From: Bacteroidetes bacterium HGW-Bacteroidetes-8
GTDB taxonomy: Bacteria > Bacteroidota > Bacteroidia > Bacteroidales > UBA932
DNA length: 64,000 nucleotides
Assembly: GCA_002840895.1 (NCBI GenBank)
Contig: PHCZ01000006.1
Location: 62,001 to 126,000 of the forward strand
Direction: 5' to 3'
Within the stretch, counting starts at the first letter, position 1, and each line of letters starts with the position of its first letter. The position numbers and the translations under genes are program-made. The notes beneath the pieces are model-generated. The model searched no databases and had not been told where the DNA came from. It saw only the letters and a list, made by a program, of their open reading frames with translations. This document shows positions 1 through 64,000 of this stretch, piece by piece.

Positions 1-2
1 CG

Positions 3-911
3 CTAATGACCTTGGTAGAGAAGGGGAAACTCAGCCTGGATATGGATGTAAGTGATCTAATTGGGTTTCAGGTAAGAAATCCGAAGTTCCCGGATGTGGT
101 AATAACCTTAAAGATGTTGCTGTCGCACTCATCAAGTCTTAACGATTCTCAGGGGTATTTTCGTCTGGACTACCTAAACCCTGCAACCAATCCGGATTTT
201 GCAAAGTGTTACAACGACTACCAGCCCGGTTCAAAATATGAGTATTGTAACTTAGGATTCAATACTATAGGAGCTATTGTGGAAAAATATTCGGGTGTAA
301 GATTCGACAACTATATTGCAGAGGTGATCTTAAAGCCACTCGGGCTCTATGCAAGCTTTAACCCGGACTCTCTGGATCCGGCAAAGTTTGTTCCCCTTTA
401 CAGCTACGAACCAATCGACACACTTGAGGGATCGGAGAAGATATTCAAACACCAGCCGATGGCATATGTGAGCAGGGCAAAGGAGATAGACTCTGCCTAT
501 GTAATGGGTTACAGCACACCTCTCTTCTCGCCTACTGGAGGAATGAAGATATCTGCATATGACCTTGCCCGCTATATGGTAATGCATATGAATTATGGTG
601 TGGTACCGGCAACCGGAGTCAGGATTATTTCCCAAGAGAGTGCAAAACAGATGCAATCCCCTGTTATTGAGACAGGAGCAGGTGAGTTCTATTGCTTTGC
701 TTTGAGGACAAGCGAAAATCTCATCCCGGGGGAGAAGATGGTTGGCCACACAGGGTCTGCCTATGGTCTTTACAGCGCAATGTTTTTTGAGCCTGAGAAG
801 AGATTCGGAATCGTTATGATGACAAACGGATACTCGCCTGCATACAAGAATGGGTTTACCACCATTCAGGGAGATGTTACAAGGGCACTTTACGATATCT
901 TTATTAAGTAA
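3..911 (+). CDS. Serine hydrolase, beta-lactamase/PBP4-like family (5' end outside window)
   Basis: The reading frame is open to the left edge, so the N-terminus, including the SxxK nucleophile motif, lies outside the window. The visible 302 codons show a YCN (YxN-type) motif about 80 residues in and an HTG box (the KTG-box equivalent) about 55 residues from the end, followed by the usual beta-strand. This is the class C beta-lactamase/esterase fold used by penicillin-binding-protein-like peptidases, esterases and D-aminopeptidases; the substrate cannot be told. It probably acts outside the cytoplasm, as family members do. It is followed after 33 bases by the glycosyltransferase in the same direction. 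Confidence 0.85.
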   Translation, partial: LMTLVEKGKLSLDMDVSDLIGFQVRNPKFPDVVITLKMLLSHSSSLNDSQGYFRLDYLNPATNPDFAKCYNDYQPGSKYEYCNLGFNTIGAIVEKYSGVRFDNYIAEVILKPLGLYASFNPDSLDPAKFVPLYSYEPIDTLEGSEKIFKHQPMAYVSRAKEIDSAYVMGYSTPLFSPTGGMKISAYDLARYMVMHMNYGVVPATGVRIISQESAKQMQSPVIETGAGEFYCFALRTSENLIPGEKMVGHTGSAYGLYSAMFFEPEKRFGIVMMTNGYSPAYKNGFTTIQGDVTRALYDIFIK

Positions 912-944
912 ATTTATCTATCTCTTTAGCCAATAAAAAGCGGG

Positions 945-2252
945 ATGAAAAGGGTTCTGATAATAACATACTACTGGCCGCCGGCCGGGGGGTCAGGTGT
1001 TCAGCGCTGGCTCAAGTTTGTCAAATACCTGCGGGAGTTTGGCTATGAGCCGGTTGTCTACACACCTCTCAACCCGGAGTTTATGGCAGTAGACAAAACT
1101 CTTCTAAGCGAGATCCCGGCCGGCGTAGAGGTGATCAAGAGAGAGATTACAGAGCCCTACTCAATCTACAAGCTCTTTACCGGTAAAAAGAGGAGCGGAG
1201 TCAAACCAGGATTTATCAAAAGCAGTAACGGAAAATCTAGAATTTCGGAGAGGGTATCTCTTTTTATACGGAGCAACCTCTTTATTCCGGATCCAAAAAT
1301 GTTGTGGATATCACCATCTGCACGCTTTCTAATCAAATACCTAAAAAAGAGTAGTGTAGATGCAATTGTAAGCACAGGACCGCCACACTCAATGCACCTT
1401 ATTGCAAAACGGGTATCAAAGGCAACAGGAATCCCGTGGCTGGCAGATTTTCGCGACCCCTGGACAAAGATGTACAACTTCAAATATCTGGGCTGTACAA
1501 AACCCATTCTCTCGCTTCACAAAAAAATGGAGAGGGGTGTAATCAAGAGTGCAGACGCCGTTGTTACAGTCACAAATACAATAGCCGCAGAGCTCCAGGA
1601 GCTCAACCCAAAAAGGAGAGTCGAGGTAATCACAAACGGATACGACAGTGCAGATTTTAAGGAGATGGATGTTATGCCTGAGGAGAAGTTCACCATAACC
1701 TATACCGGACTGTTTGTGAGCACCCAAAACCCAACTGTTTTATGGAAGACTCTTGGGGAGAGAGTGGGGGCCGGCAAAACCGGCTTGGCAGAGAGTTTGC
1801 AAATTAGACTGATAGGCCATATAGATAGCTCTGTTCTGGAGGATATTGCAAAATACGGCTTGGAGCCATATCTGGTCAAGATGGACTATATGCCTCACAA
1901 TGAGGTAATACAAAAACAGAGAGCGGCTACTGTTCTGTTGCTCGCCTCCGGGCGTGAACCGGAGTCTGCAGGAATAATGACCGGGAAATTTTTTGAGTAT
2001 CTGGCAGCGGGCAGACCAATCCTTGGTTTCGGGCCAAAAGGGGGAGATATGGATATTGCGTTGGAAGAGAGCAGGGCGGGGGAGATGTTTGATTATGAAG
2101 ATTACCCGGGTGTGGCAAAGTGGATCGACGCCCAATATGCACTTTACACAATTGGAGGTGCTCCGGTGATTGAGGGAGATATCTTAAAATACTCCAGAAG
2201 AGAGCTTACAAAAAAAATGGCTGCAGTGTTGGATGAGATGTGCAAAAAATAA
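945..2252 (+). CDS. Glycosyltransferase, GT4-like (GT-B fold)
   Basis: A 435-residue protein that opens with a typical GT-B N-terminal strand and a glycine-rich loop (ITYYWPPAGGSGVQRW). A C-terminal nucleotide-sugar half carries GKFFEYLAAGRPIL with a Glu in the position used by retaining GT4 enzymes. It should transfer a sugar to a cell-surface glycan precursor in the cytoplasm; donor and acceptor are unknown. It sits 27 bases upstream of the YfhO-type membrane protein, and the pair probably forms a small envelope-glycan operon. Confidence 0.85.
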   Translation: MKRVLIITYYWPPAGGSGVQRWLKFVKYLREFGYEPVVYTPLNPEFMAVDKTLLSEIPAGVEVIKREITEPYSIYKLFTGKKRSGVKPGFIKSSNGKSRISERVSLFIRSNLFIPDPKMLWISPSARFLIKYLKKSSVDAIVSTGPPHSMHLIAKRVSKATGIPWLADFRDPWTKMYNFKYLGCTKPILSLHKKMERGVIKSADAVVTVTNTIAAELQELNPKRRVEVITNGYDSADFKEMDVMPEEKFTITYTGLFVSTQNPTVLWKTLGERVGAGKTGLAESLQIRLIGHIDSSVLEDIAKYGLEPYLVKMDYMPHNEVIQKQRAATVLLLASGREPESAGIMTGKFFEYLAAGRPILGFGPKGGDMDIALEESRAGEMFDYEDYPGVAKWIDAQYALYTIGGAPVIEGDILKYSRRELTKKMAAVLDEMCKK

Positions 2253-2279
2253 AAAAGAGTGATTTAAAAATCTTTTAAT

Positions 2280-4778
2280 ATGATAAATTATAAAAAATAT
2301 CTGCCCTATGTAATAGCAGTGCTCTCCTTTGCAGCTGCTGCCTATCTCTTTACACCTCAGGTTCTCCAGAAAAAGGTGGTAAACCAGAGCGACATAGCCT
2401 CCTGGAGAGGTATGGCAAATGAGATAATCACATACAATGAGGCAAATCCCGATAAAGAGCCGGCTCTGTGGACAAACTCGATGTTCTCGGGAATGCCTGC
2501 CACCTCTATTTCGGTTATTTATGAAGGCGACTATACAGATTATATCTACAAGCTTATTCACAAGTTATCGGGATCAAGACCTGCGAGCTATCTCTTAATT
2601 TCAATGATTGGGGCGTTTCTCCTCTTTCTTGCTTTTGGTGTGAGTGTTCCACTCTCGGCTATTGGGGCTCTGGCTCTCACCTTCTGCTCCTATAACCTAC
2701 AGATAATTCAGGTGGGGCACAACTCGAAGATGGTTGCAATTGCATTTATGCCTTGGGTACTGGCAGCAGTTGTCTATGCCTACAAAAGCGTCTCTTTTAA
2801 GGGAGCCCTTGCGGGAGCACTCTTTTTTGCATTTGCACTTAGCTTCCAGATAAAAGCAAACCACCCGCAGATAACCTATTATCTCGCTATTATGGTGTTG
2901 GGATTTGGTTTTGCCGAGCTTTACAACTCAATAAAAGAGAGATACTTTCCCGCATTTTTTAAACGCTCCCTTATTCTGCTTGTCGCGGGATTGCTGGGAA
3001 TTGCTGCAAACATAAATCACCTCTGGCCCACTTATGAGTACTCAAAATTTACTATGAGAGGTGGTTCGGAGCTGGCTGTAGAGGAGGGTAAAGAGCAAAA
3101 GGGTCTGGATATTGCCTATGCAACAAGCTGGTCTTACAGCCCGGGAGAGATGCCAAACCTTATGATTCCAAATTTTAACGGTGGAGCATCGGGCGGAGAG
3201 CTTTCACAAAACTCTCAAACATACAAGGCTCTTAAAGATGCGGGGTACGCAGGTGCAGAGCAGGCTGTAAAACAGATGCCGCTATATTGGGGGCCACAAC
3301 CGTTTACTGCAGGACCTATGTATATGGGGGCACTCTCGCTGTTTATATTTATTCTTGGACTTATCCTTTTGCGAGGTGCTGTAAAGTGGTGGATTGTAAT
3401 TGTCTCACTAATTGCAGTATTTCTCTCGTGGGGCTCTAATATGCTCTTCTTCACTGAGTTCTTTTTCAAGTACATTCCAATGTACAGCAAGTTCAGAACA
3501 GTCTCTATGGTTCTTGTGGTTTTGCAGATTACCATTCCTCTGCTTGGCTGGCTCACTCTATCCAAATTATTGGGAGAGAGAGGAGAAAACTTCAAGGAGG
3601 ATAGGGTTAAAAAGGGGATGTTAATAGCCCTGGCTTTAACTGCGGGATTTTCCTTGATTTTTGCTCTGATTCCATCTCTGGCAGGGTCATTTGTATCATC
3701 GGCAGATGCACAGATGCCGGATATTCTTAAGCAAACACTTGTAAATGACAGGATGTCTCTATTGCGTGCAGATGCTTTCCGCTCCCTTATCTTCATACTC
3801 CTGGGTGCTGCAGCAATCTGGTTTACATACACAGGTAAACTTAAGAAGAGTATGTTTTATGGAGTTTTGGCACTGCTCATTTTTGCAGATATGTGGGTTA
3901 TAGGTAAAAGGTACCTAAACGACTCTCATTTTATAAAGAGCAGGGATTTTGAAAATCAATACGCCCTGAGACCTGTAGATAAGATGATTCTGAATGACAA
4001 GGATCCTAACTACAGGGTGCTCGACTTAAGCATTAACACATTTAACGATGCTCACGTAAGCTATCACCATAAAACTATCGGCGGCTACAGCCCCGTGAAG
4101 ATGCAGCGATATCAGGATCTGATAGATCGCCACATCTCTGCAGAGATGCAGCAGATTGCCGCAGACATTTCCGGCAGCAAAACCATTGAGGAGGCTCAGG
4201 TAAAAATCGGCAACTACCCTGTGCTAAATATGCTAAATACCAGATATATTGTGCTGGGAGCAGAAAATGCTCCTGTTGTAAACAGCGAAGCATTCGGAAA
4301 CGGTTGGTTTGTAAACAGTGTTATAAATGTAAACTCGGCGACCGAGGAGATAAGCTCTCTGAGCAAGATTGAGAATTCGTTCACAGCAGTTGTTCACAAT
4401 GAGTTTTCTGCCGATTTGCAAGGGATTTCACAAGATTCACTGCAGGCATCGGAATCAATTGTTTTAACCGAATACTCCCCTAACAGACTTGAGTACAAAA
4501 CATCTTCAACCCAAAACAGGGTAGCCATCTTTAGCGAGATTTACTATCCTGCCGGCTGGAGAGCCTATATTGACGGAAGTGAGGTGAAGATACTTCGGGC
4601 AAACTTTATACTCCGGGCTTTGAACATCCCCGCAGGAGAACACACAGTTCTATTTGAGTTTAAGCCGGAATCCTTCTCAAAAGGAGAGTTCTGGTCGCGA
4701 ATTACATCCGGAATTCTTGTCTTACTGCTAATTGCAGCATTGGCCGGCTATTTGTTTAGGCTCAAATCAAACTATTAA
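2280..4778 (+). CDS. YfhO family membrane protein
   Basis: An 832-residue polytopic membrane protein: a first transmembrane helix near residues 8-25, many further helices up to about residue 540, a large soluble C-terminal part, and one last helix at about 805-825. The order matches the bacterial YfhO family, which has a GT-C-like glycosyltransferase architecture and is tied in Firmicutes to glycosylation of lipoteichoic acid; here an envelope-glycan role is inferred. It follows the GT4-like gene. Its last 17 bases overlap the 3' end of the convergent transporter gene. Confidence 0.85.
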   Translation: MINYKKYLPYVIAVLSFAAAAYLFTPQVLQKKVVNQSDIASWRGMANEIITYNEANPDKEPALWTNSMFSGMPATSISVIYEGDYTDYIYKLIHKLSGSRPASYLLISMIGAFLLFLAFGVSVPLSAIGALALTFCSYNLQIIQVGHNSKMVAIAFMPWVLAAVVYAYKSVSFKGALAGALFFAFALSFQIKANHPQITYYLAIMVLGFGFAELYNSIKERYFPAFFKRSLILLVAGLLGIAANINHLWPTYEYSKFTMRGGSELAVEEGKEQKGLDIAYATSWSYSPGEMPNLMIPNFNGGASGGELSQNSQTYKALKDAGYAGAEQAVKQMPLYWGPQPFTAGPMYMGALSLFIFILGLILLRGAVKWWIVIVSLIAVFLSWGSNMLFFTEFFFKYIPMYSKFRTVSMVLVVLQITIPLLGWLTLSKLLGERGENFKEDRVKKGMLIALALTAGFSLIFALIPSLAGSFVSSADAQMPDILKQTLVNDRMSLLRADAFRSLIFILLGAAAIWFTYTGKLKKSMFYGVLALLIFADMWVIGKRYLNDSHFIKSRDFENQYALRPVDKMILNDKDPNYRVLDLSINTFNDAHVSYHHKTIGGYSPVKMQRYQDLIDRHISAEMQQIAADISGSKTIEEAQVKIGNYPVLNMLNTRYIVLGAENAPVVNSEAFGNGWFVNSVINVNSATEEISSLSKIENSFTAVVHNEFSADLQGISQDSLQASESIVLTEYSPNRLEYKTSSTQNRVAIFSEIYYPAGWRAYIDGSEVKILRANFILRALNIPAGEHTVLFEFKPESFSKGEFWSRITSGILVLLLIAALAGYLFRLKSNY

Positions 4779-6111
4779 TCAGGACAATAGATATAGCGAT
4801 TGGGGCGAGAAACTTAATGACCAGCATAATCCCGGTGAAGAGAGATTTTCTCAGAGCCACGGTGCCTCCACTGGTCAGCTCATCCAGAACATCTGCACGC
4901 TTCACTCTCCAGCCAACGAAGAGAACCACCAGCAAACCGCCCACAGGGAGAAGGATGTTGGATGAAGTGTAGTCGAAAAGATCGAAAATGCTCTTTCCGA
5001 AAAGGGTAAAGTCTTTTAGAACTCCCTGAGAAAGAGAGCTAAAGGTCCCGAATATTCCTATAATAACAAAGGTTACCACCACCGCAACCTTACGGGTCAT
5101 CTTAAGCTCCTCTGTAAAATAGGCGACAACCACCTCAAGAAGGGAGATTGCAGATGTGAGAGCGGCAATCATTAGTATAAAAAAGAATGCAATTGAGATA
5201 ACATTTCCAAACGGAAGTTGAGCAAATATTTGAGGAAGGGTAATAAACACGAGGCTAGGTCCCTGTCCGGGAGGAATTCCGAATGCAAAAACGGCAGGTA
5301 CAACTGCAAGTCCGGCGAGGATTGCAAATCCGGTATCTGCAGCTGCAACACTAAAGGAGATCTTAAAGAGATTCTCTTTTTTGTTTACATATGAACCGTA
5401 GGTAATTATGCATCCCATTCCCAGACTTAGGGAGAAGAATGCCTGACCCAAGGCAGCAAGCAGAGTATCTCCCGTGATTTTGGAGAAATCCGGATATAGA
5501 AGAAACTTAACCCCCTCCATTGCTCCGTCTAATGTTAATGACCTGATTGCCAAGATAACAACCAGAATAAAAAGTACCGGCATAAGAATCTTAGAGTACT
5601 TCTCAATTCCGTTTTTAACCCCGGCAACCACAATGAGAGCACTTATCGCCAGAAACAGAAGGTGCATTATAACAGGTACAAATGAAGACTCGGTAAACCC
5701 GGAAAACTGCGAAGAGAGAGAGCTGCTGTCCGATGTGAGAAATGAAGAGGAGAAGGATTTGAAAATATAGTCAAGAGTCCATCCCCCAACAACACTATAG
5801 AATGACATTATACAAATTGATGCAACTACGCTTATGACACCTATTGTGAGCCAGCCGGAACGAGGAGCAATCTTACTAATTGCCCCGAATGCGTTTGATT
5901 GAGTCCTTCTACCAATGACAAATTCTGAGAACATTATAGGAAGGCAAAGAACGATTACAAATGCCAGATAAACAATTATAAAAGCAGCCCCGCCATTTGT
6001 CCCGACCATATATGGGAATCGCCATAAATTACCAAGACCTACGGCCGAACCGGCCACTGCTACAAGTACTCCGAACCGGCTTCCGAAACCGTCTCTCTTA
6101 ATAGTTGACAT
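4762..6111 (-). CDS. Sodium-dependent transporter, NSS (SNF) family
   Basis: A 449-residue protein with about eleven hydrophobic helices, the length usual for bacterial NSS members. The family signature GLGNLWRFPY is complete in the first helix near residue 22. It should import an amino acid or a similar amine with sodium across the inner membrane; the substrate is not decidable from sequence. It is convergent with the YfhO gene (17-base overlap) and divergent from the FabK-like gene. A TATCTTTG box at 6145-6152 lies in the right place for its promoter. Confidence 0.92.
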   Translation of the reverse strand: MSTIKRDGFGSRFGVLVAVAGSAVGLGNLWRFPYMVGTNGGAAFIIVYLAFVIVLCLPIMFSEFVIGRRTQSNAFGAISKIAPRSGWLTIGVISVVASICIMSFYSVVGGWTLDYIFKSFSSSFLTSDSSSLSSQFSGFTESSFVPVIMHLLFLAISALIVVAGVKNGIEKYSKILMPVLFILVVILAIRSLTLDGAMEGVKFLLYPDFSKITGDTLLAALGQAFFSLSLGMGCIITYGSYVNKKENLFKISFSVAAADTGFAILAGLAVVPAVFAFGIPPGQGPSLVFITLPQIFAQLPFGNVISIAFFFILMIAALTSAISLLEVVVAYFTEELKMTRKVAVVVTFVIIGIFGTFSSLSQGVLKDFTLFGKSIFDLFDYTSSNILLPVGGLLVVLFVGWRVKRADVLDELTSGGTVALRKSLFTGIMLVIKFLAPIAISIVLINSLI

Positions 6112-6144
6112 ATTTTAAAGTTTAAGTTTTTTCTACTGCGCAGA

Positions 6145-6152
6145 CAAAGATA
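6145..6152 (-). promoter_or_regulatory. -7 promoter box (TATCTTTG) for the NSS transporter
   Basis: On the minus strand this reads TATCTTTG, matching the Bacteroidota TAnnTTTG box. It is 33 bases before the ATG at 6111, which predicts a leader of about 27 bases. No clear -33 TTG was found at the expected distance. Confidence 0.5.
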
Positions 6153-6173
6153 AAAAAATGTTGGTTTTATGAG

Positions 6174-6181
6174 TAAATTTG
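6174..6181 (+). promoter_or_regulatory. -7 promoter box (TAAATTTG) for the FabK-like gene
   Basis: TAAATTTG matches TAnnTTTG. Transcription would then begin near 6188, which argues for the ATG at 6200 rather than the earlier in-frame ATG at 6179, which lies inside the box. No -33 box is obvious. Confidence 0.45.
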
Positions 6182-6199
6182 TATGATAACAATTTGAAG

Positions 6200-7162
6200 A
6201 TGGAGAATAAGATTTGTAACCTTTTTGGGATAAAATACCCCATAATTCAGGCGGGAATGGTTTGGTGCAGCGGGTGGCGTCTTGCCTGCGCAGTTAGCAA
6301 AGCCGGTGGTCTTGGCCTTATTGGAGCCGGCTCTATGCACCCCGACAACCTAAGACATCATATACAGAGCTGTAGATCAGCGTTGCAGATTTTAGGAGAT
6401 GCCGGCCCTCAGGGAGAAAAATGCCTTCCATTTGGAGTAAATGTACCGCTGATGTATCCACAGGTTGAGGAGATTATGCAGATAATTGTAGAGGAGAGGG
6501 TGCCGATTGTATTTACATCTGCAGGTAGTCCAAAAAAATGGACACCCTTCTTAAAGTCGCACGGAGTTATTGTGGTTCACGTTGTCTCCAGTTCGCTCTT
6601 TGCAGTTAAGTGCGAACAGGCAGGAGTGGATGCTGTTGTTGCAGAGGGATTTGAAGCCGGAGGGCACAATGGTCGTGAAGAGACCACCACATTCTGCCTT
6701 ATTCCTCAGGTTCGGGAATCAATAACAATACCCCTTATTGCAGCCGGAGGGGTCTCATCCCGTGCAAGCTACAATGCAGCCTTTGCTCTTGGCGCAGATG
6801 GTGTGCAGATAGGTACCCGTTTTGCTCTTTGCACAGAGAGCTCTGCTCACCCGGCATTTAAGGAGAGGTGCCGCGGCCTTAAGGAGGGCGAAACCAAATT
6901 GCTGCTAAAAAAGCTTGCTCCGGCAAGGCTTGTAGATAACGAATTCTCAAGAGCAGTTCAAGATGCCGAAAACCGGGGCGCATCTGCCACAGAGCTGGAA
7001 GAGCTTCTTGGCCGCGGCCGCGCCAAAAAGGGGATCTTCGAAGGTGACCTGGACCAGGGTGAGCTTGAGATTGGTCAGGTTGCATCAATGATAAGAGATG
7101 AAGAGAGTGTAGCAGATATTTTCGCAGAGCTAACCTTGCCAAGAGTATTGGGGCTTCGTTGA
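6200..7162 (+). CDS. FMN-dependent nitronate monooxygenase / FabK-like enoyl-ACP reductase family
   Basis: A 320-residue TIM-barrel flavoprotein. It shows the family N-terminus (GIKYPIIQAGM), the central EAGGHNG segment that holds the catalytic histidine region, and the phosphate-binding AAGGVSS and GADGVQIGTRF loops near the C-terminus. These are shared by class I nitronate monooxygenases and FabK enoyl-ACP reductases, so the reaction stays open. The start at 6200 is chosen from the position of the -7 box. The final ten residues are encoded by a 24-bp repeat found elsewhere in the window, so the natural C-terminus may have been altered. Confidence 0.85.
   Translation: MENKICNLFGIKYPIIQAGMVWCSGWRLACAVSKAGGLGLIGAGSMHPDNLRHHIQSCRSALQILGDAGPQGEKCLPFGVNVPLMYPQVEEIMQIIVEERVPIVFTSAGSPKKWTPFLKSHGVIVVHVVSSSLFAVKCEQAGVDAVVAEGFEAGGHNGREETTTFCLIPQVRESITIPLIAAGGVSSRASYNAAFALGADGVQIGTRFALCTESSAHPAFKERCRGLKEGETKLLLKKLAPARLVDNEFSRAVQDAENRGASATELEELLGRGRAKKGIFEGDLDQGELEIGQVASMIRDEESVADIFAELTLPRVLGLR
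7131..7154 (+). repeat. 24-bp repeat, copy 1 (begins TAACCTTGCC)
   Basis: A 24-bp sequence identical to the minus-strand sequences at 7247-7270 and 20797-20820. Here it is inside the last codons of the FabK-like gene, where its TAA is out of frame. With copy 2 it forms a perfect inverted repeat with a 92-base spacer around a terminator hairpin. Confidence 0.9.
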
Positions 7163-7193
7163 AAATAAGGCAGTTAATAGTATGAATAACAAA

Positions 7194-7216
7194 AAACCGC
7201 CCTTTAAAGGCGGTTT
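7194..7216. terminator. Bidirectional hairpin terminator between the FabK-like gene and sodB
   Basis: AAACCGCC and GGCGGTTT form a perfect 8-bp stem around a short A/T loop. A-rich sequence on the left and T-rich sequence on the right give weak U-tracts in both directions, and the two flanking genes converge on it. Confidence 0.8.
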
Positions 7217-7246
7217 AATTTATTTAACTAGCTGGTTATCAAGATT

Positions 7247-7270
7247 GCCCCAATACTCTTGGCAAGGTTA
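7247..7270 (-). repeat. 24-bp repeat, copy 2, spanning the sodB stop codon
   Basis: Read on the minus strand it is identical to copy 1, and its first three bases are the TAA stop codon of the superoxide dismutase gene. The rest lies directly after the stop. Confidence 0.9.
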
Positions 7271-8005
7271 TTCAAATCTTGCAGAGATCTCTTCCCAGTT
7301 GATTACATTCCAGAATGCCTCAATATAATCCGGGCGTTTGTTCTGATATTTTAGGTAGTATGCGTGCTCCCATACATCCATAGCAAGAATTGGAGTACCT
7401 TTTTTCTCGGCAACGCTCATCAGTGGATTGTCCTGGTTAGGAGTTGATGAAACAAAGAGATTACCTTTGTCATCTTTACTCAGCCAAGCCCAGCCACTCC
7501 CAAAACGAGTTTTGCCGGCGTCCGAAAACTGCTTTTTAAGCTCCTCCATAGAGCCGAAAGCCTTTACAATTGCAGCCTCAAGCTTTGCAGATGGCTTGCC
7601 TCCGTTAACCCTCATATTGCCCCAGTAGAGATGGTGGTTGTAAAATCCTCCGCCGTTGTTTCTAACAGCAGCAGGCAGGTCACTGATATTAGCAAATATC
7701 TGCTCCATAGACATAGACTCCATCTCCTTGCCCTTGATTGCAGCGACAAAATTGTCAAAATATGCTTTGTGGTGCTTGCTATAGTGAATCTCCATTGTCA
7801 TCTTGTCGATGAATGGCTCCAGCGCATCGTATGCGTAAGGAAGTTGCGGAAACTCAAATTTATTTAGTGTGTTCATACTCTTTTGTGTTTTTGAATTGAT
7901 TTCGTTCTTAGTGTTATCCTTCTCTCTATTTGTTTCTGAGCTGTCTTGTGCAATTGCTCCGAAAGGCAATGCAAACATTACAGCCATTAATAATATGCGT
8001 TTCAT
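7268..8005 (-). CDS. sodB: Superoxide dismutase (Fe/Mn family) with a signal peptide
   Basis: A 245-residue Fe/Mn superoxide dismutase that disproportionates superoxide. Predicted metal ligands are His74 (in HYSKHH), His124 (in NHHLYW), Asp210 and His214 (in DVWEHAYY). The classical family start would be Met44 (codon at 7874-7876), just before NKFEFPQLPYAYD. Here the frame continues upstream to give a clean signal peptide (MKRILLMAVMFALPFGAIAQ) and a polar linker of about 20 residues, so export to the periplasm is likely if the first ATG is used. The stop codon is part of the 24-bp repeat. It is convergent with the FabK-like gene. Confidence 0.93.
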   Translation of the reverse strand: MKRILLMAVMFALPFGAIAQDSSETNREKDNTKNEINSKTQKSMNTLNKFEFPQLPYAYDALEPFIDKMTMEIHYSKHHKAYFDNFVAAIKGKEMESMSMEQIFANISDLPAAVRNNGGGFYNHHLYWGNMRVNGGKPSAKLEAAIVKAFGSMEELKKQFSDAGKTRFGSGWAWLSKDDKGNLFVSSTPNQDNPLMSVAEKKGTPILAMDVWEHAYYLKYQNKRPDYIEAFWNVINWEEISARFE

Positions 8006-8074
8006 AATGCAGATGTTAATCGTTTCTGTTTAGGTTAAAACAGAAAAATTGAGAGATAGTTCAAAAGAGATCAA

Positions 8075-8689
8075 TCAAACTCGGGCAAAGAGAACAAACT
8101 CAAATGGAGATTCAAATGTTTCGCCGCGGTCAAAGGATTCGCGGGAGATCTCTCTCCACTCGGTTTGGTTTACAGCCGGGAAAAAGGTGTCGGCATAAGC
8201 GATGTTGGTGTGAACCAGAGTCAGATAGAGTTTATGAGCATAGGGGAGCGTTTGCCGGTAGATCTCTCCGCCGCCTATAATGAAGACCTCTTGAGCAGAG
8301 TTGTTGGAAACGTTGTGCTGGATAGGTTGCCCGGAGATGTTGGGTTGCACAGGTTGCGCGGAGAGGTTGTGTCGGACAGATTCACCGGAAATGGTCGTGG
8401 ACTCTTTGGCGGCGGCAAGTGCCTCCTCAATTGTGGCGTAAATCTCTACGCCTGGAGTTGAGGACAAACTGTTGTCGTGAGCCGGTAAAAGGGTGCGACT
8501 GACCACAATGTTGCGGCGGTTGGGGAGGGGTTTACCCAGAGACTCCCAGGTTTTTCGCCCCATAATTACGGTGTGACCGGAGGTTATGCGTTTGAAGTAG
8601 CGAAGATCTTCCTTTATATGCCAAAGGAGTTGGTTATTGCGCCCAATGGCACCATTATCTGAAATTGCTACTATTATTGAAATTGTCAT
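8075..8689 (-). CDS. folA: Dihydrofolate reductase with a repeat-expanded loop
   Basis: This 204-residue protein reduces dihydrofolate with NADPH. It shows the family N-terminus (IIVAISDNGAIGRNNQLLWH), the active-site acid in HIKEDLRYF, the GRKTWES nucleotide-binding segment and the FIIGGGEIY motif. The usual length is about 160-170 residues. The excess is an insertion at about residues 97-133, where three 9-residue units (GESVRHNLS, AQPVQPNIS, GQPIQHNVS) are encoded by a 27-bp tandem repeat. It lies 62 bases downstream of thyA in the same direction, the usual thymidylate-cycle pairing. Confidence 0.95.
   Translation of the reverse strand: MTISIIVAISDNGAIGRNNQLLWHIKEDLRYFKRITSGHTVIMGRKTWESLGKPLPNRRNIVVSRTLLPAHDNSLSSTPGVEIYATIEEALAAAKESTTISGESVRHNLSAQPVQPNISGQPIQHNVSNNSAQEVFIIGGGEIYRQTLPYAHKLYLTLVHTNIAYADTFFPAVNQTEWREISRESFDRGETFESPFEFVLFARV
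8307..8387 (-). repeat. Three imperfect 27-bp tandem repeats inside folA
   Basis: Units at 8307-8333, 8334-8360 and 8361-8387 keep the frame because 27 is a multiple of three. The shared plus-strand pattern is GA, then about 13 bases with GTTG, then GATAG or CACAG or GACAG, and a CCG or GCG end. They encode the extra loop of dihydrofolate reductase. Confidence 0.85.
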
Positions 8690-8751
8690 TATTACCTTTT
8701 TAAATTGAATCTGTTGGAATTATATTGAAACTGTCTGTTTGGACTCCCGGG

Positions 8752-9546
8752 CTAAACTGCAATGGGGGCTTTGATTCCAGGGTATGGGTCGTAGCCCTCG
8801 AGGGTAAAGTCTTGGTATTGAAAGTCGAATATGTTTTTTACCTGTGGGTTGATGACCATTTTTGGAAGTGGGCGAGGCTCTCGGGAGAGCTGGAGGGCCA
8901 CCTGGTCAAAATGGTTGGTGTAGATGTGGACATCTCCAAATGTGTGGATAAATTCTCCCGGTTGCAAATCACACACCTGAGCCACCATCATTGTGAAGAG
9001 AGCGTAGGAGGCGATATTAAACGGAACACCCAAAAAAAGATCTGCACTTCGCTGGTAAAGCTGGCAACTTAACCGACCATCTGCAACATAGAACTGAACA
9101 AGTGCGTGGCAGGGTGGGAGTGCCATAGCCTCAATCTCGCCCACATTCCAGGCAGAGATAATGTGACGGCGTGAATCCGGGTAACTCTTTATACCTTCAA
9201 TGAGAGCAGATAGTTGATCTACCGACCCGCCATCTGCACGCCTCCACGAGCGCCACTGACTGCCATAGACCGGTCCCAAATTTCCGTTTTTATCTGCCCA
9301 CTCATCCCAGATAGTTACTCCGTTGTCATTAAGATACTTAATATTTGTGTCGCCCTTAATAAACCAGAGTAACTCGTAGATAATTGACTTAAGATGAAGT
9401 TTTTTTGTTGTAAGAAGTGGAAACCCATTGGCAAGGTCAAACCGCATCTGGTAACCGAAAACGCTTTTTGTGCCTGTCCCGGTACGGTCGCTCTTTGAGA
9501 CGCCCTTTTCCATTATATGTTCAAGAAGAGATAGATATGTTTTCAT
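8752..9546 (-). CDS. thyA: Thymidylate synthase
   Basis: A 264-residue protein, the standard length for bacterial ThyA, which methylates dUMP to dTMP and converts methylene-tetrahydrofolate to dihydrofolate. The catalytic cysteine is in [13 protein letters not shown] near residue 146. The phosphate-binding arginines are in SDRTGTGT and [18 protein letters not shown], and the C-terminus ends in the conserved IKAPIAV. Dihydrofolate made here is the substrate of the downstream FolA. A TATATTTG box at 9591-9598 fits its promoter. Confidence 0.97.
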
Positions 9547-9590
9547 TCCTTATAGATTTTGTGTCTTGGATCCGATTCGTGGGGCTAATG

Positions 9591-9598
9591 CAAATATA
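9591..9598 (-). promoter_or_regulatory. -7 promoter box (TATATTTG) for thyA-folA
   Basis: Minus-strand TATATTTG, 44 bases before the thyA ATG, predicting a leader of about 38 bases. No -33 element at the expected spacing. Confidence 0.45.
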
Positions 9599-9647
9599 GC
9601 CAAATATGGGCCATAAGAAAAGAGATGATGGTCTCAATTATTTTGGA

Positions 9648-9655
9648 TAATTTTG
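9648..9655 (+). promoter_or_regulatory. -7 promoter box (TAATTTTG) for the MFS transporter
   Basis: TAATTTTG fits TAnnTTTG. Transcription would start near 9662, after the first in-frame ATG at 9625, so the ATG at 9679 is preferred as the start. Confidence 0.45.
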
Positions 9656-9678
9656 TAGTAAATATTTCAATTCTCCAA

Positions 9679-10836
9679 ATGAAAAAATATCTGACAATAG
9701 TCTCGTCGTTCATTGTAATGCTTTGTTTGGGGAGTATGTTTGCCTGGAGCGTTATAGCAAGGGAGTTGGCAAATGATTTTGGTTTTTCTCTTTCAAAAAC
9801 ACAGCTTGTATTCGGGATTTTCTTTACCTTTTTCCCCATCACTATGTTACTGGCAGGAAAGCTGGAACGAAAAACAGGACCAAAGCTGCTGGTTTTAATC
9901 TCTGCAGCACTTTTTACCGGGGGATATCTGCTTAGTGCCATCTCCAACGGCAGCTATCTGTTGATTCTAATCGGAATGGGTGTTCTCTCCGGTGCCGGAA
10001 CCGGGTTCGGATATCTTGCGGCTCTTGCTGTCCCTGCAAGATGGTTTCCTCAAAGGAAGGGACTTATAACCGGGATTGTAGTTGCCGGGTTTGGTCTTGC
10101 TGCAGTATTCTTTTCATTTTTCGCAGAGCATTTGCTTAACTCCGGCAAGAGTGTGCTGGAAACGATAAAGATAATTGGACTTTCTTATGGGACAATAGTG
10201 GCTGTGATGGCGCTTTTTATTTACAACCCGCAGGGCTATGGGGAGGAGGATAGGGTAAAAATAGACTACAGCTTTTTAAGGACAAGAGCCTATGTGAGGC
10301 TCGTTATAGGGTTTTTTATGGGAACCTTTGCCGGACTTCTTGTAATAGGGAGCCTAACGGCCATTGGATCTCAATATAATATTGAGAATCATATTCTAGT
10401 GCTTGGTGTCTCAGGTTTTGCATTGGCGAATTTCCTTGGGCGCATCTCGTGGGGATTTCTCAGTGACTACATTGGGTCAAATCTCTCTGTGCTGCTGGCT
10501 TTAACTTTCCAGGCAGTATCGATCTTCCTTATAGGACACCTTACACTCACTCCTTTACTTTATCTAGCTATTGCAGCGCTTATCGGCTTTGGCTTCGGCT
10601 CTAATTTTGTGCTATTTGCCAGAGAAACAGCTCAGATGTTCGGGCTAAAAAATTTCGGCTCAATCTATCCATACGTCTTTTTAGGATACTCATTAGCCGG
10701 GATACTGGGTCCTGTTACAGGAGGATTACTTTACGATCTACTCAATGACTTTTCGCTCCCAACCGCCATAGCAGCCGGAATGAGCCTCATCGGTGCATTG
10801 GTGGCTAATCTTTTTAAAAAATCACAATCAGTATGA
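9679..10836 (+). CDS. MFS transporter, OFA (oxalate/formate antiporter-like) family
   Basis: A 385-residue protein with about twelve membrane helices. The first helix carries the OFA-type pattern MLCLGSMFAWSV, and the loop after helix 4 has the family-typical PARWFPQRKGL. OFA members exchange small monocarboxylates or dicarboxylates; the substrate is unknown here. The start is set by the -7 box at 9648-9655 and by the MKKYLTIV start of the first helix. The stop overlaps the start of the next gene (ATGA), so the two are translationally coupled. Confidence 0.85.
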   Translation: MKKYLTIVSSFIVMLCLGSMFAWSVIARELANDFGFSLSKTQLVFGIFFTFFPITMLLAGKLERKTGPKLLVLISAALFTGGYLLSAISNGSYLLILIGMGVLSGAGTGFGYLAALAVPARWFPQRKGLITGIVVAGFGLAAVFFSFFAEHLLNSGKSVLETIKIIGLSYGTIVAVMALFIYNPQGYGEEDRVKIDYSFLRTRAYVRLVIGFFMGTFAGLLVIGSLTAIGSQYNIENHILVLGVSGFALANFLGRISWGFLSDYIGSNLSVLLALTFQAVSIFLIGHLTLTPLLYLAIAALIGFGFGSNFVLFARETAQMFGLKNFGSIYPYVFLGYSLAGILGPVTGGLLYDLLNDFSLPTAIAAGMSLIGALVANLFKKSQSV

Positions 10837-11258
10837 ATGAACAACTTTTGTTAAGAGACGAAAATATCTTCCCGGACGAAGATGTTTTAAAAACAGTTTT
10901 GGGTGATCTATATCCGGTTTATCGTGAATTTATAGAGATAGTTACAGGGGAGGGTTACTCTCTTGAGACACAATGGAACTACTACAAAGATGGCAAGTCG
11001 TGGTTGTGTAAGATTACAAAAAAGAAAAAGACAATCTTGTGGCTCTCGGTTTGGGATGGATATTTTAAAACCGGATTCTACTTTACCGAGAAGAGTGTGG
11101 AGGCAATATTGGCGCTGGAAATCGAGAAAAATTTGAAAGAAACATTCCTATCTACTAAGCCAATAGGGAAACTTAAACCCCTGGTTATTGACATCAACAG
11201 CAGAGAGCAATTAAAAGATGCTTTGGCAGTAGTTGTCTGCAAGAGTTTATCTTCTTAA
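10833..11258 (+). CDS. DUF3788 family protein
   Basis: A 141-residue soluble protein. It shows the DUF3788 core: a W-x-Y-Y-K-D-G-K-S-W-L segment near residue 48, a KKKKTILWLSVW strand, and a F-Y-F-T-E-K segment. The function of the family is not known. The ATGA overlap with the preceding MFS gene points to a shared transcript but not to a shared role. Confidence 0.75.
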   Translation: MNEQLLLRDENIFPDEDVLKTVLGDLYPVYREFIEIVTGEGYSLETQWNYYKDGKSWLCKITKKKKTILWLSVWDGYFKTGFYFTEKSVEAILALEIEKNLKETFLSTKPIGKLKPLVIDINSREQLKDALAVVVCKSLSS

Positions 11259-11280
11259 GGGGTTTTGGGCTCTTTCAACG

Positions 11281-12075
11281 CTAATTCCCAACTCTTAAAT
11301 CACGGCAAAAAGTATTATAGTAATATAGTCCGGTAATGTTCTCCTCCGGAATAGATCCATATATATGATATTTGGAGTAAGCAATTGGATTAAAAAGCAA
11401 TAACTCCTTTTTATCTATTATGTAATTGAATTCACGCATTATGAAATCATCTGAGAGCTCCATATTATACTTCAAACTCATCCTACCACTGTTTATAGAC
11501 CATATTCCATCAAGTTTATTGGCCATATCTCCGAGCAAGGCATCTCCACTTATTTTTTTTGGAGAGTCAAAATTTAATATATAAATCCAAAGATAATCTC
11601 CAGAATATCTGTAATCTTTAAGTTTAAAGGTCTCACCTCTCTTCAGCTCTATTTTTGAAGCCACTAAATCAACAGTTATGTTTACCGGAATACCTTCGTG
11701 AACGATTGATATATCACATTTGAACTCTCCGTTGTCAATTTGACCTAAAGGGAAATTAATTTCGTAAGATTTGTTCTTGTAATATAGCCACTTTGCCTCA
11801 AATCCAATTTCGCGATTAAGAGAGAATCTTCTGGTCGGATATGAGCTATATCTATTGTCGCAATTGATAAGGGTTAGACCGTTAATTACTACTGTTCCGC
11901 TCCAGGGAGTTGAGTGAAGATCGATATAAGTAAAATCCTTAAGAGCGGTAAACTTAAAATAGGAGTCACCACGATACCACTCACCTTTAAGGCTATTCAT
12001 TAAAGTTGTCTCTTTTTCACACCCTGTAAGGGATATGAGTACCAGTAACAATAGGGAAAGCAGATGTTTTTTCAT
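11281..12075 (-). CDS. Putative lipoprotein, unknown function
   Basis: A 264-residue protein with a lipoprotein signal peptide ending in the lipobox LTGC at residues 16-19, so it should be lipid-anchored outside the cytoplasm. The remainder is rich in beta-strand-type sequence with repeated aromatic residues and has no motif I recognise. It is convergent with the DUF3788 gene (22-base gap) and divergent from the nitroreductase gene. Confidence 0.65.
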   Translation of the reverse strand: MKKHLLSLLLLVLISLTGCEKETTLMNSLKGEWYRGDSYFKFTALKDFTYIDLHSTPWSGTVVINGLTLINCDNRYSSYPTRRFSLNREIGFEAKWLYYKNKSYEINFPLGQIDNGEFKCDISIVHEGIPVNITVDLVASKIELKRGETFKLKDYRYSGDYLWIYILNFDSPKKISGDALLGDMANKLDGIWSINSGRMSLKYNMELSDDFIMREFNYIIDKKELLLFNPIAYSKYHIYGSIPEENITGLYYYNTFCRDLRVGN

Positions 12076-12191
12076 AATTTGAGTGTTTAAATGAGAGGAG
12101 AGTGTTATATATTAGATAATTAAGAGCAGTTTTCAACCGGTATTATACTATAGATGCAAAAAAGTGCACTTTCGTTGCATAATTATTTTAA

Positions 12192-12221
12192 TTGCCCATA
12201 TTAATCAATTAACTAATTTTG
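12192..12221 (+). promoter_or_regulatory. Bacteroidota-type promoter of the ferredoxin-nitroreductase gene
   Basis: TTG at 12192-12194, a 19-base spacer, and TAATTTTG at 12214-12221 match the Bacteroidota primary sigma factor consensus. Transcription would begin near 12228, so the ATG codons at 12164 and 12224 are not available and the start must be 12236 or 12251. Confidence 0.65.
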
Positions 12222-12235
12222 CTATGTGTAATAAA

Positions 12236-13165
12236 ATGCCGGACAAGATTATGGCAATACCAACAACAAGAGCAAAAGAGTGTGCAGATATCTCAATAGA
12301 TATCGAAAAGTGCAACGGGTGCGGGCTATGCGTATCTGTGTGCAAAGACTTCAGTCTGATAATGGAAGATGGTAAGGTGAAGGTGAGTAAAACACCGCTA
12401 TTCGGGTGTATTGCGTGCGGCCACTGTATGGCCATCTGTCCAACCGGAGCAATAGAGATTCACGGACGGGAGCTCTCACCGCAGGATCTTTTTGATCTGC
12501 CAAACAAAGAGAGTGCAGCAAACTATGAGCAGATTCTCTCTCTGTTCCAGAGGAGGAGAAGTGTAAGGGAGTTTTTGGAGAGGAGTGTAGAGCCTCACAT
12601 TAGAGAGCAGATAATTAGAGCAGCAGCTACATCCCCAATGGGGCTTCCACCAAGCGACGTTAGCCTGCTTATACTGGATGGAAAAGATAAAACAAGGGCT
12701 TTTGCACAAGATTTTGCCAACTACCTGGATGGGATGAAGTGGTTCGTATCCAAATGGTTTCTGGCAATGATGCGCCCCCTTTGGGGCAAAGCAAATGACG
12801 AGATGTTCCGAGGTTTTGTAAAACCACTTTTTAAAACCTATACAGAGGGGATGAAAGCGGGAGAAAATCTGATAAACTACGATGCACCGCTAGCTATCTA
12901 CTTTTACGGATCTCCATACTGCGACCCAGCCGACCCCATTATAGCAGCAACATATGCAATGATAGCTGCAGAGGCCCTTGGCCTTGGTACCTGTATGCTG
13001 GGCGGAGTTCACCCACTTATCCAAAACGGTAAAAAAGCTGCACAGCTTCGTGAAAAATATGGAATCAAATATAAGAGCAGAGAGGGGCTTTTCGTGATTT
13101 TCGGCTACTCTGCCGTAAAATACAGGAGAGGAATCGAAAGGACTTTTGCAAATATCACAAATTGA
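12236..13165 (+). CDS. Nitroreductase family protein with N-terminal 2x[4Fe-4S] ferredoxin domain
   Basis: A 309-residue fusion. The N-terminal ferredoxin domain has two complete CxxCxxCxxxC clusters (CNGCGLCVSVC and CIACGHCMAIC, each followed by a distal Cys-Pro or Cys-Lys). The nitroreductase fold follows from RRRSVREF to the C-terminal GLFVIFGY, with FMN-binding RRSVR and a central AAEALGLGTC segment. Such fusions are thought to pass electrons from iron-sulfur clusters to FMN; the acceptor is unknown. The promoter at 12192-12221 rules out the two upstream ATG codons; 12251 remains an alternative start. Confidence 0.85.
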   Translation: MPDKIMAIPTTRAKECADISIDIEKCNGCGLCVSVCKDFSLIMEDGKVKVSKTPLFGCIACGHCMAICPTGAIEIHGRELSPQDLFDLPNKESAANYEQILSLFQRRRSVREFLERSVEPHIREQIIRAAATSPMGLPPSDVSLLILDGKDKTRAFAQDFANYLDGMKWFVSKWFLAMMRPLWGKANDEMFRGFVKPLFKTYTEGMKAGENLINYDAPLAIYFYGSPYCDPADPIIAATYAMIAAEALGLGTCMLGGVHPLIQNGKKAAQLREKYGIKYKSREGLFVIFGYSAVKYRRGIERTFANITN

Positions 13166-13201
13166 ATGTCAGTGAAATGTGTTAACTTAATTTTTTTTAT
13201 T

Positions 13202-13516
13202 ATGATAATTACAACTACAGACAAAATTCCAAACAAGGAGATAACTCAAATCCTTGGAATCGCAAGGGGTAGCACAGTTCGTGCAAGAAATATTGGAAGA
13301 GACATAATGGCTGGTCTTAAAAATATTGTGGGAGGTGAAATTGAAGAGTATACCCTTTTACAGGCTCAGGCAAGAGAGCAGGCAATTAAAAGAATGGTTG
13401 ATGATGCTAAAAAGCTTAATGCAGATGCTATTGTTAATGTCCGCTTTGCAACATCAATGATAATGCAGGGTGCTTCGGAGATTCTTGCATACGGGACAGC
13501 TGTAAAAATTTCTTAA
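13202..13516 (+). CDS. YbjQ/UPF0145 family protein
   Basis: A 104-residue cytoplasmic protein that begins at MIITTTDKIPNKEI and shows the UPF0145 (DUF74, YbjQ) pattern: GIARGSTVRARNIGRDIMAG, then GGEIEEYTLLQAQAREQAI, and a C-terminal NADAIVNVRF strand. The family is described as putative heavy-metal binding and forms pentamers in solved examples; no firm function is known. The earlier in-frame ATG at 13166 adds a poorly conserved extension and is not used. Confidence 0.88.
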   Translation: MIITTTDKIPNKEITQILGIARGSTVRARNIGRDIMAGLKNIVGGEIEEYTLLQAQAREQAIKRMVDDAKKLNADAIVNVRFATSMIMQGASEILAYGTAVKIS

Positions 13517-13517
13517 G

Positions 13518-13652
13518 ATGGATAATATAGGGGAGTTTATATTAAGTGCTTATGGGATTTTCATAGGCATTTGTTTAATTATTATAATCTTCTTGATTAT
13601 AAGAAGAGTTAGAATCAAAAAAACCGAAGATTTTGAACAGAGAAAGAACTAA
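13518..13652 (+). CDS. Small single-pass membrane protein (44 residues)
   Basis: A short frame begins one base after the YbjQ stop codon. It has a short N-terminal segment (MDNIGEFILSAYG), one strongly hydrophobic helix at about residues 11-28, an RRVRIKK stop-transfer cluster and an acidic/basic tail. The immediate spacing suggests co-translation with the YbjQ-family gene. The hydrophobic helix followed by positive charges is what a real small membrane protein would show, but no homologue is recognised. Confidence 0.5.
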   Translation: MDNIGEFILSAYGIFIGICLIIIIFLIIRRVRIKKTEDFEQRKN

Positions 13653-13771
13653 GTGGTCTAAGATTCTATGATTTAAAATGAACTTATCTGGTCAATCGGG
13701 CGTTTAAAAGCCTTAGGTATGGGATTTGAGTCATTACCTTGTTTGATAACTTTAACAAATTTATAAATGAT

Positions 13772-14464
13772 ATGAAAAAAATATTTGTTGTTCTTTTTGT
13801 TTCGCTCTCAACGTGCCTTTTTGCACAGGGGGAGATTGAAAGGCTAACTTATGCAGATAGTCAGTATTCAAAAATCTATCTAAATATAAAAAACAACACA
13901 AAGGTGTTAAAATATATATCGGCAAACGGATCGGAACTCAACATTGGCGATACGCTCATATTGGGTGTTCCATCCGGGACTGCTACTACAACCACAGTTG
14001 CTGGAGGCTCCGAAGGAACAGTAGGAGTTGCAAGGGCGAATTCAAAGAGCAAGAGCGTTTTTGCAACAATATTAATGGGAAAGCAGATTGGTTTCGGCAC
14101 CTATATCAGCACCCTGAGTGACGATAGTAATGTTACGGCAAAAGCCAATATGCAGGGAGAGATTGTGGTGATTGCAGATATGAGAGTCTATCACAAGGGG
14201 AGCAGCAAGAAGCCGCTTGCGCTTGCAGTTTTACTGGGCGAGCCGAATGGTCGTGCGTTTGGACTTAATAAATATATGTCTATCAACGACTACGAAAAGA
14301 GTGTATTGGCAGGAGAGATTCTAACCAAGAACGCACCACTTAACAGAGAGCAGGCAATAGCAAAGCTAAAAGAGGCAAAAGACCTTTTAGACCTGGGTCT
14401 TATGGATGCTGCCGAATATGAGAAGCTCAAGACAGAGCTAACTCCAATAATTATGAAAAAATAG
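13772..14464 (+). CDS. Exported protein with C-terminal SHOCT-like domain
   Basis: The 230-residue product starts MKKIFVVLFVSLSTCLFAQ, a clear signal peptide; the earlier ATG at 13739 only adds a non-signal-like extension. A middle beta-rich region contains a low-complexity TATTTTVAGGSEG stretch. The last 35 residues (KLKEAKDLLDLGLMDAAEYEKLK) match the SHOCT helical-pair pattern. SHOCT domains are often found at the C-termini of proteins of many kinds and their role is unclear. The 119 bases upstream show no convincing promoter. Confidence 0.65.
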   Translation: MKKIFVVLFVSLSTCLFAQGEIERLTYADSQYSKIYLNIKNNTKVLKYISANGSELNIGDTLILGVPSGTATTTTVAGGSEGTVGVARANSKSKSVFATILMGKQIGFGTYISTLSDDSNVTAKANMQGEIVVIADMRVYHKGSSKKPLALAVLLGEPNGRAFGLNKYMSINDYEKSVLAGEILTKNAPLNREQAIAKLKEAKDLLDLGLMDAAEYEKLKTELTPIIMKK

Positions 14465-14487
14465 TTGGGCTTAGGTTTGACCAGGTG

Positions 14488-15129
14488 TTAGCGGGACAGG
14501 CATTTACTAAATGCCTCCCACTGACGCTTGTCAAGGATAGTCCCTAATGTAGTCATCAGAGTTTTATAGGGGGCAGAGAGGTTCGGAGCATTTTTCTCTT
14601 TAAGTGCTTTCACTGCCAGGTCGAATTCTGCTTTAAGAGCGATTATCTTCTTCTCAAGTTCGTGCCTATCTGCTTTTACACCATTTGCCAGCTTTAACAG
14701 CTCCTTTTTGGCAGCGATAAACCTGGCCTCCATTTTTGCAAGCTCTTCTCGCTGGGTTTTCATAAAAATCTGGATTTGCTCTTCATAAACCGAGAGAGCC
14801 TTTCTAACCTCAAGAGCCTGTTTGTCTGTCAGTTTTACAGATTTAACACAGCTAATTAGAGGATTTGCAGCAACCTTGGTATCAAAGCCGCTTGAACTTG
14901 CCAGATACACTTCCGGAAGCCCGCTGTTGTTAAGTGAGAATGTCTCATCTTCTCCTGTGGTAGTGACAGGTGTGTTAAGATATTGCTGAGCGGCTTGTGC
15001 AACCAGTTCATCTACGCTTTCATTATTATTTATCTCCCTGCTCTCTTTATTGCAAGAGATTAGCAAAACACTCGAAATCATTAAAAAGGCTAAGAGTGTA
15101 ATTATTCGGCTACAAGCTAAGTTTTTCAT
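14488..15129 (-). CDS. Putative lipoprotein with long helical region
   Basis: A 213-residue protein with a lipoprotein signal ending at ISC (Cys26) and a polar region to about residue 95. The rest is almost entirely helical and charged, beginning LTDKQALEVRKAL. The LT-x-x-Q start and long antiparallel-helix pattern recall Spy/CpxP-like periplasmic proteins, but the resemblance is weak and not enough for a name. A TATCTTTG box at 15171-15178 fits its promoter. Confidence 0.6.
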   Translation of the reverse strand: MKNLACSRIITLLAFLMISSVLLISCNKESREINNNESVDELVAQAAQQYLNTPVTTTGEDETFSLNNSGLPEVYLASSSGFDTKVAANPLISCVKSVKLTDKQALEVRKALSVYEEQIQIFMKTQREELAKMEARFIAAKKELLKLANGVKADRHELEKKIIALKAEFDLAVKALKEKNAPNLSAPYKTLMTTLGTILDKRQWEAFSKCLSR

Positions 15130-15170
15130 AATGCTATATTTAATTGGGATATTTCTCGTTTTTTGTTTAC

Positions 15171-15178
15171 CAAAGATA
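15171..15178 (-). promoter_or_regulatory. -7 promoter box (TATCTTTG) for the helical lipoprotein
   Basis: Minus-strand TATCTTTG, 41 bases before the ATG at 15129. No matching -33 element. Confidence 0.45.
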
Positions 15179-15249
15179 AAATATTTTTAACTTCGGTCTA
15201 TTATTTTTACACTATTTTTTATAATCCCCTTTTTGACACCGCTATTGTG

Positions 15250-15768
15250 ATGGATAACATAAGATTACGCAAACTTAAAATGGAGGATAAAGAGCGTTTG
15301 CTGGAATTTGCCAATAACGAAAAAATCAGCATAAACTTGCGGGACGGATTCCCGCATCCATATACAGAGATGGACGCAGAGAGGTTTCTCTCCAATGTTG
15401 TAAATAACCTCCAGGACCAGATTTTTGCAATAGAGTATAATGGGATTTATGTTGGAAATATTTCACTCATTAAGTGTGCAGATGTTTACAGAAAATCTGC
15501 AGAGATTGGGTATCTGCTGGATGAAAAATATTGGAGCAAAGGGATAATGTCTCGGGCGGTAGATCTGATTTGTGAGTATGGTTTTAGGGAGATGGATATT
15601 GTTAGAATTTATACGGGAGTGTTTGAATATAATATTGCATCGCAAAAAGTGCTGGATAGATGTGGATTTGTTAAAGAGGCTGTTTTTAGAAAATCTATTT
15701 TTAAAAATGAAAAAATTTGGGACGAAATCCGGTATGCAAAATTTAAAGATGAAGAACTTTATCGCTAA
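15250..15768 (+). CDS. GNAT family N-acetyltransferase (RimJ/RimL type)
   Basis: A 172-residue protein, the normal size for the family, starting MDNIRLRKLKMEDKERLLEF. The acetyl-CoA binding stretch is YWSKGIMSRAVDLICEYGF and is followed by the characteristic NIASQKVLDRCGFVKEA. RimJ/RimL-like enzymes acetylate protein N-termini, amino acids or antibiotics; the substrate is unknown. The ATG at 15163 would add 29 residues without family similarity. The DUF1761 gene follows after 11 bases. Confidence 0.88.
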   Translation: MDNIRLRKLKMEDKERLLEFANNEKISINLRDGFPHPYTEMDAERFLSNVVNNLQDQIFAIEYNGIYVGNISLIKCADVYRKSAEIGYLLDEKYWSKGIMSRAVDLICEYGFREMDIVRIYTGVFEYNIASQKVLDRCGFVKEAVFRKSIFKNEKIWDEIRYAKFKDEELYR

Positions 15769-15779
15769 AAATTAATATT

Positions 15780-16220
15780 ATGGAAAATGTTTTTGGAGAA
15801 AACGGGACATTTACGACAATCTCCTGGTTATGGTATGCACTCTCTGTGGTTGTTGCCTTTGGTACCGGGGCACTGTGGTACACTGTTATTTTCGGGAAAC
15901 AGTGGATTAAAGTTGTTAATTACGAGTGTAAATGTGGTGCGAACTTAAGTAAGGGAGAGGAGTGCAAGTGCAAATCGAGCTTCCCGTGGGAGATGATTTT
16001 CCAGTTGGTATCTACGGCACTAATTGGTTTTATGTACTTTTTACTTACTCCACTCTCTCTGGGTATGTCTGTAATTGTATGTTTCGCCTTTGCCGGCTGG
16101 ACAAAATCTATGCTCAAATTTCAGATTAGCAACTGGAAGCGCTATATTATATTGGCATCAATTGATGTTGGCTACTTTGTTGTTGTATCTGCAATTTTTA
16201 TTCTCTTCTCACTAATTTAG
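15780..16220 (+). CDS. DUF1761-like membrane protein with a CxC-x9-CxC insertion
   Basis: A 146-residue protein with four predicted membrane helices (about residues 17-38, 75-92, 93-110 and 122-143). The first helix leads into GALWYTVIFGKQW, the mark of DUF1761. Between helices 1 and 2 there is an unusual cysteine-rich loop, CKCGANLSKGEECKC, with two CxC pairs. Paired cysteines in this arrangement could bind a metal, but that is inference. No function is known for the family. Confidence 0.65.
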   Translation: MENVFGENGTFTTISWLWYALSVVVAFGTGALWYTVIFGKQWIKVVNYECKCGANLSKGEECKCKSSFPWEMIFQLVSTALIGFMYFLLTPLSLGMSVIVCFAFAGWTKSMLKFQISNWKRYIILASIDVGYFVVVSAIFILFSLI

Positions 16221-16251
16221 ACGAACCCATTTTTAAACTCTTGACAGAACA

Positions 16252-16653
16252 ATGAAACATATTGAGGTAGTGGCAGCAATCATTGTTCGCGGGGGAAAGA
16301 TACTTTGTGTAAAAAGGGGAAGAGGTGTTTATGAGTATGTCTCTTTAAAATATGAGTTTCCCGGCGGAAAGGTAGAGGAGGGGGAGAAAGAGGAGGATGC
16401 TCTAAGGCGTGAGATTACGGAGGAGCTCAAACTGGAGATAGAGATTAATCGCCACTTTATGACAATTAACCATCTCTACCCAGATTTTGAGATTACTCTT
16501 CATAGTTATTTATGCTCTTTGAAGGAGGACTCTTCTGAAATTGCTCTTACAGAGCATATAGATTACAAATGGTTGGCGGGAAAAGAGCTTTTTAGTGTAG
16601 AGTGGGCTCCTGCAGATGTTGCCATTTGCCAAAGTTTGATGCAACAATTATAA
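16252..16653 (+). CDS. Nudix hydrolase, MutT/8-oxo-dGTPase-like
   Basis: A 133-residue protein. The Nudix box runs from about residue 39 to 61 (GKVEEGEKEEDALRREITEE); the usual glycine near its end is Lys here. Short MutT-like enzymes of this length hydrolyse nucleoside triphosphates such as 8-oxo-dGTP or related diphosphates. The KRGRGVYEYVSLKYEFPGG segment before the box is typical of the CTP/8-oxo-dGTP subgroup. It is 31 bases after the DUF1761 gene and only 4 bases before the Nramp-like gene. Confidence 0.9.
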   Translation: MKHIEVVAAIIVRGGKILCVKRGRGVYEYVSLKYEFPGGKVEEGEKEEDALRREITEELKLEIEINRHFMTINHLYPDFEITLHSYLCSLKEDSSEIALTEHIDYKWLAGKELFSVEWAPADVAICQSLMQQL

Positions 16654-16657
16654 AATA

Positions 16658-17878
16658 ATGAAAAAACGAATCCGTTTTAAGTTCGGGCCGGGAGCACTGG
16701 TTACAGCTGCATTTATTGGACCGGGTACTATTACCACTTGCTCCATTGCGGGAGCAAAATTTGGGTATGCACTTTTGTGGGGATTGGTTTTTTCAATCAT
16801 TGCCACGGTGGTTTTGCAGGAGATGTCTGCGCGGCTGGGCATAATTACCCGGCAGGGTTTAGGTGAGGCTCTACGCAAGCATTTCAACAATCCTTTGGTG
16901 AGGGTTATTACCGCTATATTGGTCATCTCTGCTATTGGTATTGGGAATGCTGCTTTTGAAACCGGAAATCTTCTTGGAGCATCTTTGGGGATAGGCTCTC
17001 TCGTCTCCACCGCCAACCTGAGTGTGGGCACCTGGTCTGCAATAATAGGGGCTCTTGCTTCTATTCTGCTTTTTGCGGGAAGCTATAAACTAATTGAGAG
17101 GGTTCTTATTGGACTGGTAATAATGATGAGTCTTGCTTTTCTGGCTACCGCATTTGTAATCTCTCCGGTGCTTGCAGATATTTTTCGGGGGATGTTTGTT
17201 CCGACTTTGCCTGCCGGCTCACTGCTGGCTCTGGTAGGGTTAATCGGTACAACAGTAGTTCCTTACAATCTTTTCTTACACGCATCTGCAGTGCAGCAGA
17301 GGTGGAATAAACCGGAGGATATTCCCGAAGCGAGGTTGGATATTTCGGTATCGGTAATTCTTGGAGGGTTAATTTCAATTGCAATTGTGGTTACATCTGC
17401 AGTTGCCTTCTTTGGTACAGGGATTGCTATTTCCAGCGGCTCCGATCTTGCTCTGCAGCTAGAACCGGTTATGGGAGGATGGTCTAAATACTTTATAGGT
17501 GTAGGACTTTTTGCAGCAGGGATATCATCTGCAATTACGGCACCACTAGCAGCAGCATACGCTATCTCCGGCATTTTGGGATGGAAAAAAGAGCTTAAGT
17601 CCCACAGATTCCGTTTGGTGTGGATGGCGATATTGCTGGTTGGAGTAATTTTCTCTGTTATAGGATTCAAGCCTTTAGAAGCAATACTTTTTGCTCAGGC
17701 TGCCAATGGAGTACTATTGCCGGTAATTGCAATTTATCTGCTATGGGTTATGAACAGTAAACGGGTAATGGGGAGCAATACGAATGGCTTCTTATCAAAT
17801 ATTATTGGAGTAGTAGTTGTTTTGGTGGCCTTGGGAATAGGATTGAGAACTCTTTTTCACGTTTTTGGAGTTTTTTAG
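16658..17878 (+). CDS. Nramp-like transporter, YcsG type, with altered metal site
   Basis: A 406-residue protein with about eleven membrane helices and clear Nramp similarity in helix 1 and the LQEMSARLG loop. The canonical metal-binding DPGN in helix 1 is GPGT (residues 21-24), and the MPHN of helix 6 is VPYN (residues 201-204), so the acidic, thioether and imidazole groups used for Mn2+/Fe2+ are missing. It lies directly upstream of pxpABC. In Bacillus subtilis the Nramp-family ycsG lies beside ycsF (pxpA) and kipI-kipA, so the pairing is conserved. A substrate connected with 5-oxoproline is more likely than manganese, by inference. Confidence 0.8.
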   Translation: MKKRIRFKFGPGALVTAAFIGPGTITTCSIAGAKFGYALLWGLVFSIIATVVLQEMSARLGIITRQGLGEALRKHFNNPLVRVITAILVISAIGIGNAAFETGNLLGASLGIGSLVSTANLSVGTWSAIIGALASILLFAGSYKLIERVLIGLVIMMSLAFLATAFVISPVLADIFRGMFVPTLPAGSLLALVGLIGTTVVPYNLFLHASAVQQRWNKPEDIPEARLDISVSVILGGLISIAIVVTSAVAFFGTGIAISSGSDLALQLEPVMGGWSKYFIGVGLFAAGISSAITAPLAAAYAISGILGWKKELKSHRFRLVWMAILLVGVIFSVIGFKPLEAILFAQAANGVLLPVIAIYLLWVMNSKRVMGSNTNGFLSNIIGVVVVLVALGIGLRTLFHVFGVF

Positions 17879-17890
17879 TGAATAAAAATT

Positions 17891-17902
17891 TGGCAATTGC
17901 CA
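17891..17902. promoter_or_regulatory. 12-bp perfect palindrome upstream of pxpA
   Basis: TGGCAATTGCCA is a perfect palindrome in the 95-base gap between the Nramp-like gene and pxpA. It could be an operator for a dimeric regulator, but nothing else supports this. Confidence 0.25.
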
Positions 17903-17973
17903 CATATTAACTATATTGACAACGCATTTAACTTTAGATATCAAATTCCTGTTTTAAGTTTATCACTTAGATT

Positions 17974-18720
17974 ATGACTGTGGACATAAATTGCGATATG
18001 GGTGAGAGCTATGGCGAAGCTGTCGTAGGGAATGACTCTGCGGTCATGCCGTTCATATCTTCTGCTAATATAGCCTGCGGGTTTCACGGCGGCGACCCGC
18101 TCACAATTGAGAAGACGATATGTCTTGCTCTCAAATACGGAGTCTCTGTTGGAGCGCACCCAAGCTACAACGACCTAAAGGGGTTCGGTCGCCGCCCGAT
18201 GCACCTTAGTAAAGCAGAGTTAAGGTCTGCAATACTTTATCAGGTGGGCGCCCTTAAAAGTATGACCGAAACTCTGGGAGGTAAGTTGATACACGTTAAG
18301 CCGCACGGAGCTCTTTATAATAGTGCCTCTGCAGATTATGAGATCTCCAGGGTAATTGCCGAGACAATAAAAGAGATAGATCCTTCGCTCAAAATGATAT
18401 GTCTGTCTCAATCTAAAATGATTGATGCTGCTCACGATGTGGGGATACCCTATTCGAGCGAAGCTTTTGCAGACAGAGCCTACAATGAAGATGGCTCGCT
18501 TGTTTCACGGGATACTCCCGGAGCAGTCATTACCGATGAAGAAAAAATCGTTGAAAGAGTTCTTTTGATGATAACAGAAGGAGTCGTTGAAACGTTAAGC
18601 GGGAGAGTAATCGAAATTCAGGCAGACACCATCTGCATTCACGGAGATAATGAACAGGCCCCAAAACTTGTCAAAACTATTTACAACGAGCTTACAGAGA
18701 GAGGTATACACATCAGATAA
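17974..18720 (+). CDS. pxpA: 5-oxoprolinase subunit A (LamB/YcsF family)
   Basis: A 248-residue protein opening with the family signature DINCDMGESYGEA. It continues with SANIACGFHGGDP and HVKPHGALYN, which supply the catalytic acid and histidines. PxpA works with PxpB and PxpC in ATP-dependent opening of 5-oxoproline (pyroglutamate) to glutamate in the cytoplasm. It is the first gene of pxpABC, with 15 bases to pxpB, and follows the YcsG-like transporter. Confidence 0.96.
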   Translation: MTVDINCDMGESYGEAVVGNDSAVMPFISSANIACGFHGGDPLTIEKTICLALKYGVSVGAHPSYNDLKGFGRRPMHLSKAELRSAILYQVGALKSMTETLGGKLIHVKPHGALYNSASADYEISRVIAETIKEIDPSLKMICLSQSKMIDAAHDVGIPYSSEAFADRAYNEDGSLVSRDTPGAVITDEEKIVERVLLMITEGVVETLSGRVIEIQADTICIHGDNEQAPKLVKTIYNELTERGIHIR

Positions 18721-18735
18721 CGACATAAATCGGCA

Positions 18736-19446
18736 ATGCTAAAGTATTTTCCATCGGGAGATTCGGCACTCATAGTAAAAGCGGGAGACCAAATATCGGT
18801 AGAGATAAACCAAACGATACGTCGCCTGCTCGCAAGAGTAGAGATGGAGAGAATCTCCGGAATCACCGACTTTATCCCCTCCTACAACGAGTTGATGGTT
18901 TGCTTTAACCCTTCAGTCACAGATTTTCGCAAACTACTTGACACAATACGCTCACTAGAACCTACAATTGCAGATATCCAACTACCCCCATCTGCATTGA
19001 TAGAGGTTCCGGTTCTTTATGGAGAAAATCTATCGGATAACTTTGGACCCGACCTCGAAGATGTTGCCAGATTCAACAAACTAACTGTTGATGAGGTTAT
19101 TCAGATTCACTCGTCAGTTACATATCTGGTCTATATGCTTGGCTTTACACCCGGCTTCTGCTATTTGGGCGGGATGGACAGCAGAATCGCAATGCCACGC
19201 AAAGAGACACCCCGCTTAAAAATCCCGGAGGGTTCTGTCGGGATAGCCGACCAACAGACCGGCATATACCCCATTGAAAGCCCGGGTGGCTGGCAGCTTA
19301 TAGGTAAAACCCCCCTCAAACTCTTTGATCCTAACCGTAAACCCGAATTCCTGTTTGAAATAGGCGATACTTTAAGATTTAAACCTATCTCGGAAACAGA
19401 GTATATAAAATTGATACAGGAGCAGGCAAAACAGACAAGTAGTTAA
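18736..19446 (+). CDS. pxpB: 5-oxoprolinase subunit B (KipI-like)
   Basis: A 236-residue protein of the usual length. It has the N-terminal YFPSGDSALIV start and the C-terminal cyclophilin-like KipI domain with LGFTPGFCYLGGMD, and then PRLKIPEGSVGIADQQTGIYP. With PxpC it forms the heterodimer that couples ATP use to 5-oxoproline hydrolysis. In Bacillus the KipI homologue also inhibits a sporulation kinase, which does not apply here. Confidence 0.95.
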   Translation: MLKYFPSGDSALIVKAGDQISVEINQTIRRLLARVEMERISGITDFIPSYNELMVCFNPSVTDFRKLLDTIRSLEPTIADIQLPPSALIEVPVLYGENLSDNFGPDLEDVARFNKLTVDEVIQIHSSVTYLVYMLGFTPGFCYLGGMDSRIAMPRKETPRLKIPEGSVGIADQQTGIYPIESPGGWQLIGKTPLKLFDPNRKPEFLFEIGDTLRFKPISETEYIKLIQEQAKQTSS

Positions 19447-19504
19447 TAACAAACAGTGAACAGTAAATATTGGACAAATAAATTGTAACAAACAGTTGTA
19501 AAGA

Positions 19505-20479
19505 ATGGCAGAGATAATTATTGAGAAAGGAGGGATGCTCACAACAATCCAGGATAGTGGGCGGCACGGCTACCAACGTTTTGGGATGCCGGTCTCCGGT
19601 GCAATGGACCTGCTCTCCCTACAAATTGCCAACACCCTTGTCGGCAACCCTTGCGACGAACCTTCTCTGGTTGGAAATATCCCGGGAGCTGCGGCCCTGG
19701 AAGCAACACTTGTGGGTCCCGAAATTCTTTTTGTGGGAGCGAGCGAGGAGACTTCTGCCAGCTTCTCCAGCCCGACTCTGTTCTGTACAACTATAGCTAT
19801 TACCGGGGCAGATATGCAACCCTGCATCAATGGAAAGCCGATTCAAATGTACACTCCAATAAAAGTTATGAGTGGTGACAGGCTCACATTTTTGGGGCTA
19901 AAAACCGGATGCCGCACCTACATCGCCTTTGCCGGTGGGCTTAATGTCCCTTTGGTGATGGGGAGTAGATCTACTTACCTACGTGCAAAAATCGGAGGCT
20001 TAGAGGGCCGTGCCCTTAAGACCGGAGATGTTATTCCTCTGGGATCTTTTACCAATCTGGCAGACAAAAATAGCTCCCAAAAAATCACCTGCGAAATTCC
20101 CGACTACCAAACAAACCGACCAATCCGAATTATTCCCGGCCCCGAGATTAAACGACTGGATTTTGAAGGAATCCGCACCTTTCTCACCACCGAATACACT
20201 GTCTCTGCGAACAGCGACCGAATGGGGCTCCGGCTTGGTGGTCAACCCATACACATTAAGGGGACCAAAGGCCACGACATAATCTCTTCCGGAATTTCAT
20301 TTGGCACAATCCAACTGCCGGGCAACGGCCTGCCAATCATTCTAATGGCCGATCGTCAAACAACGGGAGGCTATGCACGAATTGCAAATGTATTGACAGA
20401 TGACCTGCCCAGAGTAGCACAACTCAAACCGGGAGATAAAATAAACTTTGTTGAAGTTCCCCACATACACACGAATTGA
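19505..20479 (+). CDS. pxpC: 5-oxoprolinase subunit C (KipA-like, biotin-dependent carboxyltransferase-like)
   Basis: A 324-residue protein with the family start GGMLTTIQDSGRHGYQRFGMPVSGAMD. The C-terminal half carries SDRMGLRLGG and PILMADRQTTGGYARIA. It is the last gene of pxpABC, 58 bases after pxpB. The cyclophilin-like fold is shared with allophanate hydrolase subunit 2, the older annotation of this family. Confidence 0.95.
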   Translation: MAEIIIEKGGMLTTIQDSGRHGYQRFGMPVSGAMDLLSLQIANTLVGNPCDEPSLVGNIPGAAALEATLVGPEILFVGASEETSASFSSPTLFCTTIAITGADMQPCINGKPIQMYTPIKVMSGDRLTFLGLKTGCRTYIAFAGGLNVPLVMGSRSTYLRAKIGGLEGRALKTGDVIPLGSFTNLADKNSSQKITCEIPDYQTNRPIRIIPGPEIKRLDFEGIRTFLTTEYTVSANSDRMGLRLGGQPIHIKGTKGHDIISSGISFGTIQLPGNGLPIILMADRQTTGGYARIANVLTDDLPRVAQLKPGDKINFVEVPHIHTN

Positions 20480-20817
20480 AATTTTGTCCGAGAGATTGTA
20501 GAACTTTGCCAGTGTTTGATGTAACTCTTTAATATGCAAATATCTGCAAACGCCAATTTTCCAAATTGGAAAACCGGGATTTGTAACGGCAAGACTAATA
20601 AGCATATACATCAAACACTGGCAAAGTTCTCCCCGCGAAAAGAAAGCACCCAAAATTCTAAATGAATTCCGGGTGCCCTCACCACTTACACAACCTAAAA
20701 AATTACTCAAATCCCAACCCCACAACCCAATATTTCCCTGATTCAACAGGTAAGTTTTTATGCCGCTTTATAATTAATTTACTCATAACCAACAAAGCCC
20801 CAATACTCTTGGCAAGG
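20480..20817. other. Intergenic stretch between pxpC and tlpA holding an inverted-repeat element
   Basis: This gap holds the 131-bp inverted-repeat element at 20500-20630 and, at its right end, copy 3 of the 24-bp repeat. The sequence at 20631-20796 has no convincing gene; a short open frame at 20662-20865 runs into the tlpA stop on the other strand and has no features of a protein. Confidence 0.8.
20500..20630. repeat. 131-bp element with perfect 24-bp inverted ends
   Basis: The arms at 20500-20523 and 20607-20630 are exact reverse complements over 24 bases (left arm begins AGAACTTTGCC). The 83-base centre contains a further near-palindrome at 20557-20573 (TTTTCCAAATTGGAAAA). No target-site duplication is visible beside the arms. 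It could be a MITE-like unit, a structured RNA or an unusually long hairpin terminator for pxpC and tlpA. The arm core CTTTGCCA resembles the core of the 24-bp repeat (CCTTGCCA). Confidence 0.85.
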
Positions 20818-20820
20818 TTA
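20797..20820 (-). repeat. 24-bp repeat, copy 3, spanning the tlpA stop codon
   Basis: Identical in all 24 bases to copies 1 and 2, with its TAA serving as the stop codon of the TlpA-like gene on the minus strand. Confidence 0.9.
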
Positions 20821-22197
20821 CTGTTTGGCCAGGTCAATCAATACAGATTTGGTCTGTGGGTTTGATGGACGAATGGTCATATTTTTGTAGATCTTACCAT
20901 CTTTTCCAATCATAGTAAAATGAGGAATACCACTTATCTTGTAGTACTTGCGGATATCGGGATATTTATCTCCGGCAAATAGTTGATAGCCCTCCATCTT
21001 CATATCCTTTACCATCTGTTTCCATTTATCCTTGTCTGCTGCCTGATCTGTAGATACGCATATCATAACAATATCTTTATTATCTTTCAACTCCTCTTTA
21101 AGTTTATTCATATGAGGAATCTCTGCACGGCAAGGTGCGCACCAGGTTGCCCAGAAATCAATATAGACAACCTTCCCTTTAAAGCTGCTCAGAGTTACCG
21201 GGTTTCCGTTTACATCCTCGAGAGTAAAATCAAATGCCGGGGCATCGCTTCCAAATTGTTTTGCATCGGCAAGGATCTTCTCGACCTGTGCCAGGAATTT
21301 TGGATTTTTTACACTCTCCCGGAATGCCGCCATAACAGCCTCCCTACCAGAAGGGGACTCATCTTTAAGATATTTATTTACGAAGTGATAGATAAAGTAC
21401 TCTTTGATTTCCGGATTTGTTATTGTACTATTTATATGGTCAAACGAGTTTATTAAGAACGGCTTTTCATTTTTTATCTTTTTAATCTTCTCGGTGAGAG
21501 AGTATTCTGCAAAACTTATATATTGAGGAATTCCTAAAAGGAAGGGATCGTTCCACTCAATTTGTTCAAACAGAGACTCCAGATGTGCACGCCAGTCGGC
21601 CTCCTCTTTAAACTCGGTAAGTTTATTGGCATTCAGGTGAAATTGAGGCCAGTTAATAAACAGACTAAAGTTTGCATATTTATTGTACTGTTCAACCTCT
21701 TTTTTGAAAAGAGGAGGCATATCGTTGTATGCCATACAAAATATCTCGCTGTATCTCATCTTTGTAACCAAAGCATCTGCCTGATATTTTTTATATACGT
21801 GCCAAGGCATATGAAAGCAAATTGCAGGATCGGCTGGGTATATAACAAACCTCATATCCATATAGTACTGAGTTTCCGGACTTCCTCCTAAATGCTTGCC
21901 GGTATATGGCTCTGTTCCCAGGCTGACTGTAATCTCACGACCAGGCTTTGCAATGATTGGAAGATTACAGAAGCTATAACCGAGAGAGAGTTGTGTTAAT
22001 TTGTCGAGGGTTATCTCTCCGTTAAAAGTTCCATCTTCTTTTACCGGAAACGATGTGATTGTGCGGTTGTTTACCTTAACATCAACAACTTTGTCTTTCC
22101 CGTTATATGATACGGTTCCTTTGAAAACAACCTTTGACTGTGCATAACTGCATAATACTGCAATTATAAGGAAGAAAGTAACTAGAGCTCTTTTCAT
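20818..22197 (-). CDS. TlpA-like thioredoxin-domain protein
   Basis: A 459-residue exported protein with a signal peptide (MKRALVTFFLIIAVLCSYAQ), an N-terminal DUF4369-like beta region, a helical middle and a C-terminal TlpA-like thioredoxin domain. The redox motif is WCAPC in FWATWCAPCRAEIP, followed by the cis-proline region SGIPHFTMI. It is the last gene of the fecR-susCD operon, 51 bases after the PKD-like gene. It may reduce or isomerise disulfides in imported substrates or in the uptake proteins; that role is inference. The stop codon lies in the 24-bp repeat. Confidence 0.88.
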   Translation of the reverse strand: MKRALVTFFLIIAVLCSYAQSKVVFKGTVSYNGKDKVVDVKVNNRTITSFPVKEDGTFNGEITLDKLTQLSLGYSFCNLPIIAKPGREITVSLGTEPYTGKHLGGSPETQYYMDMRFVIYPADPAICFHMPWHVYKKYQADALVTKMRYSEIFCMAYNDMPPLFKKEVEQYNKYANFSLFINWPQFHLNANKLTEFKEEADWRAHLESLFEQIEWNDPFLLGIPQYISFAEYSLTEKIKKIKNEKPFLINSFDHINSTITNPEIKEYFIYHFVNKYLKDESPSGREAVMAAFRESVKNPKFLAQVEKILADAKQFGSDAPAFDFTLEDVNGNPVTLSSFKGKVVYIDFWATWCAPCRAEIPHMNKLKEELKDNKDIVMICVSTDQAADKDKWKQMVKDMKMEGYQLFAGDKYPDIRKYYKISGIPHFTMIGKDGKIYKNMTIRPSNPQTKSVLIDLAKQ

Positions 22198-22248
22198 AAT
22201 GTCATCTTTTTGTGTTTTGTAATATTTAAAATATTTAATTTAAAAACC

Positions 22249-23748
22249 TTAGTTCTTCCAGTGCGTACTCACTACTCTGCCGCAAACATTTGTGTAGGCG
22301 TTCTTGATAGAGAGTGTACCATCTGTAGCAACATTCATCTCGTATATGCTGCCGGTTCTGCCGGTAGACCCGCTGGTGCTTGTGCAGACGTGCATTATGC
22401 GTGCACTTAGGACAGCTTCGTGCCAACGGATATTATCTACACTCTTGCCTGCCCCGAAGTCGTAGATCTCACGCTCCTGGTTGAGGATGCAGTCAAATAC
22501 ATAGACTTTACTGCCAACGGCAAAGTAGATGTAGTCCTGCAGTGCGTTTCCGGCGAAAGTTTTGGCTTCACGAATTTTAAACCCCGCTGGGATTGCAACC
22601 TTTTTAAGAGGGTTAACAGCCGCCTTGTTGGTCATATCAAACTTGAGATAGAAGAAGTTACCGCTGCCATCTTTGAATATTGAGTTGCAGTGATAAGTAT
22701 TCCGGGCACTAATAGTAAATTTACCCCATATAAAATCAAGACCGACATTTGCAGGGTCAAATATTCCCGTAGGTTTGGCTGCAGTAACCATTAGATTTGG
22801 TTTGGTGTAATCTGCTATATACATAAATTTCTTATACTTGTTGTCGTAGAAGAGTTCACGTCCCAATGCCTGAAAAGAGACAGGAGAAATCTCGTAATCA
22901 CCGGGAAAGGCACTATAAAATTTTGTCTCAATTCGGGTAGATACACCATCTATAGTTGTATTATAGTTGGCATCTCTGTAGTAGAGCTTACTATTTGCAG
23001 TGAGAAAAAGCTTTGATCCATTAGCCTGATAATCAGACACCGATCCGTAGTACTCTTGTACCACAAAAGATTGTGGATTGGTTATAGTCAGGTTGTCGTA
23101 AAAGAAATCCTTTAAGTCATAAAGTTTTTTAAATGAGGTGCTGCTGATGTATACTCCACCTCTGGCATCATTGCAGAGTATTGCAACATAGTCGATTGGA
23201 GCCTGGTAGGTATAGGTGATAGAGACAGGATTTGTACCGACAGCCTCTCCATTAATGTTGTCATAGATATCTTCGTAAACTTTACCGCTTACTCCTATGA
23301 ATGTTACATTCGCTTTGCCATTGAGTTCGCTCAGGGCAAGAAAGCCCCTCTGCAGCTCAGATGTGACTACAACATTAAACTCGTACCTATATCTCACTCC
23401 TGTGTTTTTATCAAACACGTTGTAAGAGACTTTATATGAGCCCGGAATTGTATTTACCAATATCTTAAGATTTCGGGTCTTGGCAAGAGTATCCGGGAAG
23501 TTGTAGGTATTCATTGCACTGTAAATTGTCCACGAGTACTCAAGGTCAGCCTCTGTTGAGGTTAGTGTGCGGCTCAAAACAGGGGTAATCTTAAACGAGT
23601 CCAGCATTGTAGCAATGTAATTGGCCTCAATACCGGATATCTCCACATCGTTTATCGCCGAGTAATTATAATTTCCGTCATCTTTAACACACGAAAAGAA
23701 TATCGCAGATATCGATGTGCAGATTATTAATATTTTTATGATTTTCAT
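22249..23748 (-). CDS. PKD-like family surface lipoprotein
   Basis: A 499-residue lipoprotein (lipobox FFSC, Cys20). Two PKD-like Ig-fold segments at about residues 35-130 include YSWTIYS and GSYKVSYNVFDKNTGVRYRYEFNV, and a beta-propeller-like C-terminal part of short strands follows. This fits the PKD-like family found beside SusCD in Bacteroidota. It lies between DUF4843 and tlpA, 30 and 51 bases away. In the B. thetaiotaomicron BT2261-BT2264 complex, two such accessory lipoproteins sit on the SusCD pair; a similar position here is inference. Confidence 0.82.
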   Translation of the reverse strand: MKIIKILIICTSISAIFFSCVKDDGNYNYSAINDVEISGIEANYIATMLDSFKITPVLSRTLTSTEADLEYSWTIYSAMNTYNFPDTLAKTRNLKILVNTIPGSYKVSYNVFDKNTGVRYRYEFNVVVTSELQRGFLALSELNGKANVTFIGVSGKVYEDIYDNINGEAVGTNPVSITYTYQAPIDYVAILCNDARGGVYISSTSFKKLYDLKDFFYDNLTITNPQSFVVQEYYGSVSDYQANGSKLFLTANSKLYYRDANYNTTIDGVSTRIETKFYSAFPGDYEISPVSFQALGRELFYDNKYKKFMYIADYTKPNLMVTAAKPTGIFDPANVGLDFIWGKFTISARNTYHCNSIFKDGSGNFFYLKFDMTNKAAVNPLKKVAIPAGFKIREAKTFAGNALQDYIYFAVGSKVYVFDCILNQEREIYDFGAGKSVDNIRWHEAVLSARIMHVCTSTSGSTGRTGSIYEMNVATDGTLSIKNAYTNVCGRVVSTHWKN

Positions 23749-23778
23749 AACATAACTCTTTTAAAAAGGTTTACTAGT

Positions 23779-24486
23779 TTAGAACCAAGGTAATATACGC
23801 GCAGGAGGAACAAGGTCATTGTCCATCACAATATTGTCTTTAAAGTAGGCGTTACACTGCCAGCCGAAATTTCTCCAGAGGTTTCGCTCAACATTGAATT
23901 CTACAAGAGTTTCAGGGAAAGGACGACCCATTATATCCATACAGATTGCGTGTTTTGTTCTGGAGTAAATTCCGAATACCGGAGCCAGAGTCGCGTCCCA
24001 GATAGATGGCTTCATAAAGATGTTGGAGAACCTTATTCTTACATTTGACCTCTCTTTGAAAGCTACAAGCAGGTTTTCGCTCTCTACAATCTCAAGTGCC
24101 AGAACAAATGCACCCGAGTTGAGGTCTGCGTGTCTCTTTAGAATTATTGGCAGTTTATAATCAAAGGTGTTTGTTTTGAATTCATAAAACGGCTTAATTG
24201 CCTCAAAGTGGCTGCCCGATATTGCGGTTGTCTTCTCTGGAACTACCCGTACAACAACTTTTGCAGGAGATGTGAGCATATTGCCCAGAAGGCGGACATT
24301 CAGAAAAACAGTGTCCTGTTCTCGGTTTTTACCTATAAAAGAGTAGGTTACACTATCTGCGGTAGAATTATAGTCAGAAAAGTATACAGCGTGTTCACCC
24401 GAATACAACCCTTGAATATCATTTTCACAAGATGTTATTAATAAGCAAGAAATAATACCTATTAATAATGTTATTATCTGCTTCAT
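23779..24486 (-). CDS. DUF4843 family lipoprotein
   Basis: A 235-residue lipoprotein (lipobox ITSC, Cys20). It has the DUF4843 core: YFSDYNSTADSVTYSF, then DTVFLNVRLLGN and a long beta region that includes KVVVRVVPEKTTAISGSHF. It lies between susD and the PKD-like gene with short gaps and is part of the same operon. Accessory SusCD lipoproteins of this family are surface-exposed; the ligand is unknown. Confidence 0.85.
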   Translation of the reverse strand: MKQIITLLIGIISCLLITSCENDIQGLYSGEHAVYFSDYNSTADSVTYSFIGKNREQDTVFLNVRLLGNMLTSPAKVVVRVVPEKTTAISGSHFEAIKPFYEFKTNTFDYKLPIILKRHADLNSGAFVLALEIVESENLLVAFKERSNVRIRFSNIFMKPSIWDATLAPVFGIYSRTKHAICMDIMGRPFPETLVEFNVERNLWRNFGWQCNAYFKDNIVMDNDLVPPARILPWF

Positions 24487-24522
24487 ATATTATAAATTTT
24501 ACAATATTTGCTGTTGTCATTA

Positions 24523-25929
24523 TTAATTATTGAACTCCAACTCTTTGTCCGGAATCGGGAATTGATACACTTTATTATCAACCGGTGTTCCCCAGTAGGG
24601 GATGTTCCCATACCCTTTTCGTTTGAAGAAATAGAACAGCTGCCCCTCTCCAAGGAACTCTTTTGCATACTCTTTATAAATCTCGTTTGAGAGATCTACA
24701 TTTGAGTCCAAAGAGGGAAGTCCCCTGTTGGTGCGTATGGTGTTGAGGTAAACGAGAGATTTTACAGGGTCGCTTTCCACTGTACACTCTGCACCGATTA
24801 GGTATATCTCTGCAAGCTTCAGGACAGGTATTCCGCTTAAAGTATTGAACTTTGTGATATAGTTGTCGTCTGTTTTGCTCATCCAGTCCAGATATCTCCA
24901 GTCTGAAGCCCCCCCGCTTGATGTCTCATAGAGCTCCATAGTTCTCTGAATACTTACCTTTAGAATATTGTTGTTATTTGCCGTGGCGATATCGAAGTAG
25001 TCGGTTACCTTGCTCTTCATATAAGGATCAATTACCATAAAGACTCCAAAGATCCTCTCACGGGCGAAGAAGTAGTAGTAGAACTGGGTTTGCTGCGACC
25101 ACGAAATCTTTGTTTTGGCGTGGTCTGTTGTGATCTCATCTACATACCCAAGTGCCGCGGTTTTATCTCCCATATATAGATTGAGTCTTGCAAGAAGAGC
25201 TGTTGCAGCATAGTAGTTGAACCAGGCCTTCCTGTCCGAGACAGAGAAGGAGAGAGAGGCATCTACAGTCTCATTCACTGGCCCCATAAGGTCAAACTCT
25301 TTAAGCAACTCCCTTGCTGCGAGAAGATCCTGTTTAATTCTTGTGCAAACAGCATCAATTGAAGAGAAGGGGATTCTCACGTTTGTGAACTTATCTACAT
25401 ATGGTATCCCAGGCAGGCTTTTGGTTACCACCCCATATGAGGGGGCGAACATCCTGAGCAGATCGAAGTGCATAAATGCTCTTAGTGCCAGAGCCTCTCC
25501 CTTAACTCGATTGTAGTTATTATCTGTAAAGATATCTTTGTCTGCATCAATATTGTCCAGAATAACATTACAGTTTGCAATGTTGTTATACATTGAATTC
25601 CAAATGTTTGTTATGATTCCCTTTGTAGCTGCCTCTTCGTAGTTGTACTTTGAGGCATTTGCATATTTATGCAGAGGTGTGCTTGGGATGTTGTTATAAT
25701 ATTGAGCCAAAACATCCATAAGGCCATAAGTCAGCTCCTGTCCGTAGAGACGATCGTTTACCAATCCTATGTACACTCCGTTTAAAACATTCAGGTAACC
25801 ACCCTCAGTTTTAAATAGATCTTCTTTTTTAAGTGAAGATTTAGGAGAGATGTCCAGCCATTTATTGCAGCTAGATAGCAGTAAAATGGCTGACAGTGTG
25901 ATAAATAATATTTTAGTATATGTTTTCAT
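24523..25929 (-). CDS. RagB/SusD family nutrient-binding lipoprotein
   Basis: A 468-residue lipoprotein (lipobox LSSC, Cys21) followed by NKWLDISPKSSLKKEDLF, the usual SusD N-terminus. TPR-like helices with ALALRAFMHFDLLRMFAP, and the C-terminal LAEIYLIGAE and LDTIRTNRG-type segments, are present. It closes over the SusC barrel as a lid and captures substrate on the cell surface. Only 14 bases separate it from susC. The substrate class cannot be read off, but accessory partners point to oligopeptides or other non-starch ligands. Confidence 0.95.
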   Translation of the reverse strand: MKTYTKILFITLSAILLLSSCNKWLDISPKSSLKKEDLFKTEGGYLNVLNGVYIGLVNDRLYGQELTYGLMDVLAQYYNNIPSTPLHKYANASKYNYEEAATKGIITNIWNSMYNNIANCNVILDNIDADKDIFTDNNYNRVKGEALALRAFMHFDLLRMFAPSYGVVTKSLPGIPYVDKFTNVRIPFSSIDAVCTRIKQDLLAARELLKEFDLMGPVNETVDASLSFSVSDRKAWFNYYAATALLARLNLYMGDKTAALGYVDEITTDHAKTKISWSQQTQFYYYFFARERIFGVFMVIDPYMKSKVTDYFDIATANNNNILKVSIQRTMELYETSSGGASDWRYLDWMSKTDDNYITKFNTLSGIPVLKLAEIYLIGAECTVESDPVKSLVYLNTIRTNRGLPSLDSNVDLSNEIYKEYAKEFLGEGQLFYFFKRKGYGNIPYWGTPVDNKVYQFPIPDKELEFNN

Positions 25930-25943
25930 ATCTCACTATTTTT

Positions 25944-28900
25944 TTAGATGCCAATTTGAAATGTTAACGTAAAGCTTCTTGCAAAAGGATAGCTTAGACC
26001 TCTCTCTTGTTTAACTGTGGAGATATTAAACACCTCGTTGGCGTAAAAAATAATCTTAAGCCTCTGGAGCTTCAGTCTCTCAAGTTGTCTCTTTTCAAAT
26101 TCATATGATACATTGACAGAGTTAAGACGGATGTAATTATCAGCCTCAATAAATCGTGATGTTGGTTTAGTTATGCTTAGGTCCGATATGTTTTTAAATC
26201 GTGAGATATCTCCCGGCACCTTCCATCTTCCTTCAAATACCCGGCGGTCTACGTTGAAGTTAGGGTCTGCATTTTCAACTCTGTCTACCAGAGTCTGGTT
26301 GTATGTCTCTCCTCCCAGACTATAAATCAGATAAAGATTGAGTTGCCACTGTTTATAAATAAATTGTGTGCCGAGGTTACCAAACAGATCGGGAGTCAAT
26401 GTTCCTCCTACAATCTGGTCTGCTGCATTCCAGGTGGTTGTATATTCACCGTTGAGTTTTTGGAAAACCTCGCTTCCTGTTGCAGGATCTATCCCCATTG
26501 ATGGAACTACCCAGATGGATTTCATATCCTGACCCTCAATAAAGCGCACTTTTGGCTTGCTATTGACAATAGCGTCCTGCTGAGTGTTCCACGCATCAAG
26601 AGAGTTGGATATCTTTAGCAGTGTGTTTTTATTGTGAGCAGCGCTTCCAAACAGAGACCAGAACATCCCTTCCGAATTGTTGGAGACGATTCCGATGTTT
26701 AGTTTAATCTCATACCCACTATTTCTTACCTGTCCAAGATTCTCTGTATAAGAGGAGAATCCCAGAGATGGTGGCAGGGTTACCTGGGTGAGTGCATCTT
26801 TTGAGTCATCTATATAGTAGTCAAAGGTTGCAGTAATGCGTTTGCTAAACAGCTCCAGATCCATCCCGATATTGTTTTTGCGGGTTCTTTGCCATTTGAG
26901 ATTCTCATTACCCATTGCGGTTAACTGAGCTCCTGCATAGTTTCTCTGATAGTAGTAGTTTCGAATATAGTCAAACATTGTAAGACTCTGATTCGGGTTG
27001 TAGTTTTGGCTTCCTGTAAATCCTGTGGAGGCCCTCAAACGGAGCATTGTTATAACCTTGGAATCTTTGAGAAAATCTTCGTAGTGGATGTTCCAGCCTA
27101 TACCGGCAGACCATAGTTTTGCCCATCGGTTGTTGGCTCCGAATTTTGAAGAGCCATCTGCACGACCGGAAAAATCTACAAAATATTTGTTTTTCCAAGA
27201 GTAGTTAAATGTTCCGAAGAAACCGGCAGATCTAAGAATGTCTTCCGAACCGCCCGGTTTGATTCCTCCGGAGCCGGTTGAGACCATATCGTATGAGGTT
27301 CCAAAGCTTGGATATGCAAGCAGACTGTTTGGAAACCCTCTGGTCTGGAAGACGTTGAGGTCTCCTCTTTGGGTAATTACCTCAACCCCTCCGTTAAATG
27401 TAACATAGTGATCTTTAATCTCTTTAAAGTAGGAGAAGACAGAGTTTGCATTAAATGAAACACCCTCTCCGTACTCATTTCTGTAGATACCTGCCTTATC
27501 TTTTTCGGAACCTATCTGACTGTTATAGAGATCCCGGAAAGAGGTGTGATCTGCAGGGTAAAATAGCTTATTATTCGAAACTTTTTTACTGAAAGCGACA
27601 GTATTTTTAAGTTTGATACCATCTGCAATTCTCCACTCCAGTTTGAAGTTGTTAATTATTTCGTCGTATGCCTCCTGGTCAATTACACCAATATTTGCGT
27701 TGTAAAGCGGGTTGGGAGTGTTTACATACTCAAAAAACTTAACGACGTTACCATTAATATCTTTATAGGGCAAGTAAGGATTAACCCTTGCATATTCGTA
27801 AAAGGAACCGTACGGAGAGTTTTTTGCAACCACATTGTTGTAGGTAAGATTATTCATAAACAGCAGATTCTTATATCTGTACTGAAAGTATACCCCTATT
27901 CCCAGACGGTCTCTGGATGACTCCTTCATCACTCCATTGTCTTTGTCATAAAACATATTGAGGTTGTAACGAAAATTCTCTCCCCCCTCCTCAACTTGCA
28001 GGCTATGTTTATGTGCAATGGAAAATGGATCAATTGGCTGTACCAACCAGTCGGTGTTGTAGCCCATTGCCACAAGTCTTAGCTTCTGATAGTACTCGTC
28101 CATATTCCGCTCCATATCGCTCACCCTGTTTGCTCCGGGATATACACCGGCCAGCAGCTCGTAGTCAAGTTTTTCAGAAGCATTCAGAAGGTCGTAGCCT
28201 GTAAGGTCTGCAGATGAGGTCTTGAAGTCTCCTTTATAGTTTATCTGAATTCTGCCTCTGGATGGTGTTTTTGTCTCAACCACTACAATTCCGTTTGCAG
28301 CTCTTGATCCATAAATTGCTGTAGCTGCAGCGTCTTTGAGCAGTGTAATTGAGAGAACCCGACTTGGATCAAGGTCAAAAATCTTTTGTGCCGAAACCTC
28401 AAATCCGTCCAGAATGAATGTGGGCATATTGGGACTATATTGGAACTCACTCTTTAAGCCCGGTAAACTGCCGCTCCCACGAAGCTCAATCTCGGGCAAT
28501 GCGTTTGGGTTTGAACCCTGATCTACATTCTCAATTATACGAAAGGAGGGGTCCAGAACCTGAATTGTTTGCAGGATGTTTCCACTGCTGATTTTTGCAA
28601 TATCTTCTGCTGTGATGGTGGTTGCAGATCCGGTATAGGTCTTTTTGTTGGCCTCAAAATACCCGACAACCACAACGTCGTTAATACTAGCAATGGCCTC
28701 CTCCATTACCACCTTAAGGCTCTCTTGCCCGGTGTATTTAATCTCTACCCGGCTCATCCCGATACAGCTGAAAAGTATCACCATATCCGGACTCTCCGGG
28801 AATTCAAGGGTAAATCTTCCATACTGATCTGAGTAGGTTCCAAATCGGGTTCCTTTAAGTAAGATGTTTACCCCGATAACAGGTTCTCCCTTGAAATTTG

Positions 28901-29303
28901 TGACAGTTCCCTCAACTTTTTTTCTGGTACTTGTTTGAGGTTGTTGCTGTTGAACTCTGTTTTCATTGACAACAATATAGTTATCTTTGAGAACATAGGA
29001 GTAGTTGTTCCCCAGAAGGGTGTTTAGCACCACATCCAGAGTCTCATCCTGAGCATTGATGGATGCAGTCTTTGTGACATCCACGCAATTGTTTGAGAAG
29101 AAGAATGTTAGTTTTGTTTGACTCTCAATCTCTTTGAAGATTTTACTCAACTGCTGCTTTTGAGCAGTTATAGATACTCTTTTCTGTACCAGTATCTCTT
29201 CTATGCTTATAGGATAAGCAGAGGTGATTGGGTAGGCAGATGAGAAAGTAAAGAGTAAAGGGATAAAGAGTAAAATTACTTTCATGAAAAGGATTTTTTT
29301 CAT
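25944..29303 (-). CDS. SusC/RagA TonB-dependent transporter with STN signalling domain
   Basis: A 1119-residue outer-membrane protein. In order: a signal peptide; an STN (secretin/TonB N-terminal) domain at about residues 45-115; a carboxypeptidase-regulatory-like domain at about 125-215 with GVNILLKGTRFGTYSDQYG; a plug domain at about 220-345 with ELRGSGSLPG; and the 22-strand barrel to the C-terminal phenylalanine-rich end. The STN domain is what lets such transporters signal to a FecR-type anti-sigma factor, and fecR lies 26 bases upstream. It imports the ligand held by the SusD lid, using TonB energy. Confidence 0.96.
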   Translation of the reverse strand: MKKILFMKVILLFIPLLFTFSSAYPITSAYPISIEEILVQKRVSITAQKQQLSKIFKEIESQTKLTFFFSNNCVDVTKTASINAQDETLDVVLNTLLGNNYSYVLKDNYIVVNENRVQQQQPQTSTRKKVEGTVTNFKGEPVIGVNILLKGTRFGTYSDQYGRFTLEFPESPDMVILFSCIGMSRVEIKYTGQESLKVVMEEAIASINDVVVVGYFEANKKTYTGSATTITAEDIAKISSGNILQTIQVLDPSFRIIENVDQGSNPNALPEIELRGSGSLPGLKSEFQYSPNMPTFILDGFEVSAQKIFDLDPSRVLSITLLKDAAATAIYGSRAANGIVVVETKTPSRGRIQINYKGDFKTSSADLTGYDLLNASEKLDYELLAGVYPGANRVSDMERNMDEYYQKLRLVAMGYNTDWLVQPIDPFSIAHKHSLQVEEGGENFRYNLNMFYDKDNGVMKESSRDRLGIGVYFQYRYKNLLFMNNLTYNNVVAKNSPYGSFYEYARVNPYLPYKDINGNVVKFFEYVNTPNPLYNANIGVIDQEAYDEIINNFKLEWRIADGIKLKNTVAFSKKVSNNKLFYPADHTSFRDLYNSQIGSEKDKAGIYRNEYGEGVSFNANSVFSYFKEIKDHYVTFNGGVEVITQRGDLNVFQTRGFPNSLLAYPSFGTSYDMVSTGSGGIKPGGSEDILRSAGFFGTFNYSWKNKYFVDFSGRADGSSKFGANNRWAKLWSAGIGWNIHYEDFLKDSKVITMLRLRASTGFTGSQNYNPNQSLTMFDYIRNYYYQRNYAGAQLTAMGNENLKWQRTRKNNIGMDLELFSKRITATFDYYIDDSKDALTQVTLPPSLGFSSYTENLGQVRNSGYEIKLNIGIVSNNSEGMFWSLFGSAAHNKNTLLKISNSLDAWNTQQDAIVNSKPKVRFIEGQDMKSIWVVPSMGIDPATGSEVFQKLNGEYTTTWNAADQIVGGTLTPDLFGNLGTQFIYKQWQLNLYLIYSLGGETYNQTLVDRVENADPNFNVDRRVFEGRWKVPGDISRFKNISDLSITKPTSRFIEADNYIRLNSVNVSYEFEKRQLERLKLQRLKIIFYANEVFNISTVKQERGLSYPFARSFTLTFQIGI

Positions 29304-29329
29304 TTTTTAAAAGTATTAGGTTAAGGAAG

Positions 29330-30529
29330 TTATTGTCTCTTTTCTACAATAAGAACTCCGGAGTCGTTTACCTGGAATTTCAGGTCGTAGCTTGCTTCAA
29401 ATAGTTCAAAAATATCTTTTAGAATATCATTTCTGTTAATCATTCCTGTGAATTGAATAGTTTTAGTCTTCTCCAATTTAAAATTGAAATCAACACTATA
29501 CCAATCACTTAACTTATCTGTAATCTCTGCTAACGTTTTACCCTTGAAATAGAACCTGCCCTCTGTCCAGGCCCGTACTTCATAGGAGTCTACCTCCTCA
29601 ACATTAAATTGCTCATCTGTTATGGTTGCCTGTTCATTCGGGCAGATCACTCGTCTTGTTTTAGAGATTAGATGTTCTACCTCCACCAAGCCCTCACAAA
29701 GTGTTATCTGATTTGCCCTGGAGTCAGTTTTAATATTAAACTCAGTCCCCAGGACTTTTGTTACACTTCTGTCTGAGATTACAAGAAACGGAATACTATC
29801 CAAATGTTTAACCTTAAAAAATGCCTCTCCCTCAAGATGCACCACTCTGCCGGTTTCAGAAAAACGGCAGGGATAGCGAAGCTTACTATTACTGTTTAGA
29901 AAAACCTCTGTCCCATCCGGCAGGGTTAAAAAGAACTCTCCGCCTCTGGGAACAACCAAGGTGTGCATCTGATTCTCCTGATCATCCGTGATATTTAGTT
30001 CTGCAATCTTATTGACAATACTTTTGTCCATATGATTGCCACTGTAAATCACAGAGTCTTTTTCAATATTTATAATGCTGCTGTCGTTTATTATGAGAGT
30101 AGCTTTATGTCTTTTCGGAACCTGAGAGATGTTGCTTAACACCTGACGAGTCTCACTGGAGATAAAGATGTTATTAAATAGCAGAGAAAAATTTATAAGG
30201 CCGGTAAAATTGAGAATTACTAAAAAACCTGCTACCAAACCTGCTGCATAAACCAAGCGCCTCTTCCCTCTATTAATCTTTGCGGTTCTCTCTTCTGACG
30301 AGATTATTGTGGTTAGTCTATCTAGAATTTTTTCGTAATCCGGCTCTTTTTTAGACATTATATTGTAAATTCGTGAAACTGCCTTTACATATATATTGTT
30401 TGTATTATCCAAAGAGCCGGAATTTGTATCTGCACTCCACAACCCTTTTAATAATTTTATAAAGTTTTTGTAAATATCGTTTTGATTGTATCTGCTCTCT
30501 CTCATAGTTTTGAATTTATTTAAAAGCAC
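29330..30529 (-). CDS. FecR-type anti-sigma factor
   Basis: A 399-residue single-pass inner-membrane protein: a cytoplasmic N-terminal part to about residue 85, one helix at about 88-112, the FecR periplasmic domain at about 190-295 (VPRGGEFFLTLPDGTEVFLN), and the DUF4974 C-terminal domain with TLAEITDKLSDWY. It should hold the divergent ECF sigma factor until the STN domain of SusC signals ligand. The CAAAATATA-like sequence at 30531-30539 on its minus strand is close to, but not, a consensus -7 box, which fits control by an ECF factor. Confidence 0.93.
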   Translation of the reverse strand: MLLNKFKTMRESRYNQNDIYKNFIKLLKGLWSADTNSGSLDNTNNIYVKAVSRIYNIMSKKEPDYEKILDRLTTIISSEERTAKINRGKRRLVYAAGLVAGFLVILNFTGLINFSLLFNNIFISSETRQVLSNISQVPKRHKATLIINDSSIINIEKDSVIYSGNHMDKSIVNKIAELNITDDQENQMHTLVVPRGGEFFLTLPDGTEVFLNSNSKLRYPCRFSETGRVVHLEGEAFFKVKHLDSIPFLVISDRSVTKVLGTEFNIKTDSRANQITLCEGLVEVEHLISKTRRVICPNEQATITDEQFNVEEVDSYEVRAWTEGRFYFKGKTLAEITDKLSDWYSVDFNFKLEKTKTIQFTGMINRNDILKDIFELFEASYDLKFQVNDSGVLIVEKRQ

Positions 30530-30542
30530 TCAAAATATAATT

Positions 30543-30582
30543 AGGGTGAAGCCTCATCACTCTTTTTAAGACATTTCACCCT
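30543..30582. promoter_or_regulatory. Inverted repeat in the fecR-sigma gap
   Basis: AGGGTGAA at 30543-30550 and TTCACCCT at 30575-30582 are exact reverse complements. The gap separates the divergent fecR and ECF sigma genes, so it could be a shared operator or a transcript hairpin upstream of fecR. Confidence 0.4.
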
Positions 30583-30619
30583 TTTTAGAACTTGTGTGCT
30601 TTACTACTTATAAGGGGAG

Positions 30620-30645
30620 ATGGTAATATAGATGTATTATACCAT
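30620..30645. promoter_or_regulatory. Second inverted repeat in the fecR-sigma gap
   Basis: ATGGTA at 30620-30625 and TACCAT at 30640-30645 flank a nearly symmetric A/T core. A sequence starting in this element (TATTATACCATAGAT, 30635-30649) recurs with one change at 12141-12155 upstream of the nitroreductase gene. Confidence 0.35.
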
Positions 30646-30672
30646 AGATATTAGATGTGATATAATTGACTA

Positions 30673-31227
30673 ATGGCAAATTATAAAGCAGATTGCGACA
30701 AGGTGTTGGTTAGAAGACTAATTATCGGGGATATCGGTGCTTTTGAAATTGTTTATCACAGATACTCCAGAGAGCTGTACTTTTTATCAATGGCCTATTT
30801 GAATAATGTTGAAGCTTCGGAAGATATTATTCAGGAGGCGTTCCTCTATATGTGGAGAAAAAGAGGGAGATTGTCAGAAAATTCAATATTAGGAGCCTAT
30901 CTCAGGAAAATTGTCAAAAATATGTGTCTTAACTATATCCGTCACGATAAGATTATTATGAGACACAGCAAACTAATATCAGAAGAGACTTCCGGAATCT
31001 TTTTCCCGGACGAAGATGAGTTCAATGAAAAATCTGATATTGAGTTTGAAGATCAGATTCGTAGTGTGAGAAACAGGCTGGAAGAGCTCCCAAGTTCTTG
31101 TCGAAAGATATTCATAATGAGCATTATCGAAAACCTTAGCTACAAAGATGTCTCAAGCCGCTTGGGTCTCTCTGTAAACACCATCAAGACTCAAATGAAA
31201 ATCGCCTATAGAAAGCTGAGAAAGTAG
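30673..31227 (+). CDS. ECF RNA polymerase sigma factor (divergent partner of fecR)
   Basis: A 184-residue ECF sigma factor: region 2 contains ASEDIIQEAFLYMWRKR, a flexible linker lies at about residues 100-130, and region 4 has LSYKDVSSRLGLSVNTIKTQ. It should direct RNA polymerase to its target promoters, most likely the fecR-susCD operon and itself. It is divergent from fecR rather than in the more common co-directional order, across a 143-base gap with two inverted repeats. The stop codon TAG is followed by CCTTGCCAAAG, like other repeat relatives in this window. Confidence 0.93.
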   Translation: MANYKADCDKVLVRRLIIGDIGAFEIVYHRYSRELYFLSMAYLNNVEASEDIIQEAFLYMWRKRGRLSENSILGAYLRKIVKNMCLNYIRHDKIIMRHSKLISEETSGIFFPDEDEFNEKSDIEFEDQIRSVRNRLEELPSSCRKIFIMSIIENLSYKDVSSRLGLSVNTIKTQMKIAYRKLRK

Positions 31228-31230
31228 CCT

Positions 31231-31252
31231 TGCCAAAGTTACAACTTTGCCA
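31231..31252. repeat. Short inverted repeat between convergent genes, related to the TTGCC repeat family
   Basis: The arms TGCCAAAGTT and AACTTTGCCA pair over nine of ten positions around a 2-base centre. It lies between the convergent sigma and lipoprotein genes and overlaps the latter's stop codon. The AACTTTGCCAG part is identical to the core of the 131-bp element's arm. It may work as a weak bidirectional terminator. Confidence 0.4.
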
Positions 31253-32567
31253 GCTCGCTTTTAGCTATTCGGACATAGTAGTTTTTGGCATTTGGGTAGG
31301 AGTCGCTGCTGCCACAGAGTAATAAAAGGTCTATATAGCTCTCAGATGGTTTGGTTCCTGAGCGTGGAGCGGCCAGGTATGGATAGATGCCCTCAATCTT
31401 TGGTACACTCAACCTTTGGTACTCTCCCGATACCCCCTTTTTGATATAGACTTTATCCCAGGTTGTACAAATATAGTACATCTGCCCACCTACCTCAATC
31501 ATCCTTACCCAGTTAGTCTTCTCATCGGTTGTGGTAAGAGTTTGGTTTGTCCAGGCATTCCCGCTGCGGGTTGCGTAGATAAAAGAGTTAAGCCACTTAT
31601 CACTCGGGTTTAGTTTGGTCAAATAGATTGTATTTATCAGCTTGCCGGCATCCTGATAGATATCACTGTTATCTACCAGTTGGGGGCGGGTTTGGGCAAG
31701 AGAGTGTGTTTGCAGATTTATTATATCACTGCTTGTCCACGAGCCGCTTCTCTTTTCAAAATAACGGGATTTTTGATATAAATTGGGCAGATTAGGACCC
31801 ACCCAATCATCCTGAACCGCAAGGATACTAATTCCGAAATCTGTAACAACCACGTATGGGTAGTAGTAGTCACTGCCAAGTGCTGTCCCGGCACTCTCCT
31901 GCCACCACTTGATTCCGTTCTTCTCTTTGTAACGTACAATATGAGATTTATTTAGCCCATAAGAGACAGCAATCAAATCATCTGCACCTATTGAGGCCCC
32001 AACGCGAATATTTACAGTCTCTCCCTGTGAGAACCCGTCGTTATCTACAATTACCTCCTGCTGGAAAGATGTAATATCTCCCGTTTTACAATTTGGAAAC
32101 CAGTAGTGCTTTAGCCTCCCGTAGGAGCCGTTTTCGGTTGGTAGGGTATATGTTGGTTCAAAGACAATCAGATGGACAATACCCTCTGAGTCTATAAGAA
32201 TATTTCCCGGTCTTGAGGTGTTGACGCTCGCCCCCTTTTGCCAGCCCCCCTCGCCATCTTTACGATAAATGGCAATTTTTGAAGGATTGGTAGCATTTGG
32301 GTTGGGATTATTGTCAATATTCTCATTTTCTATAACATACATATATACTGTGCTGCCATATCTCACGATTTTGCTCTGGTTATATCCCCACCAGGTACCG
32401 TTTGGACCGTGGTTTTTACTGCCGGGAATCTGCTCAGAAAAAACACTAATAGATGAAACCTCTATCTTCTCGCAACCTCCAATCAACAAAAGAGCTAACA
32501 TCACTAAAACACAGTTCGCAAAAATCATATTTACAGATTTTCCCGTCTTAATAATCTTGGTTTCCAT
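31239..32567 (-). CDS. Putative surface lipoprotein, beta-propeller-like
   Basis: A 442-residue protein with a basic N-terminus, a hydrophobic stretch and a lipobox IGGC (Cys32). The rest consists of repeated short blocks with aromatic and Asp/Asn-rich turns (such as RPGNILIDSEGIVHLIVF and KTNWVRMIEVGGQMYYI) typical of BNR- or sialidase-like propellers, but no Asp-box was found in full. The role is unknown. It is convergent with the ECF sigma gene and could be a separately controlled partner of the uptake locus. Confidence 0.55.
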   Translation of the reverse strand: METKIIKTGKSVNMIFANCVLVMLALLLIGGCEKIEVSSISVFSEQIPGSKNHGPNGTWWGYNQSKIVRYGSTVYMYVIENENIDNNPNPNATNPSKIAIYRKDGEGGWQKGASVNTSRPGNILIDSEGIVHLIVFEPTYTLPTENGSYGRLKHYWFPNCKTGDITSFQQEVIVDNDGFSQGETVNIRVGASIGADDLIAVSYGLNKSHIVRYKEKNGIKWWQESAGTALGSDYYYPYVVVTDFGISILAVQDDWVGPNLPNLYQKSRYFEKRSGSWTSSDIINLQTHSLAQTRPQLVDNSDIYQDAGKLINTIYLTKLNPSDKWLNSFIYATRSGNAWTNQTLTTTDEKTNWVRMIEVGGQMYYICTTWDKVYIKKGVSGEYQRLSVPKIEGIYPYLAAPRSGTKPSESYIDLLLLCGSSDSYPNAKNYYVRIAKSELAKL

Positions 32568-32605
32568 ATAGTTTTAAATTATAGGTTATCTCAATTTCTT
32601 AGCAG

Positions 32606-33244
32606 TTAAAATTCGAGAACTACTATAGAAGCAAAAAAAGAACCATATCCAATGTATGCAGTGCCTCTGTGATAAGGTTTTAGCTTTGGATTGTTTTCTA
32701 TCATCCCGCTTAAAATGTTTGTGGCTATCATACTGGAAAGATGTACAACTGCCAGATATTTGTGAAGTTTTAATTTGCTGAACCTCTTTGAACCGTAACT
32801 TATTCTGGGAGGAGCAAACAGGGCAAGCCCGGCAGATGTGAAATAACCGATATTTACAGCACCGGCTAAACCCTCGTGAAGGTCTAAAAGATTTGTGTTT
32901 CCACGATAGAGCTTCTCTCCAACAATTCCCTGAGCCACCATTCCGGCAAGCGTAGCATAACCAATGTAACGATGAGCTTTCATCATTGTCTTACGAATGC
33001 CTAGTTCATATTTACGACTCTCTTTTGAGAGCTCAAACTTTTTCATTTTTCGCATCAGACCATTTTCCCCCCACAGAATTTTTTGGGTTACTAAATAGTG
33101 TTCGGGGAGCAATTTCTGTAAATCCTCTTTGGGTTTAGGGGAGTTGTCTGCTGTAATTTCTGTTTGTGCAAGAGATGGTATAGATATAAGGGTAAAGAAC
33201 ACAAAAAGAGATAACGAAATTTTAAACAAATTCATTTTTCTCAT
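32606..33244 (-). CDS. Four-helix membrane protein with cytochrome b561-like histidines
   Basis: A 212-residue protein with a signal peptide (to about residue 26), a charged amphipathic region, and four membrane helices. A histidine stands near the start of each helix: KAHRYIGYATL, LDLHEGLAGAV, LKLHKYLAVVHL and PYHRGTAYIGY. Four paired histidines over four helices is the pattern that ligates two b-type hemes in cytochrome b561-like proteins, so an electron-transfer role is likely but not proven. It sits 26 bases downstream of the LruC-domain gene and before the lipoprotein. Confidence 0.6.
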   Translation of the reverse strand: MRKMNLFKISLSLFVFFTLISIPSLAQTEITADNSPKPKEDLQKLLPEHYLVTQKILWGENGLMRKMKKFELSKESRKYELGIRKTMMKAHRYIGYATLAGMVAQGIVGEKLYRGNTNLLDLHEGLAGAVNIGYFTSAGLALFAPPRISYGSKRFSKLKLHKYLAVVHLSSMIATNILSGMIENNPKLKPYHRGTAYIGYGSFFASIVVLEF

Positions 33245-33270
33245 AATTTAATGTTGGTAAATATAGCTAT

Positions 33271-35298
33271 CTATTGCCTGCGGTGCAGATACCAATCCGG
33301 ATACTGAGCACCGAACGACTCTGCCCAGGGGAGGAACTGAGGATAGTATTTGATAATACTCTCTCTCTCAATAGGGAAATCAAAATTATTATTCGGGATT
33401 ATAATCCCCCAAGGCATTTCGGAGGTAGAGACATAGAATCGGCTCAATCCCGGGTTTGATCTGTCGTCATAAGTTCCGAATAGATTATAGTCTGCCCTGT
33501 CTGTTGGTCTGTAGTTAGGCATATGGATCTCCATCCCCCTGTTTTTGTTTACAATAATGAAAGGGTTATATGGAGGAGTTGTGAGGTCGCTTACAGTTAC
33601 AGGAGAGTTGAACTTTATTTCAAAATTAAAGCTAGGTCTTGCTCCGGTTGTAAGCCCCATCTCTGTAATGTTGTCAAAGACCATTATTGTCGCATTGCTT
33701 TGCTGAACCTCTGTTCCGTTTGAATTTAGGGTATAACGAAAATTATTATCTACAAAGTCAGATGTTTTTGTAGTGCTTTTTACAGCAGTATAAGGGACAC
33801 CCATCTGGTAAGCAAAGCCAACATCCAAAATACCTCCCGACCATACAGGTTTGAAGCGGTCTATAACCTTTACAACCTTATTGGCAGAATTTAGAAAATG
33901 GGTAGAGTTATATGTAACAATTACATCGTTCATATCATAGTCTCCTCTTGTAGGCCAAAGATCTTCGTAGGCCAATGTGTGATAGACATTTTCTGCAGGG
34001 TAGTGTGTAGAGTAAACAACATCAGGATCGGAAGGGAACTCGTCCCTGTCATCCGGGATACCATCACCATCTTCATCTTCCGGGTCTTCAACAACCGGAA
34101 GATCTCCGTAATCTATAGCAGTTACCGGAGTACCAACAGCATAAAATATGGCATCATTGAAATCATCATCGGAACCGCCTTCTCTTGGCAAATCTTCGAA
34201 TCCAATAATAACAAGTTGTCTCTGAGGGTCGTATAGAAGTACGTTGTGTGGTTTTTTAAGAGAATTGTTTTCCGGATTAAACTGCTCCAGTGAGTAATAG
34301 TGTGGGGCGTATTGATTGATTGAAGCATCACTTTTAAAGCCGTTTGCAACAATAAACCACCCGATGCTGGTTCCTGCAGGAAAAACATTTGTAAGTGCAG
34401 TCCCATTCCAGTATTGAAGCTGAACTCTGTTTCCCGAAACCAGAGAGCCACCACTACCAGAATATGATGAATTTGGGAAAGCTATTATCTTATTAATCTG
34501 CCCAATACTGGTTGGCGGACTATTTGTTGGGTAGTGGAAATAGCCCAGAACATTTTTATATGAGGCTCCTTCGTGAACAAACACAACCTCTACCGTTGCA
34601 TCTGCAATCACCCTTAGCGCAGAGCTCACTCCATTTGTTATATACTGAGGGTTGTATGTAGGAACAGGCTTAGCCTCAGGCAGGGAGGCATTAACAACAT
34701 TTATAAGCTCTGCAGATATTGATGCATCCGGAGAGAGTAGGTAGTTAGGTCTTCCGGAGCTTGTCCAGGTTCCAAGAGTTGTGTATCCTCCGGGCAGAAC
34801 AGCATTGAGAGCGGTAGCATCACTCCCCGATTTAAAATTCAATGTTGCAGATTTTACTCCCATATAGCTTGCTGTACTTGAGGCATCTATAGTGAAGGTG
34901 TTGTTGGCAAAAGAGGATTTGAGCAATTGTGGCACACCAATGGTTGTGCTGTAAATATACAACTGGGTTACAGACTTTTTAATAGTAACGACTCCACTGT
35001 ATTTACCGAAATTTGTTGCAAGACCCTTTAGAATAGGATTCAGATTCGGTTTTAAAATCTCCAGATCGGGGTCATTTGGAGATGTCTGATATGGATACTC
35101 ATCATAGATATAAAAAACAATTGGAGAGTTAAATTTCAGCTTATAATCTACCGATAGAGAGAAAGTTCCTATTGTAGCAAAATCGAAGTACTCTTTATTC
35201 TCCTCCTCAGTACTACCCTTTGGGGTTTTAATACAAGATGTTATAGAGAAGAACAGGGCTAGAAGCAACAAGGTATTTAAATGGAGTATTTTTCTCAT
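33271..35298 (-). CDS. LruC domain-containing lipoprotein, paralogue 1
   Basis: A 675-residue lipoprotein (lipobox ITSC). It has an N-terminal region shared with the neighbouring paralogue, a DUF4114 segment containing NVLLYDPQRQLVIIGFEDLPREGGSDDDFNDAIF, a calcium-type DEDGDGIPDDRDEFP motif, and the LruC (DUF4842) domain at the C-terminus with LWPTRGDYDMNDVIV. The start at 35298 gives a good lipoprotein signal; the frame extends 55 codons upstream without one. Such proteins are cell-surface or exported in Bacteroidota and Leptospira; function unknown. Confidence 0.88.
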   Translation of the reverse strand: MRKILHLNTLLLLALFFSITSCIKTPKGSTEEENKEYFDFATIGTFSLSVDYKLKFNSPIVFYIYDEYPYQTSPNDPDLEILKPNLNPILKGLATNFGKYSGVVTIKKSVTQLYIYSTTIGVPQLLKSSFANNTFTIDASSTASYMGVKSATLNFKSGSDATALNAVLPGGYTTLGTWTSSGRPNYLLSPDASISAELINVVNASLPEAKPVPTYNPQYITNGVSSALRVIADATVEVVFVHEGASYKNVLGYFHYPTNSPPTSIGQINKIIAFPNSSYSGSGGSLVSGNRVQLQYWNGTALTNVFPAGTSIGWFIVANGFKSDASINQYAPHYYSLEQFNPENNSLKKPHNVLLYDPQRQLVIIGFEDLPREGGSDDDFNDAIFYAVGTPVTAIDYGDLPVVEDPEDEDGDGIPDDRDEFPSDPDVVYSTHYPAENVYHTLAYEDLWPTRGDYDMNDVIVTYNSTHFLNSANKVVKVIDRFKPVWSGGILDVGFAYQMGVPYTAVKSTTKTSDFVDNNFRYTLNSNGTEVQQSNATIMVFDNITEMGLTTGARPSFNFEIKFNSPVTVSDLTTPPYNPFIIVNKNRGMEIHMPNYRPTDRADYNLFGTYDDRSNPGLSRFYVSTSEMPWGIIIPNNNFDFPIERESIIKYYPQFLPWAESFGAQYPDWYLHRRQ

Positions 35299-35459
35299 AG
35301 TCCGAGTTTTAAGTAGGTTATGCAATAAAATCGGGTAAAAGTAAGAAATATTAATACATCTCAATATTTCTACATATAAATTTACAACACCAAGAACAAA
35401 TTTTATCAACAAACCAAAAAATATCGTTTGACTTTGATTGGTTTTGATAACACTTATTC

Positions 35460-36065
35460 TCATTTAAGGTGTTTACCGATCTCTTCTCCCAATCTGAACA
35501 TCTTCTCAATTACGCCCTTGTCCAGAAACCACTCCTGAGGGTTCATTATAGCAATATAACTTTTGTCTTTAAGGCCGGGAACAAAATCGACATCCGGGAT
35601 ATTAACTGATAATCGCATTGCAGGAGACAACTCCAGCGCCTCAAGAATCTTATGTCCGGCCATTGTTCCGGAAAAGAGCTCATTTGCAGTGTTGTTATCA
35701 TTTCCGGAAATTACCACACTAGATAGAAAGCCCGGTTTTTTTCTCCCTATGTTTTTGATAAGAGATAAGAGATTGAGGTTGTCCAGGATGTTCTTTTTGC
35801 GGATATAGAATCTCTCTTTGTATTTTGAGGCAATTGGTATAAAAACACCACAAAAGACAGAGTACTCCCCAATAACCCGGTAAGGGTCACTCAACCATAC
35901 AAAGTAACAGCTCTCCTGCTCATTATTTGGTATGTAGGCAAATGTCCTGAATCTCTCTATTTTTCTGTATGAAGATAATGGATATCTGGATTCATCAAAT
36001 TCAATATTACGATTTGTTCGTTTTGCAAAATCACGCAAAACCATTAATGCAGAGCTGTCATCCAT
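35460..36065 (-). CDS. Unknown soluble protein between the two LruC genes
   Basis: A 201-residue protein with no signal peptide and no membrane helix. It has a Tyr/Phe-rich front part, a central FCGVFIPIASKYKERFYI strand pair, and a SVVISGNDNNTANELF segment before a helical C-terminus. The last two segments faintly recall the DUF3137 fold, a resemblance too weak to name it. It lies between the two LruC-domain lipoprotein genes, 20 bases after paralogue 2, and is likely co-transcribed with it. Confidence 0.6.
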   Translation of the reverse strand: MDDSSALMVLRDFAKRTNRNIEFDESRYPLSSYRKIERFRTFAYIPNNEQESCYFVWLSDPYRVIGEYSVFCGVFIPIASKYKERFYIRKKNILDNLNLLSLIKNIGRKKPGFLSSVVISGNDNNTANELFSGTMAGHKILEALELSPAMRLSVNIPDVDFVPGLKDKSYIAIMNPQEWFLDKGVIEKMFRLGEEIGKHLK

Positions 36066-36085
36066 TGTTGTTTAGCATTTTTAGA

Positions 36086-38116
36086 TTAATTAATAGGATA
36101 TAGATACCAGTCCGGATACTCAACCCCAAAAGACTCTGCCCACGGCTGAAACTTGGGATAGAAGGATACGATACTTACTCGCTCAGTCGGGAAATTGAAC
36201 TCTCCGGGAATCAGAATTCCCCAAGGCATCTCGGAGTCTGAAACATAAAATCTGTTAAGTGAGGGTTTAGACTTATCATCGTATGTTCCAAAAAGGGTAT
36301 AATCTGCACGATCGGTAGGGGGGTAATTTGGCATATGAACCTCCATCCCCCTGTTTTTATTAATCACAATAAATGGATTGTAAGGAGGTGTTGTAAGATC
36401 GGATGTACTGACAGGAGAGTTAAACAAAATCTCAAAATTAATATTTGGTTTTGCCCCTCCCGAAGTGAGCCCCATCTCGGTAATATTATCAAAGGCCATA
36501 ATGGTCGCCTTGTTTTGCTTTGTTTCGGTTCCGTTTGCAGATAGTGTATAGCGGAAATTGTTGTCAATGTAGTCGCCACTCTTTGTTACGCTCTTAACAG
36601 ATGTAGCCGACACTCCGAGCTGATATCCAAAACCGACATCAAGAATTCCGCCGGACCAAAGAGGCCGGATTCTGTCAATCACTTTGACTACTTGATTCCT
36701 GCTATTTAAAAAATGGGTGGAGTTATATGAGACGACCACATCATTCATATCATAATCTCCACGATTTGGCCACAAGTCCTCAAACGCCAGAGTGTTATAT
36801 GTGTTAATAGCCGGATAGTGTGTGGAGTAAACCACAGTGGCATCATTAGGAAATTCATCCCTGTCGTCCGGAATTCCGTCACTGTCACTATCGTTACTCT
36901 TCTTTAGTGTTGGTATCCCGGAGTATTGAATTGAAGTTTCTGGAGTTGCTGCAATATAGAAGAGTGCATCATTAAAGTCCTGATCTGATTTTGTTCGGTT
37001 CTGATCTTCAAAGCCAATGATAACAACCATCCTCTCAGAATCAAATATCTGAACATTATGTGATTTTAGCAGAGGATCAGTTTCCGGGTTGAATTCATCA
37101 AAGGAATAGTAGTTGGGACCCTTTACACTGATACTTGCATCTCCCCGAAAACCGTAAGCAATAATATACCAACCAATACTCACTCCGGGAGGAAAAATAT
37201 CTGAGTATGTACTTCCATTCCAATACTTAAGCTGAACCCTGTCTCCGGCTGAGAGACCCCCTCCGCTTCCGGCATAGGAGGCGTTTGGAAAAGCAATCAT
37301 ATGAGTTATCTCTGAGATGCTTTTAGGTGGGCTGTTGGTAGGGTAGTGGAAGTAGCCCAATACATTTTTCATACTTGCCCCTTCGTGGAGAAAAACCATC
37401 TCCACCTTGGCATCTGCAACTATATGAATAGAAGAGTTAACTCCATTAGTAATAAACTGTGGGTTAGTTTCAGGGACCTTTTTATTCTCGGGCAGTGTTG
37501 CATTGATGTCGTTGATAAACGCTGCAGTTAAAGTTACGCCGGGTGTTTTAAGATAGTCCGGAACTCCGTTGCTATTCCAAGTCCCCAAAGTGTGGAATCC
37601 ACCATTGATGATTGCATTTTGAGCAGAGATCTCCACATTTTTTGGTAGCAGTGTATATGCCGGACTAAGCGCAGATGTTATTGCGGAAGAGAGTATGTGA
37701 TTCAATGGGTTGGTTGCATCAACAGTGAAGATGTTATTGGCAAAGGCGCTCTTTAGGAGTTGGGGCACTCCTATTGTAGGGCTGTAGAGATATAACTGTT
37801 TTACCGCTTTTTTAATACTTACAACTCCGGAGTATTTCCCGGAGTTCTCAGTTATCCCCTTGAGCACCGGTTTTAGCTCTTCGTTAAAGATTTCAACCTC
37901 GGGATCTGTATCAGATTTTTGAAACGGATACTCATCATAGAGATAAAAAACAATAGGAGAGTTGAATTTAAGTTTATAATCTATAGTGATTGTGTAGCTC
38001 CCAATTGTTTTAAAATCAAAATACTCCTTTGTATCACTATCTGCAATACCCCTTGGAGCCTTTACACAGGCACAAATAGATATAGAAGTTAAGAGTAGTA
38101 AAAGAACTCTTTTCAT
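36086..38116 (-). CDS. LruC domain-containing lipoprotein, paralogue 2
   Basis: A 676-residue lipoprotein (lipobox ICAC). Domain order is as in paralogue 1: an N-terminal strand-rich part, DUF4114 with FDSERMVVIIGFEDQNR, the SDSDGIPDDRDEFPND calcium-type motif, and the LruC domain with LWPNRGDYDMNDVVV. The two are nearly collinear over their length, so one arose by duplication of the other with the unknown gene between. A perfect promoter lies upstream at 38153-38183. Confidence 0.9.
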   Translation of the reverse strand: MKRVLLLLLTSISICACVKAPRGIADSDTKEYFDFKTIGSYTITIDYKLKFNSPIVFYLYDEYPFQKSDTDPEVEIFNEELKPVLKGITENSGKYSGVVSIKKAVKQLYLYSPTIGVPQLLKSAFANNIFTVDATNPLNHILSSAITSALSPAYTLLPKNVEISAQNAIINGGFHTLGTWNSNGVPDYLKTPGVTLTAAFINDINATLPENKKVPETNPQFITNGVNSSIHIVADAKVEMVFLHEGASMKNVLGYFHYPTNSPPKSISEITHMIAFPNASYAGSGGGLSAGDRVQLKYWNGSTYSDIFPPGVSIGWYIIAYGFRGDASISVKGPNYYSFDEFNPETDPLLKSHNVQIFDSERMVVIIGFEDQNRTKSDQDFNDALFYIAATPETSIQYSGIPTLKKSNDSDSDGIPDDRDEFPNDATVVYSTHYPAINTYNTLAFEDLWPNRGDYDMNDVVVSYNSTHFLNSRNQVVKVIDRIRPLWSGGILDVGFGYQLGVSATSVKSVTKSGDYIDNNFRYTLSANGTETKQNKATIMAFDNITEMGLTSGGAKPNINFEILFNSPVSTSDLTTPPYNPFIVINKNRGMEVHMPNYPPTDRADYTLFGTYDDKSKPSLNRFYVSDSEMPWGILIPGEFNFPTERVSIVSFYPKFQPWAESFGVEYPDWYLYPIN

Positions 38117-38152
38117 ATTATTAAAAACAAATTGTCGATTATCAAATCAATA

Positions 38153-38183
38153 CAAATATAACAAAAAAAGAAGGTTGTACAAA
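38153..38183 (-). promoter_or_regulatory. Bacteroidota-type promoter of LruC paralogue 2
   Basis: On the minus strand, TTTG at 38180-38183, a 19-base spacer and TATATTTG at 38153-38160 match the consensus exactly. Transcription should start near 38146, leaving a leader of about 30 bases. Confidence 0.75.
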
Positions 38184-38361
38184 TAGATTAAAAATCATAA
38201 CCTTAGATGTCCCAACGGATATCGGAAGGCAAGTTAATACCTCTCACCAAACAAATGCTATGCTATTTTTTTTTCATCAACATTTTGTTATATTTACTTA
38301 AATAATTAAGACAGGTATGCCGAAAACTGGACAGAGTAGGCACAATATTAAAATCAGGACA

Positions 38362-38736
38362 ATGAAAAGAAAATCAATTTTTTTATCAATTGTACTATTG
38401 TTATTTGCCGGCACTCAGCTTTTTGCTGTTGGGGTTGGAGTTGCTGTTAACAACAAAGCGACAGGACCAGGAGACGGTTGCAGATATACAATTTACGAAA
38501 CATCTCCAGCTGGAGAGACAATAATCCTGGCTCAGGGATTTGGTCCTTGCCCCAAATGGTCAAAAGTTGCGGGCAAATTTGTTTGTGATTTTAGTCCTGA
38601 ATCAGAAATAGGAGCAGTATTAGTCAAATCCGGATACAAAAAAAACGAACTTAAAAATTTTGTGATTCAAGATTACGACTCAAGAAAGCAGACGAATAAT
38701 AAACCTGGAATAGTAACATCCCCTAAAACTAAATAG
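38362..38736 (+). CDS. Small secreted two-cysteine protein A
   Basis: A 124-residue protein that starts MKRKSIFLSIVLLLFAG with a signal peptide ending near AVG. The mature part has GCRYTIYETSPAGETIIL, GPCPKWSKVAG and LKNFVIQDYDS. It is homologous to the next gene over most of its length (shared G-C-x-Y, GPCP, SKV and LKNFVI blocks). The two conserved cysteines probably form a disulfide; the third cysteine in VCDF is not shared. No known family is recognised. The ATG at 38317 would add a stretch without signal-peptide character. Confidence 0.7.
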   Translation: MKRKSIFLSIVLLLFAGTQLFAVGVGVAVNNKATGPGDGCRYTIYETSPAGETIILAQGFGPCPKWSKVAGKFVCDFSPESEIGAVLVKSGYKKNELKNFVIQDYDSRKQTNNKPGIVTSPKTK

Positions 38737-38753
38737 CGCTTAATTTGATTACA

Positions 38754-39122
38754 ATGAAAACAAAATATTTTCTTCTATTGCTTGTGCCTTTTCTATTTAT
38801 ATCAACGATAGCACTGGCGAAACTTAAGGTTGAGGTCTCCTATGTAAAAAACACAGATGGAGTAAGAACCGGATGCAATTACAGAGTTTACGAAGTTGAC
38901 CCTTCGGGCAATGAGATACATTTGGGTAATTTTCAAGGCCCTTGCCCAACATATTCAAAGGTCTCAAAGAATTTTACAGTAGATGTATCGTCAACATCAG
39001 AATTTGGAAAAACACTTCTCAATGCGGGCATTAAAAAAGCAGATCTCAAAAATTTCGTTATCCCGGATTTTGATCCCAATAAAATTCCGGAGCATACTCC
39101 TGCCAGGCCCGCAAGGAAATAG
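38754..39122 (+). CDS. Small secreted two-cysteine protein B
   Basis: A 122-residue homologue of the preceding gene, 17 bases downstream. It has a signal peptide (MKTKYFLLLLVPFLFISTIALA) and the shared blocks GCNYRVYEVDPSGNEIHL, GPCPTYSKVSK and LKNFVIPDFDPN. The tail is proline- and arginine-rich. The start at 38754 is preferred over 38745 because it places Met directly before the signal peptide. Tandem duplication of a short exported protein suggests a structural or surface role; no function can be named. Confidence 0.7.
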   Translation: MKTKYFLLLLVPFLFISTIALAKLKVEVSYVKNTDGVRTGCNYRVYEVDPSGNEIHLGNFQGPCPTYSKVSKNFTVDVSSTSEFGKTLLNAGIKKADLKNFVIPDFDPNKIPEHTPARPARK

Positions 39123-39145
39123 ACGCCACTTATTGTCAAACAGGA

Positions 39146-39838
39146 TTACTCCTGCATAGAGAGTTGTGCTGCTTTTTGTGCGTGAATGATAGTGGTGTCA
39201 AAAACGGGGATAGTAAGGTCAGATTGTTTAATGAGTAAGCCGATTTCTGTGCACCCAAGAATTACTCCCTGAATATCCTGATCTTCCATTTTTGATATTA
39301 TATTCATATATTGTTGTCTGGAATTGTCATCTATCCTGCCCATACAAAGCTCCCCGAAAATAATTCTGTTCACCGTTTCGCGATCCTCTTTTTCGGGAAC
39401 AACCACCTCCAGCCCTCGCTCTACGAGTTTTGATTTGTAAAAATCACCCTCCATTGTGTAGATTGTTCCCAAAAGACCGATTTTTCCGATACCCTTTGCT
39501 AAAATTTCATCGGCAGTCATCTCGGCTATATGGTAAAAAGGAATATTTACCCCATTAACAATCTGCGCCTCCACCTTGTGCATTGTATTTGTGCAGAGGA
39601 TGAAAAAATCTGCTCCGGCCCTCTCCAGACTTTTCGCTGCCTCGTTTAGCAGCTGCCCACTCTCTTCCCACTTATCTGCCCTCTGCAGCTTCTCAATAGG
39701 GTCAAAATCTACGCTGTAAATAATGCACCTGGCAGAGGAGAACCCTCCAAGTTGCCTCTTAACCTCTTCATTAATAATTTTGTAGTACGTGAGAGTAGAC
39801 TCCCAACTCATTCCACCAATAAGTCCGATATTTTTCAT
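39146..39838 (-). CDS. Aspartate/glutamate racemase family protein (YgeA-like)
   Basis: A 230-residue protein with the family N-terminus IGLIGGMSWEST. The two catalytic thiol sites appear as CTNTMH (with Thr rather than Cys at the first reactive position) and GCTEIG, the YgeA-type arrangement used by broad-specificity amino acid racemases. It probably inverts alpha-carbons of amino acids in the cytoplasm. It is the last gene of a leftward three-gene set with the CGGC protein and the SPFH protein. Confidence 0.85.
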   Translation of the reverse strand: MKNIGLIGGMSWESTLTYYKIINEEVKRQLGGFSSARCIIYSVDFDPIEKLQRADKWEESGQLLNEAAKSLERAGADFFILCTNTMHKVEAQIVNGVNIPFYHIAEMTADEILAKGIGKIGLLGTIYTMEGDFYKSKLVERGLEVVVPEKEDRETVNRIIFGELCMGRIDDNSRQQYMNIISKMEDQDIQGVILGCTEIGLLIKQSDLTIPVFDTTIIHAQKAAQLSMQE

Positions 39839-39840
39839 AC

Positions 39841-39850
39841 GGCAAGGTTA
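39841..39850 (-). repeat. Partial copy (10 bp) of the 24-bp repeat at the CGGC stop codon
   Basis: On the minus strand TAACCTTGCC is the first ten bases of the 24-bp repeat and its TAA is the stop codon of the CGGC gene. Confidence 0.5.
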
Positions 39851-40285
39851 GTCATATCTCTTTCTGATATCTTCATAAACCAGAGTTGGTTTTGTTAATT
39901 CACTCCATCCGGCACCCTCCCAGGTTTTAAGTTTGTCGTGTACTATGAAGTATTTTTGAGGGATAGGGTGGGTTCCAATTACCACCGGGATATTAAAACG
40001 GCTCTCAATGAAGTTCTTGAAATAGCGTATGCGAGTACAAGGTGGATATCCGACCACCATTCCGGTTGCCAGATGTATTGCCTCTGCTCCGTTTTTGATC
40101 ATCTCTTCGGGTGCATACTCAATATTACCCCCCGGGCAATCTCCGCAACTGGTGTACCCAACAACCTCCAGAGGAGTATCTTTGCTATAAATGCTAAAGG
40201 CTCCCTCTCTGTTTTGAACTGCGCGGAAACACTTCCCTCCCGCGCAGGTTTTGTAACGATCGCAAATAAAAATTCCAATTTTCAT
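39848..40285 (-). CDS. CGGC domain-containing protein
   Basis: A 145-residue cytoplasmic protein starting MKIGIFICDRYKTCAGGKC, with GYTSCGDCPGGNIEYA and GYPPCTRIRYF. These cysteine clusters are the hallmark of the CGGC family, which is predicted to bind metal; the function is unknown. The frame could start five codons earlier. Its stop codon TAA is followed by CCTTGCC, a short relative of the 24-bp repeat, and then directly by the racemase ATG. Confidence 0.85.
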   Translation of the reverse strand: MKIGIFICDRYKTCAGGKCFRAVQNREGAFSIYSKDTPLEVVGYTSCGDCPGGNIEYAPEEMIKNGAEAIHLATGMVVGYPPCTRIRYFKNFIESRFNIPVVIGTHPIPQKYFIVHDKLKTWEGAGWSELTKPTLVYEDIRKRYD

Positions 40286-40291
40286 AACGAA

Positions 40292-40305
40292 TCTTGGCAA
40301 GGTTA
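40292..40305 (-). repeat. Partial copy (14 bp) of the 24-bp repeat at the SPFH stop codon
   Basis: On the minus strand TAACCTTGCCAAGA matches the first 14 bases of the 24-bp repeat, with its TAA acting as the SPFH stop codon. Confidence 0.6.
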
Positions 40306-41166
40306 ATCCTTCTTCTTCAAAGGAAGCACTCCTGCGAGGTCACCGATGATGTTTACCAGTTCGCTGCCTGTAGGTACTACGATTTTGCTGTTGTGTTGAA
40401 GTGCGGCCTCAACAGTCTCTAGTTTCTTCATTAGTTGGGCATTTCCGACGAAATATTTGTCGGCAGCCTCATTCACCAGTTTAATGGCCTCTGCCTCTCC
40501 CTCTGCGTGAAGAATCTTCGACTGTTTGTAACCTTCTGCCTCTTTAATTTTGGCTCTCTTAACACCATCTGCAACAGTCTCTGCTGCTGTAGCTGAGTCA
40601 ATTGCGGCAATCTTTTCGTTCTCGGCTTTAACAACCTTGTTCATAGTCTCCTGAACATCCTTAGGAGGGTCTATCTGCTTAAGCTCTGTACGAACAATCT
40701 CGATTCCCCACCCCTTGGTCTCAAGGTGAAGTGTTTTGTAAAGCTCTGCATTGATTTTACCCCTTTCGCTGTTTGCAGATTTTAGGGTGAGTGTCCCAAT
40801 TATGTTACGAAGAGTTGTTCTTGCAAGGTTAACTATTTGCCATTTGAAGTTGTTAACGTTATATATAGAGCCTTTAACGCTCTCTTCATCAGACTTAACG
40901 CGAAAGTAAACCTGAGCATCTACGCTGGCATTCAAGTTATCGTTGGTTATAATCTCCTGAGGTTCTGCATCTATCATCTGCTCAGTAACGTTAACCACAT
41001 AAATCTTGTCAATAATTGGAATAATCCAGTGAAAACCCGGCCCGGCAAAATTTGAATATTTACCAAGTCTTTCAATAAGACCTCTTTGTGTAGGTCTTAC
41101 AATACGAATCCCTGCGAATAAAAATAAAACCGCAGCGGCAATAATTAAATACCAAAAACTTTCCAT
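40303..41166 (-). CDS. SPFH/band 7 (stomatin-like) membrane protein
   Basis: A 287-residue protein with one N-terminal membrane helix (LIIAAAVLFLFAGIRIV) and the band 7 domain: PTQRGLIERLGKY, then PGFHWIIPIIDKIYVVNVTEQMID, and an Ala/Glu-rich coiled helix (EKIAAIDSATAAETVADG). It matches the QmcA/paraslipin group, which forms ring- or cage-shaped membrane microdomain scaffolds. Its stop TAA is followed by CCTTGCCAAGA, the first part of the 24-bp repeat, and the CGGC gene starts right after. Confidence 0.9.
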   Translation of the reverse strand: MESFWYLIIAAAVLFLFAGIRIVRPTQRGLIERLGKYSNFAGPGFHWIIPIIDKIYVVNVTEQMIDAEPQEIITNDNLNASVDAQVYFRVKSDEESVKGSIYNVNNFKWQIVNLARTTLRNIIGTLTLKSANSERGKINAELYKTLHLETKGWGIEIVRTELKQIDPPKDVQETMNKVVKAENEKIAAIDSATAAETVADGVKRAKIKEAEGYKQSKILHAEGEAEAIKLVNEAADKYFVGNAQLMKKLETVEAALQHNSKIVVPTGSELVNIIGDLAGVLPLKKKD

Positions 41167-41208
41167 ATAGTGTAATATTTTTATAAAGGTATGTTTTTTA
41201 TTGACTTG

Positions 41209-42315
41209 TTATTGCAATTTTTTATCAGAAGAAACCAATTGGGGTAAATCATAAACAAAAAATGGGTTTTCGTCGGTTACTGATGCCAGAAATAACTTTG
41301 TTTCGGACTCGTTTACGCAAAAATAACCCCACTGGTCCAATTTGAATTTTCTTATAGGATTTCCGTTCCAGTCATATTGTTCCACAAAAATATAGTGCTT
41401 CCCGGATTTGAATTCTTCTCCCACTTCCAAAGGAGTTCTGCCACTGTATAGAAAATAGACGTAATTTCTTTGAGCAGAAATACCCCAGAAATGAGTGATA
41501 TTATCGGGGCCTAAAGTGCGAATAATATCCTTTTTCTCAATTTCCGGTGCTCTGAAATTTATGACTCTGGCATCAGAACCATCTAGCCGGGTAAAGACAA
41601 GACGTTTAAAATATTTATATGCATAGACAATTCTGTCGCGCTTTTTGTTAATGCCAAAATCCCCGATATATGTTGCCCACCCTTTGTGCCCTTTCAGGAA
41701 AGAGAGATTAAATATGTGTGAGATGTTCTGGGTATCTGCTGCAAATGTCAATTTTGAGATCTCTTTGCCATTTGGAGTAGTGTCAACAAATAGAAAACTG
41801 GAATCGCAAAGGTAAGATATCTCTCTGCTATCATATGGGGAGTCTGTCTCCGGGAAGAGGATCTTCTCTCGTTTTAAGTTTAAATCTTTGTCAAGAGAGT
41901 ACATCTTACTTTTGTTTAATATAAGGCACTTTGAGATGGAGTTAGTTCCGGCAATCAACTTTGGATAAAGAAACTCATCCGGCCCGTTTCCAATGAGTCC
42001 AAATGATTTTAGGTACTTAAACTCGGGGAGAGAGAATAACATAAACGTGTTGGTTTTGTGTCTATTCTGGACAATTAACAGAGTGTCATCGGTTACCATT
42101 TTAGTTCCGGATACTTTAAATATTACATCCACAGGTTTTGAGACTCCCGTAAGCTCAATTACTGCTCCAAAATCCTCCTCCTCTATCTGAAACTCACCGG
42201 TAATCAAGGGTTCAACAACACTTGGCACATCATCAACGAGTCCCTTTATTTCAGCCACATTTTTACAAGAAAAAGTTAAAGTTAAAATAGAGAGGAGATA
42301 GATAATTTTTTTCAT
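41209..42315 (-). CDS. BF3164-like (6-bladed beta-propeller) lipoprotein
   Basis: A 368-residue lipoprotein (lipobox FSC, Cys17). It has the BF3164 pattern of NGPDEFLYPKL and repeated DKDLNLKREKILF-type blades, and ends in KLFLASVTDENPFFVYDLP. Members of this family are common, poorly understood, exported beta-propeller proteins of gut Bacteroidales. It is divergent from the M48 protease gene, with a 147-base gap that holds a -7 box on the other strand. Confidence 0.8.
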   Translation of the reverse strand: MKKIIYLLSILTLTFSCKNVAEIKGLVDDVPSVVEPLITGEFQIEEEDFGAVIELTGVSKPVDVIFKVSGTKMVTDDTLLIVQNRHKTNTFMLFSLPEFKYLKSFGLIGNGPDEFLYPKLIAGTNSISKCLILNKSKMYSLDKDLNLKREKILFPETDSPYDSREISYLCDSSFLFVDTTPNGKEISKLTFAADTQNISHIFNLSFLKGHKGWATYIGDFGINKKRDRIVYAYKYFKRLVFTRLDGSDARVINFRAPEIEKKDIIRTLGPDNITHFWGISAQRNYVYFLYSGRTPLEVGEEFKSGKHYIFVEQYDWNGNPIRKFKLDQWGYFCVNESETKLFLASVTDENPFFVYDLPQLVSSDKKLQ

Positions 42316-42366
42316 CTGATTATATGTTTTATGAAATCAAAAATTCAGTATGTTAATTGTTTTAGG

Positions 42367-42374
42367 TAAATTTG
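42367..42374 (+). promoter_or_regulatory. -7 promoter box (TAAATTTG) in front of the M48 protease gene
   Basis: TAAATTTG fits TAnnTTTG but lies 88 bases before the ATG, giving a long leader of about 80 bases. No -33 element at the expected spacing. Confidence 0.35.
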
Positions 42375-42462
42375 AATATCAGAGAGCAGGGCAACTCCTT
42401 TTCTCGGTAATAAGATATTTGAATACAAACAGATACAGTACAAAAATAATCAAATAAAGAAT

Positions 42463-43293
42463 ATGAAAAGAAAAATATTCTGCAAAATGAGAAGAGATAA
42501 AACGCTTTCGTGGATTGTTGCCGGGGCTCTTTTAGTAGCAGCTGTCGCCTGCGGCAAAGTTATGATTACAGGAAGAAGTCAGATGCTTCTTTTTAGTCAG
42601 GGGGAGCTGACCTCTCTTAGTAACCAGGCCTATACAGAGATTATGAGCAAATCTGTACCGTCAAATAATAGCACTCATATTAAAATGGTAAACAAAGTGG
42701 GGCAGGATCTCACTCAAGCGGTTGACAGATATGTAAAAGAGAAAGGATGGGATAAGTCGCTGGAGGGGATTACCTGGAAATTTGATGTTATAAAGAGCGA
42801 CCAGGTAAATGCTTTTTGTCTGCCAAACGGCAATATTGTCTTCTATGAGGGGATAATGAAGATCACAAACACCCCCGACCTGGTTGCGGTTGTAATGGGG
42901 CACGAAATAGCACACGCACTTGCTAAACACGGGAATGAGAGGATGAGTCAGGAGGCTCTTGTAGGGGTTGCAGGCCAGGCACTCTCTGCATACCTTGGAA
43001 GCGAGAGCGAAAAGACACAGATGTTGTTCGGACTGGCTTTCGGAGTGGGCACACAGCTCGGGGTGCTGCTTCCATACTCAAGAAAACACGAGTACGAGGC
43101 AGATCGGCTTGGCCTGATAATTATGGCAATGGCCGGATACGACATTAACGTTGCTCCCGGCTTCTGGGAGAAGATGAGTGCAGGGGGTAACTCAAAAATG
43201 GAGTTCTTTAGCACCCACCCATCCGATGCTAACAGAATAGCTCAGATAAAGAGGGTACTACCCGAAGCAGCGACCTATATTCCAAAAAAATAG
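42463..43293 (+). CDS. M48 family metalloprotease lipoprotein (LoiP/YcaL-like)
   Basis: A 276-residue protein with a lipoprotein signal ending AVAC (Cys30). The zinc protease motif HEIAH lies at residues 147-151, and the third ligand is probably Glu212 in HEYEADRLG. The family degrades misfolded or excess envelope proteins in the periplasm. The C-terminal FFSTHPSDANRIAQIK is the usual M48 end. It is convergent with the second TlpA-like gene. Confidence 0.93.
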   Translation: MKRKIFCKMRRDKTLSWIVAGALLVAAVACGKVMITGRSQMLLFSQGELTSLSNQAYTEIMSKSVPSNNSTHIKMVNKVGQDLTQAVDRYVKEKGWDKSLEGITWKFDVIKSDQVNAFCLPNGNIVFYEGIMKITNTPDLVAVVMGHEIAHALAKHGNERMSQEALVGVAGQALSAYLGSESEKTQMLFGLAFGVGTQLGVLLPYSRKHEYEADRLGLIIMAMAGYDINVAPGFWEKMSAGGNSKMEFFSTHPSDANRIAQIKRVLPEAATYIPKK

Positions 43294-43299
43294 AAGAAG

Positions 43300-43314
43300 G
43301 CCGGAAATTTCGGC
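43300..43314. terminator. Possible terminator hairpin between M48 protease and TlpA-like gene
   Basis: GCCGGAAATTTCGGC can form a short stem of GCCG/CGGC with a few weaker pairs. Reading the minus strand, a T-rich tract follows, so it suits the TlpA-like gene best. Confidence 0.35.
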
Positions 43315-43317
43315 AAA

Positions 43318-44658
43318 TTATTTCACTATAGAAGTCAGATACTCTTCTGTTGTTTTGTTTGATGGCCAAGGGGCATTTGCAGTGATAATGCGAAACTCCT
43401 TGTCGATGAATAAAAACCGAGGGATTGCGGAGAGGTTCCACTGTGTAATAAGTGCTTTGTCATTAGAATAGAGTTGAATAACACTCTTCTTTTCGGCTAT
43501 TATATGGTCCAGCCAGGGTTTTATCTCCTTATCGGTACATATAGAAATAAATACAATATCCTTTTCAGATAATTTATTGGCAAGAGCTTCAAAATATGGT
43601 GTCTCCCTAAGACAAGGCATACACCAGGTTGCCCAAAAATCTATAAACAGATACTTTCCCTTAAAATCACTCAACTTTAATTTGTTCAATTTCAGATCGG
43701 TCAACTCAATGTCATAAGCAGGAGATCCAGGCAAGATTGAACCGGATTTAGCCAAAAGAAAGTTTATCTCTCTCCGGCAATCTGGATTGGATATTGAATC
43801 AAACATCTCTGTCACTCTTTTAATTGACTCGTGCGTAGCGTTATTTGCCAGAAGATTTTTAACCTCAATCGCTTTTTGATACTCCTTGAACAGAGGTGTT
43901 AGCTCTATCCCTTCGGAGTATTTGGCATAACTGTTCATAAGAATCAACAGAAGAGCCCTTACAGCATCTATATCAATGAACTCATCTCTATTAACCTCCC
44001 CGATCAGAGTTTTTACATCTTTTGAAATTGATTCACGATAACTACTTAAAGCCTCTGATTTTTTCTCGGGACTTTCAAAGGGTTTTAATGATCCGGAATA
44101 GTTATAAATCATTATGTAACTTATTGCAACATCTGCACTTATTCTCGCATTCTCCATTTTTCTGAACTCTGGGGAGATGTTTTGTAAAGAGTTAAGCCTC
44201 TCTCTGCTTTTTTGAGCACTTAGCTTAATATATTCAATAGTTTCATCTATTGTATTTTGTATATTTCTTCCTCCAACCAGATAAGAACCGGCTTTGGGAA
44301 ACAGTCTTGCGCACAAATAGTTATTTGCCTCTGAACCCTTGCCTCTGAATAGAGAATTGTTTGAATCCTCATAGATTTCACACTCCAGATTATCACCAGG
44401 AGACAGATAAATCGTGTTTCTTCTGATTCTTAAATAAACAGGCTTTTCTAAGGGGATAATTGTGTCAAAAACCCCATTTTTGTCTTTAGAGACGAAGATT
44501 TCTCTTGATTTTCCAATTAAAGAAGCCGCACCATCATAATCGATGGAAACATATCCGCTTTCGCCGGATTTCATTACTCCGTGTATTCTGGCAACTCCTG
44601 ACTGCGCAGAGATAGCAACGTGAATAAACAATAAAACGATAGTTACAATAACTCTCAT
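43318..44658 (-). CDS. TlpA-like thioredoxin-domain protein, second copy
   Basis: A 446-residue exported protein with a signal peptide (MRVIVTIVLLFIHVAISAQ), an N-terminal DUF4369-like beta region, a helical middle, and a C-terminal TlpA-like domain with WCMPC in FWATWCMPCLRETP and the cis-Pro segment SAIPRFLFI. It is monocistronic, unlike the first copy in the SusCD operon. A role as a periplasmic thiol reductase or in delivering reducing power is inferred. Confidence 0.87.
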   Translation of the reverse strand: MRVIVTIVLLFIHVAISAQSGVARIHGVMKSGESGYVSIDYDGAASLIGKSREIFVSKDKNGVFDTIIPLEKPVYLRIRRNTIYLSPGDNLECEIYEDSNNSLFRGKGSEANNYLCARLFPKAGSYLVGGRNIQNTIDETIEYIKLSAQKSRERLNSLQNISPEFRKMENARISADVAISYIMIYNYSGSLKPFESPEKKSEALSSYRESISKDVKTLIGEVNRDEFIDIDAVRALLLILMNSYAKYSEGIELTPLFKEYQKAIEVKNLLANNATHESIKRVTEMFDSISNPDCRREINFLLAKSGSILPGSPAYDIELTDLKLNKLKLSDFKGKYLFIDFWATWCMPCLRETPYFEALANKLSEKDIVFISICTDKEIKPWLDHIIAEKKSVIQLYSNDKALITQWNLSAIPRFLFIDKEFRIITANAPWPSNKTTEEYLTSIVK

Positions 44659-44737
44659 AAAATTTTTAATAAATATCTGCTATTGACATAATAACGGTGT
44701 TAAGTTAAGAAAAAAAAGAAGATATTCTAAAATCTAG

Positions 44738-44745
44738 TATCTTTG
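44738..44745 (+). promoter_or_regulatory. -7 promoter box (TATCTTTG) for aspS
   Basis: TATCTTTG at the right distance for a transcript starting near 44752. This excludes the early in-frame ATG at 44745 and supports the ATG at 44778. Confidence 0.55.
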
Positions 44746-44777
44746 TGACCGAACATAAAAACAGAGATAAAACAATT

Positions 44778-46562
44778 ATGTATAGGACACACACTTGCGG
44801 AGAGCTACGCATAAGTAATGCAGGTCAACAGGTCACTTTAGCCGGATGGGTTCAGAGAATCCGTAAAATGGGGGGGATGAGTTTTTTAGATCTGCGGGAT
44901 CGTTACGGTATTACCCAACTCGTTATTGACGACAGCATCAGCCACGAGCTTAATGAGGTGGCCGGGAAGCTTGGCCGTGAGTATGTGATTCAGGCAAATG
45001 GCGTGGTGATGGAGAGGAGCAGCAAGAACGCAAAGATGCCTACAGGCGACATAGAGATAAAGATATCTGCAATAAATCTGCTCAATGCATCTCAAACACC
45101 CCCTTTTACTATTGAGGATGAGACCGACGGTGGTGAGGAGATTCGTGCAAAATACCGTTACATAGATCTTCGCCGTAATCCGCTCAAAAGGGCGCTTGAG
45201 TTGAGGCACAAAATGGCACAGGAGACACGCAAATACTTGGACAGCATTGGCTTTATAGAGGTAGAGACTCCGGTCCTGATAAAATCTACACCTGAGGGGG
45301 CCCGCGATTTCGTTGTCCCTTCAAGGATGAATCCGGGAGAGTTTTACGCTCTGCCTCAAAGTCCTCAAACCTTTAAGCAGCTGTTGATGGTTGCCGGTTA
45401 CGACAGATATTTTCAGATCGTGCGCTGCTTCCGTGACGAGGACCTTCGTGCAGACAGGCAGCCGGAGTTTACCCAGATAGACTGCGAGATGTCCTTTGTA
45501 GAGAGGGAAGATATTCTCAACACATTTGAGGGGATGACCAAGGCACTTTTCAAAAATGTGCTGGGGCTTGAGTTTGCAGATGCCTTCCCAAGAATCTCCT
45601 ACTCGGATGCGATGAAATTTTACGGGTCAGACAAACCGGATATTCGTTTCGGGATGAAGATTGCAGAGCTGAAGAACTTACAGAGTGAGCAGGAGGATTT
45701 GGTTAGCGGAAAGAGTTTCCCTGTTTTTGACTCTGCCCAATATGTTGGTGCAATTTGTGTCGAGGGGGCAGCTGCCTATACCCGCAAACAGCTGGACGAG
45801 CTCACCGAATGGGTTAAGCGTCCGCAGATAGGCGCCAAAGGTCTTGTATATATAAGGGTTGCCGAAGATGGAATCAAATCATCTGCAGATAAATTCTACA
45901 CTCCGCAAGATCTATCTGCAATTGCAGATAGAGTGGGGGCAAAGGTGGGAGACCTCATTTTGATTCTGGCCGGGGAGAAGAAGAGAACTCAGGAGGCTTT
46001 AGGAACGCTGCGTATTGAGATGGGCAACCGACTTGGTCTTCGTAAAAGTGACCACTATGCACCACTATGGGTGTATGACTTCCCGCTGTTGGAGTGGGAC
46101 GAAGAGAGCGAGCGTTTCTACGCAATGCACCACCCATTTACCTCACCAAAACCTGAGGATATGGAAAAGTTCTACAGCGATAACAGAGAGGATATTGCAG
46201 ATGTTGCGGCCAATGCATACGACTTTGTTTTAAACGGAACCGAGATTGGCGGAGGCTCTATAAGGATTCACGACTCTGCCGTACAAAAGAGGATGTTTGA
46301 GGTGCTTGGTTTTTCGTCGGATGAGGCAGACTATAAATTTGGGTTTATCATAAACGCTTTTAAATTTGGCGCACCGCCTCACGGTGGCATTGCTTTCGGG
46401 TTTGACCGTTTCTGCGCGCTCTTTGGAGGTCAGGAGACTATCCGCGACTATATCGCCTTCCCCAAAAACAACTCCGGCCGGGATGTGATGCTGGATGCTC
46501 CGTCAAAAATTGATGAATCACAAATGGACGAGCTCTTTTTAAAGAGTACAGTAAAGAGGTAA
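44778..46562 (+). CDS. aspS: Aspartate-tRNA ligase (class II)
   Basis: A 594-residue protein, the normal length for bacterial AspRS with an insertion domain. An OB-fold anticodon-binding domain is at the N-terminus; class II motif 2 is [18 protein letters not shown], the GAD insertion lies in the middle, and motif 3 is GIAFGFDRF. It charges tRNA-Asp in the cytoplasm. The start [11 protein letters not shown] is chosen from the -7 box and from family length. Confidence 0.97.
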
Positions 46563-46579
46563 TAATCTGAAATAAAAAT

Positions 46580-47665
46580 ATGGGACTGCTCATCTTCTAT
46601 CTGCTGCTTGCGCTGTCTGTCTCTTTCCTCTGTTCGGTGATGGAGGCGGTACTACTCACAACTCCTATGTCATTCATCTCTATGAAGGAGAGCGATGACG
46701 CAAAATCTGCCTCAATTTTTCGCAAGCTTAAGCAAAACATAGATAGGCCACTATCTGCAATTCTCTCATTAAACACAATTGCTCACACCGTTGGTGCAGC
46801 AGGTGTGGGAGCCCAGGCGGCAATTATTTTCGGGGATGCCTACTTTGCAGTTATATCGGCAGTATTGACGCTTCTTATACTTGTCTTTTCTGAGATTTTG
46901 CCAAAGACAATTGGTTCCTACTACTGGAAATCCATTGCTATGGCTTCCGGCAGAATCATCAATGCAATGGTATATATTACATACCCTCTGGTTGTTATCT
47001 CGGAGATGTTTACTAAGATTATTTCCGGAGGCAGCAGCGGAGAGCCCACAGTGAGCAGGGAGGAGTTTTCTGCAATAGTTAATATCGGAGAGCAGGAGGG
47101 AGTTATTGGAATCTCGGAGAGCAGAATTATCCAGAATCTTATAAGGCTTCGTAATATTAAGGTGGAGGATGTGATGACACCTCGGGTTGTTGTTGAGACT
47201 GCACCGGAAGATATGACCATAGACGAATTCTATAAAGTTAAAAGCTACAGGGGCTTTTCCCGTATTCCTGTCTACTCCGGTCATAGCAAGGAGGATATCA
47301 CCGGGTTTGTCTACAGGCAGGATGTCACAGAAAATCTTGCAAACGACAACTTCGGGATTACACTGGCTTCAATCAAGAAGCCAATAACTGTTGTACCCAA
47401 TGTACAACCAATCACTGTTCTGTGGGAGAAGCTTCTCTCTCAAAAGTCACATATTGCAATTGTGGTAGATGAGTATGGAGGCCTGGAGGGGGTAGTTACC
47501 CTGGAAGATGTAATCGAGACCATTCTTGGCCTCGAAATTATGGATGACCGTGACGTTAATGCAGATATGCAGCAGTTCGCACGCGAACGCTGGAGTATTA
47601 GACTCAAGAAATATAAGGAGTTAGCAGATCAGGACAATCTAAAAACCCCACCGGATAAGTTATAA
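46580..47665 (+). CDS. CNNM/CorC-type membrane protein with DUF21 and CBS domains
   Basis: A 361-residue protein: a DUF21 transmembrane part of three to four helices (to about residue 150) followed by a CBS pair with VMTPRVVVETAPEDMT and a HIAIVVDEYGGLEGVVTLEDVIE end. It lacks the C-terminal CorC_HlyC domain that full-length members carry, ending about 30 residues after the second CBS. The family exports magnesium or regulates ion transport. It is 17 bases downstream of aspS. Confidence 0.9.
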   Translation: MGLLIFYLLLALSVSFLCSVMEAVLLTTPMSFISMKESDDAKSASIFRKLKQNIDRPLSAILSLNTIAHTVGAAGVGAQAAIIFGDAYFAVISAVLTLLILVFSEILPKTIGSYYWKSIAMASGRIINAMVYITYPLVVISEMFTKIISGGSSGEPTVSREEFSAIVNIGEQEGVIGISESRIIQNLIRLRNIKVEDVMTPRVVVETAPEDMTIDEFYKVKSYRGFSRIPVYSGHSKEDITGFVYRQDVTENLANDNFGITLASIKKPITVVPNVQPITVLWEKLLSQKSHIAIVVDEYGGLEGVVTLEDVIETILGLEIMDDRDVNADMQQFARERWSIRLKKYKELADQDNLKTPPDKL

Positions 47666-47699
47666 TCAATAACCTCTCCGGTAATAGGGTCGTCTCCTG

Positions 47700-48758
47700 T
47701 TATTCAAGAATCGCGATAAGCTTTTCGGCCAGTTTGCCAAAACTTTTTCCATCTTCGCGATCCATCAGAGCAATAGGCTCCCCGGCATCTCCGCTCTCGC
47801 GGATACTCTGGATAAGGGGAATCTGGCCTAGTAGCGGGACATTAAATTTCTTTGCCATCACTGCGCAACCATCCTTGCCAAAAATATAGTATCTGTTGTT
47901 GGGAAGCTCTTCGGGTGTAAACCACGACATATTCTCAACCAGCCCCAGAATCGGCTTGTCAATATTTTTTGATCGGAACATATTTATCCCCTTCTCCACA
48001 TCTGCAAGCGCAACCGGTTGAGGGGTACTCACCACAATTGCCCCGGAAAGCGGAATATCTTGAACCAGAGATATATGAATATCGCCGGTTCCCGGAGGGA
48101 GGTCTATCAGCAGAAAGTCAAGTTCACCCCATTGAACCTGAAGAATCATCTGCTTTAGGGCGTTGCTTGCCATTGGCCCTCTCCAGATAAGCGGTTGGTC
48201 CGGTTTTGAAAAATAGCCGATGGACATCCACTTTACCCCATATTTTTCGATAGGAATAATCATCTCTTTTCCGGTTGAGTCATCTACCTGAGGATGCTCA
48301 AACTCTGTATCTGTCATCTTGGGAACAGAGGGGCCGTAAACATCTGCATCGGACAGCCCTACGCGAAAACCAGCCCTGGCAAGCGCAATTGCAAGATTTA
48401 CCGCAACGGTAGATTTCCCGACGCCACCTTTTCCGCTAGCAATGGCAACTATATGACGCACATTTTCCAGCGACTCCTGGCCCAGAGCCACCGTTTGACG
48501 TTTTTGAATCTTACGCTCTCTCACCAGCTCCATTATGGAGATCTTAAACTCCTCTGCCGGAAATGCCCTCCTGAGAGCCTCCTCACAACTCTTTTTGATT
48601 GAAGAGGAGAGTGCGTCCGGAGAGGGGAAGACCAGCTTAAACCGCACCTTGCCATCCTCAATCTTAATATCCTCAACCATTCCCAATGTTACTACATCTA
48701 TCTCCTTAACAGGGTGCTGCACACCCCTAAGAGCCTCCTCTACTAATTTTATGTCCAT
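47700..48758 (-). CDS. mrp: Mrp/ApbC/NBP35-type iron-sulfur cluster carrier ATPase
   Basis: A 352-residue protein with an N-terminal MIP18-like (DUF59) domain and a C-terminal deviant-Walker A ATPase (GKGGVGKSTVAVN), then DADVYGPSVPKM and LIDLPPGTGDIHISL. Family members bind and transfer [4Fe-4S] clusters to target apoproteins. A CxxC pair in the usual place (near PNNRYYIFGKDG) is not evident, so the cluster-binding cysteines may be missing. The start MDIKLVEEALRGV is preferred over an upstream ATG that adds eight residues. Confidence 0.85.
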   Translation of the reverse strand: MDIKLVEEALRGVQHPVKEIDVVTLGMVEDIKIEDGKVRFKLVFPSPDALSSSIKKSCEEALRRAFPAEEFKISIMELVRERKIQKRQTVALGQESLENVRHIVAIASGKGGVGKSTVAVNLAIALARAGFRVGLSDADVYGPSVPKMTDTEFEHPQVDDSTGKEMIIPIEKYGVKWMSIGYFSKPDQPLIWRGPMASNALKQMILQVQWGELDFLLIDLPPGTGDIHISLVQDIPLSGAIVVSTPQPVALADVEKGINMFRSKNIDKPILGLVENMSWFTPEELPNNRYYIFGKDGCAVMAKKFNVPLLGQIPLIQSIRESGDAGEPIALMDREDGKSFGKLAEKLIAILE

Positions 48759-48832
48759 AAAAAGAATTTTACATATTAACAATAAACCCGAAAAAAGGTT
48801 TCCCTGACAGAATTTTTAATAAAACATTTTAC

Positions 48833-48861
48833 AAAAAGAGGCCGCCACAGGGCCGCCTCTT
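48833..48861 (-). terminator. Rho-independent terminator after the S46 peptidase gene
   Basis: On the minus strand a stem of AAGAGGCGGCC and GGCGGCCTCTT, with one G-G mismatch and a four-base loop, is followed by a T-tract. It lies between the S46 gene and mrp. Confidence 0.85.
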
Positions 48862-48903
48862 ATGAATCTTACTATCTAATAAACTCTGATTAATTGACAA
48901 ATC

Positions 48904-51051
48904 TTATTTTACGATTGTCATCTCATCAATCAGATGTTTTGCGTTGCCATATTTTTCTACGATGAAAAGGACATAACGAATATCTACATTTATACATCTC
49001 TGGAGTGTTGGTTCAAAGATGATGTCTCCGCTCATAGCCTCCCAGTTTCCGTCAAAAGCACAGCCGATAAGTTCACCTTTTGCATTTAATACAGGACTTC
49101 CTGAGTTACCGCCGGTGATGTCGTTATTGGTTAGAAAAGCAACAGGGAGCTCTCCGTTAGCCATTGCATACTGGCCATAATCTTTTGCTTTGTAAAGCTG
49201 CTTGAGCTTTTCCGGAACCACAAACTCCCAGTTGTTAGGATCCTCTTTCTCCATTACCCCTGTGAGTGTTGTAACGTGCTCATAAAGAACAGCATCTTTT
49301 GGAGAGTAGTTAAGAACTTGTCCGTAGGTCAAACGCATTGTTGAGTTTGCATCCGGATACATTGCTTCACCTTTTTTCATCTCAAGTTGACCCGCGATAT
49401 AGGCTTTTTGTCCCAGAGAGTAGTTTGCATTTGCTGCACCGGCGGCAAACTGGAGTTTCGGCATCAAGACAAAAATACTCTTTCCAACCTCCAAAGCCGG
49501 GTCGCTAAGAATTACCTCAGGAGCGGCAGCAAGAGCTTTATCAATCTTCTCTTTTGAAGAGAAGATGGTTCTGTTGAACATATCATCTACAAAAGCGTCT
49601 ACATCTCCACCGAATTTTGAATCTATATCTGCAAAGAAAGATGGTCTGTCGGCTGCCTTTACCTTATCTCTGTAAACTTTGATAAGAGCCTTTGCAACCT
49701 TGCGGTCTGTTGGCTCCGAGTAGTTAACAAAGAAGGCATTAATACGACCCTCCAGCCCTTTTGCAGCCTTCATCGCCTCTTCTTTATCTCCTTTTGAAAG
49801 TGCATTTGCAACCGGGGCGTAGTGATTGGCAACGGCAGTAAGTTCAATATTCATCAAAGTCTCTTGAAGGTATTTCAAAAGGTAGAGAATCTCTGCTCTC
49901 TGCGCAACCGAGGTGTTTATAAACTCCAGAGCTTTTCCATATTTCTCAATACGCTTTTTATCTTTATTAACCCACTCTGTGAAGGCTCTCTCTTCTTGGG
50001 CGCGACGCTCCTGAACATTAAGCTTGGCAAAGGTTTCGTTCATACCCATTGCTTTCTTCCAGAAGTTGGAAGAGCTTGCATATTTGCTCGAGTACTGCAG
50101 ACGAATTTTAGGATCTGCAATCATATCCTCCATAAGTACGTCTTGACGAATACCTCTGGCATAGATGGTGATTGCGTTATTGATCTCACTTGTCTCCTTA
50201 ACCTCAGAGCTGGTCATAAAACGACTGGTTCTTCCGGGGTAACCCAAAATCATTGCAAAATCGTTCTGCTCAACACCTTTAAGAGAGATGGTCAGATGCT
50301 TCTTAGGGATATATGGTTTGTTATCTGCCGAATAGGCTGCAGGATTGTTGTCTTTATCTGCATATACGCGGAAGATAGAGAAGTCTCCTGTATGTCTTGG
50401 CCACATCCAGTTGTCTGTATCTGCGCCGAATTTACCGATTGATGAAGGGGGTGCACCAACGAAACGAACGTCATTAAACACTTTGGAAACAATAAGATAA
50501 TATGAATTTCCACCATACATTGAGGCAACTTTGGCTGTTAAATATTTATTATCTCCTACCGCTTTTTTGATAAGCTCATCGGTAACATTTTTTATTGCTT
50601 GTTGTCTCTCTTGATCGGAATTTGCACTCTTGGAAGCCTTTTCGATCTCTTTTGTTATGTCTGTAAAGCTCTCCAGAAAGGTGACCGAAAGGCCTGGCGA
50701 AGGGAGCTCCTGGGCGCGACTCATTGCCCAGAACCCGTGTTGTAGATAGTCATTCTCAACAGTGCTAAGTTTTTGAATAGTACCGTATCCACAGTGGTGG
50801 TTTGTAAGAACCAACCCCTCGCCGGAGATAATCTCACCGGTACAACCACCGCCAAAATGGACTATTGCGTCCTTTAGACTTGTGTTGTTAATGTCATAGA
50901 TCTCTTTTGCAGTGAGTTTAAGTCCCAGTTCGGACATCTTCTTCATATTGAGCTTCTCTATCAACGGAAGCAGCCACATTCCTTCGTCGGCTCTCATCGG
51001 GCTCAAAGAGAGGAGGATGGCAATTAAAATTAGCAGGCCTGTTTTTTTCAT
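48904..51051 (-). CDS. S46 family dipeptidyl-peptidase (DPP7-like)
   Basis: A 715-residue exported serine peptidase with a signal peptide. The catalytic His is in NHHCGYG near residue 88, Asp in GADTDNWMWPRHTGDF, and Ser in TGGNSGSPV near residue 653. The specificity position is the Gly in AFDGNWE; the DPP7 type has Gly there and DPP11 has Arg, so this should release hydrophobic-type dipeptides rather than Asp/Glu ones. It supports use of peptides as carbon and nitrogen source and fits the peptide-like SusCD locus. A TATCTTTG box at 51095-51102 fits its promoter. Confidence 0.95.
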   Translation of the reverse strand: MKKTGLLILIAILLSLSPMRADEGMWLLPLIEKLNMKKMSELGLKLTAKEIYDINNTSLKDAIVHFGGGCTGEIISGEGLVLTNHHCGYGTIQKLSTVENDYLQHGFWAMSRAQELPSPGLSVTFLESFTDITKEIEKASKSANSDQERQQAIKNVTDELIKKAVGDNKYLTAKVASMYGGNSYYLIVSKVFNDVRFVGAPPSSIGKFGADTDNWMWPRHTGDFSIFRVYADKDNNPAAYSADNKPYIPKKHLTISLKGVEQNDFAMILGYPGRTSRFMTSSEVKETSEINNAITIYARGIRQDVLMEDMIADPKIRLQYSSKYASSSNFWKKAMGMNETFAKLNVQERRAQEERAFTEWVNKDKKRIEKYGKALEFINTSVAQRAEILYLLKYLQETLMNIELTAVANHYAPVANALSKGDKEEAMKAAKGLEGRINAFFVNYSEPTDRKVAKALIKVYRDKVKAADRPSFFADIDSKFGGDVDAFVDDMFNRTIFSSKEKIDKALAAAPEVILSDPALEVGKSIFVLMPKLQFAAGAANANYSLGQKAYIAGQLEMKKGEAMYPDANSTMRLTYGQVLNYSPKDAVLYEHVTTLTGVMEKEDPNNWEFVVPEKLKQLYKAKDYGQYAMANGELPVAFLTNNDITGGNSGSPVLNAKGELIGCAFDGNWEAMSGDIIFEPTLQRCINVDIRYVLFIVEKYGNAKHLIDEMTIVK

Positions 51052-51094
51052 TTTTTATTACTATTTTTACTTGGTTTGTTTTTTTTGGTAAAGA

Positions 51095-51102
51095 CAAAGA
51101 TA
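51095..51102 (-). promoter_or_regulatory. -7 promoter box (TATCTTTG) for the S46 peptidase
   Basis: Minus-strand TATCTTTG, 44 bases before the ATG at 51051. A -33 element at the right distance was not found. Confidence 0.5.
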
Positions 51103-51109
51103 AATAATT

Positions 51110-52243
51110 ATGCCAACTAAAGTTCTCATAATAGTTGATAAGTTCAAAGGCAGTCTTACTGCCCGTGAAGCCTCTGCTGCAATCTCGGCCGGGATAAGAA
51201 TGCATCTGCCCGATATCGAAATAGAGCAGATACCGCTTGCAGATGGCGGGGAGGGGACTATTGAGGCAGTTGAGCATTTGGGAGATGAGAAGTTCTTTGT
51301 CACGGCAGTAGATCCGCTGGGTCGCAAAATTGAGGTTCCGGTTCTGAGGACAGGAAACAAGGTGCTTTGTGAGATGGCAAAATCTACGGGACTTAATTTT
51401 TTATCTAAACAGGAGAGAGATCCGCTTAAAACCAGCAGCTATGGTTTGGGTATGGTAATTAATACGGTTGCTAAAATGGGTTACTCCAAAATCTTAATGG
51501 GCATAGGTGGAAGCTCTACAAATGATGCAGGAGCCGGGATGCTTGAGGCTCTTGGCTATGTTTTTATTGACAAAGATGGGAATCCTGCAAAGAGTGGGCA
51601 CTATATGACAGGAGGAGATCTTTTAAATGTTGCTGGCATAGATGACTCATCGGTTGCGCCATATATACGCAATCTCAAAATTGAGGTGGCTTGTGATGTT
51701 AATAACCCACTTACAGGGATTTACGGAGCGAGTAGAGTCTATGGGCCACAAAAGGGGGCAAAACCCGAGGATGTTGTTATTCTAGAAGAGGGTGTTCAAA
51801 ACTTTGCGAGGATATCTGCAAGATATCTGGGATACGACCACTCAGATAACTCCGGAGCAGGTGCGGCAGGGGGGATGGGCTTTGCACTAAACGCATTCCT
51901 TAATGCGACTCTTATGAGCGGATGGAGAGTTCTTTTTGATTTTATGAAGATTGAGGATAGAGTTGATGAAGCAGACCTTGTGATTACCGGCGAGGGTCGT
52001 GTAGATGGTCAGAGTATCTCGGGAAAACTTTTAGATGGTGTGGTGGAGATCTGTTTAAAACATAGAAAAAGGCTGTGGATAATATGTGGAGACAATCTAC
52101 TTACAAGCAGAGAATTAGAGAGAATTGGGGTAGAGCGGCTCTTCTCTGTATCGCAATTTGAGCCCTCAAAAGAGAGGGCAATTGCCAATGCAAAGAGCTA
52201 TGTAGAAAAAATTTCACAACTTGCTGCAACTTTTCTTAAGTAA
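51110..52243 (+). CDS. Glycerate kinase (GarK/GlxK type)
   Basis: A 377-residue protein with family motifs: DKFKGSLTAREASAAI at the start, PLADGGEGT, a central GIGGSSTNDAGAGMLEALG, and the GEGRVDGQSISGK nucleotide-binding end. It phosphorylates glycerate to 2-phosphoglycerate in the cytoplasm. It is divergent from the S46 gene with a 58-base gap. Confidence 0.95.
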   Translation: MPTKVLIIVDKFKGSLTAREASAAISAGIRMHLPDIEIEQIPLADGGEGTIEAVEHLGDEKFFVTAVDPLGRKIEVPVLRTGNKVLCEMAKSTGLNFLSKQERDPLKTSSYGLGMVINTVAKMGYSKILMGIGGSSTNDAGAGMLEALGYVFIDKDGNPAKSGHYMTGGDLLNVAGIDDSSVAPYIRNLKIEVACDVNNPLTGIYGASRVYGPQKGAKPEDVVILEEGVQNFARISARYLGYDHSDNSGAGAAGGMGFALNAFLNATLMSGWRVLFDFMKIEDRVDEADLVITGEGRVDGQSISGKLLDGVVEICLKHRKRLWIICGDNLLTSRELERIGVERLFSVSQFEPSKERAIANAKSYVEKISQLAATFLK

Positions 52244-52281
52244 CCTCCGTCTAACAGGCAAACAACTTAAAAATTACAATT

Positions 52282-52644
52282 ATGGATTTGGAAGGAATTT
52301 TCGCAATCGTTACCCCTTTTATAACAGCAATTTCAATTATTCTTATTGTTTTTATAGTAAAGCTAAAAAGGGACAAATCAAGGAATGAAGTAATAGTCAA
52401 AGCCTTGGAACATGGAGTAGAGTTGTCGCCAGAACTACTCAAAACAGATACAGAGCAGAAAAAAAGAGACCCCTTAACATCTGCTTTGGTAACAATAGGG
52501 GTTGGAATAGGACTTTTTATTTCACTGTTTCTCTTCTTTGACCAACTTAAATTTGCTGCATTTGGATTAATTCCGCTGTTTATCGGGCTTGGTCAGTTAG
52601 CAGGGTATCTAATCAACAAAAACAGAGGAGAGACAAAGAAATAA
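52282..52644 (+). CDS. Small membrane protein (DUF6249-like)
   Basis: A 120-residue protein with an N-terminal helix (IFAIVTPFITAISIILIVFIV), a charged stretch (KLKRDKSRNEVIVKALEHGVELSPELL), and two C-terminal helices. This pattern fits the DUF6249 family, often found beside ECF sigma genes in Bacteroidota. It may sense envelope state for the downstream sigma factor (30-base gap); that link is inference. Confidence 0.65.
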   Translation: MDLEGIFAIVTPFITAISIILIVFIVKLKRDKSRNEVIVKALEHGVELSPELLKTDTEQKKRDPLTSALVTIGVGIGLFISLFLFFDQLKFAAFGLIPLFIGLGQLAGYLINKNRGETKK

Positions 52645-52674
52645 CTGCCAGTAAAAGTTTAAGTAACACCCCGG

Positions 52675-53169
52675 ATGACAAGAGTAGAGTTTGAACAACA
52701 GGTAAGATTGAATCAGGAGCCGTTAAGGAGGTTCCTGATCAACCTCTGCTCCGGAGACTCATCTCTGAGTGACGATATAGCACAGGAGGCATTCATAAAG
52801 GCTTATCTAAACTTAAACTCGTTCAGCGGAAAATCAAAGTTCTCTACCTGGCTCTTTCGAATTGCATACAACTGTTTTTGTGACAACAAAAGAGCCTCGT
52901 CAAGATTCAACACGGTAGAACTAAACGACACAAAACATTTTGCAAATGAGAGTACAGACTCAAAATATATGAACCAGGAGCTCTATATGGCACTCTCTAA
53001 ATTGAATGAAAACGAAAGAAGTTGTATCTTGCTATTCTATATGGAGGATAAAAGCATTAAAGATATCTCGGAGATAACGGCAATAAAGGAGAATACAATA
53101 AAATCACACCTATCAAGGGCAAAGACAAACATATCGCAACATTTAAAAAGTATAGGTTATGAAAGATGA
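52675..53169 (+). CDS. ECF RNA polymerase sigma factor
   Basis: A 164-residue ECF sigma factor. Region 2 contains SLSDDIAQEAFIKAYLNLNSF and TWLFRIAYNCFCDNKR; region 4 has KSIKDISEITAIKENTIKSH. It is preceded by the DUF6249-like gene and overlaps the next gene by 11 bases, a typical sigma/anti-sigma arrangement. Confidence 0.93.
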   Translation: MTRVEFEQQVRLNQEPLRRFLINLCSGDSSLSDDIAQEAFIKAYLNLNSFSGKSKFSTWLFRIAYNCFCDNKRASSRFNTVELNDTKHFANESTDSKYMNQELYMALSKLNENERSCILLFYMEDKSIKDISEITAIKENTIKSHLSRAKTNISQHLKSIGYER

Positions 53170-53488
53170 TAACATAAAGAGGTTTTTTGATGACCACAAA
53201 CAGAGCATCGCAGACGAAGGGTTCTCTCAAAGACTCTTTGCAACCCTGGATTGTCTGCCGGAACCAAAACAGGAGAGGGACAAAAGCAAGATGATAATGC
53301 TACTATTTACACTTTTCGGGGTTATTCTTTTTGTGTTTTTAGGTGGATATGGAGAGCTTATTAAGGGACTTGTCTCTATAGGAGATGTAGTTGCCAATTT
53401 TTCCCTTTTATCACCTGAGATTGTAGTTGCCGTGCTTTTTACGATTTGCTCCGTTTTTGCAGCCGGTAAATTTGCAGTAGAATCCTGA
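53159..53488 (+). CDS. DUF5056-like membrane protein, probable anti-sigma factor
   Basis: A 109-residue protein with a soluble N-terminal part (KRFFDDHKQSIADEGFSQRLFATLDCLPEP) and two membrane helices. Its start overlaps the ECF sigma stop, and the N-terminal part fits the DUF5056 family seen in the same place in other Bacteroidota. Holding the sigma factor at the membrane is the likely role, inferred from position. Confidence 0.7.
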   Translation: MKDDNIKRFFDDHKQSIADEGFSQRLFATLDCLPEPKQERDKSKMIMLLFTLFGVILFVFLGGYGELIKGLVSIGDVVANFSLLSPEIVVAVLFTICSVFAAGKFAVES

Positions 53489-53509
53489 ATCTAATAGTCG
53501 CAACTATCA

Positions 53510-54094
53510 CTAAAAGAGTTTGTAGCTCAACCTGTGGTGAATTGTAACTCCGTATTTTTCAATGGCCTCCTTGTGCTTTTTAGTCGGGTAGGCCATATTT
53601 TTTTCCCACCCATATTGGGGATACTCCTTTGCCAGAGCCCTCATATACTCATCTCTGTAACTCTTTGCCAATACAGATGCAGCAGCAATTGAGGCATACT
53701 TGCCGTCGCCTCCGATTATACAACTATACGGGATGTTGTTGTAACTTATAAATCTGTTGCCGTCCACAAGAATATGTTCCGGTGAGACCTTGAGTTTATC
53801 AAGTGCTCTCTGCATTGTAAGAATAGAGGCCTTGAGGATATTGAGGCAATCGATCTCTTTTGGGGCTGCTGTTGCAACAGCAAATGCAATGGCCTCTCTC
53901 TCAATAATCGGCCTTAATATTTCGCGGCTCTTTTCACTCATCTTCTTGGAGTCGTTTAAAAGAGGGTGGTAAAAATCTTTTGGCAGTATAACTGCAGCTG
54001 CAAAGACAGGACCGGCAAGGCATCCTCTGCCCGCCTCATCGCATCCGGCCTCAACTTTTGTCTCATCCAGATATTGTAAAAGAGTGGCAACCAT
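53510..54094 (-). CDS. rnhB: Ribonuclease HII
   Basis: A 194-residue protein of the usual length with the active-site DEAGRG motif (AGCDEAGRGCLAGPV), the second acid in ILVDGNRF and the C-terminal GWEKNMAYPTKKHKEAI. It cleaves RNA in RNA-DNA hybrids and removes single ribonucleotides. It is convergent with the DUF5056-like gene, with a 21-base gap. Confidence 0.96.
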   Translation of the reverse strand: MVATLLQYLDETKVEAGCDEAGRGCLAGPVFAAAVILPKDFYHPLLNDSKKMSEKSREILRPIIEREAIAFAVATAAPKEIDCLNILKASILTMQRALDKLKVSPEHILVDGNRFISYNNIPYSCIIGGDGKYASIAAASVLAKSYRDEYMRALAKEYPQYGWEKNMAYPTKKHKEAIEKYGVTIHHRLSYKLF

Positions 54095-54133
54095 TATGAG
54101 ATAATTTTACGCAATTTACATAAAAAACTGCTC

Positions 54134-54529
54134 TTAATAGTCCGGATGCCGCTCTTTGAGAACCCCGATGATGCTCTCTTTAGTCTTTAGATTTGCTTTT
54201 AGGATATTGATCTCACCCTCTTTTTCTGCCAGTAGAATTTTGTAGGAAGTTTTGAGAGATAAAAGCTTTTCGTTGTATTCAATTTCAAGCTGTTCAATTT
54301 TCCTAAGATACTCCTCACCCGACATCACTCCAAACAGAAGTGACTCCAGCGGAATCTTTAAAATTGAGGCGATCTCCTCCAGACGAGGATTGATAAGAAC
54401 TGTTGTGCCGTTCTCGATCTCCCGGTATGAATTGGCAGATATACCCAGAGATCCTGCCAGATACTCCTGAGTGTAACCAAGGGCTCTTCTCTCCCTCTTT
54501 ATTCTATCTCTTATGAGGTCGCAATTCAT
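54134..54529 (-). CDS. XRE family HTH regulator with C-terminal coiled coil
   Basis: A 131-residue protein. The HTH region at about residues 5-60 contains RIKRERRALGYTQEYLAGSLGISANSYREIENG, the Cro/CI pattern. The rest is a long heptad-rich coiled coil (YLRKIEQLEIEYNEKLLSLK) that should make it dimerise. The start MNCDLIRDR at 54529 is preferred; upstream codons are hydrophobic and unlike the family. A TATATTTG box at 54536-54543 is so close that the transcript might be nearly leaderless. Confidence 0.85.
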   Translation of the reverse strand: MNCDLIRDRIKRERRALGYTQEYLAGSLGISANSYREIENGTTVLINPRLEEIASILKIPLESLLFGVMSGEEYLRKIEQLEIEYNEKLLSLKTSYKILLAEKEGEINILKANLKTKESIIGVLKERHPDY

Positions 54530-54535
54530 ACTCAA

Positions 54536-54543
54536 CAAATATA
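54536..54543 (-). promoter_or_regulatory. Possible -7 box (TATATTTG) directly before the XRE gene
   Basis: Minus-strand TATATTTG ends seven bases before the ATG, so a transcript would begin at about the start codon. A -33 element is not visible at 19-21 bases, so this may be chance. Confidence 0.3.
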
Positions 54544-54696
54544 ATTTTATAATGCCACACCTGAATAACAACCAAAACATGTGTAAAAAACAGGCAGAGA
54601 TTGGTGTTATTGTCAATTATTTTTAAAATCAGATATATTTTGAACAGGATCAGATAAATTAGCAACCCGGAGTTGTATTTATGATGCCTAAGGGTA

Positions 54697-54704
54697 TACT
54701 TTTG
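54697..54704 (+). promoter_or_regulatory. -7 box (TACTTTTG) for the small 72-residue protein
   Basis: TACTTTTG fits TAnnTTTG, with TTG at 54673-54675 and a 21-base spacer. Transcription would start near 54711, seven bases before the ATG at 54718. Confidence 0.5.
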
Positions 54705-54717
54705 CAAAAAAAAAGCT

Positions 54718-54936
54718 ATGAAACAATCCAACACTTTAGACGCCTCAAAAAAGATTTTCTTATTTTTTTACAATGCTATGGAAGAGCAGCAGCTCTATCT
54801 GGATGAAAATTTCTCTGCAGAGAGGCTTGCCTCGCTCTGCGGATGCTCGTTAGAGGAGCTTGACGCTCTCACCCTTGATGAGTTTGCCCTTACTGCAAGC
54901 GGGATAATCTCTATGTACAGGGAACAGCATTGCTGA
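54718..54936 (+). CDS. Small 72-residue protein resembling an AraC-type HTH first half
   Basis: A soluble 72-residue protein. Residues 21-45 (MEEQQLYLDENFSAERLASL) resemble the start of AraC-type DNA-binding regions, in which a short helix precedes the first HTH, but the second HTH is absent. Two cysteines (CGC) follow. It could be a remnant or a small standalone domain. A -7 box precedes it, so it is probably transcribed. No named family is claimed. Confidence 0.5.
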   Translation: MKQSNTLDASKKIFLFFYNAMEEQQLYLDENFSAERLASLCGCSLEELDALTLDEFALTASGIISMYREQHC

Positions 54937-54959
54937 ATGAATTATTTTTTCTAAATTTG
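54930..54959 (+). promoter_or_regulatory. Bacteroidota-type promoter of the EF-G-like pseudogene
   Basis: TTG at 54930-54932, a 19-base spacer and TAAATTTG at 54952-54959 match the consensus. A transcript would start near 54966, about 42 bases before the ATG at 55008. Confidence 0.65.
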
Positions 54960-55007
54960 AGATTCTATTTTTAAAATGTACTAACTAATATGTAACACGG
55001 AACAAAT

Positions 55008-57076
55008 ATGAAAGTCTATCCCACTCAAAACATCCGCAACGTAGTCCTGATAGGAAATACGAAGTCTGGTAAAACTACCCTTGCGGAAACTATGTTGTTT
55101 GAAGGTAAAGTGATTGATCGCAGAGGATCGGTTGAGGCAAAAACAACAGTTAGTGAATCGATACTCCCGGCTCGGATGATTTTGTAGGAGGAGTGATTTC
55201 TGCCTTCAAGGTAGCAGATGCAGGTGTTATGATTATAAATGCACAGCAAGGTGTTGAAGTTGGGACAGAGATTCTTTCGCGTTATGCAGAGAAACACTCA
55301 AAACCGCTTATCATAGCAGTTAACCAGTTAGATCACGAGAAGGCAAACTGGGAGAGTACTTTAGAGTCAGTAAAACAGACCTTTGGGAAAAAGGTTGTAG
55401 TTATACAGTTTCCTGTTGAGGTTGGGCCGGCCTTCAACTCATTTATTGATGTCCTCAAAATGAAGATGTACCTCTTTAAAGATGAGAACGGAACCAGAGA
55501 GGAGCACGATATTCCTGCAAACTTAAAAGATCAGGCAGATGAGTATCACCAGATTCTTGCAGAACTTGCAGCAGAGAATGACGAAGCTTTGATGGAGACA
55601 TTCTTTGACAAAGGAGTTCTTACAGAGGAGGAGATTAGAAAAGGGCTCTCAATTGGGCTTGCTCAGTGCGAGATAATGCCTCTTTTCTGCCTCTCAGCCA
55701 AAAAAGATATCGGAGTAAAAAGGCTGATGGAGTTTATCATCAACGTTGGACCTAACCCGGACAAATACGAACAGAAGCTTAAAAATGGAGAGAGTGTACC
55801 TTGCAGCGTTAACGGACAGACCTCTCTGTTTATTTATAAAACTGCAATTGAACCACACATTGGTGAGGTTTCATACTTTAGGGTAATGTCGGGAAAACTA
55901 ACCGAGGCTATGGATGTGGTTAACCACGAAACCGGCACCAAGGAGAGGATCTCTACAATATTTGCGGTTGCCGGCAAGAAAAAAGAGAAGCTTACAGAGA
56001 TTGTTGCCGGAGATATTGGCTGCAGTGTTAAACTTAAATCCGTTAAGACTAACCAAACTCTCAACGCCGGGCCTAAAGAGTGGGCTTTTGAGTCGATTGT
56101 ATTTCCCCCTTCAAAATTCAGAACAGCTATCAAGGCTAAGGTTGAGAAAGATGAGGAGAAATTGGGTGAACTTTTAAACAAAGCACATTCAGAAGATCCT
56201 ACAATCCGCGTAGAGTACTCGAAAGAGTTAAAACAGACAATCCTCAGCGGACAGGGAGAGCACCATATTAATATTCTCAAGTGGCACCTCAATAACACAC
56301 ATAAGATAGAGATAGAGCTATTCTCTCCAAAGATTCCATACAGAGAGACCATTACCAAAGTAGCTACAGCAGATTATCGTCACAGAAAACAGTCCGGTGG
56401 TGCCGGTCAATTTGGTGAGGTTCACCTTCTTATAGAACCGGTTCTGGAGGGGGTTCCTGCAGGTAACAGGTTTAAAATAGATGGTAAGGAGCTTGTTCTT
56501 AACCTAAAGGGTAAAGAGGAGTTCACTATGGATTGGGGCGGTAAACTGGAGTACTACAACTGTATCGTTGGAGGTGCAATTGATGCCCGTTTTATGCCTG
56601 CAATTCTAAAAGGAGTTATGGAGAAGATGGAGGAGGGACCTCTTACAGGATCTTACGCCCGTGATATTCGTGTATTTGTATACGACGGAAAGATGCACCC
56701 GGTTGACTCAAATGAGATATCATTCAAACTTGCAGGTCGTAACGCATTCAAAGAGGCCTTTAAAAAAGCGGGTCCAAAGATTATGGAGCCTATTTACAAT
56801 GTAGAGGTACTTGTTCCAAGTGACTGTATGGGTGATGTTATGAGTGATCTTCAAAACCGTAGGGCTATGATTGAGGGGATGAGCAGTGACAAGGGATTTG
56901 AGATTATTAAAGCAAGAGTTCCTCTGGCAGAGATGCATAAATACTCGACCACCTTGAGTTCACTAACCTCGGGAAGAGCAACATTCACAATGACATATGC
57001 AGATTACCAACAGGTTCCTGCAGATGTTCAGGACAAATTGCTCAAAGAGTACGAGGCAAACGAGAAGGATGAGTAA
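55008..57076 (+). pseudogene. EF-G-like translational GTPase with an internal deletion and frameshift
   Basis: The first frame (55008-55187) gives 59 codons: an N-terminus with the P-loop GNTKSGKTTLAETM, then VEAKTTVSE, after which it runs into an unrelated tail and a TAG. A second frame, open from 55157 to 57076, begins at IDTPGSDDFVGG (the G3 region) and continues through an intact EF-G paralogue to its C-terminus. About thirty codons of switch I and the lead-in to G3 are missing, and the two parts are in different frames. A simple ribosomal frameshift cannot restore the missing part. The rest of the frame is clean, so the break is recent or an assembly error. The promoter upstream is intact. 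Its stop overlaps the LolD-like start by three bases. Confidence 0.85.
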
Positions 57077-57737
57077 CAACTTTATGATAAAGGCTCAAAA
57101 TATAAAAAAATCTTTTGGGAACCTTCTTGTTCTTAAGGGTATAGATTTTGAAGCCAAGAATTCCGAAGTACTAAGTATAGTTGGAGCAAGCGGGGCCGGT
57201 AAGTCCAGCTTGCTCCAAATTCTTGGTACCCTCTCCAACCCGGATTCCGGCAAGGTTTACATAGACGGTGTAGATGTATTTGGGTTAAAATCCAACGCTC
57301 TGGCTGACTTTCGCAATAAGAGAATAGGGTTTGTTTTTCAGTTCCATCATCTTCTCCCGGAGTTCACTGCTGTGGAGAATGTAGCGATTCCTGCTCTTAT
57401 AGCAAATGCAAGTATGTCACAGGCGAAAGAGAGAGCTACAGAGTTGCTCAACTTTTTAGGTCTTAAAGATCGCCTTACCCATAAACCATCTCAGCTTAGC
57501 GGAGGTGAGCAGCAGAGAGTTGCAATCGCAAGGGCTCTAATAAACAATCCGGCGGTCATCTTTGCAGATGAGCCTTCGGGGAACCTGGACACCAATACAA
57601 AGAGCGAGATTCATAAACTATTCTTTGACCTTAGAGACCGCTTTGGGGTTACCATCATTATCGTCACCCACGACAGAGAGCTTGCCAGGATGAGCGACAG
57701 GACTTTGGAGATGAAAGATGGAGAGTTTCTGCTTTAA
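57069..57737 (+). CDS. ABC transporter ATPase, LolD-like
   Basis: A 222-residue ATPase with Walker [10 protein letters not shown], the signature [15 protein letters not shown], Walker [13 protein letters not shown] and the H-loop in VTHDRELA. The short form and the DEPSGNLD sequence fit the LolD/MacB-type lipoprotein-release or macrolide-type subfamily; the membrane partner is not in the window. The start [11 protein letters not shown] at 57069 overlaps the pseudogene stop; MIKAQN at 57084 is an alternative. It overlaps the next gene by 20 bases. Confidence 0.87.
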
Positions 57738-58506
57738 AAGATTTTCCGTCAGGCAGAGTAAATCTGCAATGAAGGTCAACACCGACGGAGTTTTACTTGC
57801 AGCCTGGGTAACTCTTAATAAACTAACAGCCTCCCAAAGCTCCCATTTGATAGAGAACCCTCTACGCATACTTGATATAGGAACCGGCACCGGGGTGATA
57901 TCGCTAATTCTTGCACAACGCCTGGAGAGTGGTCCCCCATTTAAGATAACAGCGATTGAGATTGATAAAAACTCTTCAGAGGAGGCTGCCCATAACTTCT
58001 CGGAATCTCCCTGGAGCAACAATCTTGTCTCAAAAAACATATCTCTTCAATGTTTTATGGAGCTGGAGCAGCCATCTAAGCCTGAGAAATTTTCACTGAT
58101 TCTCTCCAACCCCCCATACTTTACACAATCACTAAAAGCCCCCTCTACAAGGAGGAGCATCGCAAGGCATAATGATGTGCTCCCTTTGGAGGATATAGTA
58201 AAAGCTGCACATCTTTTTCTTGAAGATGATGGAATATTGGCACTTGTGTTACCTGTGAACGAGGGAGTGCAAATCATTTCACTCGCAAAGCAGATGTCAC
58301 TTAACCTCGCAAGAGTTTGCAGAGTAAAAACATTGATTCATAAGAAGGAGAAGAGACTTCTTCTGGAATTCACTAAAGGTACCTGCGAAACAGTAGAGCA
58401 GGAGCTTATAATACAAGAAAAAGGCGGAGAGTTCTACTCTCACGCCTACTGCTCTCTCGTAGAGAACTACTATTTAAAATTGTTTAAAACAGAGGATTCT
58501 GCATAA
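57718..58506 (+). CDS. tRNA1(Val) (adenine37-N6)-methyltransferase-like
   Basis: A 262-residue Rossmann-fold methyltransferase: an SAM-binding [13 protein letters not shown], an acid in [10 protein letters not shown], and the catalytic NPPYF. The N-terminal [22 protein letters not shown] matches the TrmN6 (YfiC) family. It should methylate A37 of tRNA1(Val). The gene begins inside the LolD-like frame, a 20-base overlap. Confidence 0.88.
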
Positions 58507-58531
58507 AGCAACATCCCCTTTGCCCTGTATC

Positions 58532-59017
58532 TTATTTGTTGAGCGGAACAGCCGGCGAGCTGCCGCTTCTAAATTGACGTATCATCTTCATCCTAAACTG
58601 CTCTTCGGCAATATAAAGTCTTGCAACCTTCTCTACCGGAAGTATTTTATAGAATTTTTCAAAATAGGTTTTATGAATGGAACCCTCCTCTGTAAGGTTT
58701 GAGATGTATACTCCCATCAGCTTCACAAGCTCAGGTTCTGTTTTTGGAGAGCCATCCTTTACGTAGGCAGTAATTACCCTCATCGACTCCTGTGTTCTTC
58801 TCATAAGCATCTCACGCTCCCTCCAGTACTCATTATAAAGTGGCCAGAACTCCTCTGCCTCCTTTGGGGTGAGCTGAATTTCCGTAGTAAAGAATGCAAT
58901 TTTAGCACTCTGTATCTGTTGATACGTATGGCTCTTTTGCTGTCTTGGGGGCTCATTTTGAGCAAAACCCGAAAAGGCAAAAGATAGAGTGATTAATAGT
59001 ATAAATAACTTTTTCAT
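58532..59017 (-). CDS. Exported helical protein at the end of an ECF sigma module
   Basis: A 161-residue protein with a signal peptide (MKKLFILLITLSFAFSGFAQ). A long helix begins at QSAKIAFFTTEIQLTPKEAEEFWPLY, and the rest is charged helical sequence ending FRMKMIRQF. The LTPKEAE start resembles the LTxxQ pattern of Spy/CpxP-type periplasmic proteins, which bind unfolded envelope proteins. It follows an ECF sigma gene and a membrane protein in the same direction, which fits an envelope-stress module; that role is inferred. Confidence 0.65.
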   Translation of the reverse strand: MKKLFILLITLSFAFSGFAQNEPPRQQKSHTYQQIQSAKIAFFTTEIQLTPKEAEEFWPLYNEYWREREMLMRRTQESMRVITAYVKDGSPKTEPELVKLMGVYISNLTEEGSIHKTYFEKFYKILPVEKVARLYIAEEQFRMKMIRQFRSGSSPAVPLNK

Positions 59018-59053
59018 AACATCTTGTGTTTTGTTTCAAAATAACCGGCAAAT

Positions 59054-59482
59054 CTATTCGAGTGATGCCAGGGTTATAATATCTATGTTTTCGCTAATAT
59101 AGGTAATAAGTTCAACTGAATCAATCTTGTGTTCCGCAGAAATAACTGTGTCTCCTTCAAAATCAAAAAAGTCTACAAATGAAGTTCTAAGGAAACCCTC
59201 ATCCAGGTATTGTGAATTGGAACTTAGTATTGTCACCTCCGGACTATTATCAGAGGGAGAAAATAGTGAGAAAGCGCCGTAAACGATAAAAAATATTATA
59301 ACAAAAGAAGAGACAAGAATTAACTGTGGCTTAGCAATGCTCCATACTCCCGTGTGACTCTCCCTATTTACGGAAGAGATTCTCTCAGAAACAGAGTTTC
59401 TCACCTCAAGAAAGTAGCCATCCGGAACCGTGAACGGATTCTCTCTCAGTTTAGGGTTGTCAATATCAAATTTCTTTTTCAT
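59054..59482 (-). CDS. Membrane protein beside ECF sigma, probable anti-sigma factor
   Basis: A 142-residue protein: a cytoplasmic part of about 45 residues (RENPFTVPDGYFLEVRNSVSERI), one membrane helix at about 52-72 (LILVSSFVIIFFIVYGAF) and a periplasmic tail. The order and location between an ECF sigma gene and a Spy-like gene fit an anti-sigma role, though the N-terminus does not match the named ZAS or DUF5056 types closely. Confidence 0.6.
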   Translation of the reverse strand: MKKKFDIDNPKLRENPFTVPDGYFLEVRNSVSERISSVNRESHTGVWSIAKPQLILVSSFVIIFFIVYGAFSLFSPSDNSPEVTILSSNSQYLDEGFLRTSFVDFFDFEGDTVISAEHKIDSVELITYISENIDIITLASLE

Positions 59483-59512
59483 ACCTCTTTGACTATAAAA
59501 TTAACAAAAGGA

Positions 59513-60055
59513 TTAAACAGACTCTCTTAATATATCTTGAATTTTTTGATAAGCGTGGTGATATGATGCTTTAAGTGCGCCTACAGATGTTCCCAGAATT
59601 TCTGAGATCTCTTCGTATTTCATCTCTTCGTAGTAGCGCATCGTAAAGACAACTCTTTGTTTGTCCGGTAGTTTCATTATCGCTTTCCTAAATATCCGTT
59701 GTGCCTCATCTCCGTTAAAGAAGGGATCTGCCTCAATCTGATTCTCCACCTGTTTGGTGTAGTCACTCAGTGAAAAAAAAGCCCGAAGTTTAGATCTTTT
59801 TAAAAAAGTGAGGGCCTCATTTGTTGCAATCCGGTACATCCAGGTGTATAGCCGGGACTCTTCCCGAAACTGAGGGAGTGCTCCCCAGGCTTTTACAAGT
59901 GAGTTCTGAAGTATGTCATTGGCATCTTCGTGAGACCCGGTAAGTTTACGGATATGCCAGTATAATCTCTCACTATACTTCTCTACGATAAGATTAAAGG
60001 CGTAATTCTCCCTCCCCTGCTCTCTGTATAACGCCAAGAGTTCATTATCGTCCAT
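59513..60055 (-). CDS. ECF RNA polymerase sigma factor
   Basis: A 180-residue ECF sigma factor: region 2 with SHEDANDILQNSLVKAWGAL and TWMYRIATNEALTFLKR, and region 4 with EMKYEEISEILGTSVGALKAS. It starts a three-gene module with the anti-sigma candidate and the Spy-like protein, with gaps of 30 and 36 bases. It lies 17 bases after the transketolase genes in the same direction and could be co-transcribed with them. Confidence 0.93.
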   Translation of the reverse strand: MDDNELLALYREQGRENYAFNLIVEKYSERLYWHIRKLTGSHEDANDILQNSLVKAWGALPQFREESRLYTWMYRIATNEALTFLKRSKLRAFFSLSDYTKQVENQIEADPFFNGDEAQRIFRKAIMKLPDKQRVVFTMRYYEEMKYEEISEILGTSVGALKASYHHAYQKIQDILRESV

Positions 60056-60072
60056 AATAAATTAATTACCAA

Positions 60073-61050
60073 TTACTTCAAAAGGGATCTTTTCTTTGCA
60101 ATAACTCTTTTAACAGCATCTGCAATGTTAATTGAAGATAATTTGTACTCCTTTAGCAACTCTGCCGGCTCTCCGCTCTGCCCAAAAATATCATCAACTG
60201 CAACAAACTCTGTTGGGGTTGGAAGCTCTGTTGCAAGGAATGCGGCGATCAACTCACCCATCCCTCCTGCAATAAGGTGCTCCTCTGCGGTAACAACAGC
60301 TCCTGTCTTTGCCGCCGATTCTAAGACTGCTTTCTTGTCCAAAGGTTTAATCGTATGGATGTTTATCAGCTCTACACTAATGCCCTCCTCTTCCAGCATA
60401 CCAGCTGCAACTATAGCCTCCCAAACCAGGTGGCCTGTGGCAAAAATAGTTACATCACTGCCCTGTGCCAGTGTTATTGCTTTTCCAATCTCGAATTTTG
60501 CATCTGCAGGGGTGAAGTTGGGAACCGACGGCCGGCCGAATCTAAGATAGACCGGTCCGTGATGCTTTGCTATCTCTATTGTTGCCGCTTTTGTCTGATT
60601 ATAGTCGCAAGGGTTGATAACCACAAGGTTGGGGAGCATTCTCATCAGCCCGATATCCTCCATAATCTGGTGTGTGGCACCGTCTTCGCCAAGGGTTATC
60701 CCTGCGTGAGATGCACATATCTTTACATTTGTCTCAGAGTAGGCAACACTCTGGCGCACCTGGTCGTAAACCCTGCCCGTGGCAAATCCTGCAAAAGTTC
60801 CCGCATATGGGATCTTCCCGGAGAGCGCAAGCCCTGCAGAGGTACCTATCATATTTGCCTCTGCAATTCCACACTGAATAAACCTCTCCGGAAACTCAGC
60901 AGCAAATGCCTCCATCTTAAGTGAACCTGTAAGGTCTGCACAGAGTGCCATCACATCGCTGTTTTCACGTCCAACCTCAAGAAGTCCTGCTCCAAAACCC
61001 GACCTGGTATCTTTATTGCCGGTATTTATATATTTTTCTGTCATTTTCAT
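60073..61050 (-). CDS. Transketolase, C-terminal subunit
   Basis: A 325-residue protein with the pyrimidine-binding and C-terminal domains: CADLTGSLKMEAFAAEFPERFIQCGIAEANMIGTSAGLALSG, then THQIMEDIGLMRMLPNL and the C-terminal VVTAEEHLIAGGMG. It is the partner of the adjacent N-terminal subunit. Split transketolases are found in many anaerobes. Together they transfer two-carbon units in the pentose-phosphate pathway. Confidence 0.95.
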   Translation of the reverse strand: MKMTEKYINTGNKDTRSGFGAGLLEVGRENSDVMALCADLTGSLKMEAFAAEFPERFIQCGIAEANMIGTSAGLALSGKIPYAGTFAGFATGRVYDQVRQSVAYSETNVKICASHAGITLGEDGATHQIMEDIGLMRMLPNLVVINPCDYNQTKAATIEIAKHHGPVYLRFGRPSVPNFTPADAKFEIGKAITLAQGSDVTIFATGHLVWEAIVAAGMLEEEGISVELINIHTIKPLDKKAVLESAAKTGAVVTAEEHLIAGGMGELIAAFLATELPTPTEFVAVDDIFGQSGEPAELLKEYKLSSINIADAVKRVIAKKRSLLK

Positions 61051-61070
61051 CGTAACTCTGTATTAATCAA

Positions 61071-61916
61071 TTAAAAATCTCCAAGAGTCTCCTTTAGTTG
61101 ACTAAGTGCATTTGCTGTCTGCTCACCATTTGGGGCCTTACCGTGCCAATGATGCGTTCCCTGCATAAAGTCTACACCTCTGCCCATATCTGTCTTCATA
61201 AGCAGCATCTTTGGTTTACCGTCACCGGCGGTGCTCTTGGCCCAACGCAGAGCCTCTACAACCTCCTCCATACTGTTTCCGTTTACAACTCTGCAGCTCC
61301 ATCCGAAAGAGCTCCATTTTGCCTCGAGATCTCCAAGGTTTAATATTGTGCTCACCGGACCATCTATCTGTTGACCATTCCAGTCTGTGATTGCAATTAA
61401 TCTATCCAGTTTGTGATGGGCAGCAAATAGCGCAGCTTCCCAAATCTGCCCCTCTTCGCTCTCTCCGTCACCTATTAGAACATAGACCAGATTCTTCTCT
61501 CCGGCTGCCCTCTTTGCAAGAGCTGCACCACACGAGACCGAGAGCCCCTGGCCGAGTGATCCTGAGGCAATGTGTACACCCGGAAGCCCTCTCTCTACCG
61601 AAGGGTGACCCTGCAGGCGTGAGCCGAGTTTGCGGAATGTCTTTAGCTCCTCTGTGGGGAAGTACCCACTACGGGAGAGTACGCTGTAAAAGAGAGGAGA
61701 GAGGTGACCTGCCGAAAGGAAAAACATATCTGCGCCCTTACCGTCTCTGTTCCATTTTGCGGGATTGTGATTCATCTCGCTGAAAAATAGTGCAGTGAGA
61801 ATATCTGCACTGCCCAGAGAGCCGCCGGGGTGTCCGGAACCGGCCATATTTACCATTCGGATAATATCTCTTCTTACCTGAGATGCTATCTCCTGTAATT
61901 TTGTAATTTCTGCCAT
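61071..61916 (-). CDS. Transketolase, N-terminal subunit
   Basis: A 281-residue protein, the thiamine-diphosphate-binding half: GSGHPGGSLGSADILTALFF, the GDGESEEGQIWEA motif that holds Mg2+ and ThDP, and a downstream NGQQIDG. It is the first gene of the tkt pair, 20 bases from the second, and is divergent from lepA. A TATCTTTG box at 61947-61954 fits its promoter. Confidence 0.96.
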   Translation of the reverse strand: MAEITKLQEIASQVRRDIIRMVNMAGSGHPGGSLGSADILTALFFSEMNHNPAKWNRDGKGADMFFLSAGHLSPLFYSVLSRSGYFPTEELKTFRKLGSRLQGHPSVERGLPGVHIASGSLGQGLSVSCGAALAKRAAGEKNLVYVLIGDGESEEGQIWEAALFAAHHKLDRLIAITDWNGQQIDGPVSTILNLGDLEAKWSSFGWSCRVVNGNSMEEVVEALRWAKSTAGDGKPKMLLMKTDMGRGVDFMQGTHHWHGKAPNGEQTANALSQLKETLGDF

Positions 61917-61946
61917 AATGATTTTAAAGAGTTGTTACTATTGGCG

Positions 61947-61954
61947 CAAAGATA
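61947..61954 (-). promoter_or_regulatory. -7 promoter box (TATCTTTG) for the transketolase genes
   Basis: Minus-strand TATCTTTG, 31 bases before the ATG at 61916. No -33 element at the right spacing. Confidence 0.5.
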
Positions 61955-61984
61955 GTATCAAACTTATAATTTTGGAATTATTTT

Positions 61985-61992
61985 TATCTTTG
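61985..61992 (+). promoter_or_regulatory. -7 promoter box (TATCTTTG) for lepA
   Basis: TATCTTTG, 28 bases before the ATG at 62021, in the same divergent gap as the transketolase box. No -33 element at 19 bases. Confidence 0.55.
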
Positions 61993-62020
61993 CAGCTATT
62001 AACGTCGCTTAAATTGTAAA

Positions 62021-63808
62021 ATGAAGCAAATTAGGAACTTTTGTATTATTGCCCATATAGATCACGGTAAGAGTACCCTCGCAGACAGGCTTCTGGAGGC
62101 TACAAAAACCATTACACCGCGAGATATGGATAACCAGGTACTGGACTCGATGGATCTGGAGAGAGAGAAGGGGATCACCATTAAGAGCCACGCCATTCAG
62201 ATGGACTATGAGTACAAAGGGGTACAGTATGTTCTTAATCTCATAGATACTCCCGGCCACGTAGACTTCTCCTATGAGGTCTCCCGTGCAATTGCCTCCT
62301 GTGAAGGGGCCCTGCTGGTTGTAGATGCCACCCAGGGAATACAGGCGCAGACCATCTCTAACCTTTATTTGGCAATCAATCACGACCTGGAGATTATTCC
62401 GGTTCTCAACAAGATTGATATGGATGCCGCTATGATAGAGTCGGTTAAAGATCAAATTATTGAACTGATCGGATGCAAAGATGAAGAGATTCTTCTTGCA
62501 AGCGCAAAAACCGGAGTCGGAATTGATGCGATTCTTGAGGCGATAGTAGAGAAGGTACCTCCTCCCCAGGGTAAAGAGGATGCCCCGCTTCAGGCACTTA
62601 TTTTTGACTCTGTCTTCAACTCGTTCCGCGGGATTATCGCATATTTCAAAGTAGAGAACGGAACCATCAGGAAGGGAGATAAGGTTAAATTTGTACATAC
62701 CGGTAAAGAGTATGAGGCAGATGAGGTAGGGAAGCTTCGCCTTAAGATGATACCCACCGGCGAGGTTGGTACAGGAGATGTAGGGTATATAATCTCCGGA
62801 ATAAAAACAGCTAGTGAAGTTAAGGTGGGAGACACCATAACACACAGAGAGAGACCTTGCAGTGACTCAATTGCCGGGTTTGAAGAGGTTAAACCTATGG
62901 TTTTTGCCGGACTATATCCGGTAGAGGCAGATGAGTATGAAGATCTGCGCAGCTCCTTGGAGAAGCTTCAACTTAACGATGCATCTCTGGTTTTTGAGCC
63001 GGAGTCTTCGCTTGCGCTCGGTTTTGGGTTCCGCTGCGGATTCCTTGGACTGTTGCATATGGAGATTGTTCAGGAGCGACTCTACAGGGAGTTTGATATG
63101 GACGTGATTACCACAGTTCCCAACGTATCATATAAGGTATATACCACACAAAAAGATGTTCTGGATGTGCACAACCCTTCTGGCTTGCCGGCACCAACCC
63201 TAATAGACTATATAGAGGAGCCCTATATTCGTGCGCAGATAATCTCCAGAGCAGATTTCTTTGGGGTGATTATGAAATTGTGCCTCGATAAGCGGGGAAC
63301 CCTCATCAGCCAAAACTTCCTTACCCGTGAAAGGGTAGAGCTCAACTTCGATATGCCTCTGGCAGAGATTGTGTTTGACTTTTACGACAAGTTAAAATCG
63401 GTTTCGCGAGGTTACGCCTCCTTCGACTACCACGTTATCGGCTATAAAGAGGCAGTATTGGTTAAGCTGGACATACTTCTCAACGCAGAGCCGGTTGACG
63501 CCCTCTCCTGCCTTATCCACCGAGACCACGCCTACGATTTTGGTCGCAAAATGTGTGAAAAACTAAAAGAGCTTATCCCTCGCCAACAATTTGACATAGC
63601 AATTCAGGCCGCTATTGGCGCCAAAATCATTGCCCGCGAAACCGTCAAGGCCGTTCGTAAAGATGTAACAGCAAAATGCTACGGTGGAGATATCTCCCGT
63701 AAACGCAAACTTCTGGAGAAACAGAAGAAGGGCAAAAAGCGTATGCGGCAAGTTGGAAACGTAGAGGTGCCACAAAGCGCATTTATGGCTGTCCTCAAAT
63801 TGGATTAG
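62021..63808 (+). CDS. lepA: Elongation factor 4 (LepA)
   Basis: A 595-residue translational GTPase of the usual length: G1 [15 protein letters not shown]2 in [13 protein letters not shown]3 DTPGH, and G4 NKID. The LepA-specific C-terminal domain ends [19 protein letters not shown]. It back-translocates stalled ribosomes and aids initiation and assembly. The divergent gap to the transketolase genes is 104 bases and holds -7 boxes for both. Confidence 0.97.
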
Positions 63809-63829
63809 GCAATCGTTGTTGAAATTCAC

Positions 63830-63934
63830 ACAGCAGGAAAGCATATTTTAAACGTTGCGGTCTTATACCCCCCTCTGCACAACGGGCACGTCCATCCTCA
63901 TCCGCTCCCCGCGGAAGAATGGCTTTCCTGCTGT
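63830..63934. repeat. 105-base segment bounded by a 13-bp inverted repeat after lepA
   Basis: ACAGCAGGAAAGC at 63830-63842 and its exact reverse complement at 63922-63934 bound a segment that includes a small perfect hairpin, TCCGC at 63901-63905 and GCGGA at 63911-63915. It may be a structured RNA or the start of another small element; the window ends soon after. No protein frame fills it. Confidence 0.6.
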
Positions 63935-64000
63935 CACTTCAACTCTGGCAAAGCCGCCGGATATCTTCAAAAAAAATTTGGTCTGCTGCGCAGGAGCTAG

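Follow-up and report, generated by a model that had tools for sequence, protein, structure and literature searches.

A Bacteroidales EF-G2 (fusA2) gene with an 85-nt gap in its G-domain coding region: young null allele or assembly artifact?

The broken gene and its surroundings

Near the end of the window, by which we mean the whole 64,000-nt stretch of DNA analyzed here, a gene for a paralog of elongation factor G is laid out in two reading frames on the forward strand. The features needed to follow the argument are:

54930-54932, forward strand: TTG resembling a -33 element, with a spacing of 18-22 nt in 17 of 19 genus sequences
54952-54959, forward strand: -7-like box TAAATTTG (TAnnTTTG), found ahead of the start in all 19 sequences
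55008-55187, forward strand: N-terminal EF-G2 piece of about 50 native residues with the P-loop, followed by out-of-frame residues and a TAG stop (NF058620 residues 1-51, E 1.3e-19)
55156-55157, forward strand: point at which 85 nt are missing in comparison with both sisters, with 1-nt microhomology (sister alignments)
55157-57076, forward strand: rest of the EF-G2 frame, uninterrupted from IDTPG up to the stop (NF058620, 1039 bits)

The first open reading frame (55008-55187) starts with ATG and encodes 59 residues; it carries the P-loop and the segment VEAKTTVSE, then shifts frame and ends at the TAG at 55185-55187. The second (55193-57076) starts with GTG and encodes the remaining 627 residues of the paralog. 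Its phase is preceded by a TGA at 55154-55156, stays open over 639 codons and is clean up to 57076, the first usable start being the GTG at 55193 and the next the ATG at 55229. Genes of this family (NF058620) should have a single continuous frame of about 717 codons, which here is broken at 55156/55157, inside the G-domain coding region.

Comparison with the two sister genomes gives the exact size of the gap. Relative to L011, 85 nt (28 codons plus 1) are missing at this junction, and an independent blastn comparison of the whole contig with the second sister, G016, returned the identical 85-nt step (117156/117156 versus 122144/122229). Residues 1-51 and residues 79-717 of the sister open reading frame align to our sequence separately and in different frames. 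A single base is common to the junction and the end of the missing segment. An earlier sequence-only reading had described an EF-G paralog with intact start, P-loop and VEAKTTVSE, from which about thirty codons including switch I had been lost with a shift of frame, leaving some 640 clean codons; the family profile match, the two-frame alignment of the sister protein and the counts above confirm this description throughout.

The same reading had called the promoter intact, which holds in the comparison with relatives. Twenty sequences were tried and 19 used, L030 being left out because its start was not found. The spacer between the TTG and TAAATTTG is 19 nt in our sequence, and a TAnnTTTG would occur by chance about 0.05 times per 80 nt of this window. 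We take both motifs to be promoter elements because they resemble the -33/-7 consensus. The possibility that the first codons hold a conserved RNA element was also considered and dropped: synonymous divergence over codons 1-50 is 0.445 among 21 genus copies, a value between the extremes of the remaining blocks (0.378-0.517).

Directly upstream of the gene lies a small open reading frame of 72 residues (54718-54936, forward strand), the end of which overlaps the -33 region. Its relatives were found near the EF-G2 gene in 10 of the 19 flanking loci searched, diverging fast at 29-83% identity. The sole Pfam match falls below the cut-off (Sp-CxC, E 0.0017); by eye the product resembles half of an AraC-type helix-turn-helix.

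Family assignment and the G domain of intact relatives

On the NCBIfam model for Bacteroidales elongation factor G2 (NF058620, cut-off 1000 bits), the 627-residue downstream part scores 1039.2 bits and the 59-residue piece 70 bits over positions 1-51, while the intact sister protein reaches 1190.4 bits over 717 of 717 positions. On the canonical EF-G model (TIGR00484, cut-off 659.4 bits), neither the truncated part (462.5 bits) nor the intact sister (507 bits) reaches the cut-off. According to Pfam, the downstream part has domains II-V in full and half of the GTP-binding domain. By these profile scores, the gene is assigned to Bacteroidales EF-G2 (fusA2), an alternative translocation factor; the assignment identifies the paralog with the known EF-G2 of Bacteroides (BT_2167 type), a point which the sequence-only reading had missed. 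It differs from that family in the missing 85 nt and the broken frame. The genome also encodes a canonical EF-G (L002; 1021.9 bits on TIGR00484, 443.4 bits on NF058620), which has the same domain order as EF-G2 at about 30% identity and, unlike EF-G2, has RGITI. These two were the only ones found; no second EF-G2 copy was seen in the genome.

The catalytic His, the Lys of the NKxD motif and the Thr of switch I are residues with recognized roles in EF-G. Among 32 close relatives of the broken gene, all read DTPGSDDF in place of DTPGHVDF (as does the window sequence), NQLD in place of NKMD, and Ser at the switch-I Thr position. In six order relatives, the His is found in none and NK is retained in one; all 38 relatives checked share the P-loop GKTT. 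G5, unmatched by the pattern used, was left out of this comparison. Judged by these motifs, the catalytic His of EF-G is absent even from intact EF-G2, as in most cases is the Lys of NKxD, so the loss of GTPase function is not in itself the novelty here, and the gene would not be a case of a normal GTPase losing its G domain. The constancy of GKTT implies that nucleotide binding is apparently selected, and a retained P-loop next to a replaced His fits a factor that binds nucleotide and does not hydrolyze it. Passages of PMC10294740, PMC6989115 and PMC12775393 describe EF-G2 (fusA2) as translocating without GTP hydrolysis in Bacteroides and as non-essential outside the gut.

Among solved structures, the closest is a chain of 718 residues (PDB 7uvp and 8dmf), which can be aligned with the intact sister protein over its full length (E 5.4e-269) and, unlike the gene in the window, is intact. 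It shares the G3 (DxPGS) and G4 (NQLD) departures of EF-G2. It is worth pointing out that this chain, labeled "Tetracycline resistance protein TetQ", carries the EF-G2-type CPGSDDF and NQLD; the label looks wrong, given the 1190 bits that its full-length match, the sister protein, reaches on the EF-G2 model.

Relatives, selection and the age of the break

The sequence-only reading had proposed a comparison with sister strains, and intact versions were indeed found. In 23 of the 24 other genomes of the genus (L010-L032), the site lies in one open frame; L031 ends at a contig end and L032 matches residues 2-492 only, both being open across the site. In the 24th genome (G003), a C-terminal piece at the end of a contig is all that there is of the gene, and the site is unreadable. 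The junction pattern, searched with at most three mismatches, occurs in one of the 25 genus genomes, namely this one, and there is no second broken EF-G2 among the readable genus genomes. A disrupted frame among intact orthologs, as expected of a pseudogene, is thus what we find. The named relatives are mostly uncultured Bacteroidales assemblies, with one complete genome, that of Bacteroidales bacterium CF.

The order was sampled with 199 genomes, each at least 95% complete. NF058620 is matched above the cut-off in 185, a count that includes the broken genome because its remainder scores 1039, and no internal stops occur in EF-G2 among the order matches listed. Twelve of the 14 genomes below the cut-off have a best E value of 1e-94 or one weaker than 1e-110, which is nothing beyond a match at the level of canonical EF-G; the other two (G076, G108) have EF-G2 matches that fall short of the cut-off. 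EF-G2 is missing from all three sampled genomes in each of two families, and from one sampled genome in each of six further families, where an assembly gap is possible. EF-G2 thus appears to have been lost more than once in the order, and, taking the 12 of 199 genomes with no better than an EF-G-level match at face value, we infer that it is dispensable in evolution.

Within the genus, EF-G2 is under strong purifying selection. Between the broken gene and L011, 108 codons differ synonymously and 11 non-synonymously over 399 and 1479 sites, respectively, from which a crude dN/dS of about 0.03 follows. When changes were assigned with both sisters and four outgroups, the branch leading to the broken gene carried 10 synonymous and 2 non-synonymous changes (46 unassigned), much like the sister branches with 10 and 2 (38 unassigned) and 17 and 1 (69 unassigned). 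So few replacements have a probability of about 8e-6 under a crude neutral expectation. Purifying selection acted for nearly the whole of this branch, and the relaxation that would be expected after a break is not visible in these counts. Being so far from neutrality, they leave little time since any inactivation, and the break must therefore be very young or not real. The earlier suggestion of a young deletion or a sequence error is borne out in this form, by the selection on the branch and by the gap against both sisters.

Deletion or artifact, and the fate of the downstream frame

Between these two readings the evidence is divided. We favor, with a probability of roughly 0.58, a young null allele of fusA2 created by a real deletion, either confined to the strain or very recent. 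A tentative but serious rival holds that the organism has an intact EF-G2, and that the joining of contigs or strain variants dropped 85 nt from the sequence. Continued purifying selection on this branch and the intact state of the readable genus copies are what such an artifact would leave behind, and the junction has only 1 nt of microhomology. The assembly is a draft of 22 contigs with two runs of N in the window's contig, so a local misjoin is possible; however, neither run is near EF-G2 and the site is unique sequence. A chimeric contig is also unsupported: identity to either sister stays high before and after the junction and, followed along the gene, shows no break there of the kind expected in a chimera. 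A DNA search for the missing piece in the rest of the assembly, run without a positive control, came back empty and likewise gives a second copy or a displaced piece no support.

The level of indel noise was gauged in a survey of 319 sister open reading frames of at least 120 residues in 400 kb, taken from mechanical lists that include some antisense frames, of which 238 are collinear over at least 85% of their length. As many as 231 match in one intact piece. The seven candidates comprise two split matches in the same frame, four single stops, each near the end of an open reading frame, and EF-G2, the only one with a change of frame. As the sole clear frame break among 238 conserved frames on the contig, it speaks against general indel noise as the explanation. 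When the survey was reversed, the sister showed 10 candidates among 237, one of them with frame changes, so that about one break per 240 open reading frames is not unusual on either side. The unique site, the survey and the unstepped identity slightly favor a real deletion, and the artifact is somewhat less likely than the young null allele. In either event, the case is one of ordinary gene loss or of an artifact, and it concerns a damaged gene for a known spare factor in a single genome.

If the deletion is real, the proposed course is a recent inactivation of fusA2 by the loss of 85 nt from its G-domain coding region. Since the promoter is intact, transcription would be expected to continue from it, and translation would stop after 59 codons. 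A restart at the GTG at 55193 would yield a product without P-loop, switch I or DTPG; lacking these, the truncated G domain would probably not fold and the allele would be null. The cell would then depend on its canonical EF-G.

The sequence-only reading had suggested that the downstream frame might still be translated from this GTG. This is possible on paper, and nothing was found that speaks for a function. That termination and reinitiation there produce a functional EF-G2 without the front of its G domain is very improbable in our estimate. The GTG does lie 5 nt after the TAG with an AGGAGG-like stretch ahead of it, and domains II-V are complete, but the AGGAGG consists of the codons for VGG, is also present in intact relatives, and is too close to the GTG. 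The truncated product would also forgo the P-loop that appears to be under selection, half a G domain is expected not to fold, and none of the 23 readable genus genomes lacks the N-terminal part. The description of EF-G2 as independent of GTP hydrolysis, in passages of PMC10294740, PMC6989115 and PMC12775393, makes some activity of the truncated protein conceivable; even so, it would be surprising if domains II-V with half a G domain bound ribosomes and promoted some translocation. Less credible still, and hardly worth entertaining, is a programmed -1 frameshift that would yield, from the two frames, a fused EF-G2 lacking switch I: both frames are open across their overlap (55157-55187), but a search of that overlap found no canonical slippery heptamer, and the intact sisters need no shift, so this candidate was rejected.

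As it stands, the young null allele has little significance, being a single damaged copy of a known and dispensable factor. If the allele were both real and functional, it would bear on the need for a G domain in an EF-G that works independently of GTP hydrolysis, and a truncated EF-G2 would offer a natural test of whether EF-G2 needs its G domain at all.

A second clean step was seen outside the window on contig C8 of G000, near 235463, where the sequence differs by about 190 nt from the sister G016 just after the end of an open reading frame.
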